This document shows, one piece after another, positions 1-58,416 of a stretch of DNA of 58,416 nt (the stretch's first letter is position 1; each line of letters opens with the position of its first letter). A program made the translations under genes and the position numbers. This DNA is from an uncultured Halorubrum sp. (GTDB lineage: Archaea > Halobacteriota > Halobacteria > Halobacteriales > Haloferacaceae). The stretch is from the NCBI RefSeq assembly GCF_937146585.1, contig NZ_CAKZRO010000142.1, positions 1 to 58,416 on the forward strand, given 5' to 3'. The notes beneath the pieces were generated by a model. The model was not told where the DNA came from, did not search any database, and saw only the letters and a list, made by a program, of their open reading frames with translations.

Positions 1-42
1 GCCGGCCCCGACGACGACGAAGTCGTATTCCGTGTCTGTCAT
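1..42 (-). CDS. FAD-dependent oxidoreductase, N-terminal fragment
   Basis: Only the first 14 codons are in the window, read leftwards from an ATG at 42-40. They encode MTDTEYDFVVVGAG, the start of a Rossmann-type FAD-binding beta strand with the beginning of a GxGxxG loop. Such N-termini are typical of GMC-type (choline dehydrogenase-like) and other flavoprotein oxidoreductases, but the family cannot be fixed from 14 residues. It is divergent from the methyltransferase gene that follows. Confidence 0.6.
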   Translation of the reverse strand, partial: MTDTEYDFVVVGAG

Positions 43-163
43 AGACAACCATGCGGGTCACCGGCAGTTAACTGTGCCCGGTCCGCGACCGGCGAGGGTT
101 CGGGACCGTTCGTCGCCGCGCGGCGTTCGACGCCGTTATCACTCGCTGTCCGAGTCGTTACCC

Positions 164-787
164 GTGGACCCCGACACCGTCCGAGACGCGTGGCGAGAGC
201 GGGCGGGAGAGTACTCGCCGGCGTACTACGCGTACCGCGGGCCGAACGAGACGAGCGCGGCCGTCCGAGAGGCCCTCGCGGCGCGTCTCGACCGCGACGC
301 CGCCGTCCTCGAACTCGGCTGCGGGTCGGGCCGTCACCTCCGACACCTCGCGGCGCACGGCTTCGAGGACCTGTCCGGGGTCGACATCGACCCCGGGGCC
401 TTCGAGACGATGCGGGAGACCTATCCCGACCTCGCGGCCGCCGGGACGTTCCACTGCGGTGCGCTAGCCGACGTCCTTGAGGAGTTCGACGACGGCGCGT
501 TCGACGCGGTCTACTCGGTCGAGACGCTCCAGCACGTCCCCCCCGAGGCCGAGTCGGTCTTCGGAGAGATCGCGCGGATCACCGACGCGGTCCTCGTCAC
601 GGCGGAAATCGAGGGGCCGCCGGCGGCGGAGTCGGCGTCGGCGGACCCGGACGTGAACTTCGTCGACGACGACACGCCGCTCTACTACCGCGACTGGGGC
701 GAGATATTCGGTTCCCTAGGGCTCACCGAGGTCGACGTCGTCCGCGGCGACAGGGACACGACGCGGACGTTCCGCGTCGCCGATTGA
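164..787 (+). CDS. class I SAM-dependent methyltransferase
   Basis: Predicted soluble S-adenosylmethionine-dependent methyltransferase of about 207 residues. The SAM-binding motif I, ELGCGSG, is at residues 50-56, followed by SGVDIDP (motif II, acidic ribose ligand) and a post-motif stretch with YSVETLQHV, the pattern of the Methyltransf_11/25 families. Substrate is unknown. The reading frame is open further upstream, to about 32, but the GTG at 164 is preferred because the protein similarity begins there and a TATA-like TTATC lies about 26 bases before it, which suits a leaderless transcript. Confidence 0.75.
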   Translation: MDPDTVRDAWRERAGEYSPAYYAYRGPNETSAAVREALAARLDRDAAVLELGCGSGRHLRHLAAHGFEDLSGVDIDPGAFETMRETYPDLAAAGTFHCGALADVLEEFDDGAFDAVYSVETLQHVPPEAESVFGEIARITDAVLVTAEIEGPPAAESASADPDVNFVDDDTPLYYRDWGEIFGSLGLTEVDVVRGDRDTTRTFRVAD

Positions 788-868
788 CCGACCGTCCGGG
801 CGGACCGATCCGGACCGCGGCCCGGTCTCCCGCGCGACTTTTACCCGCGAGCCGACTACCCGAGCCAC

Positions 869-1981
869 ATGGCGACTCGCGAGGCCCTCTGGGGATACCG
901 GGACCGGTTCGGCGACGCCTTCGGGCGCACCTACTTCCGCCGGTTCGGCCCCGGCGTCGTCTCCAGCGTCGGGATCGGGACGTACCTCGGCGAGCCGACG
1001 CCCGCGGTCGACGAGGCCTCGCGCGAGTCGATCGAGCTGGCGCTCCGGTCCGGCGTGAACCACGTGGACACCGCGGCCAACTACCGATGCGGTCGCGCCG
1101 AGCGCGTCGTCGGCGAGGCGCTCCGGAAGGCCCCCGTCGACCGCGAGTCCGTCGTCGTCGCGACGAAGGGCGGCTTCCTCCCGTTCGACGGCGAGCGCCC
1201 GAGCGACCCGAGCGCGTACGTCCGCGAGCGGTTCGTCGAGCCGGGGATCGTCGCCCCCGACGACCTCGCGAACGGCTCGCACGCGATGACCCCGGATTTC
1301 CTGGAGTGGTCGCTCGACCGCTCGCTCGACCGGCTCGGGTTCGACGCGGTCGACTGCTTCTACGTCCACAACCCCGAGACGCAGCTCGCCGTCAGGTCGC
1401 AGGCCGACGTGTACGACGCGCTCGAAGCCGCGTTCGAGGCGTTGGAGCGCCGCCGCGCCGCGGGCGACGTCGGGGCCTACGGCGTCGCGACGTGGGACGC
1501 GTTCCGGGTCGGAAAGGACGGCGACCGGTACCTCTCGCTCGCCGAGGTGCTCGCGCGCGCCGAGGCCGCGGGCGAGGCGGTCGGCCCCGACGACGACCAC
1601 GGGTTCGAGGCGGTCCAGCTCCCGTTCAACGTCGCGATGGCCGACGCATTCACCCGACGGAACCACCCCGCGCCGGCGGGCTCGGACGCCGACGGACCGG
1701 TCTCGGCACTCTCGTTCGCGCACGAGGCCGGGCTCTCGGTGGTGACGAGCGCGAGCATCGGACAGGGAGACCTCGCGGTCGAGGGCGCGGTCCCGGCCGA
1801 CGTCGACGCGACGCTCGCGGGGGAGACGCCCGCCCAGCGCGCGCTCAACTTCGCGCGGAGCGCGCCGGGCGTCACCTCGTCGCTCGTCGGGAGCGCCGAC
1901 CCGGACCACGTCCGCGAGAACGTCGCGGCCGGCACCTTCGACCCGCTGGGCGCGTCGGCGTTCGACGCGGTCTTCGAGTGA
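869..1981 (+). CDS. aldo/keto reductase
   Basis: Predicted cytoplasmic NAD(P)H-dependent oxidoreductase of the aldo/keto reductase superfamily, 370 residues. The catalytic tetrad can be placed: Asp67 (in NHVDTAANY), Tyr72, Lys100 (VVVATKGG) and His167 (FYVHNPE). The C-terminal part has the usual phosphate/cofactor region (SLVGSADPDHVREN). It is longer than the roughly 300 to 330 residues of many family members because of an N-terminal extension and an insert near residues 115 to 135. Substrate cannot be read from the sequence. It stands alone, with the next gene 51 bases downstream on the same strand. Confidence 0.85.
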   Translation: MATREALWGYRDRFGDAFGRTYFRRFGPGVVSSVGIGTYLGEPTPAVDEASRESIELALRSGVNHVDTAANYRCGRAERVVGEALRKAPVDRESVVVATKGGFLPFDGERPSDPSAYVRERFVEPGIVAPDDLANGSHAMTPDFLEWSLDRSLDRLGFDAVDCFYVHNPETQLAVRSQADVYDALEAAFEALERRRAAGDVGAYGVATWDAFRVGKDGDRYLSLAEVLARAEAAGEAVGPDDDHGFEAVQLPFNVAMADAFTRRNHPAPAGSDADGPVSALSFAHEAGLSVVTSASIGQGDLAVEGAVPADVDATLAGETPAQRALNFARSAPGVTSSLVGSADPDHVRENVAAGTFDPLGASAFDAVFE

Positions 1982-2032
1982 GCCGAACCGCGGGCCACAA
2001 AGCGTTTAGCGAGGCCCCGTCAATTCGGTCGC

Positions 2033-2692
2033 ATGTCCCCGACGCGACGATCCCTCCTCGGTAGCGCAGCCCTCGGCGTGCTCGGCACGTTCGCCGGGTG
2101 TTCCGGCGCGAGCGACCCCGAGTCGGCGTCGGTCCGGCGACAGGCGTCGGGCACGGATCCGGACCCGACCGTCCTGAAGCCGCGGAACCCGGACGGCGAC
2201 CGGATCCTCCTCGACGGGAGCGAGGTCGACGGCGAGGGGGAACCGATCTCCGTCGGCCGCGAACTCGTCACGAGCGCGGAGCGAGCGAGCGACCTGCTCG
2301 TCGCCGAGGGCGTCGCCGACGCGGACCGCGAGCGGATCCGGTCGTTCCTCGATGCGACCGACTACGACGCGGAGACGGTGTACGTCTCGCCCGCGGGCGT
2401 CAGGTCGTGCGAGCGGCTTCACATCGAGTCCGTCTCGTGGGAACCCGGTCGCGTGGACTACGAGTACTGCCGCGAACTCAGGCCTCCGGACGAGGCGTGC
2501 GTGGCCGACGCGTGGGTCACGCTCGGTCTGTTCTTCCGGCTGCCGGTCGCGCTCGACGGCCGGATCACCGGCTCCGGGTCCAGCGGGCGGTCGCCGTGTC
2601 GGACCACGGAGACGGAGTACGCGGTGATCGAGGGGAACGCGACCGTGCCGGGGAACGACACCGCGATAGACGCCGGGGGTGACTCCCGGTGA
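2033..2692 (+). CDS. Tat-type lipoprotein, unknown function
   Basis: A 219-residue secreted lipoprotein. The N-terminus MSPTRRSLLG followed by a hydrophobic stretch and a lipobox ending in AGC (Cys23) is the haloarchaeal Tat lipoprotein layout, so the mature protein should sit on the outer face of the membrane. The remainder is acidic and contains scattered Cys residues (for example SCERLH and EYCREL), possibly disulfides. I do not recognise a domain. Its stop codon overlaps the start of the next lipoprotein gene by four bases, so the two are probably translated together and may act together. Confidence 0.75.
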   Translation: MSPTRRSLLGSAALGVLGTFAGCSGASDPESASVRRQASGTDPDPTVLKPRNPDGDRILLDGSEVDGEGEPISVGRELVTSAERASDLLVAEGVADADRERIRSFLDATDYDAETVYVSPAGVRSCERLHIESVSWEPGRVDYEYCRELRPPDEACVADAWVTLGLFFRLPVALDGRITGSGSSGRSPCRTTETEYAVIEGNATVPGNDTAIDAGGDSR

Positions 2693-4041
2693 CGCGGCGG
2701 GTGACCCGCCGGCACGCGCTCGCGGCCGTCGGTGCGACAGCGCTCGGCTCCCTCGCTGGGTGTTCGGGCGTCGGGAGCGAGCCGGGGTTCTGGGACGACC
2801 CGCCGTCGCTCGATGTCGACGCCGTTCCACGCGAGTTCGACGATTCCGTCCCGGCTCGGCCGCGGATCGTCCCCGTCGGCTTCGAGCCGGAGGTCGCCGC
2901 CGCGTTCGCGGACCGCGTCGACCGGCTGCTCGGCCCGATCCCCGACCCCCTGACCGCGGAGCGGCTCCCGCACGGCGGGTTCCGCGAGCGCATCGAGTCG
3001 GAGCGCGCGGCGGCCCGCGAGGCGCTCCCGGGAGCCGACGAGCCGCTCCCGCCGCTCGGAGCGGCCGGGCGGTACGCGGCGGCGCGGGATCACGCCGCGA
3101 CCGCCGTCGGCACGTGGGCGGGCGTGACCGTCGAGGGCGAACCGGAGGCGGTCGCGGCGGACGGCGGGACGGTTCGCGGCCGCGCGTCCGGGGCGCTCGA
3201 CGCGCTCCCCGGACCCGCCGCGGACCCGCTCGCGGGGACCGCGGTCTACGGCCCGATCGAACGGTGGTACGACGAGTCGCTCCGCCGGACGCTGGTCGGC
3301 GGCGGGAGTCCGGCCGACGAGGCGAACCCGATCCGAGCGGGAGAGGCGGTCGGCAACGTCGAGCGCGTCCAGTCGTACGTCGAGGCGGGGCGCTACCTCC
3401 GGGACCGGTACGCGGCCTCGCTCGCCGATCCGGAGCCGGTCGCCGAGCCGATCCGCCGGGAGATGAACCGTCTCGGCCGCGTCGTCGGCGACCGCCTCCG
3501 CGAGCTCCACGGCGAGGGGGTCGAGGACCTCCGGGAGAGCCCCGGCCCCGAGGCCTTCGTCGACGGGCGCGGGGTGGCGACAGACGCGCCGAGCGACTCC
3601 CTCCTGTCGAGCGCCGTCTACCGCAGCTTCGACGGGGTGTGGTTCGACCCCGTCGCGCTCGGCGACTACGAGCCCGATCACCCGGCGACCGGGCTGACGC
3701 GGACCGCGCTCGTCCTGACGCGCCTCCGGGCGCTGGACGACATCGCCGCGCGCGTCGAAGCCGGAGAGACGATGTTCCCGGACGGTCCCGACGCCATCGG
3801 CGCGGCGCGCGGGGCGGCGGTCGCGTCGGCGTCGTCGCTCGCGGACCACGAGAACCCGCTGGCCCGGTGGCTGGCGACGCAGTTCCTGCCGCTGTTCGCG
3901 GAGCAGGACGAGGCGCTCGCGGCCGACGAGCGGAGCGTACGCTCGGCTGCCGAGGCGTACGCCGAGTACCGGTGGATCGAGACGGTGACGGGCGAGGCCG
4001 AGGCGGTCGCGGCGTCGGTCGCGAGCGAGTTCGAGTCGTGA
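2689..4041 (+). CDS. Tat-type lipoprotein, unknown function
   Basis: A 450-residue predicted lipoprotein starting with GTG inside the stop codon of the preceding gene (GTGA overlap). The signal has RRVTRRHAL, a hydrophobic core and the lipobox SLAGC with Cys25; a second in-frame GTG at 2701 would give an equally good signal. The mature part is largely alpha-helical and rich in Ala, Arg and Glu, with no membrane segment and no motif I recognise. The overlap with the upstream lipoprotein gene suggests an extracellular two-protein unit. Confidence 0.75.
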   Translation: MTRRVTRRHALAAVGATALGSLAGCSGVGSEPGFWDDPPSLDVDAVPREFDDSVPARPRIVPVGFEPEVAAAFADRVDRLLGPIPDPLTAERLPHGGFRERIESERAAAREALPGADEPLPPLGAAGRYAAARDHAATAVGTWAGVTVEGEPEAVAADGGTVRGRASGALDALPGPAADPLAGTAVYGPIERWYDESLRRTLVGGGSPADEANPIRAGEAVGNVERVQSYVEAGRYLRDRYAASLADPEPVAEPIRREMNRLGRVVGDRLRELHGEGVEDLRESPGPEAFVDGRGVATDAPSDSLLSSAVYRSFDGVWFDPVALGDYEPDHPATGLTRTALVLTRLRALDDIAARVEAGETMFPDGPDAIGAARGAAVASASSLADHENPLARWLATQFLPLFAEQDEALAADERSVRSAAEAYAEYRWIETVTGEAEAVAASVASEFES

Positions 4042-4141
4042 CCGGAGCGAGCGGCCGGGACCGGACCGCGAGAGATCGGCCGCGGGAGGAGTGAAAAGAG
4101 CGCAGCGGGCGACTGGCGCGGGGACGACGCGACGACGGCGG

Positions 4142-4312
4142 TCAGCGGAGCTCCTTGAACCGGGCGCCGCACTCCGGACAGATCCGGACCGAGAACACCT
4201 CGTCGGGGTCGTTCTCCTTCTTCAGCACCTGCTCGCAGTCGGCGCAGTTGAGCCGCTCGTAGGTGTCCTTCATCAGGTCGCCGTCGCGGAGCCCCTTGCG
4301 CGTGGATTTCAT
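4142..4312 (-). CDS. zinc-finger micro-protein, HVO_0758-like
   Basis: A 56-residue protein with two CxxC pairs, Cys23/Cys26 (NCADC) and Cys45/Cys48 (CPECG), that should form one zinc-binding knuckle pair. Length, the N-terminus MKSTRKGLRDG and the C-terminus FKELR match my memory of the Haloferax volcanii micro-protein HVO_0758. The start ATG at 4312 is the only one that fits that length; the longer open frame upstream is chance. It is convergent with the lipoprotein pair and divergent from the MFS gene. Molecular role is not known to me beyond zinc binding. Confidence 0.85.
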   Translation of the reverse strand: MKSTRKGLRDGDLMKDTYERLNCADCEQVLKKENDPDEVFSVRICPECGARFKELR

Positions 4313-4475
4313 ACCCCGCCGTTCGGGGGCGGGGCGGATAAAAACCCCGTCCGACGTCGGGCTGACGGAGCGGCCGAAACCGCCGGGAGACGCGGCGTCG
4401 CCCGCCGCGACCGACCTCGGGGCGGTCCCCGGCCGCTTTCGCAACGCTTGTGTCCGGGCGCGCGGAATCGCCGTC

Positions 4476-5660
4476 GTGTCACGGACCCGGCTGTTCGGAT
4501 CGCTCTGCGCGCTGGTGTTCCTCGTCAACTTCGCGCGCGTCGTGTTCGCGCCCCTCGTGGGCGAGTTCATCGACGCGTTCGGGATCCGCGAGGGGACCGC
4601 CGGGCTCATCGTCACGCTCGCGTGGCTCGGCTCGGCCGCCCCGCGGCTCCCCGCCGGCTGGGCGCTCACGCGCTTCACGCGGCAGCGGGTCATCCTCGTC
4701 TCCGGCGCGATGCTGACGGCGGGCGCGCTCGGGGTCGCCCTCGCGCCGAGCGTGCTCGCGCTGATGGTCGCCGCCTTCGCGGTCGGGCTGGCCTCCGGCG
4801 TCTACTTCGTCGCCGCGAACCCCTTCATCGCGGAGCTGTTCCCGCAGCGCGTCGGCCGGGTGATGGGCGTCCACGGCATGGCGAGCCAGCTCTCGGCCGT
4901 CATCGCCGCGCCCGCGGTCACCGTCGCGCTGTGGTACGACTGGCGGTACGCCTTCTACGCGCTCGCGGTCGCCGCGGCCGCCAGCACCCTCGTCTTCGCG
5001 GCGCTCGCGCGGCGGACGGACCTCCCGGACGCCGGCGCGGGCGACACCGACTTCCTCGGGGCCGCCCGCGGCGAGTGGAAGCTGATCTTCGCCGGCATCG
5101 TGCTGATGGGGCTCACGAGCTTCGTCTGGCAGGGGCTGTTCAACTTCTACGAGCTGTACATGATCGACAAGGGGCTGGCGCGGGCGACCGCGCGGAACCT
5201 CCTGACGGTGATCTTCGCGGCCGGCGTCCCCGCGTTCCTGGTCTCGGGCGACCTCGCTGACCGACTCCCCCACGTCCCGTACCTGCTCGGCATCGTCACG
5301 GCGTTCGTCGGCGGGGTCGTCCTCGTCGTCGTCGCCGAGGGGCTGGCGGCGGTGATCGCCGCGAGCGTCGTCGTCGGCTTCGCCATCCACATGCTGTTCC
5401 CGGCCGGCGACACGTACCTGCTCGCGTCGCTGCCCGACGAGTCGCGCGCCTCGGCGTACGCGATGTTCTCGGCCGGGATGATGTCCACGCAGGCGGCCGG
5501 CTCCTGGGTCGTCGGCGAGGCGATCGAGGCGGGCGCGACGTACGACGCGGTCTTCCTCGCGCTCGCCGGCGGGCTGGCGCTCCTCGTCGCGACGTACGCC
5601 GTGCTGTACCGGTTCGGCCGCGTCCCCGGGGGCGCGGCGGGCGCGAGCCGGACCGTCTGA
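4476..5660 (+). CDS. MFS transporter
   Basis: Polytopic inner-membrane protein of 394 residues with about 12 hydrophobic helices, arranged as two halves of six with a soluble loop near residues 175 to 195 (ARRTDLPDAGAGDTD). Major facilitator superfamily membership is supported by the loop after helix 2 (GWALTRFTRQRVIL, the DRxGRR-like region) and the overall layout. Substrate unknown. The GTG at 4476 (SRTRLFGSLCALVFLVNF follows) is chosen because it puts the first helix at the N-terminus; the open frame continues upstream but reads as Arg/Pro-rich nonsense. Confidence 0.8.
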   Translation: MSRTRLFGSLCALVFLVNFARVVFAPLVGEFIDAFGIREGTAGLIVTLAWLGSAAPRLPAGWALTRFTRQRVILVSGAMLTAGALGVALAPSVLALMVAAFAVGLASGVYFVAANPFIAELFPQRVGRVMGVHGMASQLSAVIAAPAVTVALWYDWRYAFYALAVAAAASTLVFAALARRTDLPDAGAGDTDFLGAARGEWKLIFAGIVLMGLTSFVWQGLFNFYELYMIDKGLARATARNLLTVIFAAGVPAFLVSGDLADRLPHVPYLLGIVTAFVGGVVLVVVAEGLAAVIAASVVVGFAIHMLFPAGDTYLLASLPDESRASAYAMFSAGMMSTQAAGSWVVGEAIEAGATYDAVFLALAGGLALLVATYAVLYRFGRVPGGAAGASRTV

Positions 5661-5781
5661 GGCGACGGCGCGGGCCACGCGAGGCGACGGTGTGGACGCC
5701 GATCCCGACCCCGCACCCCGGGACCGGCATGGGGGTGTGGTACCGCACCTGTTTTGGTCGTCGCTCCCGTGTGATCGGTAA

Positions 5782-6993
5782 ATGGAGTACGTTCAGGAGC
5801 GCGTGACGACCCTCCACGCGTTGACCGACCACCGGCCCGACGCGCCGACCGACCGCGCGGCGGTCGTCGTGCCGATGACCGAGCGCGAGTACGGCACGCT
5901 CGCGGCCGAGCGCGTGCTCTCCACGCTGGAGACGGTCGACCCGGCCCGGGTGATCGTCCCGCTGCGGGCGTCGGCCGACCGCGCCGGCCCATTCGCGGAG
6001 TGGCTCGACGGGTTCGACCTCGACGTCGAGACGCTCTGGTGCGACGGCCCCCGGCTCGCGTCGCTGTTGGAGGCGCGGGGGCTCGACGGCGACCGCGGCA
6101 AGGGCCGCGACGTGTGGCTCGCCCTCGGTCGCGCGCTCGACGAGGAGTTCGTCGTCGTCCACGACGCGGACACGAAGACGTACTCGGCGGCGTTCGTGAA
6201 CCGACTGCTGTTCCCGCTCGGGCGCGGCTACGAGTTCTCGAAGGGGTACTACGCCCGCGTCGAAGACGGCTCGCTGTACGGGCGGCTGTTCCGGCTGTTC
6301 TTCCGACCGCTCGTGCGGGCGCTCGGCGACGCCGCTCCGGGGCGGGAGCCCGACGTCCTTCGGTACCTCTCGGCGTTCCGCTACGCGCTCGCCGGCGAGT
6401 TCGCGGCGACGAGCGACCTCGTCTCCCGGCTCCGCGTCCAGCGCGGCTGGGGGCTGGAGGTCGGGACGCTCGGCGAGGCGTTCGACCACGCCGGGTTCGC
6501 CGACAGCGCGCAGGTCGACTTGGGACGCTACGAGCACGACCACCGCTCCGTCGACGGGCCGACCGGCCTCGCCGACATGAGCCGGGCGGTCGGCGCGGCG
6601 ACCCTGCGCGCGGTCGAGGACGCCGGCGTCGACGTGGACTACGACGGCCTCGCCGAGCGCTACCGTGAGACGGCGGAGTCGCTGACGGAGAGCTACGCCG
6701 CCGACGCGGCGTTCAACGGGCTCTCGTACGACGCCGGCGACGAGCGCTCGCAGGTGGCGACGTACGCCGAAGCGCTGGCCGCGCCGGGGCCCGACACCCG
6801 GCTGCCGGCCTGGCGGAACGCCCCGGTCGACCCCGACGAGGTCTTCGATGCCGCGACCGCCGACCTCGACGCGGCGCGCGGCGACGACGCCGGCGGCGGC
6901 GGCGGGACGGGTCCGACGGACGACCGGAGCGACGCGGCCGGCGGGTCGGCGGTCGAGAATCGACAGGCGGAGCCCGCGCCGGGGGAGGACTGA
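5782..6993 (+). CDS. glycosyltransferase, GpgS-like (GT81/GT2 type)
   Basis: A 403-residue soluble glycosyltransferase. An N-terminal nucleotide-sugar fold is followed by the metal-binding motif HDAD at residues 127-130 and a loop FSKGYYARVEDGSLYGR, like those in glucosyl-3-phosphoglycerate synthases; GWGLEVG later in the chain also fits. It may make a compatible solute or glycolipid precursor, but the acceptor is inference. The last 40 residues are a low-complexity Gly/Asp tail. The next gene starts two bases after its stop, so they form an operon. Confidence 0.75.
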   Translation: MEYVQERVTTLHALTDHRPDAPTDRAAVVVPMTEREYGTLAAERVLSTLETVDPARVIVPLRASADRAGPFAEWLDGFDLDVETLWCDGPRLASLLEARGLDGDRGKGRDVWLALGRALDEEFVVVHDADTKTYSAAFVNRLLFPLGRGYEFSKGYYARVEDGSLYGRLFRLFFRPLVRALGDAAPGREPDVLRYLSAFRYALAGEFAATSDLVSRLRVQRGWGLEVGTLGEAFDHAGFADSAQVDLGRYEHDHRSVDGPTGLADMSRAVGAATLRAVEDAGVDVDYDGLAERYRETAESLTESYAADAAFNGLSYDAGDERSQVATYAEALAAPGPDTRLPAWRNAPVDPDEVFDAATADLDAARGDDAGGGGGTGPTDDRSDAAGGSAVENRQAEPAPGED

Positions 6994-6995
6994 CG

Positions 6996-7538
6996 ATGGC
7001 CGACGAGGGGGGGCCGAGCGTCGCCGCTCGCGACGACCTCGCGGGCGTCGTCGACCTGTTCGAGTGGCTCACCCGGGCGGAGCTCTCGCGGGCGCTCTCG
7101 GAGCTGGCGTTCAAACAGCGGACCGAGGTCGACGAGGGGGCCATCGACGACGCCATCGACCTCGCGGTCGACGAGTACGCGCTCGTGCCGGCCCCCGACG
7201 AGGCGCTCTCCGGCGATCGCAGTTCGGCCGGGGACGACGCGGAGGGGGCCATCGATGACGAGACTCCCCTCGCGGTCGGCCCGGCGGCGTTCCCGACGCT
7301 CCCGGAGGGCGCGGCGGACCTCCCGCACATCCTCGACGTGCCCGACCGCGGCGTCGACCGCGAGACCCTCGCGGACGCGGTGCTCGACCGGCTCCGCCGC
7401 GAGGCGGTGACCGCGATAAACGACGGCGACGCCGCGCGGCTGGAGACGCTCGCGGACGTGACCTACGACGTGGAGGCGTGGGCCCCGGTCGACGTAGACC
7501 CGGTCCGGACGCGGATCCTCGCGGAAGTTGACGCGTAG
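6996..7538 (+). CDS. conserved haloarchaeal protein, operon partner of the glycosyltransferase
   Basis: A 180-residue soluble acidic protein with no signal or membrane segment. An N-terminal helical part (RDDLAGVVDLFEWLTRAELS) is separated by an Asp/Ser linker from a C-terminal part that ends with an Arg/Asp-rich helix. I do not recognise a function. It begins two bases after the glycosyltransferase stop codon, so co-expression is very likely and a role with that enzyme is a fair guess. Convergent with the next gene. Confidence 0.7.
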   Translation: MADEGGPSVAARDDLAGVVDLFEWLTRAELSRALSELAFKQRTEVDEGAIDDAIDLAVDEYALVPAPDEALSGDRSSAGDDAEGAIDDETPLAVGPAAFPTLPEGAADLPHILDVPDRGVDRETLADAVLDRLRREAVTAINDGDAARLETLADVTYDVEAWAPVDVDPVRTRILAEVDA

Positions 7539-7558
7539 CCGGCGCGCGACCCCGTCGC

Positions 7559-8011
7559 TCACCCGGAGAACTCGGCCTCGCTCACGCGGACGACGACCGT
7601 CTCGTCGACGTCTCTGAGGTCGTACTCGGGCGTCTCGCCCTGTCGCCGGCGGACGAACAGCGGCTCGACCGGCCGGCCGTCGACGAGGCCGAACACCTTC
7701 AGGCGCTGGTCCGTCTCCTCCGGTGGCACGTCGCCGTCGCGGACCTCGCGGGCGAGGTCGCGGGAGAGCCACTCGTCGGTCGCGACCGAGGGCTCCAACA
7801 CGAGCGCCTCGTCGACGAAGCGGACGAGGTACCAGTCGAGGTCGTTCAACAGCGAGACGGCGGCCCCGAGGCTCACCGTGTCGACGGCGACGCTGTTCTC
7901 GAACGGCTCCTCGATCGCGTAGGTCGCGAGCGCGTCGCGAGCCGTCTCGCGGGAGAGCAGCTCGTAGGAGAGCTCCACGTCGGGGTCGCCGAGGAGACAC
8001 ACCCGCGTCAT
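7559..8011 (-). CDS. conserved haloarchaeal protein (possibly DUF5804)
   Basis: A 150-residue soluble acidic protein beginning MTRVCLLGDPDVELSYELL. The ATG at 8011 is preferred over an upstream one because the first strand (RVCLLGD) starts there. It resembles, from memory, the haloarchaeal DUF5804 family of unknown function; this assignment is not certain. It ends just inside the gap after the glycosyltransferase operon and lies downstream of the methionine adenosyltransferase gene on the same strand, 82 bases away, so it may be transcribed with it. Confidence 0.7.
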   Translation of the reverse strand: MTRVCLLGDPDVELSYELLSRETARDALATYAIEEPFENSVAVDTVSLGAAVSLLNDLDWYLVRFVDEALVLEPSVATDEWLSRDLAREVRDGDVPPEETDQRLKVFGLVDGRPVEPLFVRRRQGETPEYDLRDVDETVVVRVSEAEFSG

Positions 8012-8093
8012 GGACGCACCTCCGACCGGACGGCGCAAATCCGTTGCGGTCGTCCGGCGGCGGGGGCGGGCGGAGGGTTCTACGGCTCCCCGG

Positions 8094-9296
8094 TCAGAAC
8101 GTCGAGACGTCGCCCTCGATGACGCTGCGGGTCACGTCCGTCACGTCGGCCAGCTCGCGGTCGACGATGGCGAGGACGTCCGCCTCGATGTCGCCCAGTT
8201 CGACGTCGTCCTCGGTGACGATCTGCGCGTCGGCGACGTGCGGCTCGTCGATCGGCCGGCCGATCTGCGAGAGGAGCCGGACCTGGAGGTCGCGGATCCC
8301 GTCGACCTCGCTCGTGACGGACTCGGCGACGCGGGTAGAGAGGAGGTTGTAGATCTTCCCGATGTGGTTGACGGGGTTCTTCCCGGAGGTCGCCTCCATC
8401 GACATCGGGCGGTTGGGGGTGATGAGCCCGTTCGCGCGGTTGCCGCGCCCGACCGAGCCGTCGTCGCCCTGCTCGGCGGAGGTGCCGGTGACGGTGAGGT
8501 AGACGGACCCCTCGTCGTAGTCGTCGGCCGTGTTGACGTCGACGTGGACCTCGCGGTCCGTGTACTCGCGGGCGAGGTCGTCGACGTACTCGCGGACGGA
8601 CGCGACCGCGTCGTCGTACTCGTCGAGGCCGTCGACGTAGGCGTCGACCATCGCGGCGGCGACGGTGATGTCGATCCGGTCGCCCTCGCGTTTGCCCATG
8701 ATCTTCACGTCGGGGCCGAGCTCGGGGTGGTCGTCGTGGTAGGTCGTGTTGAGCGCGCGCTCCGCCTCGTGGACGATGGTCTCCGTTTCGGTGAGCGGCG
8801 CGTGACCGACGCCGAAGGAGGTGTCGTTGGCCATCGGGACCTCCTGCGTCTCCTCGCCGAAGACGTCCTGGAGGTCGCCCGACCCCTCGCCGAGCTTCAC
8901 GTCGACGACCACGTCGGTACCGTACTCAAGCTCCGGGATCGCCTCGGAGAGGTACTCGCGGGCGGCCGCGAGCGCGGTCGAGTCGACGGGGAGCTGCTCG
9001 CCGTCGTACTCCTTCGTGGCGCGGCCGACGATGAGGATGTAGATGGGCTCGACGACCTCGCCGCCGCCGAACGCTGGGGCCGCGCGGCCGGCGACCAGCT
9101 GCGTCTCGTCCGTGTTGTAGTGGAGCACCTTGCCGACGCGGTCCAGGTAGAGCTGGGAGAGCGCCCGCGAGACAGACTCCGCGACGCCGTCGCAGATCGA
9201 GTCGGGGTGACCGATCCCCTTTCGCTCGACGATTTCGACCTCCTGGTCCTCGACCGCCTGCCGGTCGAGGCGGCTGACCTGTATGTTCCGGTCCAT
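8094..9296 (-). CDS. mat: methionine adenosyltransferase (archaeal type)
   Basis: Makes S-adenosylmethionine from methionine and ATP in the cytoplasm. The 400-residue sequence is the archaeal AdoMet synthetase family (distinct from bacterial MetK): N-terminal [14 protein letters not shown], then [13 protein letters not shown], and near the C-terminus [19 protein letters not shown] and [10 protein letters not shown]. Length is as expected for the family. The start at 9296 has a TATA-like box on the minus strand at 9324-9328, about 28 bases away, so a leaderless message is likely. Confidence 0.95.
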
Positions 9297-9321
9297 TAGC
9301 GCCGGATACTCCGCGGGCGAC

Positions 9322-9372
9322 GGTATAACTTGCGGAAACTCTTCGACGACGCCGAATTACCAATAGTAATTT
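9322..9372. promoter_or_regulatory. mat promoter with adjacent inverted repeat
   Basis: Read on the minus strand, TTATACC at 9322-9328 is a TATA-like box about 27 bases before the mat start. Just upstream of it is a perfect six-base inverted repeat, AATTAC-caata-GTAATT, at 9355-9371, in an AT-rich patch between the divergent mat gene and the lipoprotein gene that begins at 9476. The position next to the promoter would suit a regulator-binding site; this is inference. Confidence 0.45.
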
Positions 9373-9475
9373 GTGAACCGGGATAACGAACCTCACGCTC
9401 ACCGCGTCTCCGGTCACGCAAGCGGACGTTTGCGTCTCGGCGACGTTTTTCCGTCCCCCCGCGGAACGTGACGTC

Positions 9476-10462
9476 ATGACCGAACTCGCGCCATCTCGGC
9501 GCACCCTCCTCGCCGGCGCTGTCGCCGGCGGTCTCGGCGCCGTCGCGGGCTGTCTCGGAAACGACGACGACGAGCAGAGCGGCGGCGACGACCCGATGCT
9601 CTCCCTGTCGCTCTCGCGGGTCGACGGGACGCTGCGCGACCGCTACGTTCGCGGCCGCGAGGACCCGCCGAACCACTGGGACGAGGCGGCGCTCGACGCC
9701 GTACTGGCCGACGAACCGTACACGACCCAACACCGGAAACCGTTCTTCGCGGAACCCGACGACCCCGCGTACGTCCGCGACGAGGGGACGTACTACCAGC
9801 TCCGGTCCGTCGCCGTCGACGAGGTCGCCGAGACGCACCCGGTCCTCCGGCTCTTCGAGGCGGAAGGCGAGGTGGAGTCGCCGGTCGACGGCAGCGAGGG
9901 TGGTGAGCTCCCGCGGGTGGATCAGCGCGCGGTCCGGATCGCGCACTTCGCCGCACGGGCCCGCGGGGACGAGGGCGGGTACCCGGCGGACCTGGTCGAC
10001 CGCGGCGGCTACGCCTACCGGACCGCGGCCGCCCGCGAGGAGAGCGCGCTCCTCGCCGCGGACGCCCCCGACCACGTCCGCCACCGAGACACTACCTACC
10101 GCGTCGAGAGAGAGCGCGAGCGGTTCCACGAGACCGTGTACCGGCCGACTGCGGAGCCGGTCGCCGAGCGACCCGAACGCATGGAGGCGATCCTCCGGGC
10201 CACGTTCGTCGGCCCGAGGATCGGCGCGGACGACCTCTCCGCCGAGGCCAGGCGGATCGTCGACCGGGCGGACGCCGACGAGTACGGCGAGCGCTACCCG
10301 TACTCCGACGAGTACACGGCGCTGCTCCGCGCGCTCGACGCGCGCCCCTACCTCGACGGCGGGGTTCGGAACGACGCCGGCGTTCTCACGGAGCGGAAGG
10401 AGATGATCCGGTACGGCGACGACTACTACGAGTGGGAGCTGCGGCTCTCGGGCGGCGACTGA
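9476..10462 (+). CDS. Tat-type lipoprotein, unknown function
   Basis: A 328-residue predicted surface lipoprotein. The signal PSRRTLLAG, hydrophobic core and lipobox AVAGC (Cys26) are followed by an Asp/Gly linker (LGNDDDEQSGGDD). The mature part contains repeated short motifs around tyrosine such as VRDEGTYYQLRS, VRHRDTTYRVER and IRYGDDYYEWEL, which look like two or three copies of a small beta-rich unit. I do not recognise the family. It is divergent from mat and convergent with the aminotransferase gene. Confidence 0.75.
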   Translation: MTELAPSRRTLLAGAVAGGLGAVAGCLGNDDDEQSGGDDPMLSLSLSRVDGTLRDRYVRGREDPPNHWDEAALDAVLADEPYTTQHRKPFFAEPDDPAYVRDEGTYYQLRSVAVDEVAETHPVLRLFEAEGEVESPVDGSEGGELPRVDQRAVRIAHFAARARGDEGGYPADLVDRGGYAYRTAAAREESALLAADAPDHVRHRDTTYRVERERERFHETVYRPTAEPVAERPERMEAILRATFVGPRIGADDLSAEARRIVDRADADEYGERYPYSDEYTALLRALDARPYLDGGVRNDAGVLTERKEMIRYGDDYYEWELRLSGGD

Positions 10463-10492
10463 CGGGAGAGCCTAGGCTCGGAGACCGGAGCG

Positions 10493-11614
10493 TCAGCGCG
10501 CCGCCTCGAACGCCTCGGCCATCACGTCGAGCGCCTCGCGGAGCTGCGCCTCGTCGGTCGCGTAGGAGACCCGCGCGTGGCCGGCGCCGTTCTCGCCGAA
10601 CGCCTCGCCGGGGACGACGACGACGCCGCGGTCGATACACTCGTCGACGAACCCGTCTGGGACCCGCGGCATCGCGTAGAACGCGCCCTGCGGCGTCGGG
10701 CAGTCGAGGCCGATCTCCGCGAACCCCTCTAACACGATGTCGCGGCGGCGCTCGAAGGAGGCGGTCATCTCGTCGACCACGCCGCGGTCGCCCCGCAGCG
10801 CGGCCTCCGCGGCGTACTGGGCCGGCGCGGAGGCGCACGCCTGCGCGTACTGGTGGACGCGCAGCATGCGCTCGACGCGCTCAGCGGAGCCGTACACCCA
10901 GCCGAGCCGCCAGCCGGTCATCGAGAACAGCTTCGACGCGGAGTTGACCACCACGACGTTGTCCGTCTCGGCGAACTCGATCGGGGAGCGGTGGTCGCCG
11001 TCGAACACCGTGTACTCGTACACCTCGTCGGAGATACAGAGCACGTCGTGCTCGTCGGCGATGCGCGCGAACTCGCGGACGTCCGCCTCGGAGGAGACCG
11101 CGCCGGTGGGGTTGCCGGGCGAGTTGACGACGAAGGCGGCGGTGTCGTCGGTGATGGCGTTCTCGATCGCGGCCGGGTCGATGGTGAGGTCGTCGCGGAG
11201 CGGCACGGGGACCGGCTCGCCGCCCGCCAGCTTTGTCAGCGCGTCGTAGGAGACGAACCCGGGGTCGGGGATCAGCACCTCGTCGCCCGCGTCGACGTGC
11301 GCCTCCATGGCAACGTGGAGCGCCTCGCTGCCGCCGGCGGTCGCGATGACGTTGCCGGGGTCGAGGTCGACCCCCTGGTCGGCGCGGTGCTTCTCGGCGA
11401 TCGCCTCGCGCAGCCCGAGGGTCCCCTTGTTCTCGGTGTAGGCGTCCGCCTTCCCGGACTCGATCGCGTCGACCGCGGCCCGGCGGGCGTGGGCCGGGGT
11501 CGGGAAGTCGGGCTGGCCGAGCCCGAGGTTGATCGCGTCGTCGCCGGCCGCCTCGAACACCTCGCGGATCCCGCTTATCGAGATCCGTTCCACCCGCTCG
11601 GAGAACGTCGTCAT
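10493..11614 (-). CDS. class I/II pyridoxal-phosphate aminotransferase
   Basis: A 373-residue cytoplasmic aminotransferase of fold type I, probably aspartate- or aromatic-type. Visible landmarks are LGLGQPDFPTP near the N-terminus, NSPGNPTG at 164-171, the DEVYEY region that positions PLP (Asp196 and Tyr199), the Schiff-base lysine Lys228 in NSASKLFSMTGWRLGW, and the substrate carboxylate-binding Arg in ARVSYAT near the end. The ATG at 11614 gives the usual N-terminus; the open frame extends 13 codons further upstream. Substrate cannot be fixed from sequence. Confidence 0.9.
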   Translation of the reverse strand: MTTFSERVERISISGIREVFEAAGDDAINLGLGQPDFPTPAHARRAAVDAIESGKADAYTENKGTLGLREAIAEKHRADQGVDLDPGNVIATAGGSEALHVAMEAHVDAGDEVLIPDPGFVSYDALTKLAGGEPVPVPLRDDLTIDPAAIENAITDDTAAFVVNSPGNPTGAVSSEADVREFARIADEHDVLCISDEVYEYTVFDGDHRSPIEFAETDNVVVVNSASKLFSMTGWRLGWVYGSAERVERMLRVHQYAQACASAPAQYAAEAALRGDRGVVDEMTASFERRRDIVLEGFAEIGLDCPTPQGAFYAMPRVPDGFVDECIDRGVVVVPGEAFGENGAGHARVSYATDEAQLREALDVMAEAFEAAR

Positions 11615-11707
11615 ACCAGTTCGAGGGCGCCGCCGAGAGTTAGTTCTTGTCACGTCCGGGCGGTCCGCAGGTCGGGAGGCGACCCCGCGGCGAGCGGGCC
11701 CGCGCCA

Positions 11708-12727
11708 TCACCACCGCCGCCGCTCCCACACCGGGCGTCGCTCCTTCCGGCTCTCTTCGCGTCGCGGGCGTCCGTCCTCGTCGGTCGGCAGCGCGAACTG
11801 CCCTTCGAGGATGCTCGGCACCTCCTCCGGCCGCGCGCGCAACAGCGCGTCGTCGACCGCGCGGAGCCGGAACATCGGTCTCCCCGGCCCCATCGGCACC
11901 TTGATCGACTCGATCAGCTCCCGGTCGACGAGCGTCCGACGGTCGGCGGTGAACTCCTGTTCCGGCGCGATACCGACCCCGTCGGTTCCGACCCACCGCC
12001 GTAGGTCCCGGAAGAGGTGGTCGTGGCGCGCCGCGAGCGCGACGAGGAGCGTGCGGTCGGAGATGCCGGTCGTGCGACCGAACTCGCCGGGCTCGAGCGA
12101 CTCCAGCAGGGTCGCCAGGTCGTCGGCGAACCGGTCGTCGAGGACCTCCCGCGCGGCCGCGAGGAGGCGAGTCCGCGAGGGCATCGCCACCGACTCCGCC
12201 GTCGCCGCCTCGAACCGCGACGCGGCGGCCCCGCTGACCGCGTCGACCGTCTCCGGATCGTCATCGACCGCCGTCGTCGCGAGCGAGCGGTCGCCGCGGG
12301 GACCGACGACGGCGTCGACGCCGTCGGGGCTCGCGAACACGGTCCCGCCCGCCCCGTGGTCGATGGGTTCCCCGGTCCGGATCCGTATTTCGTCGCGTTC
12401 GACCGCCTCGGCGATCGCCGTGCCGAGGACGAGCGCGCGAGAGAGGGCGTCGACGACGCCGGGACGACACGCGATCCGCCACGGCGCTCCCGACGAGCGC
12501 TCGCGAGCCGCGAGCACCGCCGGGAGGAGCCGAAGGGGGACGCCGACGGCGACCACCGCGGACCGGCCCGCGAGCGCGGCCTCGACCGACTCCGCGAACG
12601 GGTCGTCGCCGCGGGGGAGGACGTCAGCGACCTCGGGGCCGCCCTCGACGCCGTCGGGATCGGGGACAGAGCCGCGGTCGCCCTCGCCGTCCGCGGCGGC
12701 GTCGCGCTCGGCTTCGTCGTCGGACAC
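11708..12727 (-). CDS. haloarchaeal regulator-like protein (possibly TbsP/DUF5821 family)
   Basis: A 339-residue soluble protein. The N-terminal 30 residues are an acidic low-complexity leader. A middle domain carries a Rossmann-like stretch (SAVVAVGVPLRLLPAVL), and the last third is helical with a probable winged-helix region (RTLLVALAARHDHLFRDLRRWVG, then DRRTLVDRELIESIKVPMG). From memory this matches the haloarchaeal DUF5821 group, to which the Haloferax regulator TbsP belongs, but I hold that only moderately. The Lys/Arg-rich C-terminus would suit nucleic-acid contact. No operon partner. Confidence 0.65.
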   Translation of the reverse strand: MSDDEAERDAAADGEGDRGSVPDPDGVEGGPEVADVLPRGDDPFAESVEAALAGRSAVVAVGVPLRLLPAVLAARERSSGAPWRIACRPGVVDALSRALVLGTAIAEAVERDEIRIRTGEPIDHGAGGTVFASPDGVDAVVGPRGDRSLATTAVDDDPETVDAVSGAAASRFEAATAESVAMPSRTRLLAAAREVLDDRFADDLATLLESLEPGEFGRTTGISDRTLLVALAARHDHLFRDLRRWVGTDGVGIAPEQEFTADRRTLVDRELIESIKVPMGPGRPMFRLRAVDDALLRARPEEVPSILEGQFALPTDEDGRPRREESRKERRPVWERRRW

Positions 12728-12830
12728 ACCGTCGACAACCGGCGCGATCCGAAAGAGAGTTGCGCCGCTCGGGGGGCGACGCGCCGGTCCGAGGGTCGAC
12801 AGGAGTCTGGGAAAGCGGCGCGCGGCCGCC

Positions 12831-13571
12831 TCAGGGAGCGCGCGCGAACAGGAGGTAGCCGGTGTGGCCCACGCCGGCGGTGGAGGGGCGGGAGCCGCGG
12901 TCGGAGAAGTCCATCTCGCGCTGGATCGTCTCCAGCGTCTCGATCTCGGAGAGCCCCGCTTCGCGGGCGGCGAGGGCCGCCTCGCGGGTCCCCTCGACGA
13001 ACGGCGAGTAGACGGCGAGGTGACCGCCGGACGCGAGGAGGTCGTCCGCGCGATCGACGACCGCCGGGGCGTCGCCGGTGTCGAGCGTGAGGACGTCGAA
13101 CGGCCCCTCGTCGGCGAGCGCGTCCAGCGACTCGGTGAGGTCGCCGGTCCGCACGTCGACGCGGTCGGCGACGCCCGCCGTCACCATGTTCTCGCGGGCC
13201 ACGTCAGCGAACTCGTCGTCGACCTCGTAGGAGGTGACGTCGGCGCCGGCCCGGCCGAGGTACGCGGCGAGGATCCCGGTCCCGGTGCCGGCGTCCAAGA
13301 CGCGGTCGCCGCCGGACGCGCCGGTGTGGCCCATCACGAGCCCCACGTCGCGGGGCATCATCGGCGCGCCGGTGCGGTCGAGGTGGTTGAACAGGTCCGG
13401 GCCGCGGAGCGCGCGGACCTCGAAGACGGTGCCGAGGTGCGTCTCGACCTCGTCGCCGGCCGAGACGTCCTCGGGGACCTCGATCACGCCGAGGTCGGTC
13501 CCGAACTCCTCGCCCGGCTCCAGTAGGTACTCCCGGTCCTCGTGGACGAGCAGGTACGCGGCGTCCGTCAC
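12831..13571 (-). CDS. trmI: tRNA (adenine-N1)-methyltransferase TrmI-like
   Basis: Methylates N1 of adenine in the T-loop region of tRNA (positions 57/58 in archaea) with SAM. The 246-residue protein has an N-terminal small beta domain (LLVHEDREYLLEPG), then RGPDLFNHLDRTGAPMMPRD typical of TrmI, and the SAM motif VLDAGTGTG at 91-99 with YEVDDEF after it. The GTG start at 13571 overlaps the stop of the NAC gene (GTGA), which is the basis for choosing it; the upstream extension is in another gene's frame. Co-transcribed with NAC. Confidence 0.85.
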   Translation of the reverse strand: MTDAAYLLVHEDREYLLEPGEEFGTDLGVIEVPEDVSAGDEVETHLGTVFEVRALRGPDLFNHLDRTGAPMMPRDVGLVMGHTGASGGDRVLDAGTGTGILAAYLGRAGADVTSYEVDDEFADVARENMVTAGVADRVDVRTGDLTESLDALADEGPFDVLTLDTGDAPAVVDRADDLLASGGHLAVYSPFVEGTREAALAAREAGLSEIETLETIQREMDFSDRGSRPSTAGVGHTGYLLFARAP

Positions 13572-13975
13572 TGCAGGTCCGAGATCGCCCGCGCGGGCTC
13601 CCCGTTGGCCGCCTCCAGCGCCTCGCGGGCCTCGTCCTTCGAGACGCCCGCCTGCTGAGCGACCAGCTCGACGTCCTCCTCCGGAATGGCCCCTTCGTCG
13701 GCGTCGTCCTCGGCCTCGATCGCGGCCGCGTCCGCGTCGCCCTCGACGGCGGTCGCGCCGCCAGCGTCGGCCACCGCGTCGGGCGAGCCGACGATCTGGT
13801 AGGTCTCCTGACCCTGGGCGTCCATCTTGGTGACCTGCGCACCGTCGAAGACGAGGTCGTCGCCGTCGGTCGTCTCGATGACGACCCGCTCGGCGTCGAG
13901 CTCCTCGACGTCGATCCCCATCTGTTTCATCATCTGTTTCATCTTCCGCGGATTCATGCCGCCGCCTCCAAACAT
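13568..13975 (-). CDS. nac: nascent polypeptide-associated complex protein
   Basis: Archaeal alpha-NAC homologue, a ribosome-associated factor that contacts emerging polypeptides. The 135-residue chain has the basic N-terminal ribosome-binding part (MNPRKMKQMMKQMGIDVEEL), the NAC beta domain (ERVVIETTDGDDLVF to GQETYQIVG), an acidic linker and a C-terminal UBA domain (IPEEDVELVAQQAGVSKDEA). Length is normal for archaeal NAC. It is the first gene of a two-gene operon with trmI. Confidence 0.92.
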   Translation of the reverse strand: MFGGGGMNPRKMKQMMKQMGIDVEELDAERVVIETTDGDDLVFDGAQVTKMDAQGQETYQIVGSPDAVADAGGATAVEGDADAAAIEAEDDADEGAIPEEDVELVAQQAGVSKDEAREALEAANGEPARAISDLQ

Positions 13976-14117
13976 GCCCGAACGTTCGGCCGGACGATAC
14001 AAAAAGGGTGTCGACACGGGGCGAGACCCCGTCGCTCGGGGCGAACCGCTTCCGGAGGGTGGCGGCGAACCCGACCGCGACGGCGGGGTTGATACGTCTC
14101 GCGCGCGAGGCGGCGGT

Positions 14118-14909
14118 ATGTACCTCGCGGACCACACCTGGCCGGAGCTCGGCGACGCGCTGTCCGACGGCTCCGTCGCGCTCGTCCCGCTCGGCTCGAC
14201 CGAACAGCACGGGCCCCACCTCCCGCTCGCGACCGACCACCTGATCGCCGAGGGGCTCGCGACGGCGGCCGCGGAGCGCGCCGACGCGTTCCGGACGCCG
14301 ACGATCAACGTCGGAGTCAGCCCGCACCACCGCCAGTTCCCGGGGACGATGTGGGTCGACCCGCCGGAGTTCCGCGACTACGTCGAGTCGTTCACCCGGA
14401 ACCTCGCGTACCACGGGATCGACCGCGTGGTGTTCGTGAACGCCCACGGCGGCAACGTCCAGCACCTCCGGGAGGTCGGCCGGCGGCTCCACGAGGACGA
14501 GGCCGCCTACGCCGTCGAGTGGATGTGGGACGAGTCGATCCCGGAGCTAGTCGACGACCTCTTCGAGCGCAACGGCCCCCACGCGGGCCCCAAGGAGACG
14601 GCGATGGTCACCCACCTCGCGCCCGACCTCGTCCGCGAGGACCGGCTCGGGGACGCCCGCGACGGCGGGCTCGTCGACCTCGCGGAGTCGGACGCGGTCG
14701 TCCACGGCGCCCGGACGTTCTACGACGCGATCGACAACTCGCCGAACGGCGCGTTCGGCGACCCGACCGACGTGACGCCGGAGAAGGCGGAGCGTCTGTT
14801 CGAGGCGGCCGCGGAGCAACTCGTCCGGCTCGCCGAGTGGATCGGCGACCGCGACGCGGACGAGCTGTTCCCCGAGCCGCGGATCGAGGGCGAGGAGGAG
14901 ATCCGCTAA
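14118..14909 (+). CDS. creatininase-family metal-dependent amidohydrolase (ArfB-like candidate)
   Basis: A 263-residue hydrolase of the creatininase family. Metal ligands can be proposed from LGSTEQHGPHLPLATDH (Glu29, His31, Asp40) and NAHGGN. Family members include creatininase, mycofactocin protein MftE and the archaeal formamide hydrolase ArfB of riboflavin/F420 synthesis. The neighbouring pterin genes make an ArfB-like role attractive, but that is inference. The ATG at 14118 follows a TATA-like TTGATACG by about 27 bases. Its stop overlaps by three bases the stop of mptE on the other strand. Confidence 0.75.
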   Translation: MYLADHTWPELGDALSDGSVALVPLGSTEQHGPHLPLATDHLIAEGLATAAAERADAFRTPTINVGVSPHHRQFPGTMWVDPPEFRDYVESFTRNLAYHGIDRVVFVNAHGGNVQHLREVGRRLHEDEAAYAVEWMWDESIPELVDDLFERNGPHAGPKETAMVTHLAPDLVREDRLGDARDGGLVDLAESDAVVHGARTFYDAIDNSPNGAFGDPTDVTPEKAERLFEAAAEQLVRLAEWIGDRDADELFPEPRIEGEEEIR

Positions 14910-15649
14910 CCGTCGGTAGAACCGCCTTCGGGCCCGCTCCCGCCAGCGAGGTCGTCCCCGAGAATCTCTTCGAGCGCGGCGTCGGCCGCCTCGCGCCGGC
15001 CGTCTAAGACGGCGAAGCGCTCGCCGCGGCGTCGTTCGAGCCAGCGCAGCAGGTGGGCCGCCCAGTCGAGCTTCCGCGCCTTCATCGGGTCGACGGCGGG
15101 GTCGTCGAACTCCCAGCCGGGGAAGACGAGTTCGCCGGCCCCCACGTGGTCGGCGAGGAAGGCGGCGCGGTCGCCGTCGGTGAAGCCGCCGGTGTTCCGG
15201 ACCGGTCCGGCGGGGCCCGCCTGCGTCGTCGCGAGCGTCCACTCGTCGGCGAAGCGCGGGAGCCACTCCCGGACCGCGGAGAGGTTGTCGCCGTGGGCGT
15301 GCGCGGCGACGGGGGTCCCATCCCGGGTCAGTTCCACCGCGGTCTCCGGGTTCTTGTCGAGGTCGGTCACCATACAGTCGACGCCGACGCCGCGGTCGGC
15401 GAGCACGTCCGCCGCCGTCGAGGCCGCGACGACGACGTCGGCGTCGCGGGCGAGGGCCGCGTCGTCGGCGAGGCGGGGGGCCGCGCCCGCGACGGCCACC
15501 GTCTTGCCGTCCCAGTCGCCGAGGCGGTCGAGCGGGAACGGCGTCGCGAGGTCGGCGGCGACGTCGCGGACGCGCTCGTCGGCGTCGCGGCCGAAGCCGA
15601 AGTCGTCGAGGATCGCCTCGTAGACCGGCTCGAAGGTGTCGAAGTTCAC
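14906..15649 (-). CDS. mptE: 6-hydroxymethyl-7,8-dihydropterin pyrophosphokinase
   Basis: Archaeal enzyme that transfers pyrophosphate from ATP to 6-hydroxymethyl-dihydropterin, giving the pterin donor for folate or methanopterin synthesis. The 247-residue protein shows the family's VAVAGAAPRLADD loop, CMVTDLDKNPET (acidic metal site), AHAHGDN and NTGGFTDGDRAAF, all typical of MptE (COG1634). The start is a GTG at 15649. It lies upstream of nothing on its strand except a 162-base gap from the DHPS-like gene, which supplies the next pathway step. Confidence 0.88.
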   Translation of the reverse strand: MNFDTFEPVYEAILDDFGFGRDADERVRDVAADLATPFPLDRLGDWDGKTVAVAGAAPRLADDAALARDADVVVAASTAADVLADRGVGVDCMVTDLDKNPETAVELTRDGTPVAAHAHGDNLSAVREWLPRFADEWTLATTQAGPAGPVRNTGGFTDGDRAAFLADHVGAGELVFPGWEFDDPAVDPMKARKLDWAAHLLRWLERRRGERFAVLDGRREAADAALEEILGDDLAGGSGPEGGSTDG

Positions 15650-15811
15650 GAGGAGGTCACGCTCGGAGGTCCGGTCGGGCTCGCCGCGGAGCGGCGCCGC
15701 CGCTCATCGGTCGATAGATGGTATGGGCCGGAGTGGCACAGAGTACCCCTACCCGCGTGCCCCTCCGGCGTCCGGTCGATCGGTTGTCTACACGAGGGCA
15801 TAAACTTTCTC

Positions 15812-17050
15812 TTAATTCACGTGACGGTCGATATCGGCGAGCGCGGCGTCGAGCGACTCCGAGACGCCGGATACCGCCTCTCGAACCGAATCGATGGCCG
15901 CGGGCGTGCCGACGAGGAGCCCGCGGTCGTCGCCAGCGGCCTCGTCGCCGCCGTCCGTCGCCGAGTGAGGCGTCGCGACCGTCGCGCGGTTCGAGTCGCC
16001 GAGCGCGAACGCCGCCCCGGTCGCGTCGCCGCCGACGGTCGCGGCGCGCAACGCGCCGATCGCCGCCTCGTCGAGGCCGGAGAGCTCGAAGGTGCGAACC
16101 GCGGCGCTGTCGGCGACGGCGTTGCTCCCCTGGGTCGCTCCCGCCGCGCCGATCCGGTCGAGATGCCGCTCGGCCTCGCGGACCGTCGTCACGTCGAGTT
16201 CCTCGACGGTGACGGCGTCGCCCCCGCGTCCGGAATAGCGGTCGCGCGCGAACTCAGCGCCGATGAGGGCGGCGTCGCGCGTCTCGGCCACGTCGTGGGT
16301 GCGGATCACGTGCGCGCCGCGCTCGACCGCCATCGACGTCGCGGCGAGCGAGACCGGGAGCGCCTCCTCGGTGCTGCGCCCCGCGACCGTCCTGAGGAAG
16401 CTCTTGCGGTTGATCGAGACGAGGAGCGGCCGACCGTACCCGCGGAACTCGCGGAGGCGGTGGAACGTCTCGCGGTCGTCCTCGTGGGTCTTGGCCGCGG
16501 ACCAGCCGCCGAACGCGGGGTCGAGGATCGTCTTGTCGGTGAAGCCGTTCATCGAGAGCGCCTCGTAGATGTCGTCGACGTCCTCGATCGCGCCGGGTCG
16601 TTCGAGGTCCGGCGGCGAGGCCATCTTCGACACCGCCACGTCGTGTTCGCGGCAGACGCGGGGCATCTCGGGGTCGGCGAACCCGCAGATGTCGTTGACC
16701 ATGTCGAAGCCGCGCGAGATCGCCTCGTCGGCCACCTCGTGGTAGCGCGTCTCGATCGACCAGACGGCGTCGCCGGAGGTCGACTCGAGCGTCTCGATCG
16801 CGGTGTCGAGACGGTCGAGCTCCTGCTCGGCGGAGAGCACGTCGAGGTCCTTGTTGGCCGATTCGAGCCCGACGTCGACGATGTCGGCGCCCTCGCCGAT
16901 CAGTTCCTCGTCGACGTACGCCGCGGCCTCGCCGGGGTCGTCGTACACGCTGGGGTCGTACGGCGACTCCTCCGAGACGTTGAGTACGCCCATGATCCGG
17001 GGCGGGTGGTCGTCGCCGATCCCGAGCCCTGCGGCGTCCACGTTTCGCAT
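15812..17050 (-). CDS. folP: dihydropteroate synthase-like protein with C-terminal extension
   Basis: Expected to condense the pterin pyrophosphate with p-aminobenzoate in folate synthesis. Residues 15 to 275 form a DHPS-type TIM barrel: IMGVLNVSEESPYD, DMVNDICG, LDPAFGGW, SINRKSFL and IRTHDVAETRDA correspond to known DHPS motifs. The loop that normally reads GGESTRP is GLESANK here, so this is a divergent member. About 135 further residues form a separate Ala-rich domain with no motif I recognise, making 412 in total. A minus-strand TATA-like TTTATG lies about 25 bases before the ATG. Close to mptE on the same strand. Confidence 0.75.
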   Translation of the reverse strand: MRNVDAAGLGIGDDHPPRIMGVLNVSEESPYDPSVYDDPGEAAAYVDEELIGEGADIVDVGLESANKDLDVLSAEQELDRLDTAIETLESTSGDAVWSIETRYHEVADEAISRGFDMVNDICGFADPEMPRVCREHDVAVSKMASPPDLERPGAIEDVDDIYEALSMNGFTDKTILDPAFGGWSAAKTHEDDRETFHRLREFRGYGRPLLVSINRKSFLRTVAGRSTEEALPVSLAATSMAVERGAHVIRTHDVAETRDAALIGAEFARDRYSGRGGDAVTVEELDVTTVREAERHLDRIGAAGATQGSNAVADSAAVRTFELSGLDEAAIGALRAATVGGDATGAAFALGDSNRATVATPHSATDGGDEAAGDDRGLLVGTPAAIDSVREAVSGVSESLDAALADIDRHVN

Positions 17051-17207
17051 ACGATTACCACGGGCGCGAGAGACATAAACGGGGCGAGTACCCGACGCGC
17101 TCGCCGGAGAACTGACGCCGAGCGCGGCCGGCGCGTGGCTCCGAGTGACGCCGGCGGCCCTCGTCGGGCGGGTGGCACTTATGACCGAGACGCCCCTCTT
17201 CGCGAGT

Positions 17208-17636
17208 ATGATAGCGCTGTCGCGGAAGGCGTACGACGACGTCGTCCGCCACGCGTACGAGGGGGGCGAGGCGGAGGTCTGCGGCGTGCTCGCCGGGACT
17301 CGCGGGGAAGCCGACGAGCCGGCCGTCGTCAGCGACGCGCGCCGGGCGGAGAACGTCGCCGGTAGGCCCCAGATCCGCTATCGCATCGACCCCGAGGAGC
17401 AGCTCGAGCTCATCGAGGCGATCGAGGGCGACGGGCTCGAGGTGGTCGGCTTCTACCACTCGCACCCGGCTGGCCCGCCCCGCCCGAGCGAGACCGACGC
17501 GGCGCGGGCGACCTGGCCCGACCGCTCGTACGTGATCTGCGCGCTCGACGGCTACCCGTTCGTGGGGTCCTGGCGGTGGCGGGGCGACGAGGATGGATTC
17601 GAACAGGAGACCGTCTCGGTGCGGTCCGAGCGGTGA
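17208..17636 (+). CDS. JAMM/MPN+ metalloprotease (desampylase, HvJAMM1-like)
   Basis: A 142-residue zinc isopeptidase of the JAMM family. The full motif is present: Glu23 (AEVCGVLAG), then His84-x-His86, seven residues, Ser94, two residues and Asp97. In Haloferax the homologue HvJAMM1 removes ubiquitin-like SAMP proteins from targets and cleaves SAMP precursors. ATG at 17208 is chosen because the TATA-like CTTATGA at 17178-17184 is about 27 bases before it and the JAMM fold begins there; in-frame starts at 17145 and 17181 are less likely. Confidence 0.88.
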   Translation: MIALSRKAYDDVVRHAYEGGEAEVCGVLAGTRGEADEPAVVSDARRAENVAGRPQIRYRIDPEEQLELIEAIEGDGLEVVGFYHSHPAGPPRPSETDAARATWPDRSYVICALDGYPFVGSWRWRGDEDGFEQETVSVRSER

Positions 17637-17670
17637 CGCCGCCGGGCGAGCGACCCCTCGCAGGCTCTGC

Positions 17671-18270
17671 TCAGCGTTCGAAGCGCAGCGAGTCGCCGAC
17701 GGCGACGCCGTGGCGGTCGGTCCACTCGTAGGGGACCTCCAGCACGTACTGGCCGGAGCCGGGATACTGCTGCTCTTCGCCGTCCTCGTTCGGCCCCGGT
17801 TCGGGCGCGTTGTGGATCCGGGTGATCTGCCGGTCGCCGTCGACGTAGACGATGTCGATGCCGAAGCTCATCCGGCGCATCACGTAGGTGAGCGTGTCCT
17901 GCGGCGAATCGTAGGCGAACAGCATGCCGCCGTCCTCGGGCAGCGACTCGGCGTCGCTGAGCCCGAGCAGGCGCTTGTCTCCGGTGTCGGCGACCGCCGC
18001 GGTGACGGACCCGCGCGCCTCGCCGGCGGGGCCCTCGACGGTCACGGTCGTCGTCTCGTAATCGGCGTACGTCCCGCTGGGCCAGTCGACGTCGTCTGTT
18101 CCGTCCTCGCCCGGTTCGTCGCCTCCGCCGGCCCCCGAGTCGTCGCCTCCGCCGTCGCCGCCACCGGTATCCCCGTCGCTCGCTCCGGGCGCGCCGTCGC
18201 CCCCGAGACAGCCCGCCGCGACGCCCGCCGTCGCGGCCGCGGTCAGTCCGAGGAGTCGCCGCCGTCTCAT
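17671..18270 (-). CDS. DUF192-family Tat lipoprotein
   Basis: A 199-residue surface lipoprotein. The signal MRRRRLLGL, hydrophobic core and lipobox AAGC (Cys21) are followed by a 35-residue Gly/Asp linker. The rest is a DUF192 domain (VADTGDKRLLGLSDAESLPEDGGMLF, then RRMSFGIDIVYVD and GQYVLEVPYEW), a small beta-barrel of unknown function common in secreted or membrane-anchored haloarchaeal proteins. Convergent with the JAMM gene and divergent from the small membrane protein that starts at 18402. Confidence 0.85.
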   Translation of the reverse strand: MRRRRLLGLTAAATAGVAAGCLGGDGAPGASDGDTGGGDGGGDDSGAGGGDEPGEDGTDDVDWPSGTYADYETTTVTVEGPAGEARGSVTAAVADTGDKRLLGLSDAESLPEDGGMLFAYDSPQDTLTYVMRRMSFGIDIVYVDGDRQITRIHNAPEPGPNEDGEEQQYPGSGQYVLEVPYEWTDRHGVAVGDSLRFER

Positions 18271-18401
18271 GGGCGTAACCAAGCCGGCCGGGGATATAAG
18301 CGGCCGCGTCGCTCGCGTCGGGAGCGCGCTCGGAACGGCGGGGCTGCGGTCGGCACGGCACGGTCCGAGGAAATTATGTTCGCCGGCGAACAGTCGTCGG
18401 C

Positions 18402-18800
18402 ATGAGCGGTAGAAGTACCCGAAAGTCGCGCGGAGGGACGCCAGACAACGCGAGCGTTCTCGGCGGCACGGCGATCGTCTCCGGGGCGGCGGTCTCGCTG
18501 TCCGGTCTCCTGTTGTATCAGGCGTCCGCGAGCGGTGGAAGCCACATCGCCGCGGTCGGTCTCCTGTTCGTGTTCGCCGGCGTCTTCGCGGTCGACCGGG
18601 TCGGTGGCCGGACCGGGCTCTCAGCGGGGACGCGCCGCCGCGTGGCACTCGGCCTCGCGGCGCTCGCGGCGGCGCTGGGTCTCGCGTTCTTCGCCGTGGA
18701 CTACCCCGGCTTCTCGGGAGCCGTCGCCGTCGCGTCACCGTCGTGCTATCACGGCTCCGACAAATGCTATCCGCCCGGACGAACCCGGTCCGCGGTATGA
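18402..18800 (+). CDS. small membrane protein, unknown function
   Basis: A 132-residue protein with three predicted membrane helices (about residues 18-40, 46-64 and 80-102) and a basic N-terminus (MSGRSTRKSRGG). A TATA-like TTATG lies about 27 bases before the ATG. The C-terminal 25 residues hold Cys114 and Cys121 (SCYHGSDKCYPPG), a possible disulfide or metal site outside the membrane. I do not recognise a family. The stop codon is embedded in an ATGA that could start a very short frame downstream, which I do not call. Confidence 0.6.
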   Translation: MSGRSTRKSRGGTPDNASVLGGTAIVSGAAVSLSGLLLYQASASGGSHIAAVGLLFVFAGVFAVDRVGGRTGLSAGTRRRVALGLAALAAALGLAFFAVDYPGFSGAVAVASPSCYHGSDKCYPPGRTRSAV

Positions 18801-18943
18801 ACCTCCCGTCCCTCCCGCGGCCCGGTCGTCGAGCCGCCACCGGCACCGAGACCGCGCTCGGACGCCGGGCCTCCGACGCGGCGTAGCGACCCCTCGTGCC
18901 GGGAAGGACGCGCTTTTATCGCCGCCGGAGCGTAGCGTGGGAC

Positions 18944-19531
18944 ATGGCGAAAGTGAGCATCGGCCTCCGCGGGTGGCGCTTCGAGGAGGACGAGATATTC
19001 ACCGACGACGAGGAGCTGAAGCCCCTCGACGAGATCCCGGAGGACCCGCGAGAGCGGCTCCTGCGGCTCGTCAAGCTCGTCGAGGAGCCCTGCGACGTCT
19101 GCTACCTCGACTACGGCGAGGAGGAGGTCCACCGGTGTAAGGAGGCGGAGATCGTGTACGGCGAGCCAGAGGGAGAGGTGCTGCTCTGCCCCGAACACGA
19201 GCGCGACCTCCTCTACTGGTTCCGCGAGGCTGGCGGCAGCGACCACAAGGGGTCCGTCGAGTTCGCCGACCGCTTCCACGAGTGGGTCGCCGCCGGCAAC
19301 GAGGCGCCGGAGGGGTACGGCTCGGTCGAGCACGTCGAGGAGGACCCCGACGGACTCCCGGACCTCCCCGACCAGCAGGAGGTCCAGGAGCGGCTCGAAG
19401 AGGACTTCGAGGGCGACCGGATCGACATCCTCGAACTCGCCGGGCAGGAGCGGTCCGACGAGCAGCTGACCGAGGAGGAGGTCGCCGACTCCGACCTCGA
19501 CCTCTCGACCGACTACCCGTCGGACCGATGA
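18944..19531 (+). CDS. zinc-binding conserved haloarchaeal protein, trmJ operon
   Basis: A 195-residue acidic protein. It carries a likely zinc site: Cys50 and Cys53 (CDVCYLDYG), Cys65 and Cys82 with His85 ([10 protein letters not shown]). The C-terminal 60 residues are an acidic helical tail. I do not recognise a function. The ATG follows a TATA-like TTTTATC by about 27 bases. Its stop overlaps the start of trmJ (ATGA), so a link to tRNA modification or to regulating TrmJ is a reasonable guess. Confidence 0.75.
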
Positions 19532-20406
19532 GCGACGGCGACGAGGCGGGGAGCGGTGGGGAGCCCGCGGACGATGCGGAGCTTGCCGACGGCGCGGAGC
19601 CGGACGCGACCGACGACTCGGAGCCCGCGCGGTCGCGGCGGAAACCCGTCGTCGTGGTCGTCGAGCCGGAGACGCCGGGCAACGTCGGCACCATCGCCCG
19701 GGCGATGAAGAACTTCGGGCTCACGGACCTCAAGCTCGTGAACCCGCCGGAGATCCCGGAGGACGGCGAGGCGTACGGCTTCGCCGGCCACGCGCGGGAG
19801 GACGTGCTGCCGAACGCCGACGAGGTGAGCTTCGACGAGGTCGTCGCGAACTACCACACCGTCGGCACCACCGCGATCACCGGCGAGGACGACCGGAGCC
19901 ACGAGCGCTACCCGTTCAAGACGCCCGTCGAGCTGCGCGAGTCGCTGAAGACGGTCGACGCGCCCACCGCCATCGTCTTCGGCCGCGAGGGGCGCGGCCT
20001 CAACAACGAGGAGCTCTCGCGGCTCGACGAGGTGTGTTCGATCCCCGCCGACGAGGACTACCCCGTCCTCAACCTCGGCCAGGCCGCGACGGTGCTGCTG
20101 TACGAGCTGCGCGGTCTCACGGTCGACGAGACGCAGCAGCCCGACACCGAGGTCACCCGCGCCCCGGAGGCGGACGTCGAGCGCTTCCACGAGTTCTACG
20201 GGGAGTTCCTCGCGGCGACCGGCCAGCGAGAGCACGTCCGCGAGAAGAACGAGCTGCTGATGCGCCGGCTGCTCGGCCGCGCGCACCCCACCGAGCGCGA
20301 GATCCACACCCTGCTCGGCACGTTCCGGAAGGCGAACGCGAAGCTGGAGCACGCCGACCACCTCGCGGCGAAGTACGACGAGCCGCCGTATCCCACGGAG
20401 CGGTAG
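19528..20406 (+). CDS. trmJ: tRNA (cytidine/uridine-32-2'-O)-methyltransferase TrmJ
   Basis: SPOUT-class methyltransferase that adds a 2'-O-methyl group at position 32 of tRNA. After an acidic 38-residue leader come the family motifs: [20 protein letters not shown] (motif 1), [15 protein letters not shown] (motif 2) and [15 protein letters not shown] (motif 3, knot and SAM site). The C-terminal helical extension ([21 protein letters not shown]) matches TrmJ rather than TrmL. 292 residues. The ATG overlaps the preceding stop, so translation is coupled. Confidence 0.9.
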
Positions 20407-20408
20407 CC

Positions 20409-21098
20409 GTGCGCGGCCCCGCCATCGACGAGGACCTCGTCGCCGGCGTGCGCGACGTCTCCCCGCTCATGCTCGGGATCGTCCCCTTCGCGCTGGTGGC
20501 CGGCATCGCCGCGGTCGACGCCGGCCTCGGCCTGCCCGAGGCGGTCGGGATGTCCGTGATCGTGTTCGCGGGCGCCTCCCAGCTGGCGGCGCTCGAACTG
20601 CTCGGCGAGAACGCGCCGCTCGCCGTCGTCGTCGGGACTGCCGTCGTCATCAACCTCCGGATGCTGATGTACTCGGCCTCCATCGCCCCGCACTTCGCGG
20701 AGTACGGTCGCCGGCTCCGCGCGGGGCTCGCGTACCTCCTCACCGACCAGGCGTACGCCCTCTCGGTCGCCGAGTTCGACGAGAACCCCGACCGCAGCCG
20801 GTGGCGCTACTACCTCGGCGCGGCCGCGTCGCTGTGGGTCGTCTGGCAGGTCGGGACGGTCGCCGGCGTCGTCCTCGGCGCGGGCGTCCCCGACGCGTGG
20901 GGGCTCACCTTCGCGGTCCCGCTCGTGTTCCTCGCGCTCCTCGTCCCCGCGATGAAGGACCGGCCGACCACCGTCGCGGGCGTGGCCGGCGGCGCGGTCG
21001 CGGTCGTCGCGGCCGGCCTCCCGCTCAACCTCGGCCTGCTCGTCGGGGCGCTCAGCGGGATCGCGGCCGGACTGGTGACGGAGGTGACCGGGGCGTGA
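20409..21098 (+). CDS. azlC: AzlC-family branched-chain amino acid exporter subunit
   Basis: Large membrane subunit of an AzlCD-type permease that exports branched-chain amino acids. The 229-residue protein has six to seven hydrophobic helices and the AzlC signatures FAGASQLAALELLG and LMYSASIAPHF, then LLTDQAYALSVAEF. The GTG at 20409, two bases after the trmJ stop, is the likely start. Its own stop overlaps the start of azlD. The amino-acid substrate is inferred from the family. Confidence 0.85.
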   Translation: MRGPAIDEDLVAGVRDVSPLMLGIVPFALVAGIAAVDAGLGLPEAVGMSVIVFAGASQLAALELLGENAPLAVVVGTAVVINLRMLMYSASIAPHFAEYGRRLRAGLAYLLTDQAYALSVAEFDENPDRSRWRYYLGAAASLWVVWQVGTVAGVVLGAGVPDAWGLTFAVPLVFLALLVPAMKDRPTTVAGVAGGAVAVVAAGLPLNLGLLVGALSGIAAGLVTEVTGA

Positions 21099-21451
21099 CG
21101 GGCGCGCTCGCGTCGGTCGTCGCCTCGCCGCGCGCTTGGGTCGCCATCGTCGCCATCGGGGTCCTCACCTACGGGATCCGGCTCTCGTTCATCCACCTGT
21201 TCGGCCGGATCGACGGCGTCCCGACGCGGCTCCAGCGGCCGCTGCGGTACGTCCCGCCGGCGGTCCTCGCGGCGCTGGTGCTCCCCGACCTTGTGACGCT
21301 CGAGCCGTCCGTCGCCGCGACCCTGCTCGACGAGCGACTCGTCGCCGGCCTCGTCGCCGGCGCGGTCGCGTGGCGGACGGAGAACGTGTTCGCCACCATC
21401 GCGACCGGGATGGTCACGCTCTGGGCGTTCCGATTCGTCGTGTTCGCGTGA
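21095..21451 (+). CDS. azlD: AzlD-family small transporter subunit
   Basis: Small partner of AzlC, 118 residues with four predicted membrane helices. TYGIRLSFI at the end of helix 1, LRYVPPAVLAALVLPDL and VAWRTENVFATIATGMVTLWAFRF match the AzlD family. It starts with a GTG that overlaps the azlC stop (GTGA), the usual arrangement for this pair. The operon therefore runs zinc protein, trmJ, azlC, azlD with overlaps or two-base gaps throughout. Confidence 0.85.
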   Translation: MTGALASVVASPRAWVAIVAIGVLTYGIRLSFIHLFGRIDGVPTRLQRPLRYVPPAVLAALVLPDLVTLEPSVAATLLDERLVAGLVAGAVAWRTENVFATIATGMVTLWAFRFVVFA

Positions 21452-21484
21452 GACCGGCGTGGCGTCCGGCCGGCGACGCGGTCG

Positions 21485-21817
21485 TCAGCGCTCGCGTTCG
21501 GTTTGTCGCTCCGTTCGGCGTTCGCGCGCGTCAGCCTCGTCGCGGTCGACGGGTCGGTCGAACCGAGCGTCTCGGTCGGCCTCGCGCTCGCGGGCGGCGG
21601 CGATGCGCTGGGCGGCGTCGGCGAGCGAGTCGAGCGCCGCGAACAGCCGGTACGACAGGTACGGTCCCACGGTGAGGACGAGGACGGTCCAGACGCCGAG
21701 CAGTATCTGTCCGAGGATCAGCAGCGAGTAGACGAACACGAACAGGCTCACGGCGGCGAGCGCGCCGCCGACGCGCGTGCGGAGGGCCTCGGCGGGCGAA
21801 AGCGGGTCGTGTGCCAT
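21485..21817 (-). CDS. small membrane protein with charged tail
   Basis: A 110-residue protein. Residues 18-40 and 42-60 are two membrane helices (ALAAVSLFVFVYSLLILGQI, then a stretch around VWTVLVLTVGPYL); the rest is a soluble, highly charged Arg/Glu/Asp coiled-coil-like tail. A TATA-like TTATTTTTAAG on the minus strand lies 25 to 35 bases before the start (21842-21852). Function unknown. It is convergent with azlD. Confidence 0.65.
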   Translation of the reverse strand: MAHDPLSPAEALRTRVGGALAAVSLFVFVYSLLILGQILLGVWTVLVLTVGPYLSYRLFAALDSLADAAQRIAAAREREADRDARFDRPVDRDEADARERRTERQTERER

Positions 21818-21914
21818 ACGCGGAGCTTCCGACGGAACTCACTTAAAAATAAACGCGAAGCGGCGAGAGACGGCGAGCGCGAGCGTGATTGCCCTCGCTC
21901 GCGGCGCGTCTCGC

Positions 21915-23846
21915 TCAGTCGTCGGCGGGGGCCGCGGAGTCGCCTGCGGAGACGCCGGTGCCGGGGCCGACGTCGATGCCGAGGTCGGCGAGCTTCTCGT
22001 CCGGGACGACGCCGTCGACCCAGCCGCGGGTCTCGTAGTACTCGGCCTTCAGCTGGTCGAGCTCGACGAGCTCGCCCTCGCTGGCACCCGTGCCGGGGAT
22101 GGCGTCCGGGTGGCCCTCGATGAACCGGTTCGGCAGCGTGTCCTCCGCGCCGCCGAAGCCGGCGAGGTTGTTGTAGTAGCGCTCGAGGTTGTAGATGCGC
22201 TCGCCCGCCTCGAACAGCTCGTCCTCCGAGAGGTCCTGGCCGGTCACGCCGTTGTACTGGAGCACGTACTCCTCGATCCCCTCCGCGAACGCGCTGAACT
22301 TACAGATGTCGAACGAGTCCGACACCGCGTGGAGGTCCTGGAAGGTGGCGGTGAGTTCGCCCTTCCCTTCCCACTCGTACGGATCGACCTTCTCCGGGAT
22401 CCCGAGGATCTCGGCGGCCGGCGTGTAGCCGCGCAGGTGGCACGCGCCGCGGTTGGAGGTGGCGTACGCGATCGCCATTCCCTTCATACAGCGCGGGTCG
22501 TAGGCGGCCATCGTCTGGCCCTTCACAGAGAGCTTGTTGCCGTGCGCGTCCTTCGCGTCGGCGACGCGCTCGGGACCCTCCGCGAGGAGGTCGCCGAGGT
22601 CGGACGAACGGTGACCGATCTCCTCGATGAGGTCGATCATCGTCTCCGAGTCGCCCCAGTCGAGGTGGCCGACGCCGTCGAGTTTGCCCTCCTCGCTCAT
22701 CTCCATCGCCATCGCCATCATGTTGCCGGCCTCGATGGTGTCGAGACCGAGGTCGTTACACTGCTCTAACATGCGGGCGATCTCGTCGCGGTCGGAGTGG
22801 CCCGAGTTCGGGCCGAGCGCCCACGCGGACTCGTACTCGTACGACTCCGTGCGGACGTTCATCTCCTGGCCCTTGTGGGTGACGTTGACCTCGACCTCCT
22901 TCTTACACGCCACGGGACAGGAGTGGCACGTCGGCTCGTCGACGAGGATGTTCTCGCGGACGTTCTCGCCGGAGACCCGCTCCGCCTCGATGTCCGCGCC
23001 TTCGGCGTCGTGGTACGCCTCCGTCGAGGTGTACTTCGCGTTCTTCGTCGGGAGGCCGTCCATCTCCTCGGTCGCGTTCATCAGGACGTTCGTCCCGTAC
23101 ATCGAGAGGCCGCCCTCGTTGGGCGCGGTGACGTCGGACTCGCGGATGACCTCCATCGCCTGCTGGTAGCCCTCCTGGAACGTCTCGGGGTCGGCGGGCT
23201 TCGGCATGTTCGTGCCCGACTTCACGACGACCGCCTTCACGTTCTTCGCGCCCATGACGGCGCCGGTGCCGCCGCGGCCCGAGGCGCGGTCGTCCTCGTT
23301 GATGACGCAGCCGTAGCGCACCTCGTTCTCGCCGCCCTGCCCGATCGCCATCACGGAGACGTCACGGCCGACCTTGCCGTCGACCTCCTCGCCGATCTGG
23401 TCGATCGTGTCGTGGACGCCCTGGCCCCAGAGGTGGGAGGCGTCGCGTACCTCGACCTCGCCGTCCTCGACGAACAGGTAGACCGGCTCGTCGCTCTCCC
23501 CGTCGAGGAGGACCCCGTCGAGGCCGGCCCACTTGAGCCGCGCGCCGGACCAGCCACCGTGGTGCGAGTCGGTGACGGTCCCCGTCAGCGGGGACTTCGT
23601 CACCAGGGCGATCCGACCGCTCATCACGGTCTGGGTGCCGGTGAGCGGCCCGGTCATGAACGCCAGTCGGTTCTCCGGCCCCAGCGGGTCCACGTCGGGA
23701 CCCTTGTCGAAGACGTACTTGACGCCGAGCCCGCGGGCGCCGATGTACTTCTCCGCGTCCTCGTCGTCGATCCCCTGATAGTTGACCTCCCCGCCGCCGA
23801 GATCGACCTGTGCCACACGGTCTCTGTAGCCGCCCATTTCAGTCAT
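21915..23846 (-). CDS. aor: aldehyde ferredoxin oxidoreductase (tungsten enzyme family)
   Basis: Cytoplasmic tungstopterin enzyme family that oxidises aldehydes to acids with ferredoxin as acceptor. Using the ATG at 23846 the protein has 643 residues. The four cluster ligands are Cys307, Cys310, Cys314 (CHSCPVACK) and Cys515 (FDICKF). SHHGGWSGARLKWAGLDG, EDDRASGRGGTGAVMG and YESAWALGPNSGHSD are family motifs for cofactor binding. A strong AT-rich box on the minus strand at 23861-23868 is 27 bases from a downstream in-frame ATG at 23837, so the true start may be three codons later. The particular aldehyde is unknown. Confidence 0.92.
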   Translation of the reverse strand: MTEMGGYRDRVAQVDLGGGEVNYQGIDDEDAEKYIGARGLGVKYVFDKGPDVDPLGPENRLAFMTGPLTGTQTVMSGRIALVTKSPLTGTVTDSHHGGWSGARLKWAGLDGVLLDGESDEPVYLFVEDGEVEVRDASHLWGQGVHDTIDQIGEEVDGKVGRDVSVMAIGQGGENEVRYGCVINEDDRASGRGGTGAVMGAKNVKAVVVKSGTNMPKPADPETFQEGYQQAMEVIRESDVTAPNEGGLSMYGTNVLMNATEEMDGLPTKNAKYTSTEAYHDAEGADIEAERVSGENVRENILVDEPTCHSCPVACKKEVEVNVTHKGQEMNVRTESYEYESAWALGPNSGHSDRDEIARMLEQCNDLGLDTIEAGNMMAMAMEMSEEGKLDGVGHLDWGDSETMIDLIEEIGHRSSDLGDLLAEGPERVADAKDAHGNKLSVKGQTMAAYDPRCMKGMAIAYATSNRGACHLRGYTPAAEILGIPEKVDPYEWEGKGELTATFQDLHAVSDSFDICKFSAFAEGIEEYVLQYNGVTGQDLSEDELFEAGERIYNLERYYNNLAGFGGAEDTLPNRFIEGHPDAIPGTGASEGELVELDQLKAEYYETRGWVDGVVPDEKLADLGIDVGPGTGVSAGDSAAPADD

Positions 23847-23860
23847 GTAATGCTCTATCA

Positions 23861-23868
23861 TTATATTA
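23861..23868 (-). promoter_or_regulatory. TATA box of the aldehyde ferredoxin oxidoreductase gene
   Basis: The minus strand reads TAATATAA here, preceded by CC, in an otherwise GC-rich sequence. Its centre is 27 bases before the ATG at 23837 and 18 before that at 23846, which favours the former as a leaderless start. Confidence 0.55.
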
Positions 23869-24030
23869 GGACCGTATCGGGTTAGTTGTTGATTCGGCGG
23901 CGTAACCGATAGCGGTTACCGACTCTGGCCTCCTCGCGGCGGGTGCGGCGTTCGGTGCGCCGGCTTCGCCGGGAGAGGCGACGGGCCGTCGAAACGGAGA
24001 ATTAACCCGAATCGGGACCGAGGAGAGAGC

Positions 24031-24471
24031 GTGAACAGCCGCGACGAGGAGGCCGACGGACGCGGTCAAGACCCGCGCGAGCGATCGGCCGGCGGCGAGG
24101 ATCGGCGTACCCCCGCCGGGGTCGCGGGGCTCGTTCTCACGGCGTCGGTCATCCCGGTGCCGGCCGGACGAGGCACCGGCGGGGAGACGCTCCCACTCCT
24201 CCCGGAGTGGATCGGGCTCACCACGCCCTTTCACCTGATCGGGTACGCCGCGCTCGCCGCCCTCACGGTCCGAGTGCTCGTAGGACGGGGCGGGACGACG
24301 GCGAGGGCCGCCGCCGTCGGCGTCGCGGCCGCGACCGCGTTCGGGTTCGGCGTGGAACTCGTTCAAGCCCCGATCCCGTGGCGGTCGTTCGCGTGGAGCG
24401 ACGCCGCGGTCAACGCGGTCGGCGCGACGGTCGGAGCGGGGGCCTTCTTAGCGTGGCGAACGGTCCGCTGA
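24031..24471 (+). CDS. VanZ-like membrane protein
   Basis: A 146-residue protein starting with GTG; a TATA-like TTAACC is about 27 bases upstream. After a charged N-terminal 28 residues come four hydrophobic segments with the VanZ-like pattern of a helix followed by TTPFHLIGYAALAALTVRVLV and then GFGVELVQAPIPWRSFAWSDAAVNAVGA. VanZ-like proteins are small integral membrane proteins of mostly unknown role. Convergent with the 5'-nucleotidase-like gene. Confidence 0.75.
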   Translation: MNSRDEEADGRGQDPRERSAGGEDRRTPAGVAGLVLTASVIPVPAGRGTGGETLPLLPEWIGLTTPFHLIGYAALAALTVRVLVGRGGTTARAAAVGVAAATAFGFGVELVQAPIPWRSFAWSDAAVNAVGATVGAGAFLAWRTVR

Positions 24472-24520
24472 ACCGGGAACCGGGAGAGATCGAGCCGAAC
24501 CGGAACTAACGGCGCGGTCG

Positions 24521-26440
24521 TCAGCGGCCGGGCGGACCGGCGCGACCGCGACCCCGACGCCGCACCGTCGCCGCGACGTCGGCGTTCAGCCGCGAGCGCT
24601 CGAAGTATATCTGCTCGAACTCGCTCGACTCGTACTCCGCGTAGCAGTCGAGCGCGATCTCGTCGCCGTCGTCGGCGTCGTCGACCGCCTCGGCGAGGTC
24701 GCCGTCGTCGACGCGGACGACAAGCGTCTCGTCGCCCTCGCCGAAGACGACCTGTTCGGCGTCGAGGTGCTCGCCGTCCGGAGTCCACACCGCGACCGTG
24801 TCGTCGGCGACCGACCGGACGTCGTCGGGCGCGTCGAACTGCGTCACGACCTTGCCGTTCCCGTCGACGGTGACCGACGCGTCGGGGAGGTCGCGGTCGA
24901 CGCGCTGCATGCGACCTTCGGGCTCCGGGGCGACGGTGTCCCGCTCTCGCAGGTAGTCCACGACCAGCGTCACGAGCAGCTCGTCGGTGTCCTCGATCAC
25001 GGGCTTGTCTTCGAGCGGGTAGCCGCTCCCGCCGTTGGCGATGTAGCTGTTGACGGCCACATCGTAGGTCTCGTCGGGGTCGAGCGGCTCGTCGCCGACG
25101 CGCACGTCGCGGATCTGCTCGTCGACGCCCTCGTGGGGCACCCACTCGAAGCGCACGCCGCTGACCTGCTGGGAGATCTCCTCGCCGAAGCTCTGGCCGG
25201 TTTCGCTCTCCAGGGTGATGACCTGGCTCTCCAGCGCGTCGACGAGTTCCTCGCCCGTCAGCTCCAGCGTGACGAGCGTGTTCGGGAACGGGAGGGTGTT
25301 GAAGATGTCGCCGCCGGTGATCTCGCCGGGGCCGTACACCGAGTCAGAGCGGATGCCGCCGGCGTTCGTGATCGCCACGTCGGCGTCGGCTCGCTCGCGC
25401 ATCGCGTCGGTGACGAGGTTGCCGTACCCGGTCTCGCGGTGGTAGTTCGAGCCGAACCTCGCGTCGAGCGGCGTCTCCGTTTCCACGATCACCGAGTCGA
25501 GCCCCACCTCGGCGCGGTAGTCGTTGATGATCTCGGAGGCGGTGGGGTCCTTCGGGATGTCATCCGTGACCTCGATCAGCCGTCCGTCGAACGAGGTGAC
25601 CTCGCCGTCGGCGACCGTCAGTTCGATCTCGCTGAGGTACGCCGCGCGGGCCCGCGCCTCGGAGATGATCGACCCGTCGACTGACTCGGGCGGATAGAAC
25701 TGCTCGTCGTCGCCGACGACCACGAGGTCGATATCGTCGTCCGCGTCGGCCTCCGCGAGGTCCTCGGCGTCGTCAATTCCCGTGTGGGCGAGCGCGACGA
25801 CGACGTCGACGTCCTCCTCATCCCTGAGCCGCTTCGCCGTCGCCGGGCCTTTCTCGGTGTAATCCTCGATGGTGATGCCCTCGCCCTCGAAGTCGATGTT
25901 CGTCTTCCCGGTCGTCGCCCCCTGGTCGGCGAGACCGATGATACCGACGCTGACGCCGCCGCGCTCGACGATCTCCGTCAACTCCGTACCGTCGAACGCC
26001 TCGCCCTCGCTGTCGACGAGGTTCGTCGCCAGCCACGGGAACTCGGAGTCGGTCGTCACGTCCGAGATCGGGTCGAGCCCGTAGTCGAACTCGTGGTTCC
26101 CGATCACGTCGGCGTCCGGCCCGACCTCGTTGAGCACGTCCACCGGCGCGCGCCACTGCGAGACCGGGCTGAGCGCGTGCGGCCCGATCTCGTCGCCGCC
26201 GCCGACGACGACGACCGGGCCGTCGGCCGCCGCGCGGCGCTGTTCGATGAGCGTCACCAGCCGCGGGAACTTCTTGTCCTCCGCCGCCGCCGTCTGAATG
26301 TCGTTGTACGACAGAACTGTGAGCGTCGTCGATCCGTCGCCCTCTGCGGCCGTCGCCGAACCGGACAGGAGCGACCCGCCGAGTACGATTCCACCCGCTC
26401 GCAGTACCTCGCGCCGTCCGAAGTCACGGTCCCGTGACAT
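24521..26440 (-). CDS. Tat-exported 5'-nucleotidase/metallophosphatase family protein
   Basis: A 639-residue secreted protein related to UshA-type 5'-nucleotidases. The Tat signal is RRDFGRREV-like (DFGRREVLRAGG) with a cleavage region near SATAA. A metallophosphatase domain follows (SYNDIQ 44-49, GGGDEIG with Asp83, GNHEFDYG with Asn115 and His116, LAHTG), then the 5'-nucleotidase C-terminal domain (NAGGIRSD, FPNTLVTLELTGEEL, VNSYIANGGSGYP) and a last beta-rich domain of about 110 residues. Two usual metal ligands differ (see findings). No membrane anchor is visible, so it may be released. Strong promoter upstream. Confidence 0.85.
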   Translation of the reverse strand: MSRDRDFGRREVLRAGGIVLGGSLLSGSATAAEGDGSTTLTVLSYNDIQTAAAEDKKFPRLVTLIEQRRAAADGPVVVVGGGDEIGPHALSPVSQWRAPVDVLNEVGPDADVIGNHEFDYGLDPISDVTTDSEFPWLATNLVDSEGEAFDGTELTEIVERGGVSVGIIGLADQGATTGKTNIDFEGEGITIEDYTEKGPATAKRLRDEEDVDVVVALAHTGIDDAEDLAEADADDDIDLVVVGDDEQFYPPESVDGSIISEARARAAYLSEIELTVADGEVTSFDGRLIEVTDDIPKDPTASEIINDYRAEVGLDSVIVETETPLDARFGSNYHRETGYGNLVTDAMRERADADVAITNAGGIRSDSVYGPGEITGGDIFNTLPFPNTLVTLELTGEELVDALESQVITLESETGQSFGEEISQQVSGVRFEWVPHEGVDEQIRDVRVGDEPLDPDETYDVAVNSYIANGGSGYPLEDKPVIEDTDELLVTLVVDYLRERDTVAPEPEGRMQRVDRDLPDASVTVDGNGKVVTQFDAPDDVRSVADDTVAVWTPDGEHLDAEQVVFGEGDETLVVRVDDGDLAEAVDDADDGDEIALDCYAEYESSEFEQIYFERSRLNADVAATVRRRGRGRAGPPGR

Positions 26441-26454
26441 CGAATTGCTCCAAG

Positions 26455-26550
26455 TAGAGAAATTTATAAAATCTTTCTATAATTGACTATATATTTATCA
26501 ATAAGTTCTTTTGAGAGATTCTCACAACGGGTGAGACAAAGACTCTCAAC
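26455..26550. promoter_or_regulatory. AT-rich promoter region with TGAGA/TCTCA inverted repeats
   Basis: This is the most AT-rich stretch of the window. TTTATAAA at 26463-26470 is centred 26 bases before the 5'-nucleotidase-like start on the minus strand. Further out, TGAGA-gat-TCTCA at 26512-26524 and TGAGA-N7-TCTCA at 26532-26548 are two inverted repeats with the same half-site. They lie between this gene and the divergent RaSEA gene and could be operators; that is inference. Confidence 0.5.
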
Positions 26551-26621
26551 TGAGGAACGCGGACCCCGGGTCGGTCGGCGATGACGACACGGCTTTACGC
26601 GCTCGGCCGCTCCGTCCGACA

Positions 26622-27716
26622 ATGAGCCAGCCGAGCCCCGAGGCGTACGAGCAGGGGCGCGGGATGGACGCGCACAACGACGTGATGCGCGACATCCGCG
26701 CCGAGCGCTCGGAGACGTACGACCCCACGGAGCCGACCCGCGTCTGGATCGACGAGGACAACACGCCGGACGGCGTCGTGAACTCCCTCACGATCATCTT
26801 AAACACCGGCGGCTGCCGGTGGGCGCGCGCCGGCGGCTGTACGATGTGCGGCTACGTCGCCGAGTCCGTCGAGGGCGGCAGCGTCGCCCACGAGGACCTG
26901 ATGACCCAGATCGACGCGTGCCTCGACCACGAGGCCGAGGAGGCGGAGGAACCCGCAGAGCTGATCAAGATCTACACCTCCGGCTCCTTCCTCGACGAGC
27001 GCGAGGTCCCCGCGGAGACGCGGCGAGCGATCGCCGAGACGTTCGCGGACCGCGACCGGATCGTCGTCGAGTCGCTGCCGGACTTCGTCGACCGCGAGAA
27101 GATCGCCGACTTCGCGGACCACGGGATCGCGACCGACGTGGCGGTCGGGCTGGAGACCGCGACGGACCGCGTCCGCCACGACTGCGTGAACAAGTACTTC
27201 GACTTCGCCGACTTCGAGGCCGCCTGCGAGGAGGCCGACGCGGCCGACGGGGAGTTCGCGGCCGACGTGGGGATCAAGGCGTACCTCCTGATGAAGCCGC
27301 CCTTCCTCGCGGAGCCCGAGGCCGCCGCCGACATGGTCGACTCGATCCGGCGATGCGCCGCCGTCGACGGCTGCCACACCGTCTCGATGAATCCGACGAA
27401 CGTCCAACGCTACACGATGGTCGACGAGCTGTTCTTCGAGGGGGGCTACCGGCCGCCGTGGCTCTGGTCGGTCGCGCACGTGCTGGAGGAGACCGCCGAC
27501 GTCGACGCAATCGTCGTCTCCGACCCCGTCGGCCACGGCTCCGACCGCGGCGCGCACAACTGCGGCGAGTGCGACGACCGCGTCCAGACCGCGATCAAGG
27601 ACTTCGACAAACGGCAGGACCCGAGCGTGTTCGAGCAGGTCTCCTGCGAGTGCGAGGCCACCTGGGAGTACGTGATGGACGAGGAGACGAGCTACAACAT
27701 GCCGCTGGCGCGGTAA
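26622..27716 (+). CDS. raSEA: archaeosine biosynthesis radical SAM protein RaSEA
   Basis: Radical SAM partner of archaeosine synthase ArcS; together they convert the lysine adduct of preQ0 in tRNA position 15 into archaeosine. The 364-residue protein has the family's unusual cluster motif CRWARAGGCTMC (Cys65, Cys73, Cys76; CX7CX2C), SLTIILNTGG before it, IYTSGSFLDEREV, and VGLETATDRVRHDCVNK. The C-terminal CGECDDRV and SCECEATWEYVM are also typical. It is a single gene, with ArcS not in this window. Confidence 0.88.
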   Translation: MSQPSPEAYEQGRGMDAHNDVMRDIRAERSETYDPTEPTRVWIDEDNTPDGVVNSLTIILNTGGCRWARAGGCTMCGYVAESVEGGSVAHEDLMTQIDACLDHEAEEAEEPAELIKIYTSGSFLDEREVPAETRRAIAETFADRDRIVVESLPDFVDREKIADFADHGIATDVAVGLETATDRVRHDCVNKYFDFADFEAACEEADAADGEFAADVGIKAYLLMKPPFLAEPEAAADMVDSIRRCAAVDGCHTVSMNPTNVQRYTMVDELFFEGGYRPPWLWSVAHVLEETADVDAIVVSDPVGHGSDRGAHNCGECDDRVQTAIKDFDKRQDPSVFEQVSCECEATWEYVMDEETSYNMPLAR

Positions 27717-27823
27717 GCACGGTCGGCGCGTCGACCCACAGCGGGCAGGGGAGCGCCCTCGCGCGAGCACGGCCCCCGCCAAACCCCCGGACGCGGCCGG
27801 CCGATCCCGCGCCGGTCTCCGCG

Positions 27824-27936
27824 GAACGATTGTGAACGATGCCGATCAGTATTTCTCTCGTTCTGTGAACGAATGGCCCAGAATACTCGACTAAGAGTCA
27901 CGATTCGGCGTGGTAAAGTCGATCATACTGAACGAT
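27824..27936. repeat. clustered GAACGAT repeats and a small palindrome
   Basis: GAACGAT occurs at 27824-27830, 27834-27840 and 27930-27936, and as GAACGAA at 27867-27873. The third site is part of CGTTC-tgt-GAACG, a perfect inverted repeat at 27859-27871. They lie 45 to 160 bases upstream of the zinc-ribbon gene start at 27981, in a 264-base intergenic stretch that is less GC-rich than its surroundings. Confidence 0.45.
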
Positions 27937-27980
27937 CAGGTCGAACAAGGCCCTTATACTTCGGACCCGTACGGTAGAGC

Positions 27981-28184
27981 ATGAACGCAGACGCCAGCGG
28001 TTCCCCGCCCTCCCGCGGGAAGTCGGTCCTCTTCTGTCCGGAGTGTCGCTTCGAAAGCCCCCTGTCGGACGGGTGGCTCGTCGTCAGCGACGGCGACCAA
28101 CGAACGATCGTCTGTCCGGAGTGCGGCCACGTCGCCGACCATCGGACGGCGCGATCGGCACCGACGCCGCAACACGCAGACTAA
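27981..28184 (+). CDS. small zinc-ribbon protein
   Basis: A 67-residue protein with two CPEC knuckles, Cys19/Cys22 and Cys45/Cys48, separated by a beta hairpin (DGWLVVSDGDQRTIV). This is a zinc ribbon of the kind abundant among haloarchaeal micro-proteins. A TATA-like CTTATAC is centred about 25 to 27 bases before the ATG, so a leaderless transcript is likely. Function unknown; a nucleic-acid or protein contact role is guesswork. The N- and C-terminal 12 residues look disordered. Confidence 0.75.
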   Translation: MNADASGSPPSRGKSVLFCPECRFESPLSDGWLVVSDGDQRTIVCPECGHVADHRTARSAPTPQHAD

Positions 28185-28211
28185 TCCTCCCGACGCGGCC
28201 CGCAACTGTCG

Positions 28212-28961
28212 TTACCCCCTCTCCGGCGCCCGTTCCGCGAGGACCGGTATCTCGGACAGCTTCTCCGCGTCGAGCGCGTCCCAGTCGACCCCGTCCGGTC
28301 GCGCGTCCGTCGCCTCCGTCGCGAGCGTCCGCTCCGGCGTGACCACGAGGTCGAGCGGCACGTCGTGGGCGTCGGGCGTCGGCAGGTCGACGTCGGTCCC
28401 GACCGCCGACTCCGGCCCGTCGAGGACGGAGAGCTCGTGGACGGTCGTCGCGACGGTCGTGCCGTCGTCGACCGCGTCGAGTTCGCGGAGGACCGCCCAC
28501 TCTAGATCGCTGTACCCCTCGCCCTTGCCGATCCGAGCGCCGTCCGTCGTGACGCCGACGGAGCCGGCGACGATCAGGTCGACGCGCGCGACGTCCTCGG
28601 GCGCGGTCGGCGTCCCGTACTCCGAAATGCCGGAGACGGTCGTCGCGTCGTCGATCTCGTCGGGCGGGATCTCGGTCGGATCGAGCCGGAGGAAGGGGTC
28701 CGGGTCGCGGAGCCGCGGCTGCGCGACGTAGACGGTCTTCCCGGCGCGGAGCGCGGCCCGGCGCACCGGCAGCTGCGGCGCGTCGGGGTTGGCCTTCAGC
28801 GTCGCGGCCGCGTCCCACGCCTCGGTCTCCGCGAGCCGCTCCGCCGCGGCGTCCGCGCCGGCGAAGTTGGGGATCCGGTCGTGCGGCGGGAACGGGAACC
28901 GCGCCTGGTCGCCCTCGTCGAACGCGTCCCACACCGCCTCGCGGACGGCCTGTTTGTCCAT
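28212..28961 (-). CDS. 5-formyltetrahydrofolate cyclo-ligase family protein
   Basis: Related to the enzyme that closes 5-formyl-THF to 5,10-methenyl-THF with ATP. The 249-residue chain has the basic start [32 protein letters not shown] for the nucleotide and folate site, and [29 protein letters not shown], the family's signature GxxGKGxGxxD loop. Some family members act on other substrates, so the reaction is not certain. Divergent from engB, with only 79 bases between the starts. Confidence 0.8.
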
Positions 28962-29040
28962 GTCGGAGGGTGCGGGGCCGGCGGTAAGTAGCCGCCGCCG
29001 CGACGCGCCTTTTAACCCGTTCAGGCGCGCACGGTCGGGT

Positions 29041-29661
29041 ATGTTCGAAGACCGGCCGGACCGCGACGCCGAGGTCGTCCTCGTGGGGCGCTCGAACGTC
29101 GGCAAGTCCACGCTGATGCGCGAGCTGACGGGCCACGACTTCTCGACCGGCGGCAAACCGGGCGTCACCCGCCAGCCGAACCACTTCGACTGGGCCAGCG
29201 AGGGGTTCATGTTCACCGACCTGCCCGGCTTCGGCTTCATGTCCGGCGTCGAGGAGGAGCACCGGGAGCAGATCAAGACCGACATCGTCCGCTACCTGGA
29301 GGACAACGCCGACTCGATCCTCGCGGGGGTCGTCGTGATGGACGGGAAGGCCGCGGTCGACATCATCGACCGCCACGCTGAGCGCGGGAACGTCCCCCAC
29401 GACGTCGAGATGTTCGGCTTCCTGGAGGACGTGGGCGTCGAACCCATCGTTGCCGTCAACAAGACCGACAAGATCGACGACATCGACGAACGGCTGGACG
29501 CGATCTGTGACCGTCTCGGACTGTACCCGCCGTGGCAGCAGTGGTCCGACCGGGTGGCTCCGATCTGTGCGAAGCGCGGCGACGTCGAGGCGTTAGAGGA
29601 GTGCCTCCGGACGCGCTTCCACGACCACAACCGCGACGACCTGCTGAAGTTCGTCTCATAA
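29041..29661 (+). CDS. engB: GTP-binding protein EngB/YihA family
   Basis: Small GTPase of 206 residues linked to ribosome assembly in bacteria. G1 is GRSNVGKST (16-24), the G2 Thr lies in [10 protein letters not shown]3 is DLPGFG and G4 is NKTD; the C-terminal G5 is unclear. [12 protein letters not shown] and [13 protein letters not shown] match archaeal EngB. A T-run, likely a terminator, follows 50 bases after the stop. TATA-like TTTTAAC is about 27 bases before the ATG. Confidence 0.9.
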
Positions 29662-29704
29662 GTAGTGACGGCTGATCACGGGGGCGATCGCTACGTGAAC
29701 TCGG

Positions 29705-29716
29705 GAGTATTTTTTC
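29705..29716 (+). terminator. poly-T transcription terminator after engB
   Basis: A run of six T (29710-29715) within GAGTATTTTTTC lies about 48 bases downstream of the engB stop. Archaeal polymerases stop at such T-tracts without needing a hairpin, and a T-run this long is rare in this GC-rich window. Confidence 0.55.
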
Positions 29717-29724
29717 AGGTCATC

Positions 29725-29935
29725 AGCTGCTGATCGACGGTGAACACCTCCAAATCCCCAGTCGCGGGGGGTCGGTGCGCTCGCTGTCGTTCGAGACGCC
29801 GGAGGCGTCTCGTGATAACGAGAGAGCTTCGCTCGGCGACCGACTCCCTCGCGCGTGCTGGCTTCGCAGCCGCCGGGGGCGGTCGCTCGCAGGCACGCGC
29901 CACCGCAGATGTATTGATAAATCGGTGACCAAATC
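29725..29935 (+). repeat. non-coding repeat element, copy A
   Basis: This intergenic block aligns by eye with an inverted block at about 57860-58080. Shared parts, in order, are GATCGACGGT, CACCTCC, CCCCAG, CTTCGCTC, CGACTCCCTCGCGCGTGC, and GCACGCGCCACCGC, with TTTACC/AAATCGGTGA near the end. The last two shared blocks flank a GC-rich hairpin-forming stretch. Copy A is shorter than copy B in the middle and contains a perfect hairpin GAGACGCC-gga-GGCGTCTC. There is no convincing protein. It looks like a mobile or REP-like non-autonomous repeat. Confidence 0.6.
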
Positions 29936-29955
29936 TCCGGTTCGAATCGCCCGTT

Positions 29956-31002
29956 TCAGAACTCGAAGCCCACCGCGTCGTCGCTCGGTCGGAGCGGGCT
30001 CTTCGGGTACGGCGGCTCGGCGTCGGGGTCGTTGAACGCGCGCGGCGCGACGTCGTTCGGCCCGTCCGGGTAACAGAGCGCGGCGAGCGTCTGGATCGCC
30101 GTGCGGCCGCTGGCGAGTTCGAACTGGCCGCCGCCGTACATCCGGATCCCCTCTCGCTCGCAGTACGCGATCGTCTCGAACAGCGATTCGAGGGTTCCGA
30201 ACCGCGAGGGCTTGACGTTACACCATCCCGGTTCGACGGGGAGCGATTCGAGGCTCTCGACGCCGTCGATCGGGTAGTCGAACGAGAGGCGGTCGGCCTG
30301 CGGCTCGACGAGCGCGCTCGTCGCGGGCGTGAACGCGGGATCCTCCACGACCGCCGCGGGGAACGCCGCGAACACGTCGCGGTACAGCTCCGGGTCGGGC
30401 TCGACGTCGACCTCGGTCCCCTCGTACCACCCCTTGAGGTCGAGGACGCGCACGGCGTCGGTCTCCCGGAGCGCCTCGAACGCCGACTCCGGCCACTCCG
30501 GCGTCGGGTCGAGCTTGAACTCCAAGTCGGCGTTGCGCGCGAGCAGCCCTTCGACGCGGTCGGTCGACGGCGGGTCGCCGAGGCGCGTGGAGACGACGAA
30601 CCGGACCGGGTCGGGGTCGACGCCGAGCCGGTCGCCCAGCGTCTCCTCGCGCTGCCGGAGCGCCAGGTCGAGCGCAGCGCTCTCGACCGCCCACCGCCGG
30701 TAGTTGCGCGCGGTCTCGTTCTCGGGCGGGTTTCCGTGGAAGAGGTCGACCTCGTCGAGGCGGTCGGAGAGCGCGTCGATCGTCCACTCGCCCTCGAGGT
30801 CGATCGGGTCGGTCCCGGCGAGCGCGTCGTGGTCGGCCGTCTCGTAGGTCACGTCCTCGCCGCGCCCCACGACGCCGTCGCCCGAGAGCCGGTACTCCGT
30901 CGTCGTCCGCTCGAAGCCGCTCGTCGTGTCGGCGACCTGCCGGCGGCGGGCGACCGACTCGATCGTCACCGACATGTCGGCGATCCGCTCGTAGTGGCTC
31001 AT
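29956..31002 (-). CDS. enolase-superfamily (mandelate racemase/muconate lactonizing) protein
   Basis: A 348-residue enzyme of the enolase superfamily, which abstracts a proton alpha to a carboxylate. The N-terminal capping domain (residues 10-110) is followed by a barrel with probable metal ligands in LDLKGWYEG, VVEDPAFTP and LSFDYPID, and basic residues in EFKLD and NVKPSRFG. It could be an o-succinylbenzoate synthase-like or muconate-cycloisomerase-like enzyme; no neighbour decides between them. ATG at 31002 preferred because frames upstream belong to another stretch. Confidence 0.7.
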   Translation of the reverse strand: MSHYERIADMSVTIESVARRRQVADTTSGFERTTTEYRLSGDGVVGRGEDVTYETADHDALAGTDPIDLEGEWTIDALSDRLDEVDLFHGNPPENETARNYRRWAVESAALDLALRQREETLGDRLGVDPDPVRFVVSTRLGDPPSTDRVEGLLARNADLEFKLDPTPEWPESAFEALRETDAVRVLDLKGWYEGTEVDVEPDPELYRDVFAAFPAAVVEDPAFTPATSALVEPQADRLSFDYPIDGVESLESLPVEPGWCNVKPSRFGTLESLFETIAYCEREGIRMYGGGQFELASGRTAIQTLAALCYPDGPNDVAPRAFNDPDAEPPYPKSPLRPSDDAVGFEF

Positions 31003-31061
31003 GGCACAGTCGAGGCGAGCCGACCACTTAAATAGGTGAGCGGGAAACGGCGTCGGACCGA

Positions 31062-31769
31062 TTACGTCCCGAGGTCGCCCCCGCGACGTCGGAGCGTCGC
31101 GATCCGGGTTCCGAGCGTCCAGAACAGCGGGATCACGGTAAGTACGACCGCGCCGGCGGCCGCGACCTGAAGCACGGTCGTCGTGAACCACGGCTCGCCG
31201 TCGGCGTACGGCAGCGCGGTGTGTGTCACGTCGCCGATCACGGGGACAAAGTAGTCCATCAGCAGGTCGACGGTGTACCACGCGGTCGCGATCGCCACCG
31301 CGCGGAGCGGGAAGTCGGTGATGCGGTGGAGGACGAACGCCTGGACGACCATCGCGAGGTGGCTCACGAGCAGGAACGCGTACAGCGCGGGGCCGTTGAC
31401 CGCGAGGAACTCCGGCCAGAAGACGACGAGGACGTACGGGGTCCACAGCCCGAGCTTGACGTTGCCGAAGAAGGCGAGCGCGGCGAGGGTGTCGCTCGAC
31501 CGCCCGAGCGCCCACGCGCCGAGCGCGAGCGCGATGAGCAGCGTCGCGCCGGGGCTGTCGGGGATGAAAAGCCACATCTCCGTCGGGAGGGCGCGGAACT
31601 GGAACCGGTAGTACCAGAAGCCGAACGCGGTGCCGACGAGGTTGATGACGACGATGACCCACGCGAACCGGAAGGCGACGTCCTCCAGCCGTTTCGGGAG
31701 CGGCGCGACCCACCGCGGCAACGACTCGCGGTCCGGCGGGTCGCGTCCGAGCGCGCCGACGATGTCCAT
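31062..31769 (-). CDS. DUF1405 membrane protein
   Basis: A 235-residue integral membrane protein with about six helices. FRFAWVIVVINLVGTAFGFWYY, the stretch LGLWTPYVLVVFWPEFL and then DLLMDYFVPVIGDVTHTALPY match, from memory, the DUF1405 family seen in haloarchaea and Bacillus. Function unknown. The start codon is ATG at 31769, just before fxsA on the opposite strand, leaving a 112-base divergent promoter region. It is followed 59 bases downstream by the enolase-family gene and may share its transcript. Confidence 0.75.
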   Translation of the reverse strand: MDIVGALGRDPPDRESLPRWVAPLPKRLEDVAFRFAWVIVVINLVGTAFGFWYYRFQFRALPTEMWLFIPDSPGATLLIALALGAWALGRSSDTLAALAFFGNVKLGLWTPYVLVVFWPEFLAVNGPALYAFLLVSHLAMVVQAFVLHRITDFPLRAVAIATAWYTVDLLMDYFVPVIGDVTHTALPYADGEPWFTTTVLQVAAAGAVVLTVIPLFWTLGTRIATLRRRGGDLGT

Positions 31770-31881
31770 ACCGCGGGCTCGGACCGGGCGGGCAAAGCGG
31801 TGGCGGTCGCGGTGGACGCGACCGGCGATGCGGGCGACCGCGACGAAAAGGGCTATGCGTGCCCGGCGGGAAGGCGAGGGT

Positions 31882-32511
31882 ATGCGCCCGCGAACGCTGC
31901 TCGCGCTGCTGCTCGTCGTCCCCCTCGTGGACGCGCTGTTCCTGATCGTGGTCGCGACGCGGCTCGGGTGGGCCGTCACGGTCGCGCTCGTCGTGTTGAC
32001 GGCCGTCCTCGGCATGCTGCTCCTGCGCGCCGAGGGGCGCGCGACCCTCGCGCGCATCCAGCGCAAGCTGGCGCGGGGGTCGCCACCGACCGACGAACTG
32101 CTCGACGGCGGGCTGCTCATCGCGTCGGGCGCGTTCCTGCTCACGCCCGGGCTCGTCACCGACGCGGTCGGGTTCCTGCTTGCGCTCCCGCTCTCGCGGG
32201 TCCCGATTCGGATGGCCCTGAAGAAATACGTCGTCGTCCCGTACCTCGAACGCGAGACGGACGGCTTCTTCTCGGGGAACGTCTACGTCGGCGGCTTCCC
32301 GGGCGACGGTGAAGGCGGATTCTCGATGGGTGGCGGCTTCCCCGGCGGCGGTGCCGACGGCGGCCCGGACGGATTCCCCGGCGGCGACGGTGCGGACCCC
32401 GACGGGGGCGTCGGCGGAGACGCGAACGCCGGCGGCGGGTCGACGACCGACGACGACGTCGTCGACGTGGACTTCACCGTCGAAGAGGAGGAGCGGAAGG
32501 GAACCGACTGA
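31882..32511 (+). CDS. FxsA-family membrane protein with Gly-rich tail
   Basis: A 209-residue membrane protein. Residues 1 to 110 are the FxsA domain with three to four helices (LLLVVPLVDALFLIVVATRLG, then ELLDGGLLIASGAFLLTPGLVTDAVGF, which holds the family's LLLxPGFxTD-like motif). FxsA in E. coli eases F-plasmid exclusion of phage T7; its archaeal role is unknown. The C-terminal 75 residues are Gly/Asp-rich with repeated GGFPGG units, ending in an acidic stretch. Divergent from the DUF1405 gene. Confidence 0.78.
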   Translation: MRPRTLLALLLVVPLVDALFLIVVATRLGWAVTVALVVLTAVLGMLLLRAEGRATLARIQRKLARGSPPTDELLDGGLLIASGAFLLTPGLVTDAVGFLLALPLSRVPIRMALKKYVVVPYLERETDGFFSGNVYVGGFPGDGEGGFSMGGGFPGGGADGGPDGFPGGDGADPDGGVGGDANAGGGSTTDDDVVDVDFTVEEEERKGTD

Positions 32512-32605
32512 CTGCGCGGACCCCCGTGAAACCGCCACACGGCGGGCGGCTCGCGAAAGGAAACCCTTAAAATCCTACCCGCGCAACGACTGAATGCGCT
32601 CACCT

Positions 32606-32679
32606 GGGCCAATAGCTCAGTCAGGTTGAGCGCTCGGCTGATAACCGGGAGGTCCACGGTTCAAATCCGTGTTGGCCCA
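32606..32679 (+). tRNA. tRNA-Ile (anticodon GAT)
   Basis: A complete cloverleaf of 74 bases without CCA or an intron. The acceptor arms GGGCCAA and TTGGCCC pair perfectly, discriminator A32679. The D stem is GCTC/GAGC, the anticodon loop reads CTGATAA with anticodon GAT, and the T arm carries GGTTCAAATCC. A TATA-like CTTAAAA sits about 36 bases upstream. Two hairpins follow immediately downstream. Confidence 0.95.
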
Positions 32680-32688
32680 CCTACAACG

Positions 32689-32743
32689 CGCACGGTCTTT
32701 GGCCGTGCGGGATTGGTGGGCTGGGACTCCCCAGCCACCCAAT
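32689..32743 (+). terminator. two tandem hairpins after tRNA-Ile
   Basis: CGCACGG-tctttgg-CCGTGCG (32689-32709) is a perfect 7-bp stem. A second hairpin runs from about 32712 to 32743 with arms ATTGGTGGGCTGGG and CCCAGCCACCCAAT, paired except at two positions around a four-base loop. They could end the tRNA transcript or mark its processed trailer. There is no strong T-run, so termination is uncertain. Confidence 0.45.
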
Positions 32744-33299
32744 TCCGTCGTTTCAACCCGCTAGAGACATCGTTAGCGCGCCTAGAGCGGACGAAAGCCA
32801 AGCCGGGAGTTTCCACCGTCCCTTAATTTGCGTACGCCGATGTCACACTGTCGTCACGTCACTCACAGTAACGAGGAACCGAAAGCGGCTCCGGCGGGAG
32901 AGAACGTGGGAACACGCAGTCGTGTGCCTCTGACGTGGTGTGCCGAACACACCGACTCGTCGGAGGGGTTAAATGCGAGAATATTTGCTGGAATGTTGCC
33001 GCGCGCGCTCGCCGATGAGCGCCGAGTACTGCCCGGACACGACTCCGCGCTTGGGAGAGACGACCGTCGAGGAATCGAGACACCGAATTCGGCAGTGATA
33101 CGGCGACCTTCGGACCAGTCGTCTCGAATTACTCAACGCTCCTGACTACGCTCGGAGCAGCAGTCACACGGCCGCGAGATGTAGACTCAGAGCTCGCGGT
33201 GACGGGAAGTCTCGGTTGGCGGAAGTCGGAGCGATTTATGTATCGGGCTCCCGTCCCACGACGCAGACGCGAGAGGGGCGCTTCGCCGCCCGAGTTATC
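32744..33299. other. gene-poor region downstream of tRNA-Ile
   Basis: About 556 bases with no coding region I can support. Base composition is visibly less GC-rich than the surroundings, especially 32800-33000. Short open frames exist on both strands (for example 32828-33145 plus and 32859-33083 minus) but they show no domain, no halophilic amino-acid bias and no promoter at a sensible distance. The 3' side of a tRNA gene is a common integration site, but no att repeat of the tRNA end and no integrase remnant could be seen here. Confidence 0.5.
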
Positions 33300-34646
33300 A
33301 TGGACCGAACCGACGAGGGCCCGGATCCCGACGACCTGCTCGAACCGGCGCTCACGGATCCGGAGTCGTACGACGCCGCGCGGACCGCTCGGTTGGTCGC
33401 GGCGTTGGAGCACGACGACGACGAGGTCCGACGAGCCGCGTCGTGGGCGATCCGGTTCGTCGCCGCGGAGACGCCGTCGCTCGTCGGCGACTGCGCGGGG
33501 CGGTTCCGTCGCGCGCTCCGCGACCCAGACGCCCGGCCGGCCGCCCTCCGGACGCTCGCGGTCGCGGCCGAACACGACCGGGAGGCGGTCGCCGACATCG
33601 TCGACGGAGCGGTCGAGGAACGGACGATCGACGGGGCCGTCGCGCGGCGGGTCGTCGCGGGATATCGGCCCGTCGATCCGACGGCCGACGGCTCGGTGGT
33701 CACGGACGAGGGAGACGAGACGGACGCGCCGACCTCGACGGCCGCAGTCGGGGAACGGGACGATTCCGAAGCGTCCTCGGCCGACGACGCGGCCGACGCG
33801 GATGACGCGGAGACGGCCGGCTACCCGCCGAGCGAACCGCCCACCAAGCCGCCGCGGCTCGATCGGTCGCTGACCGAGTACGAGCCGGACGCGGCGAGGG
33901 GGCGGCGGAGCGAATCGCCGGGCGAGCAGGTCCGGTTCACCGAGGGCGGCAGGGAGTTCACCGGGACGCACTGGCGCTCGGTGAGCGTCGGCGCCGCCGA
34001 CGAGGACGAGTACCGGAGCGCGCTCGACCGCTGGCGTCGGATCGACGACCACGACGCCGTGGCGCGCGTCGTCGACGGCGGCACGCGACCGACGCCGTGG
34101 CTCGTCTCGGAGCGCGGCGGTCCGGACTCGCTCGCCGAGCGGCACACCCCGTTTCCGCCGTCGGAGGCCCGCTGGGTCCTGGCGCAGATCGCGGACGCGG
34201 TCCAGTACGCGCACGCCGCCGGCGTGGTTCACGGCGGGCTCCAGCCCGCGTCGGTCGCCTTCGTGAACGCCGTCGAGGACCCCGACGCGTGGGCGTACCC
34301 GCGGGTCGGCGACTGGGGGCTACGGGAGACGTTCGGCCCGAGCGAGGGGCGCTTCGAGCTCCCGCGTCGGTACGCCGCGCCCGAGCACGTCGCCCCCGAC
34401 CGGTTCGGCCGCGTCGACGCAGCGACCGACATCTACGGGCTCGGCGCGCTCGGGTGCGAGCTGCTGACCGGCGGTGCGCCCGTTCGCGAGGAGCGGACCG
34501 CCGGCCTTCCGGAGGGGGTCGCCGCCGGGCTCCCCGCCGAGCTGTCGACGGTCCTCGCCAAGTGTCTCAAGCCCGCGAAGATGGAGCGGTACGCGTCGGC
34601 CGCCGCGTTCAAGCGCGAGCTCGCGGCGGGGGGTGACGATGCCTGA
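33300..34646 (+). CDS. HEAT-like repeat and kinase-fold protein lacking catalytic residues
   Basis: A 448-residue soluble protein. Residues 10-120 look like HEAT-type helical repeats (LVAALEHDDDEVRRAASWAI, then RRALRDPDARPAALRTLAVA). An acidic linker runs to about 210. Residues 215-440 resemble the C-lobe of Ser/Thr kinases: YAHAAGVVHGGLQPASVAF (normally HxDxKPxN), VGDWGLRE (DFG loop), APEHVAPD (APE) and ATDIYGLGALGCELLTGG. The catalytic Asp of HxD is Gly313 and no VAIK lysine or Gly-rich loop is seen, so it is probably a pseudokinase. It overlaps the next gene, a membrane protein. Confidence 0.75.
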   Translation: MDRTDEGPDPDDLLEPALTDPESYDAARTARLVAALEHDDDEVRRAASWAIRFVAAETPSLVGDCAGRFRRALRDPDARPAALRTLAVAAEHDREAVADIVDGAVEERTIDGAVARRVVAGYRPVDPTADGSVVTDEGDETDAPTSTAAVGERDDSEASSADDAADADDAETAGYPPSEPPTKPPRLDRSLTEYEPDAARGRRSESPGEQVRFTEGGREFTGTHWRSVSVGAADEDEYRSALDRWRRIDDHDAVARVVDGGTRPTPWLVSERGGPDSLAERHTPFPPSEARWVLAQIADAVQYAHAAGVVHGGLQPASVAFVNAVEDPDAWAYPRVGDWGLRETFGPSEGRFELPRRYAAPEHVAPDRFGRVDAATDIYGLGALGCELLTGGAPVREERTAGLPEGVAAGLPAELSTVLAKCLKPAKMERYASAAAFKRELAAGGDDA

Positions 34647-35457
34647 GACGGGAGTGGACGCCCTCGCCGGTCGCCTCGCGAGCGTCGGCCTCGTTCCGGG
34701 TGTCGGCGACGCCGTCCCGAGCGTCGTCGGCGCCGCGACCGTCCCCGTCGGCGGCGGAGTCACCCGGTTCGTGGCGGGGGTGCTCGTGCTCGTCGCGTGC
34801 CTCGGGACGACGCGGTACGCGCTGTTAAACGCGAGCCGGGAGCCCCACGACACGCTCGTCTGGCGGTACGTCGCGCTGTCGACGGCCGTCGGCGGCGCGT
34901 TCGCCGCCCTGACCGTCGTCGAGGCGGTCTCGACCGGCGTCGGGACGACCGTGCTGGCGTTCAGGCTCCTCGCGCAGCTGTTCTTCGCCGTCTTCCTCGC
35001 GCTGTCGCTGCGGGAGCTGTACTACGCGCAGCCGACGACGTCCACCGAGGGCGACCGGCTGTCGCTGTCGACGGCGCGGCGGGTGGAGACCGCGTTCATG
35101 CTGCTCGCGCTGGTCCAGTTCCCGATCGTCGTCTGGGTGGGGCCGACGGCGGTCGCGCGGGTGATCCTCGCGGTCGCGGCCGCCGCGTTCACGGTGTACG
35201 GCGTCTCGTTCGGCCACGCGATCCGGGCCCGGCGGGTGACCCAGGGGACGGTGCTTGACGCCACCGTGACGTACGCCATCGCCGTCCTGCTCTGCGTCGG
35301 CGCGGTCAGCGTCACGGAGGGCGCCGTCGTCGCGCCGGTGCCGCAGCCGGCGGTCGCCGGTGCGATAAACGTCCTCTTAGTGATGATCGGGTCGTTCCTG
35401 ATCAGCCTGATAATCCGGCTGAAACGGAGCGCGGACGCGACGGGCGGTGCGCCGTAG
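34639..35457 (+). CDS. multi-pass membrane protein, partner of the pseudokinase
   Basis: A 272-residue protein with a 35-residue N-terminal region and seven predicted membrane helices (from about residue 39 to 258), then a short basic end (RLKRSADATGG). The number and spacing of helices resemble a 7TM sensor domain, but no family is recognised. The ATG overlaps the pseudokinase gene by eight bases, so they are co-translated and the two proteins likely work as a membrane-bound signalling unit; this is inference. Confidence 0.7.
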   Translation: MPETGVDALAGRLASVGLVPGVGDAVPSVVGAATVPVGGGVTRFVAGVLVLVACLGTTRYALLNASREPHDTLVWRYVALSTAVGGAFAALTVVEAVSTGVGTTVLAFRLLAQLFFAVFLALSLRELYYAQPTTSTEGDRLSLSTARRVETAFMLLALVQFPIVVWVGPTAVARVILAVAAAAFTVYGVSFGHAIRARRVTQGTVLDATVTYAIAVLLCVGAVSVTEGAVVAPVPQPAVAGAINVLLVMIGSFLISLIIRLKRSADATGGAP

Positions 35458-35513
35458 CTCGACGGACGGTTCGCCGCGACGCGAACGGGGGACGAGCGCC
35501 GCTGCGGTCCGCT

Positions 35514-36518
35514 TCAGAGGTCCACCGGCGCGTCGGTCGCGGCGCTCTCGGCCAGCGCGTCGAGGACGCGCATGTTCTCGACGGCCGCCGCGCCGTCGGT
35601 CAGGGGCGTCTCGTCGGCGGCGACGCGATCGGCGAAGTGCTCCACTTGGAGTCGGTACTGGTCGACCGCCGGGAACGTCTCGACCCCGTTGCGGCCGTCG
35701 ACCTCGTACCTCAGTTCCAGCCGCTCGTCAGCCGGGGCGTCGAACGCGTTCTCGACCTCGACCCAGCCGTTCGTCGCGTCCACGCGGTACCGCTCGACGT
35801 GTCGCGTGTCGAACCCGGACGCGACCCGCGCCGACCGGCCGTCGTCGTACGCCAGCACGCCCGCGAGCTCGGTGTCGACCCCGGCGTCGCGGGTGTCGCC
35901 CGCGTGGGCGTACGCCCGGTCGGGGACGCCGAGGACGGCGCGGGCCAGCGAGACCGGATAACACCCGACGTCCATCAGGGAGCCACCGGCGAGTTCGGGG
36001 TCGAGTCGGACGTCGTTCGGGCGGTCGTACAGCGGGAACCGGAACGTCGCGGTCACCGTGCGGACGTCGTCGAGCGCCGTCGCGGCGAGCTCCACGGCGC
36101 GTTCCGTCCGGGGGTGGTACCGGTACATGAACGCCTCCATCAGGGTGACCCCGCGGCGCTCGCAGTGGTCGACGACGTCTCGCGTCTCGGCGGCGTCGGC
36201 CGCCAGCGGCTTCTCGCAGAGGACGTCCAGCCCGGCGTCAGCGGCGCGCTTCGTCCACTCGGCGTGGAGTCCGTTTGGCAGAGGAACGTATACGGCGTCG
36301 AGGGCGTCGTCGTCGAGCAGCGCCTCGTAAGAGTCGTAACTGCGGGGGATCGAGTGGCGCGCGGCGAACGCCGCCGCGCGATCGGCGTCGCGGGACGCGA
36401 CCGCGCCGACCGCGTGGTCGCTGGCGGCGATGGCCGGAACGACGGCCGTGTCGGCGATCCCCGCGGTGCCGAGGACGCCGAACTCGAGGCTGGCCGAGTC
36501 GGACGAGTGAGCGCTCAT
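35514..36518 (-). CDS. Gfo/Idh/MocA-family NAD(P)-dependent sugar dehydrogenase
   Basis: A 334-residue cytoplasmic oxidoreductase. The N-terminal Rossmann domain has FGVLGTAGIA (13-22) and the family hallmark CEKPLAADAAET with Glu102-Lys103-Pro104. The C-terminal alpha/beta domain has EAFMYRYHPRTERA and GGSLMDVGCYPVSLARAV, as in glucose-fructose oxidoreductase and the haloarchaeal D-xylose 1-dehydrogenases. Xylose or another aldose is possible; no pentose genes are adjacent. Divergent from msrA. Confidence 0.85.
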   Translation of the reverse strand: MSAHSSDSASLEFGVLGTAGIADTAVVPAIAASDHAVGAVASRDADRAAAFAARHSIPRSYDSYEALLDDDALDAVYVPLPNGLHAEWTKRAADAGLDVLCEKPLAADAAETRDVVDHCERRGVTLMEAFMYRYHPRTERAVELAATALDDVRTVTATFRFPLYDRPNDVRLDPELAGGSLMDVGCYPVSLARAVLGVPDRAYAHAGDTRDAGVDTELAGVLAYDDGRSARVASGFDTRHVERYRVDATNGWVEVENAFDAPADERLELRYEVDGRNGVETFPAVDQYRLQVEHFADRVAADETPLTDGAAAVENMRVLDALAESAATDAPVDL

Positions 36519-36690
36519 GTCCGCGGCGACGCGGTCCCACCTCAAGTGGTTTGGGTCCCCCGGCGCGGTGTTCGCTCGCCGGCGAGCGCCCGCGTCGACG
36601 CGAGATATATCCCTCTCCGAGCCCCATACGTGGTAGATGCGGTCCGACCCGCGAACGGCGCTCCGGCGACTCTACAGACAGGTGACTCCC

Positions 36691-37302
36691 ATGGAAATCA
36701 CACAGACGCAGGTACGCGAGTACGACCGCCGCGCGCCCGACGGCGGCGAGACCGAGACGGCGACGTTCGGCGTCGGCTGCTTCTGGGGGCCGGACGCGCA
36801 GTTCGGCGCGATGGAGGGCGTCGTCCGAACCCGCGCGGGGTACGCTGGAGGTACGAAGCGCGACCCGACGTACCACTCGCTGGGCGACCACACGGAGGTC
36901 GTCCAAGTCGAGTTCGACCCCGACCGGACGACGTACCGGGAGATCCTCGAACGGGTGTTCGCGTCGCACGACCCGCGGCGACAGACCCGGAAGGCGCAGT
37001 ACCAGAACGTCGTGCTGGCCGAGAGCGCGGCCCAGCGGGAGGAAATCGACGAGTTCCTCGCGGGGCGCGGCCTCACCGCCGAGGGGATCGACACGCGCGT
37101 CGAGCAGCTGTCGCGGTTCTACCCCGCGGAGGACTACCACCAGAAGTACAAGCTCCGCTCCGCCTCGTCGCTGGTGGACGCGTTCGACGCGGCCGGATAC
37201 GACGACGAGGACCTGCGCGAGTCGCCGCTCGCCGCCAAGCTGAACGGGTACGCCGCCGGACACGAGGTCGACGTCGCCGAGGAGCTCCCCGCGTCCGGGT
37301 GA
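36691..37302 (+). CDS. msrA: peptide methionine (S)-S-oxide reductase
   Basis: Repairs oxidised methionine in proteins. The catalytic motif GVGCFWGPDAQF has the nucleophile Cys30; GVVRTRAGYAGG and GDHTEVVQVEFDP are the usual flanking motifs, and AEDYHQKYKL completes the site. Length 203 residues from ATG 36691. A TATA-like GATATAT at 36604-36610 is about 30 bases before an earlier in-frame ATG at 36637, which would add an 18-residue basic leader, so that start is also possible. No msrB nearby. Confidence 0.9.
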   Translation: MEITQTQVREYDRRAPDGGETETATFGVGCFWGPDAQFGAMEGVVRTRAGYAGGTKRDPTYHSLGDHTEVVQVEFDPDRTTYREILERVFASHDPRRQTRKAQYQNVVLAESAAQREEIDEFLAGRGLTAEGIDTRVEQLSRFYPAEDYHQKYKLRSASSLVDAFDAAGYDDEDLRESPLAAKLNGYAAGHEVDVAEELPASG

Positions 37303-37356
37303 GTTCGGAATGCGCCCGCCCGTCCGTTTGAAGTCGATTCGCGACCACGTTTTCCT

Positions 37357-38034
37357 ATGGAACTCGCGCCGGGCGTACACGGGCTCCCGCTACACGTATC
37401 GATGGACGACCGCGAGGCGACGTTCAATCCGACCGCGGTCGAGACCCCGCGGGGGCTCCTCCTGATCGACGTCAGCTTGCCCGACGAGGTCGACGTTCTC
37501 GAAGCCGCGCTCGCGGACGAGGGGCTGGCCCTCGACGACGCGTGGGGGATCCTCGTCACGCATCAGGACGTCGACCACGCAGGCTGCCTGGCGACCGTCG
37601 CCGACCGGACCGACGCCGTCGTGTTCGCCCACGAGGTCGAGGCCCCGTACCTAGAGGGCGAGAAGGAGCTCGTCAAGTCCAGCGAGGAGCGACCGATGGC
37701 GATCGAGCCGACGACCGTCGACGTCCGACTGACGGGCGGGGAGACGTTCGCGACGGCGGCCGGGCCGATGGTAGTGGTCCCGACCCCCGGTCACAGCCCG
37801 GGACACGTGTCGGCGTACTTCCCCGACGCGGAACTGCTCGTCGGCGCAGACGCGCTCAACGTGGTCGACGGCGATCTCGTCGGGCCGCGCCCGGAGGTGA
37901 CGCAGGACCTCGAGACGGCGCGCGAGAGCGTCGTGACGCTCGCCGACCGCGACGTGGCGGAGACGTTCTGCTTCCACGGCGGGCACGTCGAGGCCGGGAC
38001 GGAGCGCATCGCGGAGATCGCGGCCGAGCGGTAG
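37357..38034 (+). CDS. metallo-beta-lactamase-fold hydrolase
   Basis: A 225-residue soluble enzyme of the metallo-beta-lactamase superfamily. The metal motif is THQDVDHAG (the usual HxHxDH with the second His replaced by Asp, a variant seen in many family members), followed by PTPGHSPGHVS and VGADALNV with the bridging Asp, and a final His in FCFHGGHVEAG. Substrate unknown; glyoxalase II-like or lactonase-like activity is possible. Forms a tandem with msrA on the same strand, 54 bases apart. Confidence 0.82.
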   Translation: MELAPGVHGLPLHVSMDDREATFNPTAVETPRGLLLIDVSLPDEVDVLEAALADEGLALDDAWGILVTHQDVDHAGCLATVADRTDAVVFAHEVEAPYLEGEKELVKSSEERPMAIEPTTVDVRLTGGETFATAAGPMVVVPTPGHSPGHVSAYFPDAELLVGADALNVVDGDLVGPRPEVTQDLETARESVVTLADRDVAETFCFHGGHVEAGTERIAEIAAER

Positions 38035-38110
38035 CCGTCGCGCCGCGAGCCGACGAGCGGAGTGCGGCGCGATCCGTGTCTTCAAGCCCGACCGGCCGTC
38101 ACAATTCGTC

Positions 38111-38683
38111 GTGGACGCGAACGAACTCTCGCTCCGGTCGTACGACCCCCGCGACGACGCGGCCGTGTGGGCGCTTCACGAATGGGCGATGCGGGAGACA
38201 GGCGTCGACCCGTCCGACATCCCCGGGACCGACGACCTGCGGTCCGTGACGGCGTCGTACCTCGATTCGGGGGGCGCGTTCGTCGTCGGCGTCGTCGACG
38301 CCGATCCGTCGTCGGGCGAACTGCCGGGGGACTCGACGTCGGCACGCGAGGTGGACGAGCTGGCGACGCACGACGGGACGCTCGCCGCGATGGGCGGGTA
38401 CGTGCCGAACGAGGCCGGGCACGGCGACGAGCGCGACCGATCCGGTGCCGCGGAGCTCCACCGGATGCGCGTCGCGCCGCCGTCCCAGCGCCGCGGCTAC
38501 GGGCGCGCGCTGCTCGACGAACTGGAGCGGCGGGCCGCCGCCGACGGGTTCGAGACGCTCCTCGCGACGACGTCGACCCGGCAGTCCGCGGCGCTCGACT
38601 TCTACGCGAGTCGGGGGTACGAGCGGGCGGCCACCTCGGCCGCGGGCGCGTACGAACTCGTTCACTTCGAGAAGGAACTCTGA
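38111..38683 (+). CDS. GNAT-family N-acetyltransferase
   Basis: A 190-residue acetyltransferase starting with GTG. The acetyl-CoA-binding signature is RMRVAPPSQRRGYGRALLDELERRA (residues about 119-143; the Q/RxxGxG/A loop is QRRGYG), followed by TSTRQSAALDFYASRGYE and a C-terminal strand. The N-terminal half has a 40-residue insert between strands (SSGELPGDSTSAREVDELAT region) not usual in small GNATs. Substrate unknown. Confidence 0.82.
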   Translation: MDANELSLRSYDPRDDAAVWALHEWAMRETGVDPSDIPGTDDLRSVTASYLDSGGAFVVGVVDADPSSGELPGDSTSAREVDELATHDGTLAAMGGYVPNEAGHGDERDRSGAAELHRMRVAPPSQRRGYGRALLDELERRAAADGFETLLATTSTRQSAALDFYASRGYERAATSAAGAYELVHFEKEL

Positions 38684-38718
38684 GGCCCACTCCGGGGGGA
38701 GTCCCCGGAGACGGCGAG

Positions 38719-39882
38719 TCACCCGGAGAGGTCGAAGTGCTCCGCCGCCGTCTGCATGTCCTTGTCGCCGCGGCCGCAGAGGTTGACTAACAGCGTGTCG
38801 TGCCGGTCCTCTTCGGCCAGCTTGGCGGCCAGCGCGAGGGCGTGGGCCGGCTCCAGCGCCGGGATGATCCCCTCGGCCTCGCTCAGTTCGCGGAACGCGG
38901 CCAGCGCCTCGTCGTCGGAGACCGCGTGGTACTCCGCGCGGCCCATCTCCTGGAGCGCGGCGTGCTCCGGGCCGATGGCCGGGTAGTCGAGGCCGGCCGA
39001 GATGGAGTGGTTCTCGGTGTCGTCGCCGATCGTCTTCGTCTTCATCCCCTGGAAGATCTGCGGCTCCTCCTGTTTCGTCTTCGACAGCGGGGCCGAGTGG
39101 TTCGCGTCGTCTGTGCCGCCCGGTTCGGCGCCGTAGAACATCACGTCGTCGTCCTTGAACGCGTGCCAGAGGCCGATCGAGTTCGACCCGCCGCCCACGC
39201 AGGCGACGCACGCGTCGGGGAGGTCGCCGTGGAGCTCCTGGATCTGCTCGCGGGCCTCGGTCCCGATGACGGACTGGAACTCGCGGACCATCCGCGGGAA
39301 CGGGTCGGGGCCGACGACGCTGCCGACGAGGTAGTGCGTCGAGTCGACGTGCTCGGCGAAGTCCTCCAACGCGGCGTCGACCGCCTCCGCGAGCCCCTCG
39401 TTGCCGCGGTCGACCGGCTCCACGTCGGCGCCCATGAGGCGCATCCGGAACACGTTCATCTCCTGGCGCTGCATGTCGTGCCGGCCCATGTAGACGGTCG
39501 TGTCGAGGTCCAGCAGGGCGCCGACCATCGCCGTCGCGGTGCCGTGCTGGCCCGCCCCGGTCTCGGCGATCAGGCGGTCCTTCCCGGCCCGCTTCGCCAG
39601 CAGCGCCTGCCCGAGCGTGTTGTTGAGCTTGTGCGCCCCGCCGTGGAGCAGGTCCTCGTGTTTGAGGTAGATGTCCGCCCCGTACCGCTCGCTGAGCGTC
39701 TCCGCGTAGAAGACGGGCGTCGGCCGCCCCGCGAAGTGTTCGAGCAGGTCGCGGAACTCGGCCATGAACTCCTCGTCCGCGACGGCCTCCTCGTACGCCG
39801 CCGCCAGCTCAGCCAACGGTTCCTCCAGCGGTTCCGGGACGTGTCGGCCGCCGAACTCGCCGAACTCGCCTGACGTACCCAT
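38719..39882 (-). CDS. trpB: tryptophan synthase beta chain
   Basis: PLP enzyme that joins indole and serine to give tryptophan. The 387-residue protein is a TrpB1-type beta chain: EFGEFGGRHVPE at the start, Schiff-base Lys85 in HGGAHKLNNT, GAGQHGTATAMVGAL, VGGGSNSIGLWHAF (phosphate loop) and SISAGLDYPAIGPEHA. No trpA, trpC or trpD gene flanks it, which is unusual since these are normally clustered in haloarchaea. A minus-strand T-rich box at about 39906-39912 lies 27 bases before the start. Confidence 0.92.
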   Translation of the reverse strand: MGTSGEFGEFGGRHVPEPLEEPLAELAAAYEEAVADEEFMAEFRDLLEHFAGRPTPVFYAETLSERYGADIYLKHEDLLHGGAHKLNNTLGQALLAKRAGKDRLIAETGAGQHGTATAMVGALLDLDTTVYMGRHDMQRQEMNVFRMRLMGADVEPVDRGNEGLAEAVDAALEDFAEHVDSTHYLVGSVVGPDPFPRMVREFQSVIGTEAREQIQELHGDLPDACVACVGGGSNSIGLWHAFKDDDVMFYGAEPGGTDDANHSAPLSKTKQEEPQIFQGMKTKTIGDDTENHSISAGLDYPAIGPEHAALQEMGRAEYHAVSDDEALAAFRELSEAEGIIPALEPAHALALAAKLAEEDRHDTLLVNLCGRGDKDMQTAAEHFDLSG

Positions 39883-39994
39883 GCGAAACGGGTGTGGCCG
39901 CGGCTCAAAAAAGACGAGGGAACCCCCGGGCGCTGCCGCGGTCGCGACGCCCGCCCGTGGCCAACGATTTGTGTCGCGGCCGAGACGGTGGCGT

Positions 39995-41191
39995 ATGGAC
40001 CGGTTGGTCTGTTACGACTGCGGCGAGACGTCCCCCGCCGGCGAGGCGGCCCGCTGCGCGTGCGGCGAGCCGCTCTGGTTCGACACCGACGGGACCGAGT
40101 TCTCGTGGCCCGACGCGAGCGACGGTGATGGCGGGGTCCGACTCGGACGGGACTTCCTCTGGCGCTACGAGTCCGTCCTGCCCGCGTCGCCGCCGGGCGG
40201 TCTCGCAGCCGCCGCCGGGGGCACGCCGCTGTTCCGCGCGCCGTCGGTCGAACCGGCGGACGGCCCGCGGATCCACCTCAAGGTCGAGGGGACCAACCCG
40301 ACGGGGAGCTTCAAGGACCGCGGGACGGCCGTCGGCATCGGTCGCCTCGACGGCCCGGTCGGGACCGTCTCGCACGGCAACATGGCGCTGAGCGTCGCCG
40401 CGCACGCGGCGGCGCTCGACCGGGAGGCCGTGATCCTCGTCGCCGAGGACACCCCGGACTCGCGGCTCGCGATGATCGCCCAGCACGACCCGCACCTGTT
40501 CCGGGTCCGCGGGGAGTACGGGCGGCTCTACGAGGACACGCTCGAGCATGACCTCGGGGTCGCCTTCCTCAACTCCGACGCCCCGCTCCGGGTCGCCGGC
40601 CAGAAGACGGTCGCGTACGAGATCTGCGAGGCGTTCGCCCCCGACGCGCCCGACGCGATCGTCCTCCCGGTCAGCAGCGGCGGACAGGCGAGCGGGGTGT
40701 GGAAGGCGCTCCGCGAGCTGGACGCGGCCGGGTTGCTCCCGGCGGTCCCGCGGATCTACCTCGCGCAGGCCGCTCGGTGCGACCCGATCGCGCGGGCGTT
40801 TCGGCGGGGCGACGCGCGCGTCGAGCCCGTGGAGGGCGAGCCAACGGCGGCCGTCTCGATCAACAACGCCGACCCGCCGAGCGGGACCCGGGCGCTGGCC
40901 GCCGTACGAGCGACCGACGGGGCCGTCGTCTCCGTCTCGGAGGAGGCGATGCTCGCGGAGACTGAACGGCTCGCCGCCGACGCCGGGGTCTCCGTCGAGC
41001 CGTCGTGCGCGGTGGCGACCGCCGCGGTCCGGAAGCTCGCCGCGGCCGGCGAGTTCGGGCCCGAAGACGACGTCGCCGCGATACTGACCGGGTCGGGGTA
41101 CAAGTACGGGCCGAGCGAGGCCGACGGCTCGACCGTCCGAGAGGTCGACCGCGCCGACGTGCCGGACGCCGTCCGCGAGATCGTGTCGTGA
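39995..41191 (+). CDS. thrC: threonine synthase-like PLP enzyme
   Basis: A 398-residue fold-type II PLP enzyme, most like archaeal threonine synthase, which turns O-phosphohomoserine into threonine. An N-terminal zinc ribbon (Cys6, Cys9, Cys21, Cys23) precedes TPLFRAPS, the PLP lysine Lys107 in GTNPTGSFKDRGTAVG, SHGNMALSVAAHAA and VLPVSSGGQASGVW. It could be a paralogue with another substrate, as several haloarchaea carry more than one thrC-like gene. Divergent from trpB across 112 bases. Confidence 0.85.
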   Translation: MDRLVCYDCGETSPAGEAARCACGEPLWFDTDGTEFSWPDASDGDGGVRLGRDFLWRYESVLPASPPGGLAAAAGGTPLFRAPSVEPADGPRIHLKVEGTNPTGSFKDRGTAVGIGRLDGPVGTVSHGNMALSVAAHAAALDREAVILVAEDTPDSRLAMIAQHDPHLFRVRGEYGRLYEDTLEHDLGVAFLNSDAPLRVAGQKTVAYEICEAFAPDAPDAIVLPVSSGGQASGVWKALRELDAAGLLPAVPRIYLAQAARCDPIARAFRRGDARVEPVEGEPTAAVSINNADPPSGTRALAAVRATDGAVVSVSEEAMLAETERLAADAGVSVEPSCAVATAAVRKLAAAGEFGPEDDVAAILTGSGYKYGPSEADGSTVREVDRADVPDAVREIVS

Positions 41192-41237
41192 GCGCTCGAA
41201 CGCGGCCACATCGTTCGACGAGACGGGCGGTGTCGTC

Positions 41238-43424
41238 TCAGTACCCCGCCAGCGTCTCGTCGCGGGCGTCGGCGAGATGTCGTCTGATGTCCGCCTCGCG
41301 CCAGCCGACGGGGGACAGCACGCTCTCGACGGCCCGCACGGCGGCGTCCTCGTACCACTCGGCGTCGTATCGGTCGCCGTCCTCGAACGCCAGTCGGACG
41401 CGGGCCGCGCCGCGCGCGTCCGCGTCGACGACCACGTAGCGGACCGTCTGCCCCGGCGCGATCTCGGTCCCTTCGATCCGCGCCCGCTCCAGCGCGGCCG
41501 CGGTGAGCGTCTCCATCGTGTAGTCGCCGACGGCCTTCGACACGCGGGTGTCGACGACGAGGTCGGCGGGGTCGACCTCGCCCCCGCGGAGGTCGCGGAG
41601 CCGGCGGCGGAGGGCGTCGCAGACCGCCTCCGGCGACCGCGTCTCGTCGAACGCGCGGAGCGCGGCCCGCTGGACCGCCTCGACCCACGCCGCGGTCGAG
41701 CGCTGGCGGCCCTCGATCCCCCGGGTCTTGATCGCATCGCCGAGGCCGGTCTCCGGGTACTCCTCTCCGCGTCGCTTTCCGAAGTATCGGGTCAACGCTC
41801 CCGATCCGGAGTCCCGGGTCGGACAGAACGCCGTCCAGTCGAACGCGCACTCGTACTCCAGTTCGACGCCGGTCTCGCGACTGATCTCGTCGGCCACCGC
41901 CGGGAGCGGCCGCTGCGCGCGACCCTCGGCCGGCGTCACCCAGAGGGAGTCGACGATCCCGTGGAGGACGCGCCAGCCGGCGTCTTCCAGGGCGGCCTTC
42001 GCGTCGAGCAGGAGCTCGCGGGCGAACGCGTTGATCGCCTCGTGGCACTCGATGCGGCCGAACTTCGCGTTGCTGAACCCCTGGTAGCCGAAACAGGAGA
42101 CGAGGATCCACTTGATCGCCGACGAGGCGGCCTCGAGGCGCTCGCGCTCGTCGCCGTCGGCGTCGGCGAGGGCCGCCTTGATCTCGCTCCGCGCGTCGAT
42201 GAGCGGGCCGAGCACGTCGGGCAGGTAGCCGTCGCGGTCGCAGATCGAGTAGCCGAGCCCCGGGACGTCGTCGGTGTCGCAGCAGCCGCACCGCACCGTC
42301 TCGGGCGAGACGTTCCGCGTCCGGATGACGTTCGGGTACAGCGACGCGAAGTCGAGCTCGTGGACGTCCTCGTGGACGCCCACGTCGGGGGCGAGCGTCG
42401 TCCCGCCGCGGTCCGCGTCGTCGAGCGTCGAGGCGGGCTTGAACAGCTCCGGCCGCCACGCCCGCCAGGGGACGCGCACGTCGCGGCGGCGCGCCTCGCG
42501 TATCTGGATCGCGGTCAGCACGCGCCCGATGGAGGCCCAGCCGAGCTCCTGGAGCGGCAGCCCGGAGCGCGAGACGAGGTCGAGACACCCCGCCAACCCC
42601 GACTCGCGGTGGAAGAAGGAGTTCGACTCGTCGACGAGGACGCGGCCGGGCACCGCGTACCGCGCCGGCGAGTGGCCCACCCGCCCGTAGGAGGTGTACG
42701 TCGACTCGCCGGCGAGCTTCGTATATCCCGGTCGCCGGCCGAGTTCGAAGTCGACCCCGGCGGCGTCGGCCGCCTCGAACAGCAGCGGAACGAGGTCGGC
42801 GGTCGAGACGACCAGCACGTCGGGGTCGCGGTCGTCGAGGACCGCTCGGACGCCCGCGACGACCTCGCCCGGCGACGAGCCGACGGGGTCGCCGTCCACG
42901 GAGAGCCGCGGCAGCGACTCGACGCCCGACGCGTGGCGGGGGAGCGTCAGGCGCATCGCCCGGAGGTCGCGGACCGACCGGTCGGGGCCGGCAGGCACGG
43001 CCGCGTCGAGGCAGTAGCGCAGCTCCCGCGTCAGGTCGACGTCGTAGCAGGTGTACGCGCTGGGGCGGTCGAACCGCCGCACGCGCCTCGCGATTGTCCG
43101 GACGGCGTCGATCGACGCCGCGTCGACGCGCAGGAGCGGACGGGCCGCCGTGCGGAACGTCTGCCGGTGCGACTCGACGCCGAGGTCGGCGACCGCCGCC
43201 TGCCCGTCGAGGAACGACCGGAGGGAACACAGCGCGTCAGAGAGCCCGTCGCGGGCGGGCGGCGTCGGGTCGGGGCCGCCCGCGCGGCCGTAGAGGTCGT
43301 CGACCGGGTCGCCGACGAACAGCGTCGGTCGGTACCCCTCGCGCACGTCGCGCTCGACGCCGTCCGGCGCGAGCCGCCACTCGGCGACGCGCCCGTCGCC
43401 GAGGTGGTCGACCGTGAGGACCAC
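41238..43424 (-). CDS. polB2: family B DNA polymerase, PolB2-like, altered motif C
   Basis: A 728-residue B-family DNA polymerase. Motif A is LDFASLYPNVI (358-368, first Asp358), motif B is KWILVSCFGYQG (Lys438; the usual Asn is Val) and motif C is HGIVDSLWV (488-496). The first Asp of the classic DTD is Ile490, but the second, Asp492, equivalent to the catalytic one, is kept. CRCC-like cysteines lie at 379, 381, 382 and 395. The N-terminal half does not show the DxE, NxxxD or YxxxD exonuclease motifs. The GTG start at 43424 is two bases after the upstream stop. Third gene of the cassette; likely translesion-type. Confidence 0.82.
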   Translation of the reverse strand: MVLTVDHLGDGRVAEWRLAPDGVERDVREGYRPTLFVGDPVDDLYGRAGGPDPTPPARDGLSDALCSLRSFLDGQAAVADLGVESHRQTFRTAARPLLRVDAASIDAVRTIARRVRRFDRPSAYTCYDVDLTRELRYCLDAAVPAGPDRSVRDLRAMRLTLPRHASGVESLPRLSVDGDPVGSSPGEVVAGVRAVLDDRDPDVLVVSTADLVPLLFEAADAAGVDFELGRRPGYTKLAGESTYTSYGRVGHSPARYAVPGRVLVDESNSFFHRESGLAGCLDLVSRSGLPLQELGWASIGRVLTAIQIREARRRDVRVPWRAWRPELFKPASTLDDADRGGTTLAPDVGVHEDVHELDFASLYPNVIRTRNVSPETVRCGCCDTDDVPGLGYSICDRDGYLPDVLGPLIDARSEIKAALADADGDERERLEAASSAIKWILVSCFGYQGFSNAKFGRIECHEAINAFARELLLDAKAALEDAGWRVLHGIVDSLWVTPAEGRAQRPLPAVADEISRETGVELEYECAFDWTAFCPTRDSGSGALTRYFGKRRGEEYPETGLGDAIKTRGIEGRQRSTAAWVEAVQRAALRAFDETRSPEAVCDALRRRLRDLRGGEVDPADLVVDTRVSKAVGDYTMETLTAAALERARIEGTEIAPGQTVRYVVVDADARGAARVRLAFEDGDRYDAEWYEDAAVRAVESVLSPVGWREADIRRHLADARDETLAGY

Positions 43425-43426
43425 GG

Positions 43427-43684
43427 CTACGCGTCGGCGAGCCGGTCGAGCCGCGACTCGAGCTCGGCGATGCGGCGCTCCTGTTCGAGCGCGATCGACA
43501 GCCACACGGCCGCCAGCGGGTCGGCGTGGTTGTGGTTGCCCGCGGCGTCCGCGCGGTCGCGGGCGTAGCCGAACAGCCGGTCGAACCGGCGCTGGTCCGC
43601 GCGGCGCAGCGCGCGGCGGAACGATCCCCAGTCGTCCTCGACCGCCGCCAGTCGGTCGCGGTACGTCGGGTTCGTCCGCCCCAT
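43427..43684 (-). CDS. small helical protein between RecA-like and polymerase genes
   Basis: An 85-residue soluble, mostly helical and charged protein (MGRTNPTYRDRLAAVEDDWG, later a region rich in Arg, ending with a coiled-coil-like helix LEQERRIAELESRLDRL). I recognise no family. It starts one base into the stop of the RecA-like gene (TGATG) and ends two bases before the polymerase start, so all three are translated from one message. The tight packing suggests a subunit or adaptor that links the two larger proteins. Confidence 0.75.
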   Translation of the reverse strand: MGRTNPTYRDRLAAVEDDWGSFRRALRRADQRRFDRLFGYARDRADAAGNHNHADPLAAVWLSIALEQERRIAELESRLDRLADA

Positions 43685-44382
43685 CAGCGGACCCCCGGCG
43701 CGGCCGTCTCGCGGTCCGGAGTCGCCGCGCCGTGGAGCCGGGCGCGGTGCGCGAGCACCTCGCGCCAGTACGCGAGCGTCGTCTGGAGCCAGCCGTCCGC
43801 CCCGCGGTAGACGAGCGTCTCCGTCTCGCCCGCGGCGTCCGCGAAGCGCGGGCCGAACGACGTCGCCCGGCACGTGAGGTGCGCCTCGGCGGCGCGGCGG
43901 AGCGGGCGCGAGAACTCGTCCGCCTCGCGGCGCGTCACGAGGACGGGCGCGTCGTGGACGCGGGCGACCCGCGCGACCGACGCGACCGCGCGGACGAACA
44001 TGTCTCCGGCCAGTTCGCGGTCGACGTCGGCGGCGCGGTAGCGCGCGTCGAGGCCGGTCGCGAGGACGACCGACGGCGAGTCGCGGGCCGCGAGCCGCCC
44101 CGCAAGGCGGTCGAGGAGCGCCGTGTGCTGGTGCGCGGTGAACCCGCGGGCCACCTCGACGCGGTCGAGCACGCGGTCGGCCGGCGCGAGTTCGCGGAGG
44201 CGCGTCGTGTTCGCGCGGTTCGCGCCGTCGACCCAGAACGCCGGGCCGTCGCTCCCGAGCACGCGGTCGAGCAGCAGCGCCTGGACGGGCGTGACGCCGA
44301 GGTCGTCGTCGACGTCGACGAGCGTGACCCCCGGCGAGAGCTCCGGGAGGTCGGCGGGCGGTCGGTCGGAACGAGTGGACAT
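43684..44382 (-). CDS. RecA/RadA-like protein without Walker A motif
   Basis: A 232-residue protein whose fold pattern follows RecA/RadA/RadB. Where Walker A should be it reads VDGANRANTTRLRELAP (51-67), lacking GxxxxGKT. The RadA-like ARGFTAHQHTALL is at 78-90, and a Walker B-like strand VVLATGLDARYR at 105-116. It may bind DNA or another protein without ATP hydrolysis. First gene of the polymerase cassette. A TATA-like box (minus-strand TTTTAC, 44404-44409) is about 26 bases before the ATG, so the start is well supported. Confidence 0.72.
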   Translation of the reverse strand: MSTRSDRPPADLPELSPGVTLVDVDDDLGVTPVQALLLDRVLGSDGPAFWVDGANRANTTRLRELAPADRVLDRVEVARGFTAHQHTALLDRLAGRLAARDSPSVVLATGLDARYRAADVDRELAGDMFVRAVASVARVARVHDAPVLVTRREADEFSRPLRRAAEAHLTCRATSFGPRFADAAGETETLVYRGADGWLQTTLAYWREVLAHRARLHGAATPDRETAAPGVR

Positions 44383-44502
44383 GGTAGGGACGACAGGGAG
44401 ATTGGTAAAATGGGTGAGCCATAGGTGGGCGGTGAAAGTGGAAGTGGCGCGTGGCGGGTGGGTCGTCACGGCAAGTCCAGAGACGATCGACGTGCCGACG
44501 AG

Positions 44503-44520
44503 TAGTGTGAAGGCACACTA
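44503..44520. promoter_or_regulatory. 18-base palindrome between the polymerase cassette and the decayed AbrB gene
   Basis: TAGTGTG-aagg-CACACTA is a perfect 7-bp inverted repeat with a four-base spacer. It lies 33 bases upstream of the decayed AbrB-type start at 44553 and 121 bases upstream of the RecA-like start. It overlaps the place where a TATA box for the AbrB gene would sit. It could be the operator of the AbrB-type antitoxin, of the polymerase cassette, or of both. Confidence 0.5.
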
Positions 44521-44552
44521 ATTCTATCACGGACACTCACATACCCCCGAGT

Positions 44553-44803
44553 ATGGACAGCGAGCGTGTCGACTCGGAGAGCGCGGTCTCGTGGAACCAA
44601 GCGAACATTCCCGCCCACATTCGCCGGGAGCTGGAGATCGATGACGGGACACGCTCCGGTGGCAGATCGAGGACGACGGCACGGTTCGCGTCCGGATCGT
44701 TCAACAGCGCAGCGGGACGTTCGCTGACTTCGCCGGGTACGACGGCGGCCGAGAGACGGACGTCGAGACCGAGCACGACGCCTGGGGCGCCGACCCCGAG
44801 TAG
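44553..44803 (+). pseudogene. AbrB-family antitoxin gene, frameshifted
   Basis: The first 32 codons encode an AbrB/SpoVT-type start (SAVSWNQANIPAHIRRELEIDDG). From about 44647 the frame is lost; adding one base at the GGGAC there restores DTLRWQIEDDGTVRVRIV and FADFAGYDGGRETDVETEHD up to a TAG at 44801-44803. In this repaired frame it is an 83-residue haloarchaeal AbrB-type DNA-binding antitoxin. The next gene, a PIN toxin, starts at the following base. A sequencing error is possible, but the partner is also broken. Confidence 0.7.
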
Positions 44804-45240
44804 ATGCCTCGGGCGCTGGTCGACACGACCGTGCTCTTCGCGGCGGCTACCGTCGGGACGGCGCGCATGGCGACGCGCTCCCGATCCTCAGGGGGATCGA
44901 CGCCGGAGAGCTCCCGGAGGCGGTAATCGTAGACTACGTGCCCGCGGAGACGCTCGACGGCCTGACGACGCACGTGGGCCACGACGCCGCCGTCGACTTC
45001 CTCGACCGGGTGGAGGAAAACGCGCGGCTCCACGCCGAGTCGCTGACGGCGGACGCGTTCGCGACCGCGAAGGGCCTCTTCCGGCGACACGAGGGGTTCT
45101 CGCTCGTCGACGCGTGTCTCGTCGCGTACATGCGGGCCGAGGGGATCGATTACCTGTACGCGTTCGACGGCGGCTTCGACGCCGCCGACGGAATCTCGCG
45201 CCTCGACGTCGAGCCGAACCGAACGCTCGCCGAATGCGAC
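44804..45240 (+). pseudogene. PIN-domain toxin gene (VapC-like), frameshifted
   Basis: It begins MPRALVDTTVLFAAA (first PIN Asp7) at 44804 and shifts frame near 44848; in the other frame it continues YRRDGAHGDALPILRGIDAG, DYVPAETLDGLTTHVGHDAA, FSLVDACLVAYMRAEGIDYL and YAFDGGFDAADGISRLD. These fit the acidic sites of a PIN RNase. The repaired frame has no stop at the expected end (about 45230) and runs on into dhaK, so the 3' end is also damaged. Paired with the broken antitoxin, this is a dead toxin-antitoxin locus. Confidence 0.68.
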
Positions 45241-45295
45241 GTGTTCGCAGGCCCCACTACGCTTAACCGGTCTGGGCGAGTCATTTCGATCGATC

Positions 45296-46294
45296 ATGAA
45301 GAAACTGATCAACGACCCGGACGACGTCGTCGACGAGATGCTCGACGGGATGACCGCGACGTATCCCGACCGCCTGCGACGCCTGCCGGACACGCAGGTG
45401 GTCGTCCGCGACGACGGGCCGGTCGACGACAAGGTGGGAATCGTCACCGGCGGGGGCAGCGGCCACGAGCCGACGCACGCGGGGTACATCGGCGATGGGA
45501 TGCTCGACGGCGCGGCCGCGGGCGACGTGTTCTCCTCGCCGACCGCCGACGAGTTCGAGGCGCTGATCGGCGCCTGCGACGCCGGCGACGGCGTCCTCGC
45601 GGTGATCAAGAACTACGAGGGCGACGTGATGAACTTCGAGACCGCCATCGAGCTCGCGGAGATGGAGGGCGCCGAGGTCGAGAGCGTCGTCGTGGACGAC
45701 GACGTGGCGGTCGAGGACTCGCTGTACACCTCCGGCCGCCGCGGCGTCTGCGGGACGATCCTCGTCCACAAGGTCGCGGGCGCGAAGGCCGCGCAGGGCG
45801 CCGACCTCGGCGAGGTCAAGCGCGTCGCCGAGAAGGTGGTCGACAACGTCGGCACGATGGGCACCGCGCTCACCTCCTGTGTCACCCCGGAGAAGGGCGA
45901 GCCGACCTTCGACCTGAGCGACGACGAGATCGAACTCGGCATCGGGATCCACGGCGAGCCGGGCACGGAGCGCACGGAGACGATGCCCGCCGACGAGATC
46001 ACCGAGCACCTGACCGAGGCGGTCCTCGACGACCTCGACCTCGACGAGGGCCAAGAGGTGCTCACGATCGTCAACGGCATGGGCGCGACGCCGCAGATGG
46101 AGCTGTTCGTCGTGAACCGCCGGCTACAAGAGCTGCTCGGCGAGCACGGCTTGGAGACGTACGACGCGTGGGTCGGCGACTACATGACCTCGCTGGACAT
46201 GGCCGGCGCGTCGATCACGGTCTGCGCGGTCGACGACGAGCTGAAGGAGCTGTTCGACGCGCCGGCCGACACCCCGGCGCTGACGACGAAATGA
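45296..46294 (+). CDS. dhaK: dihydroxyacetone kinase subunit DhaK
   Basis: Binds dihydroxyacetone covalently and hands it to DhaL for phosphorylation. The 332-residue sequence has TGGGSGHEPTHAGYIGDGML (51-70) and the hemiaminal-forming His219 in GIGIHGEPG. Size matches bacterial DhaK. A TATA-like CTTAACC lies about 30 bases upstream, so it probably starts a leaderless dhaKLM transcript. Its stop overlaps the dhaL start by four bases. The enzyme feeds glycerol- or DHA-derived carbon into glycolysis as DHAP. Confidence 0.93.
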   Translation: MKKLINDPDDVVDEMLDGMTATYPDRLRRLPDTQVVVRDDGPVDDKVGIVTGGGSGHEPTHAGYIGDGMLDGAAAGDVFSSPTADEFEALIGACDAGDGVLAVIKNYEGDVMNFETAIELAEMEGAEVESVVVDDDVAVEDSLYTSGRRGVCGTILVHKVAGAKAAQGADLGEVKRVAEKVVDNVGTMGTALTSCVTPEKGEPTFDLSDDEIELGIGIHGEPGTERTETMPADEITEHLTEAVLDDLDLDEGQEVLTIVNGMGATPQMELFVVNRRLQELLGEHGLETYDAWVGDYMTSLDMAGASITVCAVDDELKELFDAPADTPALTTK

Positions 46295-47007
46295 CCGAGG
46301 ACGGGGCGGCGGCCGTCGCGGCCGTCGCGGCCGTCGCCGAGCGCATCGAAGCGGAGCGCGACCACCTGACCGAACTCGACTCCGCGATCGGGGACGCCGA
46401 CCACGGCGGGAACATGGCGCGCGGCTGGGCCGCGGCGGCCGAGGCCGCGCGCGACCTCGACGACCCCGATACCGGGACCGTCGCGAAGACGGTCGGCAAG
46501 ACGCTGATGAGCGAGGTCGGCGGGGCCTCCGGCCCGCTGTTCGGCGGGTCGCTCGTGTTCGCGGCGGCGGAGCTCGACGGCGGCGTCGACGCCGAGACCG
46601 CCGTGGCGTTCGCCGAGACGTACCTCGAGAAGGTCGAGGACCGCGGTGACGCGCGCGTCGGCGACCAGACGATGGTGGACGCGCTCACGCCCGCGGTCCA
46701 CACGTTCAAGAAGTCGATCGAGACCGACGACCTCCCGCCGATCGAGGCGCTCGCGAAGGCGGTCGACGCCGCGGAGCGCGGCGTCGCGTTCACCGTCCCG
46801 ATCCGCGCGCGGAAGGGGCGCGCCTCCTACCTCGGCTGGCGCTCGGTGGGCCATCAGGACCCCGGCGCGACGAGCACGCTGTTCATCCTCGAAGAGCTGC
46901 TCGCCGTCGCCGCTGACCGACTGGGCGTCGACGCGCCGGAGACGGACGCGACGTCGCCGACGATCCCGGACGAGGACCCCGACGAAGGGGCCTCAGAGGA
47001 CGACTGA
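46291..47007 (+). CDS. dhaL: dihydroxyacetone kinase subunit DhaL
   Basis: ADP-carrying subunit that moves phosphate from DhaM to DHA on DhaK. The metal/ADP site is DSAIGDADHGGNM with Asp30, Asp35 and Asp37, and GGASGPLFGGSLVF and GDQTMVDAL match the family. 238 residues; the last 25 form a disordered acidic tail. The ATG overlaps the dhaK stop and the gene's own stop overlaps dhaM by one base. Confidence 0.93.
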   Translation: MTEDGAAAVAAVAAVAERIEAERDHLTELDSAIGDADHGGNMARGWAAAAEAARDLDDPDTGTVAKTVGKTLMSEVGGASGPLFGGSLVFAAAELDGGVDAETAVAFAETYLEKVEDRGDARVGDQTMVDALTPAVHTFKKSIETDDLPPIEALAKAVDAAERGVAFTVPIRARKGRASYLGWRSVGHQDPGATSTLFILEELLAVAADRLGVDAPETDATSPTIPDEDPDEGASEDD

Positions 47008-47414
47008 TGGTCGGGATCGTCGTCGTCTCGCACAGCGAGCGCGCCGCCGAGGGGATCTCGGAGATCGCCGCCGAGATGGCCGGCGACACTCGCATCGAGC
47101 CGGTCGGGGGCGACGGGCAGGGCGGGATCGGCACCGTCCCCGACGCGATCGAGGCGGCGATCGACGCCGCGGCCGGCGGCGACGAGGGCGGCGACGCGGG
47201 CGACCTCGACCCGGTCGTCGTCCTCGTCGACCTCGGCAGCGCGGTGATGAACGCGGACGTCGCCGTCGAGTTGAGCGACGCGGAGGCGACCATCGCCGAC
47301 GCGCCCGTCCTCGAGGGCGCGGTCAACGCGGCGGTCGCGGCCACCGACCCGTCGGCCACGGTCGAGTCCGTGCGCGAGCAGGCGGAGGCGGCCCGCGACG
47401 TCGACAAGCTCTGA
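47007..47414 (+). CDS. dhaM: dihydroxyacetone kinase phosphoryl-donor subunit DhaM
   Basis: EIIA-Man-like subunit of 135 residues. The phosphorylated His9 is in GIVVVSHSERAAEG. It accepts phosphate from HPr and passes it to DhaL. Unlike E. coli DhaM it has no fused HPr or EI-like domains, which are supplied by the separate ptsH and ptsI genes that end 31 bases away on the opposite strand. The start overlaps the dhaL stop by one base (TGATG). Confidence 0.92.
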   Translation: MVGIVVVSHSERAAEGISEIAAEMAGDTRIEPVGGDGQGGIGTVPDAIEAAIDAAAGGDEGGDAGDLDPVVVLVDLGSAVMNADVAVELSDAEATIADAPVLEGAVNAAVAATDPSATVESVREQAEAARDVDKL

Positions 47415-47445
47415 CCTCGGGGCCGCGGCGAGCGCCCGGGCGGGC

Positions 47446-49215
47446 CTACGCCCCGCGCTGGTCGAGCCCCAAGACGTCGAGCACCTCGGCGCGCGTCTCG
47501 CAGGCGACCGCGTCGGCCGCGAGCGACCGCGCGGCGGCGGCGTCGACCTCGCGGGCCCGCCGTTTCACGTCTGGGACCGTCACCGCGCTCATGCTGAGTT
47601 CGTCGAAGCCCAGTCCGACGAGTAGCTCCGTCAGCGCCGGGTCGCCGGCCATCTCGCCGCACATCCCGACCCACGCGTCGGTCCCCCCGACGGCCGCGGT
47701 CGTGCGGTCGAGCGCGCGCAGCACCGCCGGGTGGAGCGGGTCGTGGTGGTCGGCGACGGCGTCGTTGCCGCGGTCGGCCGCCATCACGTACTGCGCGAGG
47801 TCGTTCGTCCCGACGCTCAGGAAGTCGAGGCGCTCGGCGAGCGCGTCCGCGAGGAACGCCGCCGCCGGCGTCTCGACCATCGCGCCCAGCTCGGGCACCG
47901 CGTGGGAGACGCCCTCGTCGGCGAGGTCGGCGGCGACCGACTCGACTGTCGCGACCGCGCGCTCGACCTCCTCGACCCGCGTGACGAGGGGGAACATCAC
48001 GGCGAGCCCGTCGCCGTGCTCGGTCGCCGCGGCGCGGAGCAGCGCCCGGAGCTGCGTCCCGAAGAGGTCGCCGTGCTCGCCGAGCGACAGGCGGATCCCG
48101 CGCCGCCCGAGGAACGGGTTCGGCTCGTCCGGCAGGTTGAGGTAGGGGACCGGCTTGTCCCCGCCGACGTCGAGCGTCCGGACGACGACGCGGTCGTCGG
48201 GGAACGCCGACAGCGCGGCCGTGACCGCCTCGAACTGCTCGTGCTCGGTCGGTGCCGCCTCGCGGTCGACGAAGAGGAACTCGGTCCGGAACAGCCCGAT
48301 TCCGTCCGCCCCGCGCTCGGTCGCCGGGGCCAGTTCGGCCTCGCCGCCCACGTTGGCCGCGACCTCGACCGGGCGACCGTCGGCCGTCTCGACGCGCTCG
48401 CGGACCGCCTCCGGGCCGGACTCGACCGCCGCGGCGCGGCGCGTCTCGTCGGGGTCGACGACGACCGTGCCGGCCTCCCCGTCGACGAGGAGGGTCTCCC
48501 CCGTCGCGATCGATTCGAGATTCGGGCCGACGCCGACGACCGCGGGGATCGCGAGCGACCGCGCGATGATCGCGGCGTGGGAGGTGCGACCGCCCTCGAC
48601 CGTCGCGATCCCGGCGACCGCGTCGGGGTCGAGCGCGGCGGTGTCGCTCGGGGTGAGCCGCTCCGCCAGCAACACCGTCCCCTCGGGGAGCGCGCCGAGG
48701 TCCGGGGGCGAGCGGGCCGCGGCCGATCCCAGTGACTCGCCCGAGTCGGGGCCGGACGTCGCGTCCGCTTCGCCGGCCCCGACGAGGAGCGCGCGGAGCA
48801 GGCGGTCGCGGACGTCCCGCAGGTCGTCGGCGCGCTCGGCCATCCGGCCCTCCATCCCCTCGAACTGCGCGACCGCCCCGTCGAACCGGTCGGCGACGGC
48901 GTGTGCCGCGGGCGTCCCGTCGCGGATCGCGGCCTCGACGTCGTCGATTATCGTCGGGTCGTCGAGGAAGCCCTCGTGGGCCTCGAACACCGCCGCCTCG
49001 TCCTCGCCGACGCGCTCGGCCGTCCGGTCGCGGGCGTCACGCAGCGCTTCGCGGACCGCGTCCCGGGCCGCCTCGTACCGCGCTAGCTCCGCACCGGGAT
49101 CGACGGACGCCGGGTCCGGGCGGTCGGGGAGCGTCAGGTCGGCGTCCGGGCGGTACCAGCGCGCCGCGCCGACGCCCGACCGAGGCGTGCTGCCGATCCC
49201 GTCGAGCGTCCTCAC
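47446..49215 (-). CDS. ptsI: phosphoenolpyruvate-protein phosphotransferase (enzyme I)
   Basis: Takes phosphate from PEP onto its own His and passes it to HPr. The 589-residue EI has the phospho-histidine domain with His213 in GGRTSHAAIIARS, and the PEP-binding barrel with DGIGLFRTEFLF, NPFLGRRGIRLSL and the catalytic Cys in GMCGEMAGDP. The GTG start at 49215 overlaps the ptsH stop, so ptsH-ptsI form an operon. It is the shared PTS front end, here placed next to DhaKLM. Confidence 0.93.
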   Translation of the reverse strand: MRTLDGIGSTPRSGVGAARWYRPDADLTLPDRPDPASVDPGAELARYEAARDAVREALRDARDRTAERVGEDEAAVFEAHEGFLDDPTIIDDVEAAIRDGTPAAHAVADRFDGAVAQFEGMEGRMAERADDLRDVRDRLLRALLVGAGEADATSGPDSGESLGSAAARSPPDLGALPEGTVLLAERLTPSDTAALDPDAVAGIATVEGGRTSHAAIIARSLAIPAVVGVGPNLESIATGETLLVDGEAGTVVVDPDETRRAAAVESGPEAVRERVETADGRPVEVAANVGGEAELAPATERGADGIGLFRTEFLFVDREAAPTEHEQFEAVTAALSAFPDDRVVVRTLDVGGDKPVPYLNLPDEPNPFLGRRGIRLSLGEHGDLFGTQLRALLRAAATEHGDGLAVMFPLVTRVEEVERAVATVESVAADLADEGVSHAVPELGAMVETPAAAFLADALAERLDFLSVGTNDLAQYVMAADRGNDAVADHHDPLHPAVLRALDRTTAAVGGTDAWVGMCGEMAGDPALTELLVGLGFDELSMSAVTVPDVKRRAREVDAAAARSLAADAVACETRAEVLDVLGLDQRGA

Positions 49216-49514
49216 GGCGCGTCCTCCGTGTCGTCGCCCGCGCCGTCGGGGGACTCCTCGACCGGACTCGTGAGCAGCTCGCAGACCGCGTCGAGCGCCG
49301 CCTCGGCGTCCGGCCCCTCGGCGACCACGCGGACCGACTCACCGTGCTCGACGTTAAGCCCGCTCACAGAGAGCATGCTGTCGGCGCGGACGAGCCCGTC
49401 GTCGTCGCGGCCGATCGACACCTCTGCGTCGAATCGGTTCGCCGTCTGTACCAGCTTCGAGGCGGGTCGGGCGTGGAGTCCGGCTTCGGGTTCGACGGTG
49501 ACGGTCCGTTCCAT
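49212..49514 (-). CDS. ptsH: phosphocarrier protein HPr
   Basis: A 100-residue HPr. His14 in EAGLHARPASKLVQ is the EI-dependent phosphorylation site. No clear regulatory Ser46 context is seen (ADSMLSVSGLNV is the corresponding stretch), so regulation by an HPr kinase is not indicated. The last 15 residues are an acidic tail. The next gene, ptsI, starts within its stop. It links EI to DhaM. Confidence 0.92.
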   Translation of the reverse strand: MERTVTVEPEAGLHARPASKLVQTANRFDAEVSIGRDDDGLVRADSMLSVSGLNVEHGESVRVVAEGPDAEAALDAVCELLTSPVEESPDGAGDDTEDAP

Positions 49515-49556
49515 ACGGGGCCGTTCGACGCCGGTCGATAAGAGCTGATCGGGCGT

Positions 49557-50759
49557 TCAAGGGGCGGCCTGCTTCGTCGAGATCAGCTCGATCACGTCGC
49601 GGTGGGAGAGCTCGTTGTCGGTCCCGACCTGCCGGCCGCTCCGGCAGTCGGTGCCGTGGAGGAGCCCCTCGCCGATGTCCGAGTGGATGTGGTACGCGAA
49701 GTCCTCGGTGGTCGACCCCTCGGGGAGGATGAAGCAGTCGCGGAAGACGCCCTTCTCGTCACTGCTCCCGTTCGCGGAGCCGGGGAAGACGGCGATACAG
49801 CCCAGCACGTCGAAGACGGCGGCCTCGAGCGCGCCCTGGACGCCCGTCCCGTCGTACTCGGCGACGAACTCGCCGATCTGATCGAGGCCGGCCTTCTGCT
49901 CGCCGGAGACGTCGCCGACGACCTCGAACGCGTCGTCGCCGGGCGTGTAGTCGACGACGCCGGCGTCGTCCGCGTTTTTGAGGGCTTTCTCCGCGTGGGC
50001 GCTCGCTGGGACGAACGAGAGGTGGTCGTAGTCGGGGTCGCTCGTGATCTCCGCCCAGTTGGCCTGCGCCTCGGGCGTGTCCATCTTGTTGGCGGCGATC
50101 ACCATCGGCTTCGTGCGCTTGCGGATCTCGCGGGCCAGTTCGACTCTGTCCGTCTCGTCCCAGGTGTCCGGGTCGAGTTCGAGCTCCTCGGCGAGGATGA
50201 CGCGCTTCATCCGGTCCTTGTCGATGCCGAACGCGGACATCTGGTCGGCGAGCTCCTCCTCGATCGCCGCGTCCGCGCCGTGGTAACGCGTCTCGAACTT
50301 CTCTAAGCCCTTCTCCAACACGTCGAGGTACCACGCGTCGAGCTCCTCCTCTAAGAAGTCGATGTCCTCACGGGGGTCGTGGCCCTCGGTCGCCTCGCCC
50401 TCGATGTCGGTCTTCCCCGAGAAGTCGACGACGTGGATCAGCACGTCGGTCTCGTTGAGGTCGGTGAGGAACTGGTTGCCGAGGCCGCGCCCCTCGTGTG
50501 CGCCCGGGACGAGCCCGGCGACGTCGACCAGCTTCACGGGGACGAACCGCGTCCCCTCGCGGCAGACGCCGACGCTCGGCGTACACGTCTCGTCGAACTC
50601 GGGCGCGGCGCAGTCGACGCGGACGTACGCCTCGCCGACGGTCGGGTCGATGGTGGTGAACGGGTACGCGCCCTCGGGCACGTCGTTCATGGTCGCGGCG
50701 TTGAAGAACGTCGACTTCCCCACGGAGGGCTTGCCGACGAGACCGATCCGGTAACTCAT
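49557..50759 (-). CDS. YchF/OLA1-family (Obg-like) GTPase
   Basis: P-loop NTPase of 400 residues that may bind ATP or GTP and associates with ribosomes. P-loop is GKPSVGKST (9-17), G3 is DVAGLVPGA, the family motif HEGRGLGNQFL follows, and G4-like NKMD is near 220. C-terminal TGS-like domain ends with DIGEGLLHGTDCRSGRQVG and SHRDVIELIS. The ATG at 50759 is chosen; another lies two codons upstream. A minus-strand TTTTTAC box (50782-50788) is about 26 bases before it. Confidence 0.88.
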   Translation of the reverse strand: MSYRIGLVGKPSVGKSTFFNAATMNDVPEGAYPFTTIDPTVGEAYVRVDCAAPEFDETCTPSVGVCREGTRFVPVKLVDVAGLVPGAHEGRGLGNQFLTDLNETDVLIHVVDFSGKTDIEGEATEGHDPREDIDFLEEELDAWYLDVLEKGLEKFETRYHGADAAIEEELADQMSAFGIDKDRMKRVILAEELELDPDTWDETDRVELAREIRKRTKPMVIAANKMDTPEAQANWAEITSDPDYDHLSFVPASAHAEKALKNADDAGVVDYTPGDDAFEVVGDVSGEQKAGLDQIGEFVAEYDGTGVQGALEAAVFDVLGCIAVFPGSANGSSDEKGVFRDCFILPEGSTTEDFAYHIHSDIGEGLLHGTDCRSGRQVGTDNELSHRDVIELISTKQAAP

Positions 50760-50907
50760 TACCATCGGTGCGCGACGCGGCGTAAAAAGCGATGCGAGAC
50801 GCGCCGTGGCGTGGGGATCGGTGACGAAGAACGTCGGCCGGGGGCGCCGGCGAGAAACCGGCAAGAACAAAGGGTTATCAGTGGTCGGATTCATGCTACA
50901 CGTGAAC

Positions 50908-51465
50908 ATGCCCCTATATGATCGGATTCTGGTCCCGACCGACGGCTCCGAAGAGGGGGAGCTGGCGGTGTGTCACGCGCTCGACCTCGCCGCGGTCCAC
51001 GGGGCCTCGGTGCGCGCGATCTACGTGGTCGACACCGCGCGGTACGCCGGGATGCCGATGGAGACAACGTGGGAGGGCGTCGGCGACCTTCTGTACGACG
51101 ACGGCGAGGCGGCGCTCGAGACGGTGTGCGAACTCGCCGCCGACCGCGGGGTCGACGTCGAGACGTCCGTCGTCGACGGCTCGCCGAGCCGCGAGATCAT
51201 CACCCACGCCGAGCGGGCGGGCTGCGACCTCGTCGTGATGGGGACCCACGGGCGCGGCGGGATCGACCGCCTGCTCCTCGGCAGCGTCGCGGAGAAGGTG
51301 GTCCGGGGCTCGTCGATCCCGGTGTTGACCGTCCGGATCGGCGAGGACGGCGAGGTCGCGACCGCGGCGGAGTCGGCGACCGCCGGGACCGAGGTCGACG
51401 AGTCGGCGGCCGCTCCGGGAACCGAAGCGGACGGCTCGGTATCGGACGCGACGGAGACCGGGTAG
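50908..51465 (+). CDS. universal stress protein (UspA family)
   Basis: A 185-residue cytoplasmic USP. The N-terminus MPLYDRILVPTDGSEEGE and the ATP-binding pattern VVMGTHGRGGIDRLLLGSVAEKVVRGSSIPVLTV (GxxGxxxxxxGSxxxx[ST]/SSIPV) show an ATP-binding-type member. The last 45 residues are an acidic low-complexity tail. ATG 50908 is favoured over 50893 and earlier starts because a TATA-like GGGTTATC is about 30 bases before it. Function in stress is inferred from the family. Confidence 0.88.
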   Translation: MPLYDRILVPTDGSEEGELAVCHALDLAAVHGASVRAIYVVDTARYAGMPMETTWEGVGDLLYDDGEAALETVCELAADRGVDVETSVVDGSPSREIITHAERAGCDLVVMGTHGRGGIDRLLLGSVAEKVVRGSSIPVLTVRIGEDGEVATAAESATAGTEVDESAAAPGTEADGSVSDATETG

Positions 51466-51488
51466 CGGGCCGGGCCGGAGCGACCGGC

Positions 51489-52472
51489 TCACGCCGCGTC
51501 GCGGAGGTGTTCGCAGTCGCCCGCGTGGACGCGCTCGCGACCCTCGTCGGTGTCGACCACGAGCGCGCCCGGCTCCGCCACGTCGACCGCGGTTCCCTCC
51601 ACGACCCCGTCGGCGGTGTCGACCCGGACGCGCCGGCCGAGCGTGCTCGCCCGCTCGCGCCACGCGGAGAGGACCTCGTCGAGCGCGCCGGGCGAGGCGG
51701 TCAGCGCCGCGTAGCGTTCGAGCAGCGTCGCCGCGAACCGCCGCCGGTCGATCGGGCCGCCGCGCTCCGCCGACAGCGACGTCGCGCCCGCGGGCAGCGT
51801 CTCGGGGTCGATGTTCGCGTTCACGCCGACGCCGACGACGAGCCAGCCGACCCGGTCGGCCTCGCCCTCCATCTCCGTGAGGATCCCCGCCAGCTTTCGG
51901 CCGCCGCGACCGGTCGGGTCGTCGTCCGCCGAGCCGCCGCCGTCGCCCCCGACGAGGACGTCGTTCGGCCACTTGATCCGCGCGTCGACGCCCGCCTGCC
52001 GGGCGGCGTCGGTCGTCGCCACCGCGGCCGCGAGGGTGAAGAGCGGCGCGCGCGCCGTCGGCACGTCGGGTCGCGTCAGGACCGAGAGCCAGACGCCGCC
52101 GCTCGGCGCGACCCACTCGCGGTCGAGCCGGCCCCGGCTCCCGGTCTGCTCGTCGGCGACCACGGCGACGTCGGCGGCCCCCTCCGCGGCGAGCTCGCGG
52201 GCGCGCTCGTTCGTCGACGCGATCCGGTCGTGGTACGCCACGGAGTACGGGGCGTCGAGTCCGAACGCGATCCCCGGCCCGGAGTAGCCCGGGTCGTCGG
52301 GGGCGACGTACCCCTCCGAGGTCGACTCGACCGCGAACCCGTCCTCGCGGAGCCCCTCGACGGCCTTCCAGACCGCCGCCCGGGAGACGCCGAGCGACTC
52401 GGCGAGGGCGGGCCCGGAGACCGGGCCGTCGTCGGCAGCGAGGGCGTCGAGCAGCGCGCGCCGCGTGTCCAT
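51489..52472 (-). CDS. birA: biotin--protein ligase/biotin operon regulator
   Basis: Attaches biotin to carboxylase carrier proteins and may repress biotin genes. The 327-residue protein has an N-terminal winged helix (ALLDALAADDGPVSGPALAESLGVSRAAVWK, residues 6-60), the biotin/ATP loop TGSRGRLDREW, IKWPNDVLV and VGVGVNAN. A Gly/Ser-rich insert with acidic residues lies just after KWPNDVLVGG. The C-terminal SH3-like domain (GRRVRVDTADGVVEG) is complete. With both domains present, a regulator role as in E. coli BirA is likely. Confidence 0.9.
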   Translation of the reverse strand: MDTRRALLDALAADDGPVSGPALAESLGVSRAAVWKAVEGLREDGFAVESTSEGYVAPDDPGYSGPGIAFGLDAPYSVAYHDRIASTNERARELAAEGAADVAVVADEQTGSRGRLDREWVAPSGGVWLSVLTRPDVPTARAPLFTLAAAVATTDAARQAGVDARIKWPNDVLVGGDGGGSADDDPTGRGGRKLAGILTEMEGEADRVGWLVVGVGVNANIDPETLPAGATSLSAERGGPIDRRRFAATLLERYAALTASPGALDEVLSAWRERASTLGRRVRVDTADGVVEGTAVDVAEPGALVVDTDEGRERVHAGDCEHLRDAA

Positions 52473-52549
52473 ACCGCCCGATCCGCCGCCCGGGCCGAAA
52501 GCCGTTCCGGGTCCGAGACGCTTTGTGCCCGGCGCGCGAAGCGTCGCAC

Positions 52550-52930
52550 ATGACCGAAGCCGACCGCGACGGCGAGCGCGGACGAGCAGACGGCGGGCCC
52601 GAGACGGTCCCGCTCGTCGTCGTCGACGGCGACGAGCGCGTCGAACTGAGCGTGGAGCGCGGTCGCAACCTCCGCCGCGCCCTGCTCGACGCCGACCTGT
52701 CGCCGTACGCGGCCGCGACGCGCCGATTGAACTGCGGCGGGCGGGGGATCTGTGCCACCTGCGGCGTCCGCGTCCGCGAGGGACCGGTGGCCGACCACTG
52801 GCACGACCGCCTCGCCGAGCGGTTCGGCTACCCGCGGCTCTCCTGTCAGATCGCGGTCGACCGCCCGACGACGGTCGCGCTCGTCGACAAGCGCGTGTGG
52901 GGCGGGCGGCGGCCGAGCGACGGCGAGTAG
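52550..52930 (+). CDS. [2Fe-2S] ferredoxin-like protein
   Basis: A 126-residue electron-transfer protein of the plant-type 2Fe-2S fold. The cluster ligands are Cys62, Cys68, Cys71 and Cys99 (CGGRGICATC, then RLSCQI), a CX5CX2C..C pattern that matches this fold. Unlike the main haloarchaeal ferredoxin it is not preceded by the acidic halophilic extra domain. Partner enzymes unknown. The ATG at 52550 follows birA on the opposite strand by 77 bases. Confidence 0.82.
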   Translation: MTEADRDGERGRADGGPETVPLVVVDGDERVELSVERGRNLRRALLDADLSPYAAATRRLNCGGRGICATCGVRVREGPVADHWHDRLAERFGYPRLSCQIAVDRPTTVALVDKRVWGGRRPSDGE

Positions 52931-53052
52931 GCCCGCGACCGGCGGCCGGGGACACCGCGTTTCCGGTGAAACGGCGAACGGTAGCGCGTCACACGCGACC
53001 GCGCGGCGGCGACCGGCGCAAAAGCCAAGTCCGCGGGCCCGAACCGTTCGGT

Positions 53053-53625
53053 ATGCAACCCTCCAAGGAGCGCGAGTCGTCCGAGGACGACCCAATGGAC
53101 GACCTCGACGACCTCCTCGACGACGACCTGGCGGGCGGCGAGGGTGACTCCGACGCCGACGCAGGCGCCGGCGGCGTCGCGACCCCCGAGTCGACGGCGG
53201 GGAGCGAGGCCGGCTCCGGGGACGCCGGCCGGATCGGCGCCTCGGGGCGGTGGTTCTCGGCGAAGGCGTTCGGCCTCGCGCTCGTCACGGTCGCGGTCGG
53301 CGTGTTCGTCGGGAGCCTGATCCCGCTCATCGGAGGGACGGTCGGGACCGCGGGCGGCGTGTTCCTCGCCGCGTTCCTCCTCGGCATAGTGCTGTCGACG
53401 CGCCGGTACGCCGAGACGGGGGTCGCCGGGGCCGCCGCGGGCGCGACGAGCGCGGTGACGAGCGTCCTCGGCGTCGGCTTCCTCCCGATCGGGATCGACT
53501 ACCTCTCGCAGTGGGGGCTCCCGCTCGTCGCGGTCGGCGGCGGGGTCGGCCTCGCGCTCGCGCTCCTCGGACACTACTTCGGCCGGGACCTCCGCGCGGG
53601 ACTGAGCCGGGACGTCGAGGGCTGA
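53053..53625 (+). CDS. membrane protein with acidic N-terminal domain
   Basis: A 190-residue protein. Residues 1-65 are highly acidic and disordered (SSEDDPMDDLDDLLDDDL region), and residues 68-180 have four hydrophobic segments with Gly/Ala-rich packing (LALVTVAVGVFVGSLIPLIGG, then LAAFLLGIVLST, AGAAAGATSAVTSVLGVG, LVAVGGGVGLALALLGHYFG). This resembles the DUF456-like membrane group of haloarchaea, but I would not fix it. Function unknown. It ends before the convergent EamA transporter. Confidence 0.7.
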   Translation: MQPSKERESSEDDPMDDLDDLLDDDLAGGEGDSDADAGAGGVATPESTAGSEAGSGDAGRIGASGRWFSAKAFGLALVTVAVGVFVGSLIPLIGGTVGTAGGVFLAAFLLGIVLSTRRYAETGVAGAAAGATSAVTSVLGVGFLPIGIDYLSQWGLPLVAVGGGVGLALALLGHYFGRDLRAGLSRDVEG

Positions 53626-53671
53626 CCGGTCGGCCGCGGGCGCTCTTCCGATGGGGTCGAGTCCCCGAGCG

Positions 53672-54607
53672 CTACCCGAGCAGGCGGTCGAGTCCGACGT
53701 AGTCGGCGATCTCCTCGCGTTCCAGGGCGAGGAAGCCGGCGAGGATCGCGACGAACCCGATCAGCGCCTCGGCGTCGACGAGGTGCCCGAGCAGGGCCCA
53801 GCTGCCGACCGCGGCGACGACCGGCTCCGCGTAGCCGACGAGGTGGAGCTGCGACGGCCCCACGGCGTCGAGCAGCGCGAAGTACAGCAGGAACGCGACC
53901 ACGCCGGAGAGCAGCGTCAGGTACGCGAGCGAGGCGATCGCCGTCTGGTTCCAGACGATCGCGGCGGGCGATTCGCCGATCGCGACGGCGGCGACCAGCA
54001 GCTGCCCCGCCCCGATCACCATCGCCCAGCCCTGGAGCGCGGCGACCGGGAGGTCGGTGCGGAGCGGACGCAGAAGGACGGCGCCCAGCGAGAAGGCGAC
54101 GGTGGCGACGAACGCGAGCGCGACGCCGACGACGGCCGCGCTGCCCAGCCCGGCGGCGGTCGGGTCGGCGATCACGACCACCCCGACGATCCCGAGCGCG
54201 AAGCCGCCGATCTCGACGGGGCCGAGGCGCTCGTTCGGGAGGAGCGCGGCCGCGAAGACGGCGGTCAACACCGGCGCGAGACTCACGACGACCGCGGCGA
54301 CAGCCCCGGAGATCCGCACCTCGCCGAGGTAGAGGAAGCCGTGGTACGCCGCGATCACGAACGTGCCCGCGACGGCGACGCCGAGCCATTCGTCCCGGTC
54401 GCGCGGGAGCCACCGGTCCGCGGCGACCGCGGCGTAGCCGAGCACGACCGCGCCGGCGACGACGTACCTGACGCCTGCGAACAGCAGCGGCGGGAAGTAG
54501 TGGAGGCCGGCTTCGATGGCGACGAAGGAGGTTCCCCAGAGCGTCGCGAGCAGCAGGAACGCGGCGACGATCGCTTCCGGAGTGGAGAGGAGGTTTCTGA
54601 GATTCAC
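53672..54607 (-). CDS. EamA/DMT-family transporter
   Basis: A 311-residue integral membrane protein with about ten helices in two EamA halves (LLLATLWGTSFVAIEAGL with PPLLFAGVRYVVAG in the first; LTLLSGVVAFLLYFALLDAVG in the second). EamA exporters carry amino acids or metabolites out of the cell. It is divergent from an Lrp/AsnC regulator whose gene starts 183 bases away, and two palindromes lie at and near its promoter, so control by that regulator is a good guess. The substrate might be an amino acid. Confidence 0.85.
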   Translation of the reverse strand: MNLRNLLSTPEAIVAAFLLLATLWGTSFVAIEAGLHYFPPLLFAGVRYVVAGAVVLGYAAVAADRWLPRDRDEWLGVAVAGTFVIAAYHGFLYLGEVRISGAVAAVVVSLAPVLTAVFAAALLPNERLGPVEIGGFALGIVGVVVIADPTAAGLGSAAVVGVALAFVATVAFSLGAVLLRPLRTDLPVAALQGWAMVIGAGQLLVAAVAIGESPAAIVWNQTAIASLAYLTLLSGVVAFLLYFALLDAVGPSQLHLVGYAEPVVAAVGSWALLGHLVDAEALIGFVAILAGFLALEREEIADYVGLDRLLG

Positions 54608-54629
54608 TGGATAGCAGTTCGAAATACGC

Positions 54630-54670
54630 AGAGATAGTTAAACTATACTTTCGAATTGGCCGCAATTCGG
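54630..54670. promoter_or_regulatory. two palindromes at the EamA promoter
   Basis: ATAGTT-a-AACTAT (54634-54646) is centred about 32 bases before the EamA start and overlaps its AT-rich core promoter. A second, CGAATT-ggccgc-AATTCG (54652-54669), is just outside it. Both are perfect inverted repeats and lie in the gap shared with the divergent lrp-type gene, as expected for binding sites of that regulator. Repression by covering the core promoter is the simplest reading. Confidence 0.5.
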
Positions 54671-54790
54671 GATGAAGAATCAGACATACGAATCAGATCC
54701 GATTCGAGCCCCGAACCGCGCCCACATCTTGGAGCAGAGTCCAACCCTGTCGGCCGACATATACAACCGGTCGGGGGTCGATCCGGGGGT

Positions 54791-55273
54791 ATGGACGAGC
54801 GCGACGTGCGGCTGTTGAAGGCCATCTCCGACCTGGGGACCGGGAGCCCGGAGCGACTCCACGAGGAGACGGGCATCCCGGTGTCGACGATCCACTACCG
54901 CCTGAACAACCTCCGCGAGGACGGCGTCATCGAGAACGACCTGTACGACCTCGACCACGAGGCGCTCGGGCTCGGCGTCACGGTCATCGTCGAGGTGCTC
55001 GCGAGCTACGAGGGCCCGTACGAGGAGTTCGCGGACGAGCTGCTGGCGGTCGAGGGCGTCACGGAGGCGTTCTTCACGATGGGGGAGACGGACTTCGTCG
55101 TCCTCGCGCGGCTCTCCTCGTCGGACACCGTCGAGCGGCTGATCAGCGACTTCGAGGCGATCCCGGAGGTCGAGCGGACGAACTCGACGTTCACCATCGC
55201 CGCGCTGCGCGACGAGTCGCGGGCGCCGGCGACGTACGACCTCGACACGCTGATCGAGGAGCTAACGGACTGA
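54791..55273 (+). CDS. Lrp/AsnC-family transcription regulator
   Basis: A 160-residue regulator. The winged helix-turn-helix occupies residues 1-55 (DERDVRLLKAISDLG, then ERLHEETGIPVSTIHYRLNNLREDGVIEN), and the RAM ligand-binding domain follows (VTVIVEVLASYEGPYEEFAD to FFTMGETDFVVLARL). Full family length. A TATA-like CATATAC (54758-54764) is about 28 bases before the ATG. Likely controls the divergent EamA exporter in response to an amino acid; the ligand is unknown. Confidence 0.88.
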   Translation: MDERDVRLLKAISDLGTGSPERLHEETGIPVSTIHYRLNNLREDGVIENDLYDLDHEALGLGVTVIVEVLASYEGPYEEFADELLAVEGVTEAFFTMGETDFVVLARLSSSDTVERLISDFEAIPEVERTNSTFTIAALRDESRAPATYDLDTLIEELTD

Positions 55274-55282
55274 CCCCGGGAC

Positions 55283-55813
55283 TCAATCCGTATCCGGGAC
55301 CAGCGAGGCCCCGACCGAGCGCTCGACGTACAGGAGCGCGACGAGCCCCAAGATTACGACCCCGTAGGCGACGGCGGCGAACAGCGCGTCCTGCGTCGTC
55401 GAGTACTCCGAGGTGCGGAAGATGATCACCTTTCGGACCATGGCGATGACGCCGGTGTAGATCACCAGCCTGACGATCCGCCGCGTGTCGCTCTGCTCGA
55501 TGTACGCGACGACCGTCTGGTACACCTCGACGATGATCAACAGCAGCAGGCCCGTCTCGATGAAGCTGATGACCACGTCCGGGTCCGTGATCTCTCCCGT
55601 CGGGACGGACTCCACGATCTGGAGGGCGAGGTCGACGACGCCGATGCCGAACAGGAGCGCGAACAGCGCCGCGGCGGCGAGTTCGACGCCGTGGACGAAC
55701 CGGCTCGTCGCGTCGGAGACCCGTTCACTGCGCGTACGCGGGGCGGACGGGCCGTCGGCCTCGTCGATGGTGAGCGAGTCGGTCGAGCGATCGGTCGCGG
55801 ACGAGTCGTCCAT
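55283..55813 (-). CDS. PsiE-family membrane protein
   Basis: A 176-residue inner-membrane protein of the phosphate-starvation-inducible E family. After a 37-residue acidic soluble N-terminus come four helices (VELAAAALFALLFGIGVVDLAL, GLLLLIIVEVYQTVVAY, VRLVIYTGVIAMVRKVIIF, AAVAYGVVILGLVALLYV) with the RRIVRLVIYTGV region and RKVIIFR conserved in PsiE. Regulation by phosphate here is not shown by the sequence. Ends nine bases after the convergent lrp-type gene. Confidence 0.82.
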   Translation of the reverse strand: MDDSSATDRSTDSLTIDEADGPSAPRTRSERVSDATSRFVHGVELAAAALFALLFGIGVVDLALQIVESVPTGEITDPDVVISFIETGLLLLIIVEVYQTVVAYIEQSDTRRIVRLVIYTGVIAMVRKVIIFRTSEYSTTQDALFAAVAYGVVILGLVALLYVERSVGASLVPDTD

Positions 55814-55911
55814 CGAGTGTTCCTCACACTGTCAGACGGCCCCGCGACACGTAAAGAACGGGGGAAACTACGTCCGGATCGGGGAACGAAATTCGTCGCC
55901 GCCCGAGATCG

Positions 55912-57795
55912 CTACGACCGTTTTCCGATCTCCTCGCGCAACACGTCGGAGACGACCTCCCCGTCGGCCTTCCCGCGAAGCGCGCCCATGGCCTCGCCCA
56001 TGAGCCCGGAGAACGCGCCCATCCCCTCGGCCTCGATCTGGTCGGCGTTGCGCTCGACGACCTCGACGACCGCCTCGCGCACTTCCGTCTCGCTCACGCC
56101 AGAGAGCCCCGCGTTCTCGACGGCCTCGGCCGCCGACAGGTCGGGGTCCTCGGCGAGCGTCGTCAGCACCTCGGGGACGCCCTCCTTCGCGAGGTCGCCG
56201 TCCTCGACGAGGTCGAACAGCGCGAGGAAGTGGTCGTCGGTGAGGTTCTCGACGGGGGCCCCGTCGCGGCGGATCTCCGTCGTCGTCGACTCCAGCGTCG
56301 TCGCCGCGAAGGTGGGGTCGACGCCGCGTTCGATCGCCGCCTCGAACAGGGGGAACCGCTGGCCGAACGCGACCTGCTCGGCGAGGCCGGCGTCGAGCCC
56401 GAACTCGTCGGCGTACCGCGCCGCCTTCTCGTCGAGCAGTTCGGGGGTCTCGACGTCCGACGGGTCCGGCTCGACCGGCGGCACGTCGGTCTCGGGGTAC
56501 ATCCGCGCGGCGCCCGGGAGCGGCCGGAGGTAGCGGGTAGTCCCGTCGTCGTTCGCGCCGCGTGTCTCCTCGGGGACGCCCTCGATGGCGATCTCGGCGC
56601 GCTCCGCGGCCGCCTCGATCGCGAGGTCGGCGGTCTCGGGGTCGGCCGCGACGATGGCGACCGCGTCCGCCTCGCCCGCGCCGACCGCGTCGCGCAGCGC
56701 CTCGACCTCGGCCTCGGTCACGCCGTACGCCGGCAGCTCGTCGGTGTGGAAGATGCCGCCCGCGCCGTGGCGCTTCGCGTGGTCGGACAGCTCCGTGCCG
56801 AGCCGGCGGTCGGGCTGGATCTCGCGGCCGACGAGGCCGTCGAAGCCGTAGAGCGGCACCGCCGTCACCTTCCCGCCCGAGTCGAGCGCGCCGCGGACGA
56901 CGCCGGACTCGGTGTCGGCGAACACGTCGGTCGCGTCCGTCACGTCGCCGACGCTCGCGTCGCGCTCGCGGAGCTCGTCCCGGATCTCTAGGAGTTCGGC
57001 CTGTCGGCCGACCTCGCCGCGGACGATGTCCTCGATCCCTTGGAGGTCCTGAACGCCCTTCACCTCGACGCGGGCGCCGTCGGCGATGGAGACGTTCACG
57101 TCCTGGCGGATGGTGCCGAGGCCGCGCTTGACCGCGCCGGTCGAGCGCAGCAGCATCCCGATACGCTCGGCCGCCTCCCGCGCGCCCTCGGGGCTGCGGA
57201 TGTCCGGGCCCGTGCCGATCTCGACGAGGGGGACGCCGAGGCGGTCGAGCGAGTAGACGACGCCGTCCTCGGTCTCCTCGACGCGCTTCGCGGACTCCTC
57301 TTCGAGCATGAGGTCGACGACGGACACGGAGCCGGACTCGGTCTCGATCTCCCCGTCCTGACCGAGCAGGATGGAGCGCTGGAAGCCGGAGGTGTTCGAG
57401 CCGTCGATGACGAGCTTCCGCATGACGTGCGCCTGGTCGACGACGGAGAGGTCGAGCAGGTCGGCGATCTGGAGCGCCACGGCGAGCGCCTCGTCGTCGA
57501 CGCGACGGGGCGGCTCGTCGTCCTCCTCGACGAGACAGGTCGTGTCGTACGCGAGGTAGGTGAACTCGCGGTCGACGCGGCTCTCCTCCATCGCGGCGTC
57601 GTCGAGCTCGCCCAGTTCGCTCTTCGTCGGGTGGAGCTGACGGGTGATCTCGCGGGCGGCCTCGTCCGGGTCGCGCTCGACGGTCGGGGAGTCGCAGAAC
57701 AGCTTCGTCTCCGTGTCGAGCTGCTGGTGGATCTCCAGCCCGGCGACGAGCCCCAGTTCCTCGTAGTCGTACTCGGGGGTCGCGTCCGTACTCAT
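55912..57795 (-). CDS. gatE: Glu-tRNA(Gln) amidotransferase subunit E
   Basis: Archaeal GatDE kinase/tRNA-binding subunit that converts mischarged Glu-tRNA-Gln to Gln-tRNA-Gln; GatD is not in this window. The 627-residue protein has the GatB/E core (LGLVAGLEIHQQLDTETKLFC, SGFQRSILLG, PLVEIGTGPDI, GLGTIRQDVNVSI), an AspRS-like insert (residues about 270-410), and the C-terminal tail and YqeY domains (MGAFSGLMGEAMGALRGKADG). The start has a TATA-like minus-strand TTTTAG about 29 bases upstream. Confidence 0.93.
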   Translation of the reverse strand: MSTDATPEYDYEELGLVAGLEIHQQLDTETKLFCDSPTVERDPDEAAREITRQLHPTKSELGELDDAAMEESRVDREFTYLAYDTTCLVEEDDEPPRRVDDEALAVALQIADLLDLSVVDQAHVMRKLVIDGSNTSGFQRSILLGQDGEIETESGSVSVVDLMLEEESAKRVEETEDGVVYSLDRLGVPLVEIGTGPDIRSPEGAREAAERIGMLLRSTGAVKRGLGTIRQDVNVSIADGARVEVKGVQDLQGIEDIVRGEVGRQAELLEIRDELRERDASVGDVTDATDVFADTESGVVRGALDSGGKVTAVPLYGFDGLVGREIQPDRRLGTELSDHAKRHGAGGIFHTDELPAYGVTEAEVEALRDAVGAGEADAVAIVAADPETADLAIEAAAERAEIAIEGVPEETRGANDDGTTRYLRPLPGAARMYPETDVPPVEPDPSDVETPELLDEKAARYADEFGLDAGLAEQVAFGQRFPLFEAAIERGVDPTFAATTLESTTTEIRRDGAPVENLTDDHFLALFDLVEDGDLAKEGVPEVLTTLAEDPDLSAAEAVENAGLSGVSETEVREAVVEVVERNADQIEAEGMGAFSGLMGEAMGALRGKADGEVVSDVLREEIGKRS

Positions 57796-58219
57796 TACGC
57801 CACACTCCGACGGCGCGCGACTAAAAGGGTGGCAGTTCGCGCGGGCGATGCGGATCGAGATCACCGAGGTTGTTGGTAAATGACCAGGCGGTGGCGCGTG
57901 CCGGTGAGCGGCCACAGGCCGCGAACCGCACGCGCGAGGGAGTCAGTCGGTCGGAGCGAAGCGGAGGCCGACTGACGAAGCTGGGGAGGCGTGAGGTGCG
58001 GTGCCGTGCGGGGTGGGACTCAAAGGGGCAGCCTCCCGGCTGGGGCTTCGGAGGTGGCAACCGTCGATCCGAAATCAACGGCTCGGTTGAGATCCTCAAC
58101 CGGTGAGATGTTCTTGGAGCCGCGCTGAATGTAGCGCGCAAGTCGGTCTCCGAATTTCCTGTTAACAAGTGACAAATATAAGAAAACTTATGACATCGTG
58201 TACCCTCTACTGTTTGATT
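57796..58219. other. intergenic region between gatE and the right-edge lipoprotein
   Basis: This 424-base gap contains the gatE promoter region, then repeat copy B (about 57860-58080), then a perfect hairpin CGGTTGAG-atc-CTCAACCG at 58084-58102, then a less GC-rich stretch to 58200 that includes GTTAACAAGT and CAAATATAAG and ends with the probable promoter of the last gene (CTTATGAC at 58188-58195, about 28 bases before its ATG). I see no coding region in it. Confidence 0.6.
57860..58080 (-). repeat. non-coding repeat element, copy B
   Basis: Inverted relative to copy A at 29725-29935. Read on the minus strand it shows GATCGACGGT, CCACCTCC, CCCCAG, then a longer GC-rich middle with a palindrome around CGGCCTCCGCTTCGCTCCGACC, then GACTCCCTCGCGCGTGC, a 25-base spacer with an inner hairpin, and GCACGCGCCACCGC followed by TTTACCAACAACCTCGGTGA. 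No protein. Strong conservation of the CTCCCTCGCGCGTGC and CACGCGCCACCGC blocks between copies suggests functional or mobile ends. Confidence 0.6.
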
Positions 58220-58416
58220 ATGTATTCAGAGAAACGCAACAACCACCGAAATACTGTGCCACGTCCGACCATCAGCCGCCGGTCACTACTCGCAGCGAGC
58301 GGGGTTATCGTAGTTGGGGGACTCGCTGGCTGTCTGAATCAAGTTGCGTCGTCAGTGACGGACACGGGCTCGTCGCCTGCGGCAGTGTTCGCAGGGACAG
58401 ACTGGAATGATGATGA
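58220..58416 (+). CDS. Tat-type lipoprotein, N-terminal fragment
   Basis: The first 65 codons of a secreted lipoprotein that runs off the right edge. A 19-residue leader (MYSEKRNNHRNTVPRPTIS) precedes the twin-arginine SRRSLLAAS, a hydrophobic core and the lipobox GLAGC with Cys38. The mature part begins LNQVASSVTDTGSSPAAVF. Some such proteins are substrate-binding lipoproteins of ABC transporters, but nothing in the fragment decides. A TATA-like CTTATGAC lies about 28 bases upstream. Confidence 0.7.
   Translation, partial: MYSEKRNNHRNTVPRPTISRRSLLAASGVIVVGGLAGCLNQVASSVTDTGSSPAAVFAGTDWNDD

Follow-up and report, generated by a model that had tools for sequence, protein, structure and literature searches.

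Does the compact three-gene operon on this Halorubrum contig encode a mutasome built on a B-family DNA polymerase, and what would switch it on? The first-pass annotation proposed an archaeal mutasome with such an enzyme. In substance the proposal holds, as the locus carries all sequence features of the PolB2 mutasome. As a novelty it does not, because the operon was described in 2014 by Makarova, Krupovic and Koonin, together with its extra haloarchaeal copies and neighbouring Orc genes (PMC4104785), and Timinskas et al. in 2025 named it the PolB2 mutasome, modelled it as a heteropentamer of PolB2, iRadA and three PPB2 subunits and likened it to Pol V (PMC11791011). The protein machine is already known; the novelty is the promoter regulation, as predicted here by computation. 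We consider it very likely that the operon encodes a PolB2 mutasome for translesion synthesis that is induced by DNA damage and shares its regulation with radA and RPA.

Organization and conservation of the operon

The genes iRadA, PPB2 and PolB2 follow one another on the minus strand of the window (the whole 58,416-bp stretch analyzed), and the window letters give a one-base overlap at the first junction and a two-base gap at the second (Table 1). Coordinates, lengths and spacing had been annotated exactly to the base. The assembly is fragmented, with 173 contigs and 92% completeness, and the window is one of these contigs; the nearest relatives belong to Halorubrum. A replicative PolB seemed to be absent from the genome. 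A search for exonuclease domains recovered the exonuclease part of a PolB, most likely PolB3, truncated near a contig end, so the missing replicative polymerase is probably an assembly gap.

Table 1. Genes and putative promoter elements of the iRadA-PPB2-PolB2 operon, in window coordinates
Feature	Coordinates	Strand	Description
iRadA	43684..44382	-	inactive RadA/Rad51-family protein, 232 aa
PPB2	43427..43684	-	85 aa; start codon shares one base with the iRadA stop (TGATG)
PolB2	41238..43424	-	B-family DNA polymerase, 728 aa; GTG start, two bases after PPB2
Class-1 element TTCCACTTTCA	44433..44443	-	first base 61 bp upstream of the iRadA ATG
TATA-like element ATTTTACC	44404..44411	-	22-29 bp before the iRadA ATG, downstream of the class-1 element

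The arrangement is widespread in haloarchaea. Among 79 PolB2 loci retrieved from haloarchaeal genomes with names, 67 have all three genes in the same order, which places the operon far beyond chance; three of the 12 exceptions are cut by contig ends. We also drew, independently, 116 genomes of the haloarchaeal class. Here both partners accompany 94 of 100 near-full-length PolB2 copies on the same strand and in the same order. All three genes are found in 76 of the 116 class genomes, and fewer than three in only two. Rarity of the three genes as neighbours elsewhere had been chosen beforehand as the main point on which the proposal could fail, and with 94 of 100 copies in this arrangement it does not fail there.

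The three proteins

The first-pass annotation described the product of the first gene as RecA/RadA-like and devoid of Walker A, and this is borne out: a pattern check of the protein finds no GK[ST], a profile of 31 relatives matches RadA (E 6e-12), and the AlphaFold2 model (pLDDT 84) matches the ATPase domains of RadA and DMC1 (Foldseek E 5e-12). Alignment to RadA reveals that the Walker B Asp is missing as well. The protein begins at the ATPase core and has no N-terminal helical domain. A RadA fold lacking Walker A, Walker B and the helical domain is the state expected of iRadA in the PolB2 mutasome.

The small protein noted between the other two genes is PPB2. It opens with MGRTNPTYR, which contains Arg3 and Arg9; positions M1, G2, R3, T7 and R9 are kept across 31 relatives, and 68 of 72 relatives start with [MVL]GR[TS]. 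A conserved N-terminal arm with Arg3 and Arg9 is a published motif of the family (PMC11791011), and the MGRT start, the two arginines and a length within about 85-90 aa agree with the mutasome subunit. The protein has no match in Pfam or NCBIfam.

The third gene encodes a polymerase of the PolB2 group. Its bit score for NCBIfam NF004418 is 939, where the cut-off is 692, a profile of 31 relatives aligns to archaeal B-family polymerases in the PDB (E 8e-71), and its AlphaFold2 model has a pLDDT of 84. Motif A reads ELDFASLYP, with D358 as its Asp, and motif C reads HGIVDSLW, with D492 as the second Asp of DxD and Ile490 in place of the first; D358 and D492 are invariant in 31 aligned sequences. 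The exonuclease motifs are lost, as had been annotated: in the alignment to Deep Vent polymerase ExoI changes from FDIE to LTLP, the catalytic Asp of ExoII is unconserved, and the ExoIII region could not be aligned. The D(K/R) motif is kept as ADRGG, with D338 and R339 invariant in the 31-sequence alignment. DRGG (338-341) is present in 79 of 80 sequences and is equated with DK253-254 of S. islandicus by its position before motif A rather than by direct alignment. A simple pattern for the PCNA-binding motif, Q..[LIMV]..[FYW], finds nothing in the last 60 residues of iRadA or PolB2; only a fraction of PolB2 mutasome members have a clamp-binding C-terminal motif.

Set beside the published mutasome (PMC11791011, PMC4104785), the locus is alike in gene order, the MGRT arm, the motif A state, the xxD state of motif C, the D(K/R) motif, the decayed exonuclease site and the RadA fold without ATPase motifs, and its proteins show no difference. 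The text of PMC11791011 does not contain the word 'promoter', and neither of the two promoter elements described below is reported there.

A radA/RPA-type promoter element

Upstream of iRadA lies an 11-bp element, here called class 1, followed by a TATA-like sequence whose spacing fits a putative leaderless haloarchaeal mRNA for iRadA. The class-1 element differs by one mismatch (T to C) from TTTCACTTTCA, a motif found before UV-B-induced Halobacterium genes, radA1 above all, about 50 bp from the start (PMC2556686). The layout at our locus is that of this damage regulon: an 11-bp motif above a TATA-like element, about 50-60 bp from the start. The radA gene of the same genome has TTTCACTTTCA at 61 bp, with motif and spacing as before iRadA. 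A whole-genome scan for TTYCACTTTCA returned only four copies: 61 bp upstream of radA, 95 bp upstream of RPA (identified by NF005553, E 5e-145), 59 bp upstream of a small conserved protein and 61 bp upstream of the iRadA operon. The Halobacterium genes (radA1, top6B, vng17 and vng280) share with these the motif, a similar distance and radA as a common member, whereas the PolB2 operon and RPA are not among the motif genes listed for Halobacterium (PMC2556686). The Halobacterium UV arrays make no mention of polB. Of the seven motif sites in PMC2556686, some are left without a name, and polB2 could be among these. We found no published link between the promoter motifs and PolB2 in the open-access literature searched.

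Across the genus, we read 100 exact matches: about 21 precede radA (with the ATG at 61 bp), about 20 a 58-aa protein, 11 an ilvA-like leader, nine iRadA and five RPA, with single matches before an XPB-like helicase and a TnpB-type transposase. Per genome, class-1 matches are only about twice as frequent as those of the reversed control pattern; isolated matches elsewhere are therefore unreliable, and our argument is one of position and gene identity. From the UV-B motif 61 bp upstream of iRadA, we predict induction alongside radA and RPA. One promoter with this motif would serve the whole operon, and DNA damage would raise its expression together with that of radA and RPA, giving lesion tolerance at the cost of mutations. 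The likely co-regulated genes of class 1 are radA, RPA, the XPB-like helicase and the 58-residue protein.

The same promoter would be explained by an ordinary mutasome whose class-1 element carries no damage signal, being a feature of promoters in general or part of an inherited background. Members of one genus share related sequences, and chance alone yields the reversed pattern 0-5 times per genome. However, all four genomic copies precede conserved genes, two of which are radA and RPA. The phylogenetic footprint of 21 class-1 operons also speaks against mere relatedness: the motif block is 0.83 identical, compared with about 0.25 in the 90-bp upstream flank. Class-1 sites are moreover present in other families (L280, L281, L283 and L284), and the motif was found independently before the UV-B-induced Halobacterium genes. 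We therefore regard an uninformative element as unlikely, and return to a damage-responsive class-1 element as the preferred reading.

A second element and the orc/cdc6 genes

Class 1 is absent from most other PolB2 operons of haloarchaea, which have instead a different element (TTNCGGAA...CGGAARCGACACGCC...CTTAT), here class 2; the iRadA promoters without class 1 have the common sequence nTTnCnGnAnnnnCGGAAnCGACACGCCnnnGCTTATnnG. A class-2 matrix built from 24 distinct sites yields 69 matches in the 79 loci, located upstream of iRadA (39, partly including training sites), orc/cdc6 (11) and PolB2 (10; neither of these two sets includes training sites) and PPB2 (5), with four unassigned. At the 10 matches before PolB2, the operon is split or PolB2 lies apart from it. 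The reversed matrix had no match in the same loci, nor had any of twenty column-shuffled ones. When up to three mismatches are allowed, CGGAARCGACACGCCNNNGCTTATC matches 69 times in the 116 genomes, versus three for the reversed pattern; with up to two mismatches, 44 of 46 sites lie immediately before a match to iRadA or PolB2, with coordinates compared by eye and some of the iRadA and PolB2 matches being gene fragments. With the gap fixed at 5 bases, a strict pattern for class 2 retrieves only six sites, because the gap length varies and the sequence drifts; the matrix and the three-mismatch pattern worked. Another 40 iRadA upstream regions, picked for lacking the strict pattern, comprise 26 of class 2 (a few of these calls being weak), seven of class 1 and seven of neither class, several of the last showing visible GGAA variants.

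The class-2 element is also found before neighbouring orc/cdc6 genes, and before a stand-alone RNase H-like 3'-5' exonuclease in two genomes (L052, with a weak score, and L220). Judging from the genes downstream of it, we infer that class 2 may be a damage-response element, with orc/cdc6 as its likely co-regulated genes. The adjacent Orc/Cdc6 paralogue, whose gene carries the same element, would be the obvious candidate regulator. There is a precedent in Sulfolobus, where Orc1-2 binds to ANTTTC within the promoter of its own gene and is required for the induction of Dpo2, the PolB2 of that genus, and where the Orc1-2 motif is also present in the promoters of several damage-response genes (PMC9738581). 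The Sulfolobus islandicus Dpo2 operon and our locus are alike in polymerase family, and ACTTTC within TTTCACTTTC fits the Orc1-2 motif. They differ in that Dpo2 is under Orc1-2 control, whereas the 58-kb window around our operon contains no orc gene; an orc gene lies within 6 kb at only two of 20 other class-1 loci.

Both elements also resemble halves of the origin recognition box of Halobacteriaceae, TT[TC]CACC[GCT]GAAAC[GA][AC] (PMC4164010): TTYCAC repeats occur in one and CNGAAACGA in the other. Given this box and the ACTTTC of the class-1 motif, class 1 and class 2 could be Orc/Cdc6 half-sites, although such short matches prove little. The mutasomes of haloarchaea probably belong to damage regulons, with an Orc/Cdc6 paralogue accounting for part of this wiring, as it does in Sulfolobus. 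If an Orc/Cdc6 paralogue indeed reads the class-2 element, the Orc1-2 damage response of Sulfolobus would extend to Euryarchaeota.

A broader reading, which we offer only tentatively, is that haloarchaea have an SOS-like programme with an Orc/Cdc6 paralogue in the role of LexA, acting through a dedicated element. We found no description of a LexA-type system for haloarchaea in the open-access literature searched. The paralogue would bind before its own gene, before iRadA-PPB2-PolB2, before split-off PolB2 genes and sometimes before the stand-alone exonuclease, which could proofread for PolB2 in trans. Halorubrum, including the operon in the window, and some other lineages would have been rewired to the radA/RPA UV element. 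As a separate observation, an exonuclease gene of the same kind lies between PPB2 and PolB2 in L046 and L066.

Catalytic state of PolB2 and comparison with known mutasomes

The altered motif C raises the possibility that PolB2 is catalytically dead. The complex would then have a regulatory or structural role where forks stall or at origins, and might be tied to Orc/Cdc6 and replication initiation. This was the view of 2008-2014 and was proposed in PMC4104785; the Ile at the first DxD position is present in all relatives seen, the exonuclease motifs are lost, and orc/cdc6 genes are near many copies. The two metal-binding aspartates, in motif A and at the second position of motif C, are nevertheless invariant, and for this reason we think a dead enzyme improbable. 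Sulfolobus Dpo2, whose motif C is in the same state (HxxxD), also argues against it: the purified enzyme has activity equal to that of the replicase (PMC8764526).

An active translesion polymerase remains the preferred reading. Sulfolobus PolB2/Dpo2 is damage-induced and solely responsible for targeted mutagenesis (Feng 2020, PMC7390963), and as a polymerase it is active, lacks exonuclease and can extend primers that are mismatched or paired to a lesion (Feng 2022, PMC8764526). By analogy, the operon of this locus would be damage-induced and mutagenic. PolB2, as the catalytic subunit, would extend primers opposite or just beyond lesions without proofreading; iRadA would be a RadA-fold scaffold that has lost ATP binding; and PPB2, a small subunit of helical fold, would dock its MGRT arm between PolB2 and iRadA, as modelled for the family. 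Damage induction, extender activity, PolB2-dependent targeted mutagenesis and the modelled complex are taken in this scheme from other archaea, and gene content, order, motif states, conservation, co-occurrence and the promoter element with its genome-wide specificity from the locus itself. Against this reading, polB2 of H. volcanii can be deleted, according to an unpublished statement in PMC7776575, and is therefore dispensable there; the silence of the Halobacterium UV arrays on polB and the lack of a recognised PCNA-binding motif at either C-terminus count on the same side.

The likeness to imuA-imuB-dnaE2 pointed out in the first-pass annotation is sound as an analogy: an inactive RecA-family protein, an accessory protein and an error-prone polymerase share one operon. 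That the operon is such a cassette by homology is scarcely credible, as the polymerase is of the B and not the C family to which DnaE2 belongs, no second polymerase gene is present that could stand for the Y-family-like ImuB, PPB2 has no similarity to Y-family polymerases (as judged from Pfam and NCBIfam), and iRadA is closest to RadA/Rad51; the B-family polymerase and the absent ImuB rule out membership. E. coli Pol V (UmuD'2C-RecA) and ImuA-ImuB-DnaE2 both resemble the PolB2 mutasome in that a polymerase is linked to a small subunit and to a protein of the RecA family, and serves mutagenic lesion bypass. They differ from it in using Y- or C-family polymerases and, in Pol V, an active RecA, and there is no homology as a system. 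Pol V is the nearest published parallel.

PolB2 operon variants and stand-alone exonucleases

Haloarchaeal PolB2 operons recurrently include extra genes (loci L009, L014, L016, L041, L046, L057, L058, L063, L066 and L068), which in most of these ten loci lie between PPB2, the ~85-residue protein, and PolB2, and in L063 between iRadA, the inactive RadA homologue, and PPB2. PolB2 itself has a separate copy of the second promoter element, class 2, in L041, L046, L057, L058, L066 and L068. At L019, L021, L026 and L065, Haladaptatus PolB2 copies are accompanied by a PPB2-like gene in which the MGRT arm is missing, and no iRadA could be recognised with them.

Some haloarchaea carry a stand-alone RNase H-like 3'-5' exonuclease gene within or close to the PolB2 operon, and the class-2 element can accompany this gene. 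The ExoI and ExoII motifs of the enzyme look intact, and it is possible that it acts as a trans-acting proofreader for the exonuclease-dead PolB2. The PolB exonuclease domain detected in the window's own assembly (G000) most likely belongs to the replicative PolB3; the polymerase part was not found in this assembly.

Upstream of iRadA in the window, an AbrB-like reading frame displays an apparent frame shift near position 44640. The AbrB-like and PIN-domain frames are probably a broken toxin-antitoxin pair, the alternative being a sequencing error.

Features located in the window, its assembly and other haloarchaeal loci
Feature	Location	Remarks
PolB exonuclease domain	G000:C107:266-940	Close to contig end
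Stand-alone exonuclease	L046:2321-3034	Between PPB2 and PolB2
Stand-alone exonuclease	L066:2320-3033	Between PPB2 and PolB2
Stand-alone exonuclease	L052:2268-3020	Minus strand
Stand-alone exonuclease	L220	
AbrB-like frame, then PIN-domain frame	Window 44553-45300	AbrB-like frame divergent from iRadA; PIN from Pfam
58-residue protein	L084, L126, L159, L164, L190, L216, L217	
UV motif with ilvA-like gene	L118, L145, L151, L157, L162, L180, L186, L193, L201, L212, L213	

Other genes preceded by the UV motif

In most of the Halorubrum genomes read, the UV motif (class-1 element) is found ~59-65 bp upstream of a gene for a conserved 58-residue protein (MSAVTADRPRYATPTRVDVT...), as regularly as it precedes radA. 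The protein has no match in Pfam or NCBIfam, and is a candidate damage-response protein. The motif also occurs ~150-250 bp upstream of ilvA-like genes; a conserved leader (GCACGTCACACGCGTGCATTCCCCC) lies in the interval. In L154 the motif stands 85 bp upstream of the start of a helicase gene whose XPB-like product contains a damage recognition domain. Another copy precedes a TnpB-type transposase in L191. A near match to the motif is likewise present at Halobacterium npa, a putative transposase gene induced by UV-B.
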